In this document: one piece after another, positions 1 to 34,262 of the stretch
Layout of the letters: each line of letters starts with the position of its first letter
Position numbering within the stretch: the first letter of the stretch is position 1
Source: Chitinophagaceae bacterium
Lineage (GTDB): Bacteria > Bacteroidota > Bacteroidia > Chitinophagales > Chitinophagaceae
Assembly (NCBI GenBank): GCA_947447825.1
Contig: CANFLL010000044.1
Span: forward strand, 1-34,262
DNA: 34,262 nt
Direction of reading: 5' to 3'
Notes under the pieces: generated by a model
What the model saw: the letters and a program-made list of their open reading frames with translations, nothing else
Told to the model about the DNA's origin: nothing
Databases searched by the model: none
Translations under genes and position numbers: made by a program

Positions 1-925
1 AGTGGCACACGGTGGCAGTAGTGGGAGTGATTGTGATGCGTGGTGAGTGGTGAGTGGTGAGTGGTGAGTGGTGAGTGGTGAGTGGTGAGTGGTGAGTGGT
101 GAGTGGTGAGTGGTGAGTGGTGAGTGGTGAGTGCATAGCTGTTTGGGTTGTATGCATAGCTGGTCTAGCTAATGGAATAGTTGGAAAACTGCGGCGCATT
201 AGCTGGAAAGTGCGGCGCATAGCTAGAAAAGTATTTTGTATAGCATGGTGAAGTGGTGCGATTGACCTGAAAAGTGTGGGCAATGGCAGGTGTAGGTGTG
301 GAGGCAGACTTTGCAAGCCTTTGGCATAGCTTAATTTGCTATTTGCATAACTAGCATTGGTGGTGTGATTGACATTGGAAGTGTTGTTCTTGAGTTTGAA
401 AGCTAAAATAGAGACTTTTCAAGCCTTGTTCATAGGATATGAAGGTGCGGCGCATAGCTGGCTGAGTGCTTTGCATAATGTATGAAAGTGTGCCTATTGG
501 GTTAGAGAAGTGTTTGGCATTGGTAGCCGAGCCTTTTGCATAACCAAGAGGGGTACTGTGACTGGCTTGGCGAGCTATGCAAAGGACTTGGTGAGTGGAT
601 AGGTGTGTGTGGTGAGCTAAATACATAGCATGATTGGTGTGGGGTATAATGTGAAAAGTGTGCATGATGTGTTATTAGGTAAGTTGAATTGAAATGAACG
701 CCTCTCTTCTTAGTTTAATTAGGGAGGGTAATTTAACCGCAATGTCCTTAATGTTTTTTGCAAAGAGTAAACAAAGAAAAAGATGTACTAAAAGGGAGTG
801 CAAAAACTTTTCGCTTTTAAGACGCTTTGATTTGCGTCTTTATATCTGCCACGTATTTTGTAAAATGATTTACAATTATGTACCCTTTGGTCTCTTTTGA
901 AGAACTATTATTTCTGGACTACTAC
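1..925. other. Gene-free, repeat-rich region
   Basis: No convincing coding sequence is seen. After the 7-bp array the stretch to about 660 is a mosaic of short diverged repeats. The nonamer GCGGCGCAT occurs at 191-199, 212-220 and 447-455, each followed by or overlapping AGCTGG/AGCTAG. Variants of GCATAGCT recur near 133, 154, 218, 322 and 449, and AAGTGTG-like pieces recur throughout. The frames open here have repeat-driven, low-complexity composition. A hairpin with a 7-bp stem (819-825 with 834-840) lies downstream of the amidohydrolase gene but has no clear U-tract on that strand. Confidence 0.7.
43..133. repeat. 7-bp tandem array, 13 copies of GTGAGTG
   Basis: Thirteen perfect consecutive copies of GTGAGTG run from 43 to 133, written in AGT register as AGTGGTG. 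A shorter echo, GTGAGTGG, appears near 591. The AGT-N4 heptad register is the same as in the inverted arrays at 2114-2262, 3556-3750 and 9403-9460. Here only one orientation is visible. Slipped-strand expansion is the likely origin of the perfect copies. Confidence 0.97.
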
Positions 926-2107
926 TTACACCTTTACAGTTGCGGCTAACCATGCCATTACACCAATACCTATTTCAATAGAACTTTCATCAATATTAAA
1001 CTTTGGGGTATGAACATTATGGATGATTCCCTGCGCTTCATTTCGTACGCCAAGGCGATAAAAACAACCAGGCACTATTTGGGTATAATAACCAAAATCT
1101 TCTGCGCCCATGCGTATCTCCGTCTCTTCCACCTTTTCTTTTCCCATATAAAGATCAGCCTGTTGCCAAGCAGCATCCGTAAACTCAGGATCATTATCAA
1201 CAGTGGGGTAGCCAACATCTATTCTGAAATCTATTTCGGCACCCATTGCCTCTACCAATCCTACCGCTTGTTTGGTCATCAGTTCGTGTGCTTTAAAACG
1301 CCAAGCCTCATCCATTGCCCTAAAAGTGCCCATCATTTTAACCTCACTAGGAATCACATTGGTGGTGTGACCGCCTTCAATGCTGCAAATACTTAATACA
1401 GAAGGAGAAAGTGGGTTACAGTTTCTGCTTATAATTTGTTGCAGGCTCACAATCATCTGCGAAGCGATCAAAATAGTATCTGCCGTTAGGTGTGGTGCAG
1501 CTGCATGACCACCCTTACTACGGATGGTTATGTAAATTTCGTCGGCACTTGCCATTACCCTACCTTTTCTAAAACTAAGTTTACCAGCCTCTAAACTTGG
1601 GTTCACGTGTAGAGCAATAATGCCTTGTGGGCGAGGATTATCCAGTACGCCATCCTTTATCATGTAGCTTGCACCACCAGGATTGCGTTCCTCACCAGGT
1701 TGAAAAATGAGTTTAATAGTGCCCTCAAAATCCTCTTTTATTTCATTCAATATCTTAGCAGCACCCAACAAAACGGTTGTATGCACATCATGACCACATG
1801 CGTGCATCACTCCCTTATTCTTCGATTTATAGGGCACATCATTCTCTTCATCTATTGGTAGTGCATCCATATCTGCACGCAAAGCAATGATGCGACTAGT
1901 TGGATTCTTTCCTTTTATCAATCCTACCACACCAGTTGTGGCCTTTGTCTCGAAAGGAATACCAAGGTCAGCTAGTTTATCTTGTACAAATTGGCTTGTA
2001 TTATACTCTTGGTAACTTAATTCGGGATTGGCATGTATATGCCTTCTAATAGCAATACTTTCGGGGGCATAATCTGCTGCCAATTGTTTTATCTTTTTTA
2101 ATAACAT
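926..2107 (-). CDS. M20 family metallo-amidohydrolase (N-acyl amino acid / hippurate hydrolase type)
   Basis: This 393-residue protein is a cytosolic metal-dependent amidohydrolase of peptidase family M20D, which removes acyl groups from N-acyl amino acids or related conjugates. The di-metal site motifs are clear: RADMDALP near residues 77-84, MHACGHDVH at 101-109 with the ligands Cys104 and His106, QPGEE at 136-140 with the catalytic/ligand Glu pair, and HNVH near the C-terminus. The lid-type dimerisation domain falls between roughly residues 185 and 300. Length is typical of the family. Substrate cannot be assigned. The start codon lies directly next to one arm of a 40-bp perfect inverted heptad repeat that fills the gap to the upstream SPOR gene, so its 5' leader may be highly structured. 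Confidence 0.93.
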   Translation of the reverse strand: MLLKKIKQLAADYAPESIAIRRHIHANPELSYQEYNTSQFVQDKLADLGIPFETKATTGVVGLIKGKNPTSRIIALRADMDALPIDEENDVPYKSKNKGVMHACGHDVHTTVLLGAAKILNEIKEDFEGTIKLIFQPGEERNPGGASYMIKDGVLDNPRPQGIIALHVNPSLEAGKLSFRKGRVMASADEIYITIRSKGGHAAAPHLTADTILIASQMIVSLQQIISRNCNPLSPSVLSICSIEGGHTTNVIPSEVKMMGTFRAMDEAWRFKAHELMTKQAVGLVEAMGAEIDFRIDVGYPTVDNDPEFTDAAWQQADLYMGKEKVEETEIRMGAEDFGYYTQIVPGCFYRLGVRNEAQGIIHNVHTPKFNIDESSIEIGIGVMAWLAATVKV

Positions 2108-2113
2108 CTTTTT

Positions 2114-2262
2114 TTAGTTGTTAGTGGTTAGTTATTAGTGGTTAGTGGTTAGTTATTAGTGGTTAGTTATTAGAGATTAACTTGTTATTTGTTTGAGTAA
2201 AACACTTTTCCTTAACACTAATAACTAACCACTAACCACTAATAACTAACCACTACTCACTG
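2114..2262. repeat. Inverted AGT-heptad arrays, 40-bp perfect inverted repeat
   Basis: Nine heptads TTAGTNN run from 2114 to 2176 (NN mostly GG or TA), and seven complementary heptads NNNACTA run from 2214 to 2262. Positions 2122-2161 are the exact reverse complement of 2216-2255, giving a 40-bp perfect stem around a 54-nt loop. The order of GG and TA variants is identical in the two arms. The right arm overlaps the stop codon of the SPOR gene (2257-2259) and the left arm begins 7 bp from the start of the amidohydrolase gene, so the structure fills the whole gap between two co-directional genes. Confidence 0.97.
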
Positions 2263-2673
2263 GTCATTAGTCATCGTGTATTCTACAGCATCTTCAACCA
2301 CATAAACACCTTGCGGATAGATTTTACTAAGTTGTTGGCGAAACTTCTCGGCATCTTCCCTATTGATGAAGTTGCCTATCCGTACTTTGAAATAAGGAGA
2401 ATTGTAAGTGAGATAAGCCTTTTGATCAGTAAACCTAGAGAGCACATCAGATTTTATCTTGTTTGCTTGATCTCTATTGGTGGTACTTAAAACCTGAATT
2501 CTATATCCTTTATACAATCCAGAGCTAGTCATCATACTGCTTCGCTTATTAATCTCTGCTTGCTTATCAGACAATATGTCCAATCGAGGATCTTTTCTAA
2601 CAATGATAGTATCATTTGCTAATAGATGACTACTAGCCATAAACAGCACAACAAGGAGAACTATATATTTCAT
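2257..2673 (-). CDS. SPOR domain protein, secreted
   Basis: This 138-residue protein has an N-terminal signal peptide (residues 1-19, hydrophobic core after MKY). A SPOR domain covers about residues 55-130, recognisable from GYRIQVLS, the YFKVRIGNF strand and the REDAEKFRQQL helix. SPOR domains bind glycan strands of peptidoglycan lacking stem peptides, usually at division sites, so a periplasmic wall-associated role is inferred. No other domain is present. The stop codon is embedded in the first heptad of the inverted array downstream. A -7 element (2716-2723) is found upstream. The MlaE permease gene lies 131 bp upstream on the same strand, but co-transcription is not certain. Confidence 0.9.
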   Translation of the reverse strand: MKYIVLLVVLFMASSHLLANDTIIVRKDPRLDILSDKQAEINKRSSMMTSSGLYKGYRIQVLSTTNRDQANKIKSDVLSRFTDQKAYLTYNSPYFKVRIGNFINREDAEKFRQQLSKIYPQGVYVVEDAVEYTMTNDQ

Positions 2674-2715
2674 GAGTAACTAAATTATATTGCAAAATAA
2701 GCAAGATGGATAACG

Positions 2716-2723
2716 CAAAGATA
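2716..2723 (-). promoter_or_regulatory. Candidate -7 element for the SPOR gene
   Basis: On the minus strand this reads TATCTTTG, a full match to the Bacteroidota -7 consensus TAnnTTTG, followed by C. It lies 43 bp upstream of the SPOR start codon. No TTG is found at the expected -33 spacing, so confidence is limited. Confidence 0.45.
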
Positions 2724-2804
2724 TTTTAGGAATAAAATCGCTATTTCCTTGGAATATAAATGATTCTTTAAAATGCTTACGTTATGCTTCTAACTTTCTT
2801 ATAT

Positions 2805-3542
2805 TTAAAGCAATAAAGCCGCAATGGTATAATCGGCAAATAGAATTAAAATACAAGAAACCACCACAGCACTTGTACTAGCTCTCCCAATTTCGAGCGA
2901 ACCGCCTTTCACATTAAAACCATAATAAGCTGGGATGCTACTAACAATGAAAGCAAAAGCATAAGATTTATAGAAGGCAATGGTAATGTTATGAATATTT
3001 AGGTTTTGGCGAAGTCCAATATCATAAATATCAGGAGCAAGTATGCCACTAAAGTTTCCTGCCATCTTTCCGCCCCAGATTCCTAAAAAGGCAGAAATAA
3101 CTATTAAACCAGGAATTACTACCAAGCCAGCTGCAATTTTGGGAAGCACTAAATAGCTTTTTGGATTAATGCCCATAATCTCTAAGGCATCAATTTGCTC
3201 GCTAATGCGCATATTGCCCAATTCGCTTGCTATTTTACTTCCAATAACACCTGCTAAAACAATACTAAGAACGGTAGGCGAAAGTTCTAAAATCATACTA
3301 TCTCTAACAATCTGGGCAACTGTTGTCATAGGAACTAATGGACTTACCAACTGATATGCAGTTTGAACAGTGGAAACTGCCCCCAAAAAGAGAGATATAA
3401 TGATTACGATGGGTAATGCTCCAAAACCAATTTCTGCACATTGATGCATGAATTCCTTCCAATACATCCTGTTGTTTTCTGGTTTTGTAAACATGCCTTT
3501 CAGCATCAAAATGTAAGCACCTATGTGGGATAATAAATTCAT
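2805..3542 (-). CDS. mlaE: MlaE-family ABC transporter permease
   Basis: This 245-residue integral inner-membrane protein belongs to the MlaE/Ttg2B permease family, which works with an MlaF-type ATPase and an MCE-domain MlaD protein in phospholipid trafficking between inner and outer membrane. The diagnostic stretch ELGNMRISEQIDALEIMGIN around residues 107-126 and the preceding VLAGVIGSKIAS helix are present, with about five hydrophobic helices. Length is normal. The expected ATPase and MCE genes are not adjacent: downstream is the SPOR gene and upstream the malic enzyme gene. The partners are presumably elsewhere in the genome. One arm of an inverted heptad array occupies the leader region upstream of the start codon. 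Confidence 0.93.
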   Translation of the reverse strand: MNLLSHIGAYILMLKGMFTKPENNRMYWKEFMHQCAEIGFGALPIVIIISLFLGAVSTVQTAYQLVSPLVPMTTVAQIVRDSMILELSPTVLSIVLAGVIGSKIASELGNMRISEQIDALEIMGINPKSYLVLPKIAAGLVVIPGLIVISAFLGIWGGKMAGNFSGILAPDIYDIGLRQNLNIHNITIAFYKSYAFAFIVSSIPAYYGFNVKGGSLEIGRASTSAVVVSCILILFADYTIAALLL

Positions 3543-3555
3543 TAGTTAAATTATT

Positions 3556-3750
3556 AGTCGACAGTGAAAAGTCGAAAGTCGAAAGTTGAAAGTCGAATAT
3601 GAAAAGTGATGTGGGCTATTGTTGTAAAAAAACAAATATATAGACAACCTTCCAATTTTTAAATATCTCAATTTTCGACTTTTAACTTTCAACTCTTAAC
3701 ACCTTAATTTCCACTTTCGACTTTTAACTCTCGACTTTTAACTTTAAACT
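3556..3750. repeat. Inverted AGT-heptad arrays between maeB and mlaE
   Basis: Eight heptads in AGT-N4 register run from 3556 to 3611 (mostly AGTCGAA and AGTTGAA). The opposite orientation (TTCGACT, TTTAACT, TTCAACT and variants) occupies 3674-3694 and 3709-3750. The right arm ends on the first base of the maeB stop codon, and the left arm lies just upstream of the mlaE start. The pairing between arms is imperfect. The 3612-3673 loop contains a candidate mlaE -7 element. Confidence 0.92.
3633..3640 (-). promoter_or_regulatory. Candidate -7 element for mlaE
   Basis: The minus strand reads TATATTTG, a match to TAnnTTTG, about 90 bp upstream of the mlaE start. It sits in the loop between the two heptad arms, so one arm would be in the mlaE leader RNA. 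No convincing -33 box is seen. Confidence 0.35.
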
Positions 3751-6086
3751 TATTCTTTCTTTTTCATTCTTCCCCAAAATTCAGAAGCATTTATGATGGG
3801 GTTTATATCTGTTTTGCATTTTAACTGAGCATCGACTACTGCTACCAATGACATGTTAACAATATTCCGAACAGTACTTCCCAATTGTAGCACATGAACA
3901 GGTTTTTTCATTCCCAATAAAATTGGCCCTATTGCATCAGCACCACCAATTTCTTTCATTAGGTTATAGGAGATATTTCCGGCAGTGAGGTTAGGGAAAA
4001 TAAGTACGTTTACATCATGTCCTACCAATTCGCTAAATGGATAATTGTCTTTCAATATATCATTATTGAAGGCTAGACTAGCCTGCATTTCGCCATCTAT
4101 AATTAAAGACGGATTCCTTTCTTTCACCAGCTTTGTAGCTTTTGCAACCAGATTAGCTTCAGGACTATTGCTACTACCAAAATTGCTGTAACTAAGCATA
4201 GCAATACGTGGAGTGACATTCAAATTGCGAACTTCTCTTGCAACCATTAACGTAATGTCTGCTAGTTCTTCGGCAGTAGGATTAAAATTAACAGTAGTAT
4301 CAGCTAAGAATAAAGGTCCTTTTTTAGTTAAAACTAAATACATCCCTGCTATCTTTTTCACACCATCCTCTGTGCCGATAATGTTTAATGCAGGCCTGAT
4401 GGCATCTGCATAGTTGCGGGTAAGTCCACTAATCATTGCATCAGCCTCTCCATTTTCGAGCATCATACAACCAAAGTGATTTCTATCTTTCATTATTTTG
4501 ATACTCTCATAATGGTTCATACCCTTACGACTTCTCTTTTGAAAGAACTGTTCTCCAAACTGCGCTCTCTTGTCTTCCACAGCCTCACTTCTCGGATCAA
4601 TGATTGGCAAATCTTCAATATCAATTTCATTTTCCTCTGCAATTCTTCTAATCTTGCCTTCCTCTCCTAACAAAATTGGAAACGCATCACCCTCTTCATA
4701 CAATATACTTGCAGCCTTCAATATTTTAACGTTATCAGCTTCTGCAAATATCAAACGCTTAGGATCTTTTCTGGCTTTACTACCTATTGCACGAAGCAAT
4801 TGATTGTCTAAGCCAAGGCGTTTATCTAATTCAACTTTGTAAGCATCCCAATTTTCTATTTTTTTCTGTGCCACCCCACTTTCAATAGCTGCCTTAGCAA
4901 CGGCAGGTGCCACGGTACTCAACAAACGAGGATCTAATGGTTTAGGAATTATGTATTCTGTGCCGAATACAATATTTTTTTGGTTATAAGCCATGTTTAC
5001 CAAGTCTGGCACTGGAGTTTTAGCCAATTCAGCCAAAGCTAACACAGCGGCTAATTTCATTTCTTCATTAATCTTAGTAGCTCTTACATCTAATGCGCCC
5101 CTGAATATATACGGGAAACCAAGCACGTTGTTTACCTGATTAGGATAATCACTTCTACCCGTTGCCATAATGATGTCTTGTCGAGCTGCCAAAGCTACAT
5201 CGTAAGTAACTTCTGGGTCAGGGTTTGCCATGGCAAAAACAATTGGATTCGGTGCCATGCTCTTTAACATGTCGGAAGTAACCACATTCGGCACACTTAA
5301 TCCTATAAATACATCAGCACCTTTAAAAGCACTTTCAAATGTCCAGTCGCCACTTTTGGCTGCAAAAGCTAGTTTATTTGCAGATAATCCTTCCCTTCCT
5401 ACATGGATAATTCCTTTACTATCAAACATTAGGAAGTTTTCGGGTTTCGCCCCCAAAGCAACATACAATTTGCAACATGACATTGAAGCCGCCCCAGCAC
5501 CATTAACAATTATACGAACGTCTTGAATCTTTTTGCCTTGAATTTCTAATGCATTCAGTAAAGCAGCCGAGCTAATAATGGCTGTTCCGTGTTGGTCATC
5601 GTGCATGATAGGAATTTTACATAATTCCTTTAGCTTTTCTTCAATATAAAAACATTCTGGACTTTTTATATCTTCTAAATTAATGCCACCAAATGTTGGT
5701 TCCAATGCTTTCACTATCTGAACAAACTTTTCAGGGTCTTTCTCATTTATCTCAATATCGAAAACATCAATGTCAGCAAATATTTTGAATAGTACGCCTT
5801 TACCTTCCATCACAGGCTTACCTGCTTCCGGACCAATATCCCCTAAACCAAGCACCGCTGTTCCATTGCTAATCACGGCCACTAAATTTCCTTTGGCAGT
5901 ATATTTATAAACATCTTCGGGGTTGTGGAATATTTCCATACAAGGAGCGGCAACGCCCGGACTGTAAGCAAGGCTGAGGTCGCGTTGCGTTTTAGCTTCT
6001 TTAGTAGGTATCACTTCTATTTTGCCAGGCCTTCCGCTAGCATGATACTCTAATGCTTGTTCCCATTTTGCATCTTTCTTATCCAT
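3750..6086 (-). CDS. maeB: NADP-dependent malic enzyme with C-terminal phosphotransacetylase-like domain
   Basis: This 778-residue cytosolic enzyme oxidatively decarboxylates malate to pyruvate with reduction of NADP. The malic enzyme part covers about residues 1-430, with YSPGVAAPC (41-49), the [20 protein letters not shown] stretch (65-84), the MEGKGVLFK catalytic lysine region (93-101), the HDDQHGTA metal/nicotinamide motif (162-169) and the [10 protein letters not shown] Rossmann turn (194-203). Residues from about 440 to 770 form a phosphate acetyltransferase-like domain, with RLIFAEAD at its start and [10 protein letters not shown] further on. In MaeB this domain is regulatory (acetyl-CoA inhibition) rather than catalytic. 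The length and domain order are those of MaeB. The gene is flanked by a 580-bp gap upstream and a heptad array that begins at its stop codon. Confidence 0.96.
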
Positions 6087-6667
6087 AACACATTTTTAAG
6101 TTAATCAATTATTATTTGGAGAATGCTAAATAGTGCCATTTAGTCTTACAGTGTAACTGTTAAATAATTGGCAACAATCAACAAAGGGCGCAAAGTACAG
6201 GTAAATAAGAGATACATAATTGACTATTCTCAATAAGAATTTTCGGAAATGTTAATTTATAGCATCCAATATTAGCGTCTTTGGTTTCAAAAATCAATTA
6301 GAATAAGTGATAAAATTGAAATTATCATCACCACTTTTCTGGATTATTAATCGTTAATGAACCACCTAATGCGCAAATATTTTTCGAAAAGTGTGAAAAG
6401 AAGGATGTACATATTTATGACCATTTTACCACAATAAATGGAGTCTATTTTTTCTACAAATCAAAGATGCAAAGAAGGACAAAGAAGCAAGAAAAAAAAA
6501 GTTACTTGGTATGGTAACTAATGCCATTCATTTTGGTAAAGAGAAAAAGTAAAGAATAAATGTGAGGTTCATTAAAAGTAGATAACATACTCAGAAAATA
6601 TAGGGGAGACAATGCCTAGGATGGAGGTTATCTCCATCTAAAAGACTACTGTAATGATGTTTATTTT
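6087..6667. other. Intergenic gap of 580 bp without a gene
   Basis: No coding sequence is supported. The stretch is AT-rich. It presumably contains the maeB promoter, where a GTACTTTG sequence on the minus strand near 6190 is only a partial match to the Bacteroidota -7 box. A hairpin with a 7-bp stem (6620-6626 with 6632-6638) lies about 30 bp downstream of the YkuK-like gene but has no U-tract. A weaker 6-bp inverted repeat with an 8-nt loop lies near 6509-6530. Confidence 0.6.
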
Positions 6668-7141
6668 TTAGTTCACCATTTTATCGGCACATGAGCTACT
6701 GGCAAAAGCTTCTGGTTTTGCTTTGAAGGCAAAGCCCATTCCGAGAATGTAACCCATTGCTTCTTTTAGTGCATCATTGCTTTTAAAAGCAGGATTGGTG
6801 TTGATATCTGCGTGCACTTCCATATCTACCTTGAACTCAATAAACAAATCGCAAAGTGCATAAGCAATCTCAATACTTTTTGCAACTTCGGACAGCATAC
6901 GTTCCTTTAAATGGAATTTTTGCCTTGTTCGTTCATTGTGGATGTACATAAACCCACCAGCATTTTCTCTTAAAAAAACGATGACTGTTGCAAAATCGGT
7001 TTCAGCTCCTTTTACTTGGCTGTCGGTGCCAATACATACTTTTAGCTTAGTACCCTTTGCTACTTCAGAACGGATTGCATTTGCAACTGCCTCTTTGATG
7101 GGCAGATTAATAGACTCGCCATTGAATTTCCTCCATCTCAT
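6668..7141 (-). CDS. YkuK-like (DUF458) RNase H-fold protein
   Basis: This 157-residue protein resembles the Bacillus YkuK / DUF458 family, which has a predicted ribonuclease H-like fold. Visible signatures are KVCIGTDSQ with the first acidic residue, FATVIVFL, the ERMLSEVAKSIEIAY helix containing a conserved Glu, EVHADINTNP and the terminal SSCADKMV. Biochemical function is not established to my knowledge. The frame is open for 16 further residues upstream, but the chosen ATG at 7141 (MRWRKFNGE) gives the normal family N-terminus, while the upstream extension is atypical. It lies 131 bp downstream of the tatD-type gene on the same strand, so the two nuclease-like genes may be co-transcribed. 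Confidence 0.85.
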   Translation of the reverse strand: MRWRKFNGESINLPIKEAVANAIRSEVAKGTKLKVCIGTDSQVKGAETDFATVIVFLRENAGGFMYIHNERTRQKFHLKERMLSEVAKSIEIAYALCDLFIEFKVDMEVHADINTNPAFKSNDALKEAMGYILGMGFAFKAKPEAFASSSCADKMVN

Positions 7142-7272
7142 ATAAAAAAGTTTTGTGTAATTTACAGTATAATAAACTTCACTCAACACTTTTTAAAGTT
7201 ATTAAATTATTAACAACTTGCGAATTGTGGAAAATCTAAGAATATAATTACCAAATTGACAAAATATGGCAA

Positions 7273-8067
7273 TTATCTCTGCAATTTATTTAACCCAAAT
7301 TTAGGCATGAATAATTTTTCGGCATTAGTAGATGTTATAGCAGCTAGCTCAACGAAAGACATGTTTTTAACTTCAGCAAGCTTTTCAACAATGTATTTTA
7401 GGTAACTACATTCATTTCTTTTTCCTCTAAAAGGTATGGGGGTTAAGTAAGGAGCATCCGTTTCTAGAACAAGATATTCTAAAGGAATGTTTACAATTGC
7501 CTCTGGCAAACCTGCATTCTTGTAGGTAATTACGCCACCGATACCCAACAAAAAACCAAGATCAGTTACTTGTTTTGCACTCTCGTAGCTACCACTAAAG
7601 CAATGAAATATTCCTTTTAATCCTTTTACTGCAAACGGCTTAACCCTATTGATGGTTTCTTGCATAGCATTCCGAGTATGAATCACAATGGGCAAATGCC
7701 TTTCTAAAGCCCATTGCATTTGCTGTTCAAAAGCCTCATACTGTTCATTTACAAATGTTTTATCCCAATAAAAGTCAAGACCAATTTCGCCAACGGCTGC
7801 AAAAGATCTTTTTGCTAACTGTTCCTCAACCAGTTTCAGTTCATCTTTATAATTTACTTTCACATAACAAGGGTGCAAGCCCATCATTGCAACACATTCA
7901 TTGGGATATTTTGCTTCTAGATTCAGCATTGCTTGTAAACAACTACTATCTATGGCTGGCAAGTAAAATTTTGTTACGCCTTCTGCTCTGGCACGTTCAA
8001 TTACGGAGTCTATATCATCCTTAAACTCCTCCGAATAAAGGTGGCAATGAGTGTCAATTAATTTCAT
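7273..8067 (-). CDS. tatD: TatD family metal-dependent DNase
   Basis: This 264-residue TIM-barrel hydrolase belongs to the TatD family of Mg-dependent 3'-5' exonucleases acting on DNA (and RNA) in the cytoplasm. All metal ligands can be placed: DTHCH with His7 and His9, GEIGLDFY with Glu94, IHTR with His130, FHCFSGS with His155 and ETDAPYL with Asp204. The sequence PIPFRGKRNE following the last motif is typical. Length is as expected for the YcfH/TatD group. The upstream gap is 677 bp and holds a plus-strand terminator and a degenerate 21-bp repeat array, so the promoter must lie within it. None matching TAnnTTTG is obvious. Confidence 0.94.
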   Translation of the reverse strand: MKLIDTHCHLYSEEFKDDIDSVIERARAEGVTKFYLPAIDSSCLQAMLNLEAKYPNECVAMMGLHPCYVKVNYKDELKLVEEQLAKRSFAAVGEIGLDFYWDKTFVNEQYEAFEQQMQWALERHLPIVIHTRNAMQETINRVKPFAVKGLKGIFHCFSGSYESAKQVTDLGFLLGIGGVITYKNAGLPEAIVNIPLEYLVLETDAPYLTPIPFRGKRNECSYLKYIVEKLAEVKNMSFVELAAITSTNAEKLFMPKFGLNKLQR

Positions 8068-8240
8068 GTTGCAAATTTTAAAATATTTTTTGCCTCTAGC
8101 ACAATAAAAAATAATTACGCACTACATAATAAATGTACCATGTTTACCGTTTTAATAGAGCAGGCATATAGTAATTGTCTAAAAATAAAATCCATTGGTA
8201 AAAATAGATTGAAGAGTGTTTTCATAGGGTACGGATTATA

Positions 8241-8277
8241 ACAGGCTAAGGTTTCTACCTCTGCCTGTCTTTTTTTC
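8241..8277 (+). terminator. Orphan plus-strand intrinsic terminator
   Basis: ACAGGC (8241-8246) pairs with GCCTGT (8263-8268), and inside it AGGT-TTCT-ACCT forms a second helix capped by a tetraloop. A run of seven T residues follows on the plus strand. The minus strand has no T-run after the hairpin. No plus-strand gene precedes it, so it may end a small RNA transcribed away from the tatD-type gene. Confidence 0.7.
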
Positions 8278-8333
8278 TTTAACCCACAATAAAATTTAAT
8301 TTCAACAAGGCTTTTAAAATACTCAAAGCAGAA

Positions 8334-8543
8334 TTTGGATATACATAAAAATCGTTTCTACACTTTAATCCGATGTTAGTTGACCTAAATTTTCCATTAG
8401 TTGATTCGAGTACAACGATTTTAGAGTTAAATACTACGAAAGTTGATTCACGGCCAATGAATTTAGATGTAAATACTCCGTTAGTGAACCTAAATCCTTC
8501 GTTATTGCGCTTAAACACAGCACTTTTAAGGCTACAAGATTGG
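8334..8543. repeat. Degenerate 21-bp repeat array, about 7-10 units
   Basis: Clear 21-bp units start at 8376, 8397, 8418, 8439, 8460, 8481 and 8502. Weaker ones precede (8334, 8355) and follow (8523). Most units have TTAGTTGA or TTAGAGT near the start, TAAAT in the middle and end in CG or TG. Aligned as CG-first units they share CG, GAAC and TCCTT positions with the near-perfect 21-bp array at 10764-11057. Confidence 0.75.
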
Positions 8544-8744
8544 TTTTAGTATATTTTAAGATACATTTTTACTAATAAGAAGGTTTATTAACTTCCCCGA
8601 TTACCAAAAAATTCATTGAACTTTTTGCTATTAAAAGAAATTGAAAGAAAGTATGAAAGAAACTGCATTTAATTGAAAGTTGCTGAATAAATTTTTTCCT
8701 ATTGCCTAATGAAAGGTATTTAACTTCCTGTATCTCACTACTTC

Positions 8745-9371
8745 CTATGCCATATCCAATGGTTTAAACTGATAACCAAGTTTACTAAAATGAGCCAGTG
8801 TTTTAGGCAAAGCATACTTCAATCTATCAAAAGCCTTCTCGCTATCATGAAAAACTATAATGCTACCATTTTTGGTATGCCTGATTACGTTTTTCAAACA
8901 TTTTTCACCAGTAATGGTCGTGTCAAAATCACCTGAAAGCACCGACCACATTATTATTTTCAATGATGAATCAGGCATCTGCAAACTCTTAATTTGCGAT
9001 TTCTTAATTCTTCCATAAGGAGGTCTGAACAAGGAAGATGCTATACGTTCATTAGCAATTGTAATATTTTTTATGTAATAATAATTTGATGTTTTCCAGC
9101 CATTCAAATGGCTTTGTGTATGATTGCCCACGGAATTACCTTCTTCCAGTATCCGATGATATACCTCTTTGTTACGATCCACATTGTTTCCTATGCAAAA
9201 AAAAGTTGCTTTTGCTTCAAACTGATTCAATGTATCCAATACAAAAGGAGTTACTTTTTCGTTTGGTCCATCATCAAAAGTTAAGTAAATATCTTTTTTC
9301 TCGGTATTAATTTGCCAAACTAATGATGGATAATAAGCTCTTAACAATTTGGGGGATGATACTAAATACAT
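8745..9371 (-). CDS. Polysaccharide deacetylase (NodB homology, carbohydrate esterase family 4)
   Basis: This 208-residue protein consists almost entirely of a NodB homology domain, which hydrolyses N-acetyl or O-acetyl groups from sugars such as chitin, peptidoglycan or xylan. The five CE4 motifs are visible: TFDDGP (31-36, catalytic base Asp33 and metal Asp34), NHTQSH (83-88, metal His84 and His88), RPPYG (116-120), the WSVLSGDFD stretch (142-150) and IIVFHDS with the catalytic His175. No signal peptide or membrane anchor is seen, which is unusual for wall-active members; an intracellular or small-molecule substrate is possible. It is co-directional with the ARPP-1 gene upstream, but the 84-bp gap is filled by an inverted heptad repeat. 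Confidence 0.92.
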   Translation of the reverse strand: MYLVSSPKLLRAYYPSLVWQINTEKKDIYLTFDDGPNEKVTPFVLDTLNQFEAKATFFCIGNNVDRNKEVYHRILEEGNSVGNHTQSHLNGWKTSNYYYIKNITIANERIASSLFRPPYGRIKKSQIKSLQMPDSSLKIIMWSVLSGDFDTTITGEKCLKNVIRHTKNGSIIVFHDSEKAFDRLKYALPKTLAHFSKLGYQFKPLDMA

Positions 9372-9402
9372 GCTAATATTTTATCTTTTAAAACTAATTG
9401 CT

Positions 9403-9460
9403 AGTACTCAGTGAAAAGTAATTATGTGCTATCACTAACAACTAATCGCTAACAACTACT
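9403..9460. repeat. Short inverted AGT-heptad arrays
   Basis: Three heptads in AGT register (AGTACTC, AGTGAAA, AGTAATT) run from 9403 to 9423. Four in the opposite orientation (TATCACT, AACAACT, AATCGCT, AACAACT) run from 9430 to 9457, with a final ACT at 9458-9460. The right arm covers the stop codon of the ARPP-1 gene (9456-9458), and the left arm begins 32 bp upstream of the deacetylase start. The architecture matches the larger arrays at 2114-2262 and 3556-3750. Confidence 0.85.
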
Positions 9461-10406
9461 TTCTTTCTTCGCCGTGAACAACAATATGAAACACTTTCTT
9501 CTCGCAAATAAACGCTTTGCCATGCTTCTGTAGAAATAATTTCTGTTTTTCTTCATTAGCAAACAAATCATCAGTAAATATTTTTAGTCTTTTATAGGGC
9601 ATATCTGGCGTTTTTCCATGTAATAAGACTGCTCCAATCCATCCGTGCACCATTGCATCAAATGCTTTAAGTGTTAGACTAGTAGCAGCAAACACCTCGC
9701 ACCCCATAACGATAGTGTCAGTGATGGCAATAAAACCCGCAAACAAGCTATCACTAGTTTGCAACTTTCTATTAAAAAAACCTGTGTAGGCGGTGTCCTG
9801 ATTACTATTAATGTTTGGCACTTGCAAATAAGCAGCTGTTTTATTTACCGAACCAGTTAAGCTATACCTACCTTCTATTTCTCTCCATATAAATTGCTGC
9901 TGATGCGTTTCATCCATAATTCTTTTTAATTCTGCATCAGCACCACCAGCATACTTAAAAGGCTTAGGTTTATCATCCCATCTGTTTTGTTCAATGCAAA
10001 ACACATCAACATATTGTTCAACCTGATGAGGATACAGAATTTTCGATTCTGCAATCATCCTATCCTGCTTTCCACCACTAATGGTTTCTCCATTTTCAAT
10101 TAATACAAAATTATCGCTATTGTTATCCACCGTTAAAAGCCTTACAGAAGCATCATTTTGATAATAAAATTCTTTAAACTTAACTTTTCCATGCTGCATG
10201 GCCTCTTTAAGGGAAATCACCTTAGCCGGAAAGTAGAAAATGGGAAATGAAGAGGGCTTAAATCGGATCGGAATGAGGGTAAGATTTTTATATGTCCATC
10301 CACTATCATACTCTATTCTTAGGGTATTGTAAGTTAGTTGAGCAGAACCAATACAAGCAATAAACGAAAAACTAAACAACAAAAAAGCCAAACGGATATA
10401 CGACAT
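9456..10406 (-). CDS. ARPP-1 domain protein, probably secreted
   Basis: This 316-residue protein has an N-terminal hydrophobic signal sequence ending near SAQ and matches my recollection of the ARPP-1 family. Characteristic stretches are YKNLTLIPI, the LLTVDNNSDNFVLIENGE strand pair, SGGKQDRM and VFCIEQNRW. The family was named for association with ADP-ribosylglycohydrolase and rhodanese-phosphatase superfamily genes; no such genes are neighbours here. The function is unknown. I chose the ATG at 10406; an upstream in-frame TTG at 10427 lies inside the predicted -7 element, so it cannot be translated from that promoter. Confidence 0.78.
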   Translation of the reverse strand: MSYIRLAFLLFSFSFIACIGSAQLTYNTLRIEYDSGWTYKNLTLIPIRFKPSSFPIFYFPAKVISLKEAMQHGKVKFKEFYYQNDASVRLLTVDNNSDNFVLIENGETISGGKQDRMIAESKILYPHQVEQYVDVFCIEQNRWDDKPKPFKYAGGADAELKRIMDETHQQQFIWREIEGRYSLTGSVNKTAAYLQVPNINSNQDTAYTGFFNRKLQTSDSLFAGFIAITDTIVMGCEVFAATSLTLKAFDAMVHGWIGAVLLHGKTPDMPYKRLKIFTDDLFANEEKQKLFLQKHGKAFICEKKVFHIVVHGEERK

Positions 10407-10424
10407 GAATAATAGATTGGCGTA

Positions 10425-10432
10425 CAAAGGTA
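10425..10432 (-). promoter_or_regulatory. Candidate -7 element for the ARPP-1 gene
   Basis: The minus strand reads TACCTTTG, a full match to TAnnTTTG, placed 18 bp upstream of the chosen start codon. It excludes the longer frame that would start at 10427. No clear TTG at -33 is seen. Confidence 0.55.
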
Positions 10433-10503
10433 CAATACAGAGGATGTTGTAAGGAATATGTTGATGGTGATATGTTAAAAAGACACTGCTATTAAATAAA
10501 AAT

Positions 10504-10588
10504 GGCTGAATTTATATTGACTAAATTACCGGATAAAAAGAATTAGCCATGTAGAGAGGTTAACCTCTAGTTTCACGTTGAGAGGTAT
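10504..10588. other. Cluster of competing hairpins upstream of the ARPP-1 gene
   Basis: GGCT-G-AATT (10504-10512) can pair with AATT-A-GCC (10541-10548). Immediately after is the 14-bp perfect palindrome AGAGGTTAACCTCT (10555-10568), followed by a further AGAGGT at about 10581-10586 that can pair with the same ACCTCT. The three elements therefore form mutually exclusive stems. A protein-binding palindrome or a small regulatory RNA is possible. Confidence 0.5.
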
Positions 10589-10763
10589 AGAACATAAAAA
10601 CTTTTGTTACCACACAGGAACTTTACCACTAAGTTCAAGAGGAAAAAACAAGGGAAACAATGGTTTAACTTTTGCCTATATCATTTATAAACAAGCGATT
10701 ACATACAAACTTTGTATTCAAAGAAGCAAAAAAATATTTTTCTTGCTGAAGGTAGAGTATGTC

Positions 10764-11057
10764 TTCGTGAAAGAACAATCTTCCTTCGTAAAAGAACAAT
10801 CTTCCTTTGTAAAAGAACAATCTTCCTTTGTAAAAGAAAAATCTTCCTTTGTAAAAGAACAATCTTCCTTCGTAAAAGAACAATCTTCCTTCGTAAAAGA
10901 ACAATCTTCCTTTGTAAAAGAACAATCTTCCTTCGTAAAAGAACCATCCTCCTTCGTAAAAGAACAATCTTCCTTCGTAAAAGAATAACCTTCCTTCGTA
11001 AAAGAACAATCTTCTTTTGGGAAAGAATAACATTCCTTCATGAAAGAAATTGCTGCT
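10764..11057. repeat. 21-bp tandem array, 14 units
   Basis: Fourteen consecutive units of exactly 21 bp start at 10764 and every 21 bp up to 11037. The consensus begins TTCGTAAAAGAACAATC and ends TTCC, with scattered substitutions (TTTG for TTCG; AATAACC for AACAATC in later units; TTTGGGAAAG and TTCATGAAAG at the right end). Because 21 is a multiple of three and the unit has no stop in several frames, it creates spurious open frames on both strands. It lies in the gap downstream of the MutS2-like gene (stop at 11089). Confidence 0.97.
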
Positions 11058-11088
11058 CACAGCTTTATTTTCTACAAAAAACTAAACT

Positions 11089-13197
11089 TTACTCCTCTGC
11101 AACAACAATTTTTTCAACAGCTACCAAATCGGCTAGTTCAACACTCATTGGTAGAACGCCTATTTGCACAATAGCGCGTTTGCCCCTTATTTCCTTCACC
11201 TCTCCTACCTGATAATTCTTTTTCAACTTCACTAATGTGCCAATTGCAATCACTTCTTTTGTTTCTTTATATACGTTATCTACCTTTTTAGCAAGTTTAT
11301 TTACCACAATCTTCTCTGGACTTTTAAAAAGAAGCGTTTGAAGATTTTTTATAACCGTATTTTTATCATCTGCTTTCTTCCAATCCAACACAATTTGACG
11401 CAGTTTGCGTTCCATGTCTTTTAGATAAGAAAGCTTTTCTTCGGTAACCTGATTTTGATGCTTTAGTGTTTCCACTTGTTGACGATGACGTTCTTTGTCC
11501 ATCACCACTTGCATTTCCTTCTTAAGTTTTTCATTTTCGCGTATGAGCTTATGTAAATCTTTCTTCTCAATATCTAATTGTTGCAAATCCTGTTCTGTTC
11601 TATTGAGTAGTTTATCTAGTTTAAAATGATCTTCATCTACAAGTGTTCTTGCTCGGGTAATTAAGTGTTTTGGCAACCCAATCCGTTCGGCAATAGCAAA
11701 GGTGTAACTGCTACCAGGCTTGCCTACTAACAATTTATACATTGGTAAAAGATGGACTTCATCAAATTGCATTGCCCCATTAATGATGCCTTGCGTTCTA
11801 CTAGCCATTACTTTCAGGTTCAAATAGTGTGTGGTAACAATACCAATTGCATGTCGTCGGCTTAACTCCTCCATTATCACCTCTGCAAAAGCTCCACCCA
11901 AGTTTGGATCACTCCCACTACCAAGTTCATCAATAAAAAATAAGGTTTTACCATTTGCCACTTCAATAAAATGCTTCATGTGTTGCAAATGAGAAGAATA
12001 AGTGCTCAATTCAAACTCTATACTTTGTGTATCACCAATATGAATAAAAAGTTGTTTAAAGATGCCCATTTGAGAGGTAGGATTCACCGGAACAAGTAAC
12101 CCACTTTGCAACATCACCTGATTGAGCCCAATGGTTTTCATGGTAACTGTTTTACCACCAGCATTAGGACCACTAATAACCAAAATTCTATTACGATCGT
12201 CTAATGTAAGTGTAACTGGAATAGTTGATTTACCACTTGCTTTGTTATATAAATATAACAAAGGATGATAAGCATCTTTTAGTTCCAGATGGGCTTTGTC
12301 TAACAGATTAGGCAAATGAGCATTCATATCAATAGAAAGCTTGGCTTTAGCTTTTATGAAATCGAATTCGCCGATTAAATCTAAGTAGCCCATTAGCAAG
12401 GAAGAATAAATAGAAAGCTTTGAAGTTAAAGCCCTCAGAATTCTATGCACTTCCTTAATTTCATCGTTCTCTAAAGAAAATACTTCATTGTTAAGCGGAA
12501 TAGTTTCTTCTGGTTCAATAAATGCCGTTTTTCTACTATCACTTTCGCCATGTAAAATTCCTTTAACATGCCTTTTATGTTCAGCAAAAACAGCAACCAC
12601 TCTCCTACCGTTACTAAAACCCTCATCAATTTCAGCAGAATAACCAGCTTTATTCAATTTGGAAACAACCTTTTCAAACATTCTACGTAAGTCATTACGG
12701 CGTTTATAAAGAGTCATTCTAATTTTAGCTAAATCTTCACTAGCATTATCCTTAACAGCCCCCGACTCATCAATTATTTCATTAATCAATTCAACTATAA
12801 CTTTTTCATAAAAAGTATGGTCAATCACTTTAGCTAAGGCCGGATAAGCAAATCGCCTTTCTCCATCGAACCAGCGAAAAACATTGCTAGCTTCCTCTGC
12901 TAATCTTCTTATATGAACCCATTGTTCGTTAACAAGCATTGCTCCCGGAATTCCCAATAACTTAATGTCTTTTTGAATATTAAGAGTAAAGTCATTAGGG
13001 AAATACATTGACTGTTGTAAGAGCAATTTATACTCATGAGATTGATTAAGTTCTAATTCAATATATTCTTTTTTTGTATGAATACGAAGATTTGCTGCTT
13101 TGTGTTGGGCATAAATTGTTCTACAATGATTTACCAATAGGCTCTTGACCTTGTCAAATTCAAGTTGACTAGCGGCAGATTCAGGGTATAAACGCAT
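11089..13197 (-). CDS. mutS2: MutS2-like DNA mismatch repair ATPase lacking the Smr domain
   Basis: This 702-residue protein belongs to the MutS2 branch of the MutS superfamily, which binds branched DNA, suppresses recombination or rescues collided ribosomes, depending on the species. It has the core lever/clamp region (about 1-320), Walker A GPNAGGKT (343-350), the ELSTYSSHL signature near 396-404, Walker B LFFIDE (419-424) and the THYLNLK switch (456-462). A long coiled coil (about 525-605) and a KOW-like beta segment (about 650-695) follow, where the protein ends. The C-terminal Smr nuclease domain of classical MutS2, with LDLRG and HGxG motifs, is absent. It starts 50 bp after map, probably in the same transcript. 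Confidence 0.9.
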   Translation of the reverse strand: MRLYPESAASQLEFDKVKSLLVNHCRTIYAQHKAANLRIHTKKEYIELELNQSHEYKLLLQQSMYFPNDFTLNIQKDIKLLGIPGAMLVNEQWVHIRRLAEEASNVFRWFDGERRFAYPALAKVIDHTFYEKVIVELINEIIDESGAVKDNASEDLAKIRMTLYKRRNDLRRMFEKVVSKLNKAGYSAEIDEGFSNGRRVVAVFAEHKRHVKGILHGESDSRKTAFIEPEETIPLNNEVFSLENDEIKEVHRILRALTSKLSIYSSLLMGYLDLIGEFDFIKAKAKLSIDMNAHLPNLLDKAHLELKDAYHPLLYLYNKASGKSTIPVTLTLDDRNRILVISGPNAGGKTVTMKTIGLNQVMLQSGLLVPVNPTSQMGIFKQLFIHIGDTQSIEFELSTYSSHLQHMKHFIEVANGKTLFFIDELGSGSDPNLGGAFAEVIMEELSRRHAIGIVTTHYLNLKVMASRTQGIINGAMQFDEVHLLPMYKLLVGKPGSSYTFAIAERIGLPKHLITRARTLVDEDHFKLDKLLNRTEQDLQQLDIEKKDLHKLIRENEKLKKEMQVVMDKERHRQQVETLKHQNQVTEEKLSYLKDMERKLRQIVLDWKKADDKNTVIKNLQTLLFKSPEKIVVNKLAKKVDNVYKETKEVIAIGTLVKLKKNYQVGEVKEIRGKRAIVQIGVLPMSVELADLVAVEKIVVAEE

Positions 13198-13247
13198 ATA
13201 ATAATAAACTCTCTGGTATAAAAAATGACAATAAAAGAAATAACAAT

Positions 13248-14078
13248 CTAGAACACTATTACAGGAGAAGGGAAAAGATTTGTATTAGCTTGTTCCGCTG
13301 CTTCAATGATGCTATAGTCAGATAAGATTAAGGCTTTATTACGCTTAACACATACATCATGTTCAAAATGAACAGAAGGTTTTCCATCTTTAGTTTTAAC
13401 GGTCCATCCGTCAGCATCAGTAAAAACATCTTTTGAACCCATGTTAATCATAGGTTCTATTGCCAAAACTAAGTTTTCTTTAAGTTTCAAACCATTACCC
13501 CTAGTACCGTAATTAGGCACATTAGGGTCTTCATGAAGACTCTTGCCTAAACCATGTCCAACCAATTCACGCACAACGCCATATTTATGTTTCCTTTCGG
13601 TATGTTCTTGAATAGCAAAAGCAATGTCACCGATACGATTATTTACTATTGACTTTTCAATTCCTTTGTATAAACTTTCCTTTGTAACACGAATTAGTTG
13701 CTTAACATCATCAGAAGTATCGCCAATTACAAAAGAATAAGCGTGATCACCATGCCATCCATTGAGGATAACCCCAAAATCAATACTAACCACATCACCA
13801 TCTTTTAATGGTATAGAATTGGGGAAGCCATGAACTACAACATCATTAACACTTGCACAAATGTGATGAGGATAACCACGATAATTATGAAATGAGGGGA
13901 TACCCTTATGATCTTTAATAAAAGTGGCACAAAGACTATCTATTTGCAAGGTAGTCATCCCTGCTTTTAGCACTTTAGCAACTTCAGACAATGTTTTGCT
14001 TACCAAAACTGCGGCTTCTTTCATTAATCCAACTTCATAATCTGTCTTGTAATAAACAAGATTCTTTCCATGACTCAT
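13248..14078 (-). CDS. map: Type I methionine aminopeptidase
   Basis: This 276-residue enzyme removes the initiator methionine from nascent proteins at the ribosome exit. Metal-binding residues are visible in DVVSIDFGVILNGWHGDHA (the two Asp ligands), the GHGLGKSLHEDP histidine and AIEPMINMG glutamate, plus a late FEHDVCV glutamate. The start at 14078 (MSHGKNLVYYKT) is chosen because the frame's 20-residue upstream extension overlaps an intrinsic terminator hairpin. The gene sits after secY as in other spc operons, but is followed by mutS2 rather than infA. Confidence 0.94.
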   Translation of the reverse strand: MSHGKNLVYYKTDYEVGLMKEAAVLVSKTLSEVAKVLKAGMTTLQIDSLCATFIKDHKGIPSFHNYRGYPHHICASVNDVVVHGFPNSIPLKDGDVVSIDFGVILNGWHGDHAYSFVIGDTSDDVKQLIRVTKESLYKGIEKSIVNNRIGDIAFAIQEHTERKHKYGVVRELVGHGLGKSLHEDPNVPNYGTRGNGLKLKENLVLAIEPMINMGSKDVFTDADGWTVKTKDGKPSVHFEHDVCVKRNKALILSDYSIIEAAEQANTNLFPSPVIVF

Positions 14079-14101
14079 ATCAAAATTATTATTTACTAAA
14101 T

Positions 14102-14135
14102 AAAAAAACCTGTCAGTAATAAATACTAACAGGTT
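14102..14135 (-). terminator. Intrinsic terminator between secY and map
   Basis: AACCTGT (14107-14113) pairs with ACAGGTT (14129-14135), and after one mismatch AGTA pairs with TACT around a 5-nt loop. On the minus strand the stem is followed by TTTTTTTATTT. It lies between secY and map, so it would end or attenuate the ribosomal transcript there. Confidence 0.8.
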
Positions 14136-14162
14136 CAATGCTATTAATGTAAAGAAATTAAA

Positions 14163-15518
14163 TTAAATAGTAGTTGTAGGTGTATTTAGAGCTTGTTGCC
14201 TTCCTTGAACACGACCACTTGACATTAGCCCATCATATTGACGCATCAATAAATAAGTTTCAATTTGTTGTAAAGTATCAAGAACAACACCCACCATAAT
14301 CAACAAACTAGTTCCTCCAAAAAAAGTACTAAAAGATTGAGTTACACCTAATCTCTGAGCAAATCCTGGCATGATACCAACAACAGCTAGAAATATGGCA
14401 CCTGGCAAAGTTATTTTATCCATAATAGCACCAATGTAATCAGCGGTTGGTTCACCAGGTTTAATTCCAGGTACAAATCCATTGTTACGTTTTAAATCTT
14501 CTGCAATTTGCTTAGGATTGAAAATTAGTGCAGTGTAAAGGAAAGTGAAACCGATTACCATCACAGAGTAAATGACCATGTACCAAGGATTACTATGATC
14601 ACTAAATACACGAATAAAGCCTTTTGTAGAATCTAGATTTGTAAAAGAAACTAGGGTTGGTAAGAACATGATTGCTTGCGCAAATATGATAGGCATAACA
14701 CCAGCACTATTAACTTTTACAGGCAAGAACTGGCGAGCTCCACCAAATTCTCTATTTCCTACAATCTGTTTAGCATAGCTTAGTGGAATCTTACGAACAC
14801 CTTGAACAAGGATGATAAGCCCCATAATGATAGTAACGAGAATAGCAACTTCAATTAAAAAGATTAATAATCCTCCACCACCTTTTTCGCTTTTAGCAGT
14901 AAATTCTTGTAATATAGATTGAGGTAAGCGAGCTAATATACCAACCATGATAATAATAGAAGTACCATTACCAAGACCTTTGTCTTGAATCTTTTCACCA
15001 AGCCACATTACAAACAAAGTACCAGCGGAAAGAGTAATAATAGTGGAAAAGGCAAAAAATGGTTGATATGCAGGAATTAAAGCCTCAGCATAACCAGGAC
15101 TTTTTAAATAAGCAACATAGGCCCCAGCTTGGAACATAGTTACAATAATAGTTAGATAACGAGTCCATTGGTTGATTTTATTTCTACCACTTTCACCTTC
15201 TTTCTGAACTTTCTGTAATTGAGGAATTAAAATTGTCATCAACTGCATGAATATAGATGCAGAGATATAAGGCATAATACCTAATGCGAGTATAGAAGCT
15301 TGAGAAAATGCACCTCCAGCAAACGTATCAAATAAACCTAAAAGACCATTTTTTGAACCACCAGCTTTAGCGGCCTCTAATAAATTAGGGTTAATGCCAG
15401 GCAGTGTAATTTGTGTACCTAATCGGTATGTTAGAACAAGAGCAAGTGTAATAACTACTTTATTACGTAGTTCTTCAATTGCCCAAATATTTTTAAAAGT
15501 CTCTATTAATTTTTTCAC
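14163..15518 (-). CDS. secY: Protein translocase subunit SecY
   Basis: This 451-residue inner-membrane protein is the channel-forming subunit of the SecYEG translocon. It has ten hydrophobic helices. Typical stretches are RLGTQITLPGIN after TM1, the plug region GGAFSQASILALGIMPYISASI, LQKVQKEGESGRNKINQWTRY in the second cytosolic loop and YFGGTSLLI-type sequence near the end (here FFGGTSLLIMVGVVLD). The start codon is GTG. The gap to rplO is 80 bp and contains a terminator-like hairpin, and the gap to map contains a stronger one, so secY may be partly uncoupled from its neighbours. Confidence 0.98.
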   Translation of the reverse strand: MKKLIETFKNIWAIEELRNKVVITLALVLTYRLGTQITLPGINPNLLEAAKAGGSKNGLLGLFDTFAGGAFSQASILALGIMPYISASIFMQLMTILIPQLQKVQKEGESGRNKINQWTRYLTIIVTMFQAGAYVAYLKSPGYAEALIPAYQPFFAFSTIITLSAGTLFVMWLGEKIQDKGLGNGTSIIIMVGILARLPQSILQEFTAKSEKGGGGLLIFLIEVAILVTIIMGLIILVQGVRKIPLSYAKQIVGNREFGGARQFLPVKVNSAGVMPIIFAQAIMFLPTLVSFTNLDSTKGFIRVFSDHSNPWYMVIYSVMVIGFTFLYTALIFNPKQIAEDLKRNNGFVPGIKPGEPTADYIGAIMDKITLPGAIFLAVVGIMPGFAQRLGVTQSFSTFFGGTSLLIMVGVVLDTLQQIETYLLMRQYDGLMSSGRVQGRQQALNTPTTTI

Positions 15519-15550
15519 TTGTATCTCTTAGGTTAAAATAAATACTACAA

Positions 15551-15579
15551 AACCAAAAAGACGCATCATAATTGATGCG
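15551..15579 (-). terminator. Terminator-like hairpin between rplO and secY
   Basis: CGCATCA (15562-15568) pairs perfectly with TGATGCG (15573-15579) around a TAAT loop. On the minus strand it is followed by TCTTTTTGGTTTTG. This could attenuate transcription into secY. Confidence 0.65.
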
Positions 15580-15598
15580 CCTATTAAAGTATATTTAA

Positions 15599-16048
15599 TT
15601 ATCTAACAACTTCTACGCTACCACCCACAGACTCTATCAATTCCTTAGCCTTAGCACTTAAAGCATTTACTTTGAATGCAAGCTTTGATTTTAATTCACC
15701 AGTAGCAAGTATTTTAACTTTGTCAGTTTTTGAAATTAATCCATTTGAATATAGACTCTCAATAGAAAACTCAGAGAAACCATATTTTTCGTTCAACTGA
15801 TCAATTTGTCCGAGATTGAATACAGTATATTCAACTCTATCTGGATTCTTGAAACCTCTTTTAGGGATACGACGCTGAATTGGCATTTGACCACCTTCAT
15901 GTGCATTCTTACGTTGATAACCAGCTCTTTGTTGACTACCTTTATTACCTTTAGTAGAGGTACCACCTTTACCACTGGCCTCACCACGACCTAACCTCTT
16001 TTCTTTGTGTGTTGAACCTTCTGCAGGTTTCAGAGTATGTAATTTCAT
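15599..16048 (-). CDS. rplO: 50S ribosomal protein L15
   Basis: This 149-residue protein is L15, a late-assembly large-subunit protein contacting 23S rRNA. The glycine/arginine-rich N-terminal extension (KRLGRGEASGKGGTSTKGNKG) and the C-terminal SVEVVR are typical. The ATG at 16048 (MKLHTLKPAEGS) is chosen; the frame extends 13 codons further upstream, but that part crosses a GGGGT/ACCCC hairpin (16069-16081) and is not family-like. The gap to rpmD is 65 bp. Confidence 0.96.
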   Translation of the reverse strand: MKLHTLKPAEGSTHKEKRLGRGEASGKGGTSTKGNKGSQQRAGYQRKNAHEGGQMPIQRRIPKRGFKNPDRVEYTVFNLGQIDQLNEKYGFSEFSIESLYSNGLISKTDKVKILATGELKSKLAFKVNALSAKAKELIESVGGSVEVVR

Positions 16049-16113
16049 AAAATTGATTTTGTACTTACGGGGTATCACCCCTCGCAAAAATATAAAAATA
16101 AAGTATTAGAGAA

Positions 16114-16293
16114 CTAATTAATTTCTTCCACTTTCACTAAATGACTAACTTTCTTAATCATACCTAAAATTTGAGGAGTAGCCTCAACATCTTTTGAGGC
16201 GTTAATCTTTCTTAAACCAAGAGCGACAAGAGTTCTTTTTTGTCTTTCTGACCTGTCAATGCCGCTTTTTACTTGTGTTATTTTAACATTCAT
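16114..16293 (-). CDS. rpmD: 50S ribosomal protein L30
   Basis: This 59-residue protein is L30, a small peripheral large-subunit protein. The pattern KITQVKSGIDRSERQKRTLVALGLRKI is characteristic (quoted here only in part: KRTLVALGLRKI). The start at 16293 (MNVKITQVKS) gives the family's normal N-terminus; three further in-frame codons upstream are not needed. It sits between rpsE and rplO, as in the canonical spc order. Confidence 0.96.
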   Translation of the reverse strand: MNVKITQVKSGIDRSERQKRTLVALGLRKINASKDVEATPQILGMIKKVSHLVKVEEIN

Positions 16294-16330
16294 TATAAAC
16301 AATATTTATAGTAGAAAATGAAACAAGGAA

Positions 16331-16852
16331 CTAACCGTTGAATACTTTACTTAATTTGATACCTCTAGTTTTAGAAATTTCAATTGGCTCACGTAAAAGT
16401 GATAAAGCTTTTATAGTTGCTTTAACTACGTTATGAGGATTAGCTGAACCTAAATTTTTAGCAAGAACGTCTGTTATACCAGCACTTTCAAGTACAGCTC
16501 TCATACTACCCCCAGCTATAACACCAGCACCATGAGCAGCAGGTTTAATTAAAACTTTGGCAGCACCAGCTTTAGCTAATTGGTCATGAGGAATAGTACC
16601 ATGCGAAATCGGCACTTTTACCAAATTCTTTTTGGCATCTTCAATTCCTTTAATAATAGCTTCTTGAACTTCTTTAGCCTTACCAAGACCTTGACCAACT
16701 ACACCAGCCTCATTACCAACAACAACTAGAGCAGAGAAACTAAAAGTACGTCCACCTTTCGTGGTTTTAACCACACGATTAATAGCTACTACCTTATCTT
16801 TCAATTCAACTTCTCCACCTGCTTTTACCTTTAAATCTATAGGCTTAGACAT
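16331..16852 (-). CDS. rpsE: 30S ribosomal protein S5
   Basis: This 173-residue protein is S5, a fidelity-related small-subunit protein near the mRNA entry site. The double-stranded RNA-binding-like N-terminal domain includes [20 protein letters not shown] and [17 protein letters not shown]. The C-terminal domain includes [20 protein letters not shown] and [11 protein letters not shown]. Length is typical and both domains are complete. It lies 24 bp after rplR. Confidence 0.98.
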
Positions 16853-16876
16853 ATATCTAAATTTTATTAAAATAAA

Positions 16877-17230
16877 TTAAAATTGTAATCCTCCTTCTCT
16901 AGCACCATCAGCAACTGCTTTGATACGACCATGGTATAAATTACCACCTCTATCAAAAACAACATTAAGTATTCCAAGGTCTTTTGCTTTCAATGCAATT
17001 GAAGCACCGACTAATTTAGATTTTTCAATCTTGGGACCAGATTGTGCAGCAATAGACTTTTCACGTGAAGAAGAAGCAGCTAAAGTAACTCCATTTTCAT
17101 CATCTATTAACTGAGCATAAATGTCAGCATTACTTCTAAAGACAGATAATCTAGGCTTAATCGATGTTCCAGAAACTTTCTTTCTAATACGATACCTAAT
17201 TTTTTGTCTTTGTACTAATTTAGTGTTCAT
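16877..17230 (-). CDS. rplR: 50S ribosomal protein L18
   Basis: This 117-residue protein is L18, which binds 5S rRNA together with L5 and L25. Recognisable are RIRKKVSGTSIKPRLSVFRS (residues about 13-32), IYAQLIDD and the C-terminal FDRGGNLYHGRIKAVADGAR. A small inverted repeat (17246-17251 with 17259-17264) lies in the 45-bp gap from rplF. Confidence 0.97.
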   Translation of the reverse strand: MNTKLVQRQKIRYRIRKKVSGTSIKPRLSVFRSNADIYAQLIDDENGVTLAASSSREKSIAAQSGPKIEKSKLVGASIALKAKDLGILNVVFDRGGNLYHGRIKAVADGAREGGLQF

Positions 17231-17275
17231 ATATTTTTTATTATATATCCGATTCTGCCGGATAATTATTTAAAT

Positions 17276-17830
17276 TTATTTACCAGCCGCTTTACCTGCT
17301 TTTCTACGAAGAACTTCACCAACATACTTAACACCTTTACCTTTATATGGCTCAGGTTTACGTAAGCTTCTAAGTTTAGCAGCAACTTGACCTATTAACT
17401 GCTTATCAATACCTTCTAGAGAAATAATAGGATTTTTACCTTTCTCTGTGAGAGTTGAAACTTTAAGTTCTTTAGGAATTTCAAAAATAATGTTATGGGA
17501 ATAACCTAAAGCTAGATCTAATGTGTTACCAGAATTAGCAGCTTTGTAACCAACACCGACTAATTCTAAATCCCTTTTATAACCAGTAGTTACACCAGTA
17601 ACAAGATTGTTTACAAGAGAACGATATAAACCATGCATAGCACGATGACGGATTTGGTCTGTAGGACGTGTAATTATTAACTCATTACCAACAACTTCGG
17701 GCTTAATATCCCTATCAATAGCTTGAGATAAAGAACCTTTAGGACCTTTTACTGTAACAATATTATCTTTTCCAACTTCAATTGAAACACCTGATGGTAT
17801 AACAATTGGTTTTTTACCTATTCTTGACAT
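17276..17830 (-). CDS. rplF: 50S ribosomal protein L6
   Basis: This 184-residue protein is L6, which sits near the sarcin-ricin loop and factor-binding site. It starts MSRIGKKPI, contains VKGPKGSLSQ and ends in the signature PEPYKGKGVKYVGEVLRRKAGK. Length and both L6 repeats are normal. The gap from rpsH is 72 bp, the longest between the small genes of the spc segment. Confidence 0.98.
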   Translation of the reverse strand: MSRIGKKPIVIPSGVSIEVGKDNIVTVKGPKGSLSQAIDRDIKPEVVGNELIITRPTDQIRHRAMHGLYRSLVNNLVTGVTTGYKRDLELVGVGYKAANSGNTLDLALGYSHNIIFEIPKELKVSTLTEKGKNPIISLEGIDKQLIGQVAAKLRSLRKPEPYKGKGVKYVGEVLRRKAGKAAGK

Positions 17831-17902
17831 AGTCGTTTAATGTTTAAAATTAAAGAATGTTTTCAGCCCCGACTAAAAGGCTTAAATTATCAAATGTATA
17901 AA

Positions 17903-18301
17903 TTAGCTAATGTAGCAAAGTACTTCACCACCTACATTTTGAGCTTTTGCTTGTTTATCAGTAAGAACACCCTTAGATGTACTTACTATAGCAAGACCAA
18001 GACCGTTAATTACTCTCTTGATTTCAGAAGGTTTAGCATATTGTCTTAACCCTGGTCGACTAACACGCTCAAGAGAACGAATAGCAGGTTGTTTATTGAT
18101 TGGATCATATTTCAAAGCAATTTTAATAACACCCTGTTTAGTATCATCTTCAAATTTGTATTTAAGAATATAACCTTGCTCGTATAAAATCTCAGTTATA
18201 CGTTTTTTTAAATTTGAAGCTGGAATTTCAACAATTCTATGTCCAGCCATTTGTGCATTACGAACCCTTGTTAAATAATCAGCAATAGGATCAGTTACCA
18301 T
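17903..18301 (-). CDS. rpsH: 30S ribosomal protein S8
   Basis: This 132-residue protein is S8, a primary 16S rRNA binder and, in gammaproteobacteria, the repressor of the spc operon. Typical are DPIADYLTRVRNAQ at the N-terminus, SRPGLRQYAKPSEIKRVINGLG and the C-terminal STSKGVLTDKQAKAQNVGGE. No copy of an S8-type regulatory stem was recognised upstream of rplE. Confidence 0.98.
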   Translation of the reverse strand: MVTDPIADYLTRVRNAQMAGHRIVEIPASNLKKRITEILYEQGYILKYKFEDDTKQGVIKIALKYDPINKQPAIRSLERVSRPGLRQYAKPSEIKRVINGLGLAIVSTSKGVLTDKQAKAQNVGGEVLCYIS

Positions 18302-18348
18302 ATTTATAAATTAATCATTATTAGAAATAGAAGAAACTACTTAGGATA

Positions 18349-18618
18349 TTACCAACTAGCTTTTTTCACACCAGGAATTTTACCATTTAAAGCCATATCT
18401 CTAAAAATAACACGAGAAATACCAAAATATCTCATGTATCCTTTAGGCCTACCTGTTAATTGACAACGATTCTTCAATCTAACAGGAGATGAATTTTTTG
18501 GTAATAAATCTAAAGCTGCGTAATCACCAGAAGCTTTTAATTCTGTTCTTTTCTTCGCAAACTTTTCCACCATTTTCTCCCGCTTTCTTTGTCTAGCTTT
18601 AATCGATTCTTTTGCCAT
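18349..18618 (-). CDS. rpsN: 30S ribosomal protein S14 (zinc-free form)
   Basis: This 89-residue protein is S14 of the small-subunit head. It is the zinc-independent C-minus type: the CxxC pairs of the short zinc-binding S14 are missing and only one cysteine is present, in [12 protein letters not shown]. The C-terminal [19 protein letters not shown] is well conserved. It follows rplE by 10 bp. Confidence 0.98.
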
Positions 18619-18628
18619 TATATACTAT

Positions 18629-19204
18629 TTAAGCGTTATCTTTTTTAATATTTTTAAAAGGCAAGCCCAATTCTTTAAGCAATTCGTATGCTTCTTCATT
18701 AGTATTTGCAGTTGTAACGAAAGTAATATCAAGACCAGTAATCTTATTTACTTTATCAATATCGATTTCAGGAAAAATAATTTGTTCAATTACACCCAAA
18801 GTGTAATTGCCACGACCATCAAAAGCTTTATCACTAATACCTTTGAAATCACGAACACGGGGAAGAGCAACAGAAACAAGTCTATCTAAAAATTCATACA
18901 TCTTTTCACCCCTCAAAGTAACACGAGCACCAATAGGCATTCCCTTACGAAGTTTGAAATTAGATATATCTTTTTTGGAAAAGGTAGCTACAGGTTTTTG
19001 ACCAGTTATGATAGATAGTTCATCCAATGCTACATCAACTAATTTTTTGTCAGTAACAGCACCATTAACTCCTCTATTTACACAGATTTTCTCCAATTTA
19101 GGAGCTTGCATTACGCTTTTGTACTCGAATTTCTTCATTAATGCAGGCACAACTTCCTTAGAATATTTGTCTGCCAATCGAGGAATATATTTTATTGTTT
19201 CCAT
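18629..19204 (-). CDS. rplE: 50S ribosomal protein L5
   Basis: This 191-residue protein is L5, which binds 5S rRNA and contacts the P-site tRNA. Recognisable parts include [36 protein letters not shown] (about residues 68-87), [19 protein letters not shown] and [13 protein letters not shown]. Its start codon overlaps the rplX stop by one base (TAATG), implying translational coupling. Confidence 0.98.
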
Positions 19205-19542
19205 TATTTAATTACTTCTCCAGATTTTTTTGAAATACGTATTAATTTACCACCAACTCTTTGACGTTTTACTTTAGTAGGAGTTTTTGTTTTAGCATCC
19301 CATAACATAACGTTAGAAATACTAATCTGAGCCTCCTTCTTTTCAATACCACCTTTAGTGTCTTGAGCAGTTGGTTTGATGTGTTTTGTAGCAAGAGCTA
19401 CACCTTCCACTGTAACTTTACCTTTTTCAATATTAACATCTAAAACTGTTTTAGGAACATTTAAATTCTTATCATCACCTGCGATAATAACAACTAAATC
19501 GCCCTTTTTAATATTAAACTTAGGTTTAAATCTTGTACTCAT
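19204..19542 (-). CDS. rplX: 50S ribosomal protein L24
   Basis: This 112-residue protein is L24, an assembly initiator that binds 23S rRNA domain I. A KOW motif is visible in [14 protein letters not shown] (about residues 12-25), followed by [29 protein letters not shown] and a lysine-rich end. It overlaps rplE by one base and follows rplN by 50 bp. Confidence 0.97.
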
Positions 19543-19592
19543 TTTTTTGATATTAATTCACAAACAACTTAAAATTGAGAGTGATATGTTTT

Positions 19593-19961
19593 TTATAATA
19601 CTTCTGGTGCTAAACTAATAATTTTCATGTATCCTTTATCACGAAGCTCTCTAGCCACTGGTCCAAAAATACGTGTACCACGGGGATCATCAGCATTGTT
19701 TAATAATACTACTGCATTATCATCAAAACGGATATAAGAACCATCTTTTCTACGTAGTTTATTTTTGGTTCGAACGATAACTGCTTTTGAAACAGTTCCT
19801 TTCTTTATACCGCCAGCTGGTATTGCATCTTTTACAGTGACTACAATTTTATCACCAATTTTGGCATAATCTTGGCCACTATTACCAAGAACTTTTATAC
19901 AAAGTACTTCTTTAGCACCACTGTTATCTGCTACATTTAACCTACTTTCCTGCTGAATCAT
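19593..19961 (-). CDS. rplN: 50S ribosomal protein L14
   Basis: This 122-residue protein is L14, part of an intersubunit bridge. It starts [22 protein letters not shown] and includes [12 protein letters not shown], the KAVIVRTKN strand, [10 protein letters not shown] and [13 protein letters not shown]. Length is exactly as in other bacteria. Confidence 0.98.
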
Positions 19962-20021
19962 TATATAAGCTTTTATAAATCAATAAAAGATAATTTTAGA
20001 AAACAAAGTGTTGTTATAAAG

Positions 20022-20288
20022 TTATTTTGCTTTCTCTATTACTTCCACTAATCTCCATCTTTTTGTCTTACTTAATGGTCTAGTTTCCATTATTTTAACA
20101 AGATCACCAATAGTACACTCGTCTTTTTCATCGTGAGCATGAAACTTAGTAGTCTTTTTTACAAACTTACCATAAAGAGGATGCTTTACGTTTCTTTCAA
20201 CTGCAACAGTAATGGTCTTTACCATTTTATTACTAGTAACAACACCTATCCTTGTTTTCCTTAAATTTCTTTCAAGTACTGATTCCAT
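20022..20288 (-). CDS. rpsQ: 30S ribosomal protein S17
   Basis: This 88-residue protein is S17, a primary 16S rRNA-binding OB-fold protein. The pattern [39 protein letters not shown] and [18 protein letters not shown] is diagnostic. It is 11 bp downstream of rpmC. Confidence 0.98.
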
Positions 20289-20299
20289 TATAATATACT

Positions 20300-20509
20300 T
20301 TATTGAGCGATTACCCTATTTTTTAATTCTGTTTTAAGACGTGCTACATCTCTCCTTAGTAAACGAATACTAATAGGGTTCTCAATTGGAGATATTGCAT
20401 GAGCAAACGTTAACTTTTTTAATCGAAGTGATTCTTCAAGAACTCTAGCATTCAAATCTTCATTTGAAATTGTTTTAAGTTCTTTATTTAATTGTACTTT
20501 CTTTACCAT
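20300..20509 (-). CDS. rpmC: 50S ribosomal protein L29
   Basis: This 69-residue protein is L29, located at the peptide exit tunnel where it helps dock trigger factor. It is a two-helix protein with [20 protein letters not shown] and the terminal [17 protein letters not shown]. Position between rplP and rpsQ agrees with the canonical order. Confidence 0.97.
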
Positions 20510-20556
20510 TGTAAAATATTAAATTATTATTAAGATAGAAGTTATTCAAAGAATTA

Positions 20557-20979
20557 TTAAGCTTTCTGTAAATCCCTTCTAACAATAAATTTAGTAGCAA
20601 TTGGTAGTTTTTGAGAAGCTAAAAGCATGGCATGTTTAGCAGTTTCTTCTGTAACACCATCACACTCAAAGATAATTCTACCTGGTTCAACAACAGCAGC
20701 CCAATATTCAGGGTTACCCTTACCCTTACCCATTCTCACTTCAGCAGGTTTATGAGTAATAATTTTATCTGGAAAAATTCTTATCCAAACATTACCTTCT
20801 CTTTTCATTGCACGAGTCATTGACTGACGAGCAGCTTCAAGTTGTCTATTTGTTAACCAAATAGGTTCAAGAGCTTTTAATGCATAAGAACCGAATGCTA
20901 TATATGAACCTCTTTTAGCAACTTCGCGAATTCTACCTTTCTGTTGCTTCCTATGTTTACTTCTTTTGGGTTGTAACAT
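20557..20979 (-). CDS. rplP: 50S ribosomal protein L16
   Basis: This 140-residue protein is L16, needed for A-site tRNA positioning. It starts [16 protein letters not shown]. It contains [20 protein letters not shown], the [14 protein letters not shown] strand, [18 protein letters not shown] and [15 protein letters not shown]. It follows rpsC by 37 bp. Confidence 0.98.
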
Positions 20980-21016
20980 CTCTTAATTTTTTCTAGATGA
21001 ATTTGTAATAAATGAA

Positions 21017-21838
21017 TTAGTTTCTTCTTGGAGAGCCAGCATTAGAAGAATTTCTTCCATCATTGTTTCTAGGACCTCTATCTCCATATCCTCCTCTACC
21101 ACGATCTCCTCCAGAATTTCTTCTGTCATCACCACCTCTATTATTTCTATCGCTTCTTTCGCTCATGTCATTTTTACCACCAACGAAATTTGGATTAAGT
21201 TCTCTTTTTCCTAAAACTTCTCCTTTACAAATCCAAACTTTTATACCAATTTTACCGTATACTGTTTGAGCAAATACACTAGCATAATCGATATCCATAC
21301 GGAAGGTATGAAGAGGGGTTCTTCCTTGTTTAATTTCTTCAGAACGGGCAATTTCAGCACCACCTAAACGACCACTTACTCTTACTTTAATTCCTTCAGC
21401 ACCCATACGTAAGGTAGAAGCAATTGCCATTTTGATAGCACGTTTGAAGTTAATCCGATTTTCTATTTGTCTTGCAATTGTATCACCTACAATTGTAGCA
21501 TCTAATTCAGGCCTACGAATCTCAAGAATGTTAATTTGAACATCATCCTTTTTAGTAAGCTTTTTAAGCTCTTCTTTTATTCGGTCAACCTCTCCACCAC
21601 CTTTACCAATGATAATACCTGGCTTGCTAGTATGAATAGTTACTATTAATTTACCTAAAGTACGCTCGATTACAATTCTAGCTATACCACCTTTACTAAT
21701 ACGAGCATTTAGGTAAGTCCTAATTTTGTCATCTTCTATTAGCTTTCCAGCGTAATCGTTCTTACTGGCGTACCAATTACTTTCCCATCCACGGATGATA
21801 CCTAATCTATTACCAATCGGATTTGCTTTCTGACCCAT
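21017..21838 (-). CDS. rpsC: 30S ribosomal protein S3 with RG-rich C-terminal tail
   Basis: This 273-residue protein is S3, at the mRNA entrance with helicase-related activity. It has [13 protein letters not shown] at the N-terminus, a KH domain with the GKGG loop at 78-81 ([20 protein letters not shown]) and the C-terminal S3 domain ending near [11 protein letters not shown]. Beyond it, residues about 225-273 form a low-complexity tail of Arg, Gly, Asp, Asn and Ser resembling RGG repeats. This tail is absent from E. coli S3 (233 residues). It overlaps no other gene and ends 37 bp before rplP. Confidence 0.98.
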
Positions 21839-21849
21839 ATTCGGTTGTA

Positions 21850-22194
21850 TTAATTTTTTGTATCTACTATTATTGTTACATGATTACTGCGCTTACGAAT
21901 TTTGTAGCCTCTACCTTGAGGAGCTGGACGCATACGCTTTATAACTCTACCACCATCGACAAATATTGTCTTAACAATCAAATTACTATCAGCTGAGTTT
22001 AATCCTTCATTTTTTTGATCCCAATTATTAATTGCACTTTTAAGCAATTTTGCTAATGGAATAGCATTATGTTGTGGATGAAATTCTAAAATAGCCAATG
22101 CCTTTTCAACATCCATACCACGAATAACGTCAGCGATTAATCGCATTTTACGTGGACCAGTTGGATAATTTTGTAATCTAGCGCTTGATTCCAT
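21850..22194 (-). CDS. rplV: 50S ribosomal protein L22
   Basis: This 114-residue protein is L22, lining the peptide exit tunnel. Typical are [40 protein letters not shown] and the tunnel loop segment [21 protein letters not shown]. The loop appears intact. It precedes rpsC by 11 bp. Confidence 0.98.
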
Positions 22195-22250
22195 TATTGT
22201 AATCTTATTTTTTGTTTCACCTTTAGAAAAGGAGTAACTATTTTAATAAA

Positions 22251-22520
22251 TTATTTCTTAGACCCTGAGTGACCTCTGAAATTTCTAGTAGGTGAAAATT
22301 CACCTAACTTATGACCAACCATGAACTCAGTAACATAAACTGGAATAAATTTATTACCATTGTGTACTGCAAAAGTATGACCAACGAAATCTGGGGTAAT
22401 TGTACTTCTTCTACTCCAAGTTTTGATAACACCTTTTTTACTTTTTCCTTCGTTTACATTTAGAACCTTCGTATCGAGGTTTGCATCAACGTAAGGACCT
22501 TTTTTTATTGAACGACCCAT
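22251..22520 (-). CDS. rpsS: 30S ribosomal protein S19
   Basis: This 89-residue protein is S19 in the small-subunit head, contacting the A-site finger. It starts [12 protein letters not shown] and contains [40 protein letters not shown] and [10 protein letters not shown]. Length is normal. Confidence 0.98.
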
Positions 22521-22555
22521 ATTAGTTTTTTAAATTACTATTTAAACAAAGAAAA

Positions 22556-23395
22556 TTATTTAGCAAGTTTTTTTCCATCGCGGCGTTGAATAATTAACTT
22601 ACTGCTACCTTTTGTTCTAGATCTTGTCTTTTCACCCTTAGCATACTTACCAGTTCTACTTCTAGGATGACCACCAGAGGCTCTACCTTCACCACCACCC
22701 ATCGGGTGATCAACAGGGTTCATTGCAACACCACGTGTTCTTGGAGTGATACCTTTCCAACGATTCACACCAGCTTTACCTGCTTGCTCTAGGTTATGGT
22801 CACTATTAGAAACTACACCGATTGTTGCAAAACAATTGATTAATAATTTTCTTAGTTCACCACTAGGCATTTTTAAAACAGCATACTTTTCTTCCTTGTT
22901 AGCCAACTGAGCAGAAGTACCAGCACTTCTTACTAATTTTCCACCCTGACCTGGTTGTAATTCAATGTTATGAATCATAGTACCCAAAGGCATATTCTTC
23001 ATTTGTAAAGCATTACCAATTTCGGGAGCAACTTGATTACCAGAAATAACCTTGGCACCAACTTGTAAACCTTGTGGAGCAATGATATATCTTTTCTCTC
23101 CATCAGTGTATTGAACTAATGCGATGAAAGCTGATCTGTTAGGATCATATTCAATAGAAAGAACTGTTGCTTCGATATCAAACTTATTTCGTTTAAAATC
23201 AATTATACGATATTGCTTTTTATGACCACCACCAATGTATCTCATTGATCTGCGACCTTGTGAATTACGACCACCAGTTTTTTTGATTGGTTCTAATAAA
23301 CTTTTCTCAGGCTTATTAGTTGTAATTTCTGCATAAGCATTTCCAATTCTCCAGCGTGTACCAGCTGTCATTGGTTTGTATTTCTTTAATGCCAT
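22556..23395 (-). CDS. rplB: 50S ribosomal protein L2
   Basis: This 279-residue protein is L2, required for subunit joining and peptidyl transferase activity. The sequence [20 protein letters not shown] contains the conserved His230 (His229 in E. coli). The N-terminal [21 protein letters not shown] and middle [20 protein letters not shown] are canonical. Confidence 0.99.
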
Positions 23396-23437
23396 TTTAA
23401 AATCTTTTTACGAGTTTATCAGCCTCGACTGCTATAA

Positions 23438-23737
23438 TTAGAAATTAGTGTATAAATCTATTGTTTCGCCTTCCCCTACAGTTACGAAAGCTTTCTTAAA
23501 TGAAGGTTTTACACCTTGAATAAGACCAGCTTTAGTTTGTTTGGATTTATTTTTACCTGGGGCAACTGCTGTATTTACAGTATCAACCTTTACACCATAA
23601 AATTCTTCAACAGCTTTTTTAATTTCAAGCTTGTTAGCTCTTTTATCAACTTTAAAAGTGTAAGTACGCAATTTTTGTTGTTGCTTATTTGCTTTCTCTG
23701 TTAAAATTGGCTTAACCAATACTTCAGTAAGTTTCAT
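23438..23737 (-). CDS. rplW: 50S ribosomal protein L23
   Basis: This 99-residue protein is L23, at the tunnel exit where it docks SRP and trigger factor. KPILTEKANKQQQKLRTYTF and ANKLEIKKAVEEFYGVKVD are diagnostic. The C-terminal part is slightly longer and less conserved than in E. coli. Confidence 0.97.
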   Translation of the reverse strand: MKLTEVLVKPILTEKANKQQQKLRTYTFKVDKRANKLEIKKAVEEFYGVKVDTVNTAVAPGKNKSKQTKAGLIQGVKPSFKKAFVTVGEGETIDLYTNF

Positions 23738-23763
23738 TTTGTATCTATTATACCGTTTGAGAA

Positions 23764-24402
23764 TTATGCTTCTGTTGCAATTAAATCATCAGAAAATATG
23801 TTAACAGCGCTTTCTGTAAAAACTAATACATCAGCATTCATTATGTCGTAAGTATTAACATCTGCCAACATTGTAGTGGTGATATTTGGAACATTACGAG
23901 TGCTTAAATACAAACTATCATTGTATTCAGACAAAACGATGATTGTCTTCTTATCAGAAACATTTAAACTGCTAAGAATTCCTACAGCTTGTTTGGTTTT
24001 AGGTACTTCTAAGTTAATATCCTCAACAACAACAATAGCAGCATCTTTAGCCTTGTAACTAAGGGCAGAAATTTTAGCTAAGTCTTTTACTTTGCGATTG
24101 ATTTTTAAATCGTATTTGTGAGGTTTTGGTCCAAAAATGGTACCACCACCCTTATACAAAGGGTTACGAATATTACCTTTACGAGCACCACCTGTACCTT
24201 TTTGTTTGTGTAATTTGCGGCTAGAACCTTTAACTTCAGCACGTGTTTTTACCTTGTGAGTACCTGCACGACCAGCTGCTAAATATTGTTTTACAGCTAA
24301 ATATATTACGTGATCATTAGGTTCAATACCAAAAATATCTTGTGGTAATTCGACAGTTCTTCCTGTCTTTTGACCTTCTATGTTTAAAACATCAACTTGC
24401 AT
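23764..24402 (-). CDS. rplD: 50S ribosomal protein L4
   Basis: This 212-residue protein is L4, with a tunnel loop containing EVKGSSRKLHKQKGTGGARK and GNIRNPLYKGGGTIFGPKPH. In E. coli L4 represses the S10 operon by acting on its leader; here no equivalent leader was recognised, though a structured 249-bp gap precedes rplC. The globular C-terminal part is complete. Confidence 0.98.
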   Translation of the reverse strand: MQVDVLNIEGQKTGRTVELPQDIFGIEPNDHVIYLAVKQYLAAGRAGTHKVKTRAEVKGSSRKLHKQKGTGGARKGNIRNPLYKGGGTIFGPKPHKYDLKINRKVKDLAKISALSYKAKDAAIVVVEDINLEVPKTKQAVGILSSLNVSDKKTIIVLSEYNDSLYLSTRNVPNITTTMLADVNTYDIMNADVLVFTESAVNIFSDDLIATEA

Positions 24403-24424
24403 CTTTCGAAAAAATTAACTGTGA

Positions 24425-25042
24425 TTACTTTTGGATTAATACGATTGAACCGTTATGACCTGGAACAGAACCGCTAACTAAGATGTAATTTTTTTCAGGG
24501 AAAATCTTAACAACTTTTAGTCCTTTCATTTTAACCCTGTCACCACCCATACGTCCCGCCATTCTCAAACCCTTGAAAACACGTGAAGGATAAGATGATC
24601 CACCCAAAGAACCTGGCGCTCTTGAACGATCATGCTGACCGTGTGTAGCTTCACCAACACCAGAGAAACCATGTCTTTTTACAACACCTTGGAAACCTTT
24701 TCCCTTAGTGGTACCAACAATTTCAACGGTGTCGCCTTCTGAAAATATATCTAATGATACAGTTTCACCAAGATTTTTTTCGATGGAATAATTACGAAAT
24801 TCTTTTACGAATCTTTTGGGAGCAGTTTGAGCTTTGGAGTAGTGATTGAGCTCTGCTTTTGTAGTGTGTTTTTCTTTTTTGTCTACAACAGCCAACTGAA
24901 GTGCAGTGTAGCCGTCGGTTTCAGTAGTTTTTACTTGTGTAACAGTGTTTGGTTCTGCTTCGATGATTGTACAAGCAGTTTGTTTACCATCAGCGGCAAA
25001 GATGCTTGTCATCCCAATTTTTTTACCAATAATACCTTTCAT
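24425..25042 (-). CDS. rplC: 50S ribosomal protein L3
   Basis: This 205-residue protein is L3, one of the assembly-initiating large-subunit proteins near the peptidyl transferase centre. It starts [15 protein letters not shown]; an in-frame ATG lies one codon earlier at 25045, and the choice is arbitrary. The central loop [20 protein letters not shown] and [19 protein letters not shown] are canonical. The upstream gap to rpsJ is unusually long, 249 bp. Confidence 0.98.
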
Positions 25043-25045
25043 CAT

Positions 25046-25291
25046 TTTTGCGGTTATGCCCCGCTAAGGTGTCAAGGACATTTCGAGATATTCTCGAATT
25101 TCAATCCTCTGTTTGCTACTGACCTTTTCCTTTGTTTTCAAATATTAACTTTGAAGGGGAAGTACCAGTAGTAAACAAACCTCGAAGGGCCTGTTCATAT
25201 TTAATCCTCTTTATTTAAGAGGTTTAGTTACTTAAATCAGCGCTCTTTTCTTTACTAATGCAAATTGAGAGATGATTGTTTAATAATTTAA
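25046..25291 (-). promoter_or_regulatory. Structured gap between rpsJ and rplC, candidate leader
   Basis: This 246-bp stretch interrupts genes that are normally close together. It holds a CCTCTT/AAGAGG hairpin (25206-25222), a perfect 7-bp TTCGAGA/TCTCGAA hairpin with a 3-nt loop (25082-25098) and a GCGG/CCGC hairpin just upstream of rplC (25050-25064). A 17-codon frame on the minus strand (25145-25198; MNRPFEVCLLLVLPLQS) could be a leader peptide. An autoregulatory ribosomal-protein leader is a plausible reading, without direct proof. Confidence 0.45.
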
Positions 25292-25597
25292 TTAGGCTTT
25301 AATCTCTACTTCAACACCTGATGGCAAATCTAATTTACTTAGTGCATCAACAGTTTTGGAAGATGAGGTATAAATATCCAACAATCTTTTGTGAGTTGCC
25401 AACTGAAACTGCTCACGGCTTTTTTTGTTAACGTGAGGAGAACGAAGAACTGTAAAAATTCTTTTGTGCGTTGGTAAAGGAATGGGTCCTGTTACAACAG
25501 CTCCAGTGCTACGTACTGTCTTAACAATTTTCTCAGCAGACTTGTCTACTAAGTTGTGATCGTATGATTGTAATTTAATTCTAATTCTCTGTGACAT
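25292..25597 (-). CDS. rpsJ: 30S ribosomal protein S10
   Basis: This 101-residue protein is S10, also the transcription-elongation factor NusE. It starts [18 protein letters not shown] and contains [20 protein letters not shown] and the [16 protein letters not shown] helix. It is the first gene of the cluster here: fusA, rpsG and rpsL, which often precede it, are replaced by a divergent GH5 gene. A strong promoter match lies 30-60 bp upstream. Confidence 0.98.
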
Positions 25598-25626
25598 ATC
25601 CTTTACCCCATTTCAAATTGGGAGTG

Positions 25627-25657
25627 CAAATGTAGGGGTATGATTTCAATTGACAAA
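25627..25657 (-). promoter_or_regulatory. Promoter of the S10-spc cluster
   Basis: On the minus strand TTTG (25654-25657) is followed after 19 nt by TACATTTG (25627-25634), then C. This is a full match to the Bacteroidota -33/-7 pattern. The predicted transcription start lies about 20 bp upstream of rpsJ. The same element spacing occurs before the transposase at 34129-34159. Confidence 0.82.
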
Positions 25658-25908
25658 CATTTATTTGAATTATTTTTAATTTTTTTTATTTATCCTCCTT
25701 TTTATGGTTTATTTAAATCTTATTCCTTGATATTGCAGGGTTATTTGTTACTTCTATGAGGCATTTTTATCATAAAGTACACTATGGTTCTCATTATGAA
25801 CACAAAAATTATGGGGTATTTCGCAAACCCTCAGTGTTTTTAGTTTTTTCCATTTTGTACTTTGTGGCAAAGCACCATTGTAGTTATTAATTACATAATC
25901 ATCCTTTT

Positions 25909-26937
25909 ATGAATAAATATAGTTATCTGTCTTTTATTGTTTTTTTGTTGCTGCTTAATGGATGTGTTAATACTAATATTCACAGAAATGAGCAATCTAA
26001 AATTGGGGTCGTGTTGTGTGGTGCTGAATTTGGAGAAACCCATTTGCCCGGCAAACTAAAAACAGACTACATATATCCTAATAAAGAAGAACTAGTGTAT
26101 TTTGCTGCAAAGGGTTTTAATCCTATCACGTTACCTTTTAAATGGGAAAGAGTGCAAAGATCCATTAACGGAGAATTAGATTCTGCAGAAATCTATAGAA
26201 TGAAAATCTTCCTTTCTAATTGCGACTCACTACACCTTAATGTGATACTTACCCTTCAAAATTTTGCTGTTTATGCCAATAATGGTTCACAATATGTGTT
26301 GAATAGTCGCCACTTAACTAATGAAAACTATAAGGACTTATGGAGAAAGTTGGCTACTACTTTTAAAGAAAATAAAAACATCTATGGCTATGATATAATG
26401 AATGAACCTAGAGGCATCTTTGGAAATAGTTGGCGCAAAGCAGCACAATCAGCCATTGATGGTATTCGTGAGGTTGATACGCTACCTTTTATAATAGTAG
26501 ATGGAGAGAATAGTTCTTTTTCGGCTAATTGGAGTGCAGAAAACAATGGTCTCAGAAATTTGCATGATGCGAATGATAAAATAATCTTTGATGCACACTG
26601 CTACTTTGATTATGACCACTCTGGCAGATATAATAATGATTATGAAGGTAGAATAACAAACAGTATTGGATCAGAAAGGCTAAAACCGTTTATTCGATGG
26701 CTAAATAAACACCATAAAAAGGGGATGATTGGCGAGTTTGGTGTTCCGACAGATAAAAAATGGTTGGGAGTAATGGAAGACTTTCTAACTTGTGCTACCC
26801 AAAACGGAATCAATGTGACCTATTGGGCTGCAGGCCCTTGGTGGAATGATTATCCCCTATCTATAGAACCCTCTCAAGGCATTGATAAACCTCAAATGAA
26901 AATATTGGAGAAGTATATTACGATTCCGAAGAAATAA
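25909..26937 (+). CDS. Glycoside hydrolase family 5 lipoprotein (cellulase-like)
   Basis: This 342-residue protein is a GH5-type TIM-barrel glycosidase exported as a lipoprotein. The signal peptide ends in LLNGC with the lipidated Cys19. The catalytic acid/base is Glu166 in YDIMNEPRG, the nucleophile is Glu276 in IGEFGVP, and His230 lies in FDAHCYFD. Such enzymes cleave beta-1,4-glucans, mannans or related glycans; the exact substrate cannot be told. There is no carbohydrate-binding module and no SusC/SusD pair nearby, so it is not part of a visible polysaccharide utilisation locus. It is the only complete plus-strand gene in the window, divergent from rpsJ. A good TAnnTTTG box was not found upstream. 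Confidence 0.92.
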   Translation: MNKYSYLSFIVFLLLLNGCVNTNIHRNEQSKIGVVLCGAEFGETHLPGKLKTDYIYPNKEELVYFAAKGFNPITLPFKWERVQRSINGELDSAEIYRMKIFLSNCDSLHLNVILTLQNFAVYANNGSQYVLNSRHLTNENYKDLWRKLATTFKENKNIYGYDIMNEPRGIFGNSWRKAAQSAIDGIREVDTLPFIIVDGENSSFSANWSAENNGLRNLHDANDKIIFDAHCYFDYDHSGRYNNDYEGRITNSIGSERLKPFIRWLNKHHKKGMIGEFGVPTDKKWLGVMEDFLTCATQNGINVTYWAAGPWWNDYPLSIEPSQGIDKPQMKILEKYITIPKK

Positions 26938-26944
26938 TAAATTT

Positions 26945-26981
26945 TAATTTTTAAGTTATTCTAAGTAGAATTTAAAAATTA
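26945..26981. terminator. Bidirectional AT-rich terminator hairpin
   Basis: TAATTTTTAA (26945-26954) pairs perfectly with TTAAAAATTA (26972-26981), and an inner ATTCT-AAGT-AGAAT stem-loop forms inside. It lies between the converging GH5 and ABC ATPase genes. Confidence 0.65.
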
Positions 26982-27044
26982 GAAAGCAAATACTGGATGC
27001 TTGCTGTACTAATCACTCTAATTGTCAATGTACTATTTAATTAT

Positions 27045-27845
27045 TTACAGTACTGATTTTATTTCCGCAATTGTTTCTTTAAAAGCGGGTATAAACCTAA
27101 CATCTTCATTCCAAGCAAGACCTCGGGAACAGAGATCTATTTCTTTCTTAATTGTAGCACCTTCTTTATTTCCTTCTTTACCTAAAACAAAAACAGTGTC
27201 AGATAGTGAAACAGCAGTTTCAATATCATGAGAAACAATAATCAATGTTTTAAATTCATCTGACAAAGAAACCTGAAGTATCAAATTTGTAATTTTTTCG
27301 AGTACCAACACATCCAACCCAGAAAATGGTTCATCAAATAATATAAAGGATGATCCATTAAGTAATTGCTGTATTATAGAAACCCGTTGCTTTTGTCCAC
27401 CTGAAAGCTGCTGTGGATACTTGGAAAGATGTTCTGATAATTGAAATTGTTCCGCGTATTTGTTAATCTCCTTCTTTATATCATGCCCTTTAAAATTAGG
27501 ATTCTTCTTTGCGGCCAATTCCAATGATTGATAAATAGTTCTCCATTCAAATAAATAATAGTTCTGAAATACAACCCCCATGTCACCTGGCTTAACTGGC
27601 TTTCCGCTATGCAACGTGATTTTTCCACTGCTTGGGTTATTTAATCCGGCTAATATTTTAAAAAGTTGAGTTTTACCAATCCCACTCCTTCCTATTAATG
27701 ATACTACTTGTCCTTGGGTGATACCAGGACGAATGATGTCTTTAATCTCAAAGTTTATATCTCTTAAAATTGTTTTCTCACCATAGGAAAGGGATACATT
27801 TTCTGCTTTTATGAGAATATCTTGTTTTATATAACTATTTGTCAT
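27045..27845 (-). CDS. ABC transporter ATP-binding protein (NitT/TauT type)
   Basis: This 266-residue ATPase resembles the SsuB/TauB group of importer ATPases. Walker A is GRSGIGKT (52-59), the Q-loop glutamine is Q94 in VVFQNYYLF, the signature is LSGGQ (147-151), Walker B is FILFDE (167-172) and the switch histidine is His206 in IVSHD. All catalytic elements are intact. It is the last gene of a five-gene minus-strand cluster and starts 3 bp after the permease gene, indicating tight coupling. The transported substrate is unknown. Confidence 0.93.
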   Translation of the reverse strand: MTNSYIKQDILIKAENVSLSYGEKTILRDINFEIKDIIRPGITQGQVVSLIGRSGIGKTQLFKILAGLNNPSSGKITLHSGKPVKPGDMGVVFQNYYLFEWRTIYQSLELAAKKNPNFKGHDIKKEINKYAEQFQLSEHLSKYPQQLSGGQKQRVSIIQQLLNGSSFILFDEPFSGLDVLVLEKITNLILQVSLSDEFKTLIIVSHDIETAVSLSDTVFVLGKEGNKEGATIKKEIDLCSRGLAWNEDVRFIPAFKETIAEIKSVL

Positions 27846-27848
27846 TGC

Positions 27849-28628
27849 CTATTTATGTATTTGTAGTTTAGAATGTGGAAATAACCAAAATTTTAAATTT
27901 CCAAGAATCAAATCGAATACTAATCCTATAACAAATATTACTAGTTGCAATGCCAAAACATTCGTAATATCATTGTACTTATTGTACTTTATAAGCATTG
28001 TACCAACCCCTCCTTCACTCATGCTTAATCCTTCGACTAGTGTAATCATCAGCCAAGTGATTGCAAAGTTTTGCCGGATAATTTCTAAAACCTGATCAGC
28101 TTTACCAACAACAATTACTTCATACAAGGTTTCCCAATTGTTATATCCAAGCGTTTTGCATATTTCAAACTGCTGGTTATCAGTAGTAATTATTACCGCT
28201 AAAAAAGAAGTAACAAAAAAAGGGACAATTCCGAATATGAGTAATGATAATTTTAATTGACTCCCATCATGTGTTAACAATGTAAAAATAAAAATTAATC
28301 CAGTCAAGGTTAGGTACCTACATTTAACAATGAATTGGGCTATTGTTTTGAAGAATGGTATAACTGATAAGTAAGAAAAAAACAAGGTAATCAGAATAGA
28401 AATTGCCATAGCTTTTATGGTAAGAATAAAGCTAATAATTACATTATCGAGTAGAGATTTTGAAGTAATTAATGTAAAGAAAGCTTCAGCTACTTTAAGT
28501 GGTTTAGGCACCAACCCGTTAGAGGCAAAGTGCCAAAATACCAATGCTAATATAGATTGGATTATTGCCAAGGCAATAAACAGCTGCCTATTTATCTTTC
28601 CAAATGGTAAGAATATTTGTTTTAACAT
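27849..28628 (-). CDS. ABC transporter permease (NitT/TauT type)
   Basis: This 259-residue inner-membrane protein has about six hydrophobic helices and an EAA-type cytoplasmic loop (about 157-180, CKTLGYNNWETLYEVIVVGKA), followed by TWLMITLVEGLSMSEGGVGT. The layout is that of SsuC/TauC-like importer permeases, but the sequence after the loop is divergent. It is tightly linked to the ATPase gene and lies 127 bp downstream of the SBP-OmpA gene, with a hairpin in that gap. Confidence 0.88.
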   Translation of the reverse strand: MLKQIFLPFGKINRQLFIALAIIQSILALVFWHFASNGLVPKPLKVAEAFFTLITSKSLLDNVIISFILTIKAMAISILITLFFSYLSVIPFFKTIAQFIVKCRYLTLTGLIFIFTLLTHDGSQLKLSLLIFGIVPFFVTSFLAVIITTDNQQFEICKTLGYNNWETLYEVIVVGKADQVLEIIRQNFAITWLMITLVEGLSMSEGGVGTMLIKYNKYNDITNVLALQLVIFVIGLVFDLILGNLKFWLFPHSKLQIHK

Positions 28629-28683
28629 TGATCTTAAGTTTATTAGGGTTTACAAATTTGCAACTACTTGCTCTATAAATTAT

Positions 28684-28716
28684 AAACCCCGCCATAGATT
28701 AATTGTGACGGGGTTT
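28684..28716. terminator. Hairpin between SBP-OmpA and permease genes
   Basis: AAACCCCG (28684-28691) pairs with CGGGGTTT (28709-28716), with further pairing inside. The plus strand then has a T-run; on the minus strand the stem is followed by the weaker ATAATTTATAG. It may reduce read-through from the SBP-OmpA gene into the transporter genes. Confidence 0.6.
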
Positions 28717-28755
28717 TTACTTATTTTAAACGCTAAAAAGAATTTAATCAAATAA

Positions 28756-30522
28756 TTATTGACCTAACACAATTTCTACACGCCTATTTTTAGCTTTCCC
28801 TTCTGAGGTGGAATTGTCGGCAATTGGCTTTGTAGCGCCATATCCCTTTGTTTCAATTCTGGCTTCTTTCAGACCTTTTTTCATCAAGTAGGACTTCACA
28901 GCATCGGCTCTTTGTTCAGATAAAGGGATATTCTTTTGGTCACTTCCTACGTTATCTGTGTGTCCATAAATACCAAGTTTAAGCCCTTCAGCTACAACTG
29001 CCGACTCGAAAATTTCATCTAATAATTTATATGATGAAGCTTTAATAGTAGAAGCACCTGTTTCGAATTCTATAGAATAAGACTTCTTTGAAACCTCAGC
29101 AGTTATTTCGTTTGCATACTTTGCTTCAATTGCTTTTCCTTCTAATAATTCAGGGTGATTGGATAAAACACTGTTAAGAAATGACTTATCAACTGCTTTT
29201 TCGTAAGGTAAGAAAGTTGGCATAAGAGCCGGATACATTTTCACCATTAGATTTCCGAATGTGTTGTAAACCGCTTTATAACGGTCTATTTTATCTGTTC
29301 CTAACCCATAGGTATTTGCCATATCTGCTAAGTTGAAAACAGCGGAACCACCTAAATTTACTTTCAATCCTTGAATATCGTTTTCTTCAATTCCATTATA
29401 ATATTTTAACCAATAAGCTGCATCTTTTTCTTTGTAAAGATCTGCACTTACTTTAGCAGCAAAAGCCTTTGCATCATTAAATGAACGAACCTGATCTCCA
29501 GCTTGAGCTAGCGCAATTATCATATTCTCAACATCTGTTCTATGATCGTAAGCCCATTTTTTAATACAGATAGTCTGTGCAGACATCTGAGAAGCATACT
29601 GTTTTGTGCTTGCTATTGTTACTAATCCTCCTTTTTTTGTGGCCACATTTACGTCGCCTGGAGTCCAAGTAGCCACGGCATCAACGCCTACAGTTGTATC
29701 CTTTCCGGTAGTTTTACCATTTATCACTACCTTTCTTTTTTCACTATATCCAGTAATATATTTATTGGGTGCATCCAAAAAGTCGGCAGCCGCTATTAAG
29801 TTAACAGCACCACCATCATAAGTTGTTTCATCTGGGTTTACCTTTATACCATTATCTCCAGCCCATTTCAATAAAATATTTACATCACCATCTCTCAATA
29901 CGCCAGCGACACATTTACCAATAGCATTTTTAGGGTCTTGTTTCCAGCTTGTAGGCCCCATTATTTGGTCTTCACCATAAGACTTACCATGTGCTATTGG
30001 AATAATAATTGGTTGATATTCTGGTCCAAGTGGTTCTAATTCTTTAGCTAGCGATGTCATAAAAGCTGGCATACCATCTCCCATCAAAGTAATCAGCACC
30101 CCTGGTGCATTTGGATTTTGTTTGTAGTCTTGGGCAAACTTTACTAAGTCGGCTGTTTGTTTACCACAATCATCTTGACGTAAATAGGTTACATCCAATT
30201 TTGCTACATCAAACAAGGAGCCTTTTGTAGTTCTTACTCCTCCATTTGCGTACATTCCAGAGAACTGGGCATTCCATGCCATGCGTTCCCAAGTTATGGG
30301 TGAACCACCATTTACAGCTGGTTCATCTTTTGGCAATGCAAGTTTAGTTGCGTTTGTGGATAATGACGCTTCTGGAGCGTCTGGCAAAGCTATTTTACCC
30401 ACTTCTAAAGAGGAAACTACTTCTTTTGGGCGATTTTGATAAGCTCTTACGCCTAGTATTCCTAATCCTACTATCAGTACAATAATTAATACTTTACCTC
30501 CTGGTTTTAATTTCATTGCCAT
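28756..30522 (-). CDS. Membrane-anchored substrate-binding-like protein fused to an OmpA peptidoglycan-binding domain
   Basis: This 588-residue protein starts with a short basic segment and one hydrophobic helix (about residues 10-26) without a lipobox, so it should be anchored in the inner membrane with the rest in the periplasm. Residues about 75-460 look like a type II substrate-binding fold as in NMT1/phosphate- or nitrate-type ABC binding proteins (VLITLMGDGMPAFMTSLAKE, GVDAVATWTPGDVN, YYNGIEENDIQGL). From about 474 to 588 is an OmpA C-terminal domain, with GHTDNVGS at 520-527 and NRRVEI at 579-584. The binding domain is thus tied both to the membrane and to peptidoglycan. Such fusions occur in Bacteroidota, but their ligand is not known to me. 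Confidence 0.88.
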   Translation of the reverse strand: MAMKLKPGGKVLIIVLIVGLGILGVRAYQNRPKEVVSSLEVGKIALPDAPEASLSTNATKLALPKDEPAVNGGSPITWERMAWNAQFSGMYANGGVRTTKGSLFDVAKLDVTYLRQDDCGKQTADLVKFAQDYKQNPNAPGVLITLMGDGMPAFMTSLAKELEPLGPEYQPIIIPIAHGKSYGEDQIMGPTSWKQDPKNAIGKCVAGVLRDGDVNILLKWAGDNGIKVNPDETTYDGGAVNLIAAADFLDAPNKYITGYSEKRKVVINGKTTGKDTTVGVDAVATWTPGDVNVATKKGGLVTIASTKQYASQMSAQTICIKKWAYDHRTDVENMIIALAQAGDQVRSFNDAKAFAAKVSADLYKEKDAAYWLKYYNGIEENDIQGLKVNLGGSAVFNLADMANTYGLGTDKIDRYKAVYNTFGNLMVKMYPALMPTFLPYEKAVDKSFLNSVLSNHPELLEGKAIEAKYANEITAEVSKKSYSIEFETGASTIKASSYKLLDEIFESAVVAEGLKLGIYGHTDNVGSDQKNIPLSEQRADAVKSYLMKKGLKEARIETKGYGATKPIADNSTSEGKAKNRRVEIVLGQ

Positions 30523-30556
30523 TGTTGTATGTTTTTTTGTTATAAAAATGCTTGAA

Positions 30557-31552
30557 TTAGTCTATTAACCCCTTGTATTTATCAACATTAATACCTTTCA
30601 ACTTTCCTGAATCTATGTGTTCAAGAAGTGAATTTGTAGCATAATTGAAATTACCATCCATATTAAATTTATCTATTAATTCTGTTGCCTGAGCAGATTT
30701 TGCTTTATCCTCCAAAATCCTGTCATCCATGAATTTTGAAGTAACATCAATTGCAGATTTAATATGCCCAATCTTCTCTCCAATCCTTTGTTTTAAAATA
30801 GCCAATGCTCTTTCGGCATCTTGATTCAAGCCATCGTCTCCTTTAAAAACTTTCATAGCACTAGACACAGCCGACAAACCTGTGGTTACTGAATAATATA
30901 AATCCTTCTTGGCCTCCAAATCTAGTTTTGCATCCTCTAGCATAATACCACTTTCCTCATAAGCCATATCACTAAAGGTTATTAGCTTGTTTAGATCGCC
31001 GACAATTGGGGATACATTATCTATATATTCCTGACAGCGCAAAACGTTATTGGAATATAAGTCAATTTGTTTAGACCTAGGATCTTCCACTTGCAAAATC
31101 TTTACCTTTTGGGCATTTAGTTTCAGTTCTTTTTGCTTGTCATCCAGCTTGCCCATCAGTTCACTTTGCTTACCTTTTAGTTTAGCAGCCTGTTTGTATA
31201 AAGTATCTCTGTCTTCATAACCCTGATCAATTTTTGCTTGTAAAATATTAAAAGGGTTCAATTCTATAGCAACACCTATTGTATAATTTGCAATGAACTC
31301 TGAGAAATATTTTAATGCACGCCAAAATTTCTTGTTAGTTATAATTAGTAAAAGTAGCCCCAAAATGGTGCCTCCGACAATTAAATTAACTAAACTCCAT
31401 GTTACGGTTACAAGCCATGGAAGTACAAAAGTGAGAAATGCATAGGCAAGTGCAAGAATAAGTGAACCGCCAACAACAGTTGTAGCTACATTTTTGGGTT
31501 CAGAAAACCAAGCATTCTTAATGGGTTGGGTATATGAGAATCTTTCTTCCAT
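30557..31552 (-). CDS. Membrane-anchored coiled-coil protein, unknown function
   Basis: This 331-residue protein has two hydrophobic helices near the N-terminus (about 23-47 and 49-72) and a possible short third one (about 83-97). A long charged, helical region follows, with predicted coiled coils at about 103-225 and 245-295. The helical part, with glutamine, lysine and acidic repeats and no cysteine motifs, faintly recalls PspA/IM30-type membrane-stress proteins, but I cannot confirm homology. It lies 34 bp upstream of the SBP-OmpA gene and 19 bp downstream of the 209-residue gene, so it is co-transcribed with them. Confidence 0.75.
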   Translation of the reverse strand: MEERFSYTQPIKNAWFSEPKNVATTVVGGSLILALAYAFLTFVLPWLVTVTWSLVNLIVGGTILGLLLLIITNKKFWRALKYFSEFIANYTIGVAIELNPFNILQAKIDQGYEDRDTLYKQAAKLKGKQSELMGKLDDKQKELKLNAQKVKILQVEDPRSKQIDLYSNNVLRCQEYIDNVSPIVGDLNKLITFSDMAYEESGIMLEDAKLDLEAKKDLYYSVTTGLSAVSSAMKVFKGDDGLNQDAERALAILKQRIGEKIGHIKSAIDVTSKFMDDRILEDKAKSAQATELIDKFNMDGNFNYATNSLLEHIDSGKLKGINVDKYKGLID

Positions 31553-31571
31553 TTGGTTGTGTGTATGTGAA

Positions 31572-32201
31572 TTAGCTCAAATATTGTTTTATTTTCTCAA
31601 TGTCTTGAGAAATTTTAGTTTTAAGACTGGAAGACTCATTATTATATCCGGCAGAGTTTACAGTTAACTTTTCTTCATTTTCTGCAATCTTGTTTTTTAG
31701 AACGCTTATTTCGTTATTCAAGTTGTTTATTTCTAAAGTTAAGTCATGTATTCTTTTGCTTTTCTCCTCAATCTCGAACTTTTTGTCTTTGACCTTTTCC
31801 GCTATAGCAACATTGATGGTTTCATTGAAGTGCGTATGGTCTTTCTCTAGTATATCCAAAAAACTATTGGCAGTTTGAATCAATTGCTGTTTAGTTAGTC
31901 CTTGTGCAGCTAAACCTGCGAAAGCGGCAATATAACGAGACTTTTCGTCTGGTATAACAGACATTGCCTCTGTCATTTTAGTAAAAGCAAGATAGTCTGG
32001 CCCATTTGATTTTGAGTCATTTAATAACTTGTCAAAATATGTTTTGAATTTCAGCGTATTTTCTGGAGATGATACATCGACACTGTATTTTCTTACCTCG
32101 TTTTGAGAGATTACATGTTCGTTTTCCTGTGAACTGCTTTTATCCTCTTCATCTTCTTCTATCTCAACAAATGCAGATAGTATTTTTTTCCCTATGCTCA
32201 T
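31572..32201 (-). CDS. Soluble coiled-coil protein, unknown function
   Basis: This 209-residue protein has no signal peptide or membrane helix. An acidic N-terminal stretch (residues 12-28) is followed by a helical segment (about 45-125, including DEKSRYIAAFAGLAAQGLTK) and a C-terminal coiled coil (about 135-209). I do not recognise the family. It is the first gene of the five-gene cluster and is preceded by a TAnnTTTG box. Its coiled coil could pair with that of the next gene product, but this is inference. Confidence 0.72.
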   Translation of the reverse strand: MSIGKKILSAFVEIEEDEEDKSSSQENEHVISQNEVRKYSVDVSSPENTLKFKTYFDKLLNDSKSNGPDYLAFTKMTEAMSVIPDEKSRYIAAFAGLAAQGLTKQQLIQTANSFLDILEKDHTHFNETINVAIAEKVKDKKFEIEEKSKRIHDLTLEINNLNNEISVLKNKIAENEEKLTVNSAGYNNESSSLKTKISQDIEKIKQYLS

Positions 32202-33105
32202 TTTAAAATTAGGTTTAATATTGATATTGCAAATTTAGCAGAATTTAATTCAATTTATTAGTAGCATTTTACTATTTCGTGCATAAAAGGAAATAACTAT
32301 TTGAATATATTCACCCACACAATTAAGAAATGAAAAAAGCAAGTTATAAAAAAAAATCAGTACAACCTTATTTTAATGAAAAATTAATTTAAACCCATTG
32401 CAATGATTAAATAATTTGCATGAATGAAATGCAGGGGATTAATGTTTCTGGTTATTTGTTTTTTGGAAATGTAAGTAGGAGAAACATGTAGTTTAAGATT
32501 AGGAGGATACTATTTCCATCTGGTGTAATTTATCGAGAAAGAGAGGTTTGCTACATTTATGTTAAATATGACTTTAGGAAACTTAGTTTATATTCTGAAT
32601 TTTAAGTTCAAAAAGAAGAAAAAATTGCAAATTCATAGAATGGGTACGACTTTGAAAAATAAAATTATAGATTAGAGTTTATGTCTGTTTAATTTCCTAA
32701 ACCAGAGAGTATAACCAACATTGGAGGAATAGCTTAAAATAGCTTTATAATGGTAGATAACAAAGTTTAAACTGAAAATATTCAATTGTCAAGCCCTTTG
32801 TCTGTGCTTGATTATAAGAAATCAAATTGATGTAATGTCTATTACACAAATCAGTTGCAATGGAAGTTGCAATCAAGTAAAATTGCTTCACTTTAAGGAC
32901 GCAAAGATGGGCGTTTAAAAGTATCGTTTATTTGAAAGCGACTACTCAATGGACATTTACACTACGAACAAAATTGCAACAAGTTAATCATGGCATTTTA
33001 CTATACCAACCTTGTGGCTGTTCTATAATGTTGAGTACTAGTGTTCAATGTGAAATCCTTGTTGTCACTAGTAATAAAAATCCGAAGAACAGTAATAGTA
33101 AAACT
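32202..33105. other. Gene-free stretch of about 900 bp
   Basis: No gene is supported. Apart from the promoter box there are small inverted repeats: TGTAAT-GTCT-ATTACA at 32831-32846 and the 8-bp perfect TACTAGTG/CACTAGTA pair at 33036-33043 and 33066-33073, which lies downstream of the 33106-34050 gene. The 66-codon plus-strand frame from 32932 overlaps the neighbouring gene and has no family resemblance. Confidence 0.6.
32230..32237 (-). promoter_or_regulatory. Candidate -7 element for the five-gene cluster
   Basis: The minus strand reads TAAATTTG followed by C, a full TAnnTTTG match, 28 bp upstream of the 209-residue gene. A TTG lies only 13 nt further upstream, too close for a standard -33 box. 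Confidence 0.5.
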
Positions 33106-34050
33106 TTATTCTTTAACCATTTCAACATCTAAGCGGTGCATTACGCCTGTTTTTAGTTGCACATAATTTTGGGTTAAGTCCTTATAGCCCGGCGCAGAAA
33201 TAACAACTGAATAGATGGCTTCACTCATTTTCAGTTCTAGTATTACTCCATTTGCAGCAGTAACTGTAGCTCCTGGCTGAACAGTAGCGGTAAAATTAGT
33301 GATGTTAACTTTAGATAGACTATCCTCGGCGGTAATGCGCATTCCTGTTGTTCCATTGCCAGTTACATTTCCTAGCACGGTTGTAAAAGTAAATATTGCC
33401 TTTTTGGTTTCGTCATTTTCAAAAATCAACTGTCCATCTCTAAGCATTGCCATCATGGTGTTATAAACCTTGTTGTTTGCTTTCATCTTATCGCTGGTGT
33501 CTCCCGTTGAGGCTTGTGCTGTTAGCAGGTAGCTTTTATATAATGTTTCAAATGCAACCTTGTCGGTAGTGTAAGTGGTAATAAATGCAGCGGGCATATT
33601 AGTGCCAGCCATTTCTAGTGCTGTGGAATTTTTACCGATAAACAATTCTGCATCTGTAATCATAGTATTCATTTCTTCCCAACCCTCATGGTAGGCTGCT
33701 TTGTACGATTTACTACCTGCGGAAGCTAACATAGTTGATGCAGTAGTAGGAAATGCTTCTTCTATGTAACTTTTAAGTTTTCGTTGATTGGCTAAACAAT
33801 TATTTCCTAGAGGTAGCAAGGCAATACGCACTGTTTCTGGCATTGCTTTTCTGGCCTCTTGGTTGGGCAATAATTTAGCGGCTGTTAAAGCGGCCAATGC
33901 GGCAACACCGAAAGCGGGGGTATATTTTGCTTTTAATTCGGTGAAATGCAGAATATTGGTATTGTAATTAGCCCAAACTAGTGCTACTATAGTGTAAAAA
34001 GATTGTTGTGAACAACCATACAATGGACGTACTCCTTTAAATTTTGCCAT
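33106..34050 (-). CDS. Unknown protein with carboxypeptidase-regulatory-like C-terminus
   Basis: This 314-residue protein is not confidently recognised. Residues about 1-230 are mostly alpha-helical and alanine-rich (TPAFGVAALAALTAAKLLP), with no signal peptide or membrane helix of standard type. The last 60-70 residues look like a beta-sandwich of the CarboxypepD_reg type (TVTAANGVILELKMSEAIYS, VISAPGYKDLTQNYVQL). The ATG at 34050 (MAKFKGVRPLYG) is chosen; the 17-residue upstream extension runs toward the transposase promoter region and has no support. The gene is divergent from the transposase, and the insertion may have altered its promoter region. Confidence 0.65.
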   Translation of the reverse strand: MAKFKGVRPLYGCSQQSFYTIVALVWANYNTNILHFTELKAKYTPAFGVAALAALTAAKLLPNQEARKAMPETVRIALLPLGNNCLANQRKLKSYIEEAFPTTASTMLASAGSKSYKAAYHEGWEEMNTMITDAELFIGKNSTALEMAGTNMPAAFITTYTTDKVAFETLYKSYLLTAQASTGDTSDKMKANNKVYNTMMAMLRDGQLIFENDETKKAIFTFTTVLGNVTGNGTTGMRITAEDSLSKVNITNFTATVQPGATVTAANGVILELKMSEAIYSVVISAPGYKDLTQNYVQLKTGVMHRLDVEMVKE

Positions 34051-34128
34051 GATTACTAATATTATTCGAGCAAGGTAGACCTTTATGTTCCAAACAATCA
34101 ATAAAAAATTATAAATGACTATCCGCTA

Positions 34129-34159
34129 TTTGGTAATTCTAATTAATTTAGTATTTTTG
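34129..34159 (+). promoter_or_regulatory. Promoter of the transposase gene
   Basis: TTTG (34129-34132) is followed after 19 nt by TATTTTTG (34152-34159), matching the Bacteroidota -33/-7 pattern with the same spacing as the rpsJ promoter. The predicted start site lies about 10 bp before the ATG at 34176. Confidence 0.75.
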
Positions 34160-34175
34160 ACTAAATAAATAAGCA

Positions 34176-34262
34176 ATGAAACTAGCGAACTTCTTTAATG
34201 ATTATTCGGATGAACAGAGTTGTAAAGCTTTCTTCAAGTCAAGTCGTGAATCTTTTGGGATG
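34176..34262 (+). CDS. IS1595/ISXO2-family transposase, 5' part only
   Basis: Only the first 29 codons are in the window, cut by its right edge. The encoded start (MKLANFFNDYSDEQSCKAFF, then KSSRESFG) matches the N-terminal pattern of ISXO2-like DDE transposases of Bacteroidota, in which a FF-x-DY-x-E-x-SC-K segment precedes a zinc-binding CxxC region. The catalytic part and the inverted terminal repeats cannot be seen, so the left end of the element cannot be fixed; it should lie between about 34060 and 34128. The promoter is immediately upstream. Confidence 0.72.
   Translation, partial: MKLANFFNDYSDEQSCKAFFKSSRESFGM

Follow-up and report, generated by a model that had tools for sequence, protein, structure and literature searches.

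Why should the short gap between two ordinary bacterial genes be filled by a long, perfect inverted repeat built of 7-nt units, and what keeps its two arms alike: copying from one to the other, selection for a duplex, or chance? The locus lies in a Chitinophagaceae bacterium (genome G000), in a stretch of 34,262 nucleotides that we call the window. The flanking genes code for a SPOR-domain protein and an M20 peptidase, with MlaE and malic enzyme genes next to them, and the M20 proteins of two public Chitinophagaceae metagenome-assembled genomes are 95% and 93% identical to that of the window. A preliminary description of this DNA had reported arms that are exact reverse complements made of 7-bp AGT units, and both statements hold: the arms match over 40 nt around a 54-nt loop (Table 1) and consist of heptads with a higher-order period of 21 nt. 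They extend to 2122-2166 and 2211-2255 if two mismatches are allowed, and the element leaves 15 of the 149 nt of the gap unpaired. Its account of the borders had to be corrected. One arm had been said to overlap the SPOR stop codon, which occupies 2257-2259, so that the 40-nt arm, ending at 2255, stops 1 nt short of it. The other had been placed 7 bp from the next start codon; the exact arm lies 14 nt, and the heptad array that begins at 2114 lies 6 nt, from the M20 start.

Table 1. Positions of the features discussed (window coordinates, except for gap 9, where contig C2 is given)
Feature	Position	Strand	Remarks
M20 peptidase gene	926..2107	-	downstream of the element; start codon 2105-2107
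Heptad array containing arm A, full extent	2114-2167
Arm A of inverted repeat	2122..2161	+	GT-type heptads TTAGTGG/TTAGTTA
Loop	2162..2215	.	54 nt, between arms A and B
Arm B	2216..2255	-	exact reverse complement of arm A
SPOR-domain gene	2257..2673	-	transcriptionally upstream of the element; stop codon 2257-2259
Second heptad inverted repeat	3548..3744	.	AGTCGAA type (AA-AGT kind); arms 37 nt, 6 mismatches
TATATTTG	3633..3640	-	in loop of second element
Gap 9	between genes C2:62243-63073 and C2:63183-64208

The element had also been described as far longer than an intrinsic terminator, and it lacks the hallmarks of one. Its stem is AT-rich (13 of 40 arm positions are G or C), its loop is long, and directly behind the stem, read in the direction of the genes, come CTAACAACTAAAAAAAG and the start codon, with no U-tract; a terminator scan, which sees loops of 3-8 nt only, found none at the element. 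The sense RNA is predicted to fold at -72 kcal/mol (z=-11.6), and none of 200 shuffled sequences folded equally well. Rfam gave no match at gathering scores, and the loop, compared by eye, showed no conservation in the congeners G011, G003 and G007. Without mismatch, the 40-mer occurs in the genome as its two arms only; near-copies with 2-3 mismatches stand in 12 other places, six of them in a single cluster on contig C36. The window holds other repeats as well: an error-free GTGGTGA array of 13.4 copies close to the contig end (40-133), a GT-rich stretch around it with scattered GCATAGCTGG-like repeats (1-690), and a 21-nt repeat of 13.6 copies (10763-11048; 7 residues each if translated) that overlaps ORFs on both strands.

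Inverted repeats built of heptads occur throughout the genome, and the element is one of them. In G000 the pattern (AGTNNNN)4AGT has 613 matches (324 and 289 on the two strands), against 59 (30 and 29) for a reversed control. The search of related genomes that the preliminary description had proposed found AGT heptads in all 13 genus genomes searched, G000 included, and in 103 of 147 family genomes, 42 of which carry at least 20 matches. AGT as a universal core was rejected: the reversed control is commoner than the AGT pattern in the congeners G002 and G006, and other genera have units of other kinds, AACGCCT or GGTGAAT for example. The preference for seven appears in counts made without assuming an AGT core. 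In 745 kb of G000, window included, 64 arrays have lag 7, compared with 4-9 at lags 5, 8, 10, 11 and 13; lags 6, 9 and 12, which are multiples of the codon, have 25-28, and lag 14, a multiple of seven, has 49; 80 family loci (472 kb) gave 66 arrays at lag 7, 36 at lag 14 and 0-6 at other lags. A scan of 711 kb of G000 outside the window gave 161 inverted repeats with arms of at least 16 nt; seven was the best period, at an identity of at least 0.6, in 16 of them, and every other period in at most nine. The units come in dialects that differ between loci; grouped by eye, those of G000 include TT-AGT-NN, AA-AGT-NN, CA-GGT-TN, TA-CGT-NN, AC-CGT-TN and AATTGAT. The same genome also contains a distinct family of inverted repeats: at L071, L075 and L077 (C1:136236, C1:212057 and C2:33836) arms resembling CTCACCTGAGTCAGTCCACGACTCACCTGAGTC enclose a loop of 91 nt in every case.

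Placement relative to genes was determined in 1.13 Mb from five genomes, of which 34 kb is the window, picked for the feature, and in which ORFs were called by length alone. This sample holds 42 heptad inverted repeats, 26 of them from G000 and one each from G015 and G062: 29 lie in tandem gaps, five in convergent gaps, one in a divergent gap, six overlap ORFs and one could not be assigned. Divergent gaps are depleted (1 of 35, with 19% expected by count, P=0.006, and 26% by length, P=0.0004), and convergent gaps carry elements at the expected frequency. In the 29 tandem elements the median distance is 4 nt from the stop codon to the beginning of the 5' arm, and 26 nt from the end of the 3' arm to the next start. 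Among all 42 elements, 29 have a 5' arm of GT type and six one of AC type, and seven are undecided.

Heptad arrays also stand in frame inside genes, several of them inverted, which argues against termination as their general function. From their sequences we take these genes to be an rfaD-type epimerase, tilS, mfd, an FAD dehydrogenase and a ribonucleotide reductase, the array in the last being weak. The epimerase has 135 nt between the compared flanks in G000, 123 nt in G003 and G011, and an array-free 60 nt in G007, G008 and G012. In tilS, short ACCGTTA-type arrays are present in G000, G003, G007 and G012, and inverted arrays of other units in G008 and G010; in mfd the array stretch ranges from 75 to 177 nt among the genomes compared. 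A repeated peptide like VNRLPLTE accompanies only units of the ACCGTTN kind.

Heptad units and arrays turn over fast between congeners. We read the orthologous gaps of 18 G000 elements in up to nine congeners (none was recovered for gap 11), and among these gaps, chosen because G000 holds an element there, 63 of the 105 that are at least 30 nt long contain an inverted repeat that is significant against shuffled sequence (p<=0.01). At the SPOR-M20 gap itself this holds for four of nine genomes (G000, G011, G003 and G007). Gap 9 illustrates the turnover: its units are of AGTCGAA type in G000, TAAGTNN in G007, TTATGAG in G008 and G011, GGTGTAA in G010 and AAATATG in G012, each forming an inverted pair in its own genome; G005 has none, and a T-run follows the stem in some orthologs. 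At gap 4 of G008 (L238), CACAAAG-type repeats with an inverted partner stand in place of heptads, perhaps another repeat class. In the wider family, SPOR and M20 genes adjoin in 75 of the best 80 of 492 loci, and in 61 of these 75 the gap is 2-43 nt, mostly too short for an array; the window element therefore occupies what is usually a tight operon gap. Six of the 14 longer gaps in the same set hold heptad arrays, three in congeners and three in other genomes with further units, two of the latter being nearly identical. After the SPOR gene of G006 (L051 and L063) there is a long run of TTTCACN-type heptads in one orientation, with no inverted partner in the approximately 420 nt read.

The second heptad element of the window sits between the malic enzyme and MlaE genes. 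In G000, G011 and G003 its loop contains TATATTTG, which we take to resemble the -7 promoter element of Bacteroidota.

The arms of these elements are coupled. Arrays picked by periodicity alone in 103 gaps of at least 45 nt were found on both sides in 67, on one side in 19 and on neither in 17. The mean arm score was 14.7 for the own partner, 10.6 for the same gap across species, 8.0 for another gap of the same genome and 7.5 for another gap of another species. When partners were shuffled among species within each gap, the observed sum was never reached in 5000 trials (p=0.0002). Covariation between the arms, which the preliminary description had wished to see tested, is thus present: the arms do not vary independently, and those at orthologous gaps usually switch dialect jointly. 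With the 56 significant inverted repeats only, the means were 17.8 for the own arm and 11.9 and 8.9 for the comparisons, and in 31 of 53 cases the own arm scored higher than any partner from another species; relatives with the same dialect explain many of the other cases. The own-arm score fell below 9 in 14 of the 67 gaps; three of these (gap 0 in G007, gap 6 in G010 and gap 7 in G011) look as if they hold two dialects, and the others, judged by eye, look like weak or misplaced arrays. At gap 7 of G011 (L192) CAGTNAN units face TAAGTNN units, possibly a half-way state of a dialect switch.

Within a single dialect the coupling is less distinct. Six TTAGT elements gave an unclear own-arm advantage (p=0.08, or 0.22 without the window). 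An enlarged set from one genome, some of whose elements came from stretches picked because arrays were listed there, gave p=0.016 for TTAGT (n=10), 0.042 for CAGGTT (n=4), 0.034 for AAAGT (n=5) and 0.67 for CCGTT (n=3). These tests covered all but 11 of its 33 elements, those 11 belonging to small groups or to none. The own arm was the best partner in just three of the ten elements of TTAGT, the dialect of the window, and the 5' arm of the window element scores 40 against its own partner and 39 against the 3' arm of another locus. A second perfect case (L082) pairs 33 bp with four different units in matching order. Arms of other loci that share the dialect match almost as well, which weakens the argument that exact order proves copying. 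Arm coupling is real, and much of the parallel unit order is dialect grammar. The earlier suggestion that arms varying in parallel reflect copying or gene conversion survives in part: the coupling stands, while most of the likeness is shared dialect.

The reading that we favour, with a probability of about one half, is that the heptads are born by slippage, that the arms are rewritten by template switching during replication, and that the products are tolerated in gaps and loops. Heptad arrays would grow through replication slippage, and the polymerase would switch template between nearby arms in a fold-back or quasipalindrome-type event, copying a new unit of one arm into the other and keeping the stem paired. 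The products would persist where they do least harm, which is in protein loops and in the gaps that follow stop codons; between operon genes, we propose, they are tolerated because the stem formed in the RNA is looped out, so that stop and start remain effectively close together. It is known that hairpins arise, and that the arms of inverted repeats are homogenised, by template switching (PMC8794818, PMC8604942), and the published model predicts both, also in coding DNA; genome-wide, renewed heptad arrays are not described in the abstracts of these papers. Homogenisation over several bases appears here as a pattern, the joint switch of dialect, and the comparisons made caught no single switching event. 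Loop inversion, expected from some switches, had no clear case among seven comparable loop pairs, five being direct and two, which share one palindromic loop, ambiguous. Further points weigh against our preferred reading: the dialects are few and turn up again at one locus after another, a recurrence for which local copying by itself does not account; in some three of the 67 gaps the arms seem to be in different dialects; the own arm is seldom the best partner in the dialect of the window element; and in the genus a gap is as long with a detected inverted repeat as without one (medians 103 and 102.5). Loss of SbcCD is not a sufficient cause, as there is no consistent relation of SbcD presence to AGT heptads. 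SbcD was above cut-off in 19 of 147 family genomes, and zero AGT-heptad matches were found in 11 of these 19 against 33 of the 128 others (p=0.007); there was no difference at thresholds of 5, 20 and 50 matches, and three SbcD-positive genomes carry 160-248.

The main rival is that the elements are selected mRNA hairpins at 3' ends or between cistrons, acting as exonuclease barriers, in partial termination or in gating translation of the next gene; selection on pairing would then make the arms covary, with heptads as the mutational raw material. Arm covariation, the start of elements just past stop codons, their rarity in divergent gaps, the very stable fold of the window element and the T-run in some gap 9 orthologs all agree with it. 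A strand-blind process should leave equal numbers of G-U and A-C mismatches on the coding strand, and the counts (45 and 32 in 62 elements, p=0.17; 17 and 16 in a second count on an overlapping set, both of limited power) show no significant excess of G-U. Together with the in-frame elements inside translated genes, and the 69 of 75 family loci (from the best 80 of 492) that have no array at the SPOR-M20 gap, this speaks against the selected duplex that the preliminary description had offered as its alternative, and we consider a selected hairpin the less likely reading, although the elements may still play a role in mRNA.

Insertion of whole units by a transposase, as a mobile palindromic family of MITE or REPIN kind, would account for identical dialects at many loci and for array-free sites in orthologs, and Y1_Tnp proteins occur in 107 of 147 family genomes. 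Among the loci compared, however, no ends, length or loop in common were seen, and three heavily loaded genomes (G054, G098 and G133, with 91, 167 and 345 matches), whose assemblies are incomplete, gave no Y1_Tnp match at E<=0.001. No simple link to Y1_Tnp as a driver is apparent; we regard this origin as improbable. That the arms are unlinked products of chance slippage is hardly credible. The strong excess at lag 7 and the gaps with an array on one side only (19 of 103) fit it, but own-arm pairing exceeds both the cross-species and the cross-locus nulls, and inverted repeats recur in the orthologous gaps chosen for a G000 element (63 of 105).

A bolder form of the slippage and template-switching reading, which we hold only tentatively, is that heptad inverted repeats are self-renewing palindromic DNA without a transposase, made of slippage units, maintained by arm-to-arm switching and spreading into gaps and protein loops. 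Such DNA would supply operon-internal hairpins and new in-frame peptide segments, and the heptamers of Xanthomonas, cyanobacteria and Beggiatoaceae would be the same process with other units. Compensatory changes within a stem are usually taken to prove that an RNA structure is under selection. Since the arms covary at many loci, some of them inside translated genes, a mutational process may leave the same trace and could mislead the search for RNAs by covariation in genomes of this kind. A natural experiment is on offer here as well: the class bears on why many bacteria favour seven as the long repeat unit, and on the way in which housekeeping proteins acquire new peptide segments.

The closest published relatives are the GGGAATC heptamers of Xanthomonas, which form convergent inverted pairs near stop codons, with few between divergent genes (Rehm et al. 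2015, PMC4692102). That account reports 70 and 75 such pairs in two genomes, in one relative orientation and mostly intergenic, at mostly the same gene pairs in two species and with variable sequence. Pairs of one orientation are found here too (5' arm of GT type in 29 of 42), as is the placement (median 4 nt from the stop in 29 tandem elements; 1 of 35 divergent). The Xanthomonas repeats, (GGGANTN)n, are one G-rich unit family read as G-quadruplexes, whereas the units here (AGTGGTT, AGTCGAA and others) are mostly AT-rich, so that G-quadruplexes cannot be the common cause; the available text of that account describes neither dialects nor a test of arm co-switching. TAACTGA heptamers form intergenic arrays in Beggiatoaceae, cyanobacteria and some Bacteroidetes. 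Most of these arrays lie immediately before start codons, and they are essentially direct repeats: among 170 sets in the main genome, one inverted repeat is reported (MacGregor 2015, PMC4679880). Their reverse complement, TCAGTTA, fits the AGTNNNN of our elements, but the window element is an inverted pair of mixed units. Rickettsia palindromic elements are families of approximately 150 bp that stand in frame in housekeeping genes and code for a conserved peptide (PMC10969869). In-frame insertion in unrelated genes is common to both (here rfaD, tilS, mfd and others), whereas the Rickettsia elements, as far as that source describes them, have a conserved sequence and peptide and no heptads, and the units here differ by locus and species. 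The literature searched, which covered few subscription papers, contained no description of inverted heptad repeats in Bacteroidota whose arms switch together. The heptad inverted repeats described here are real, widespread and fast-changing, and they constitute a new variant of the heptameric repeats with inverted pairs.
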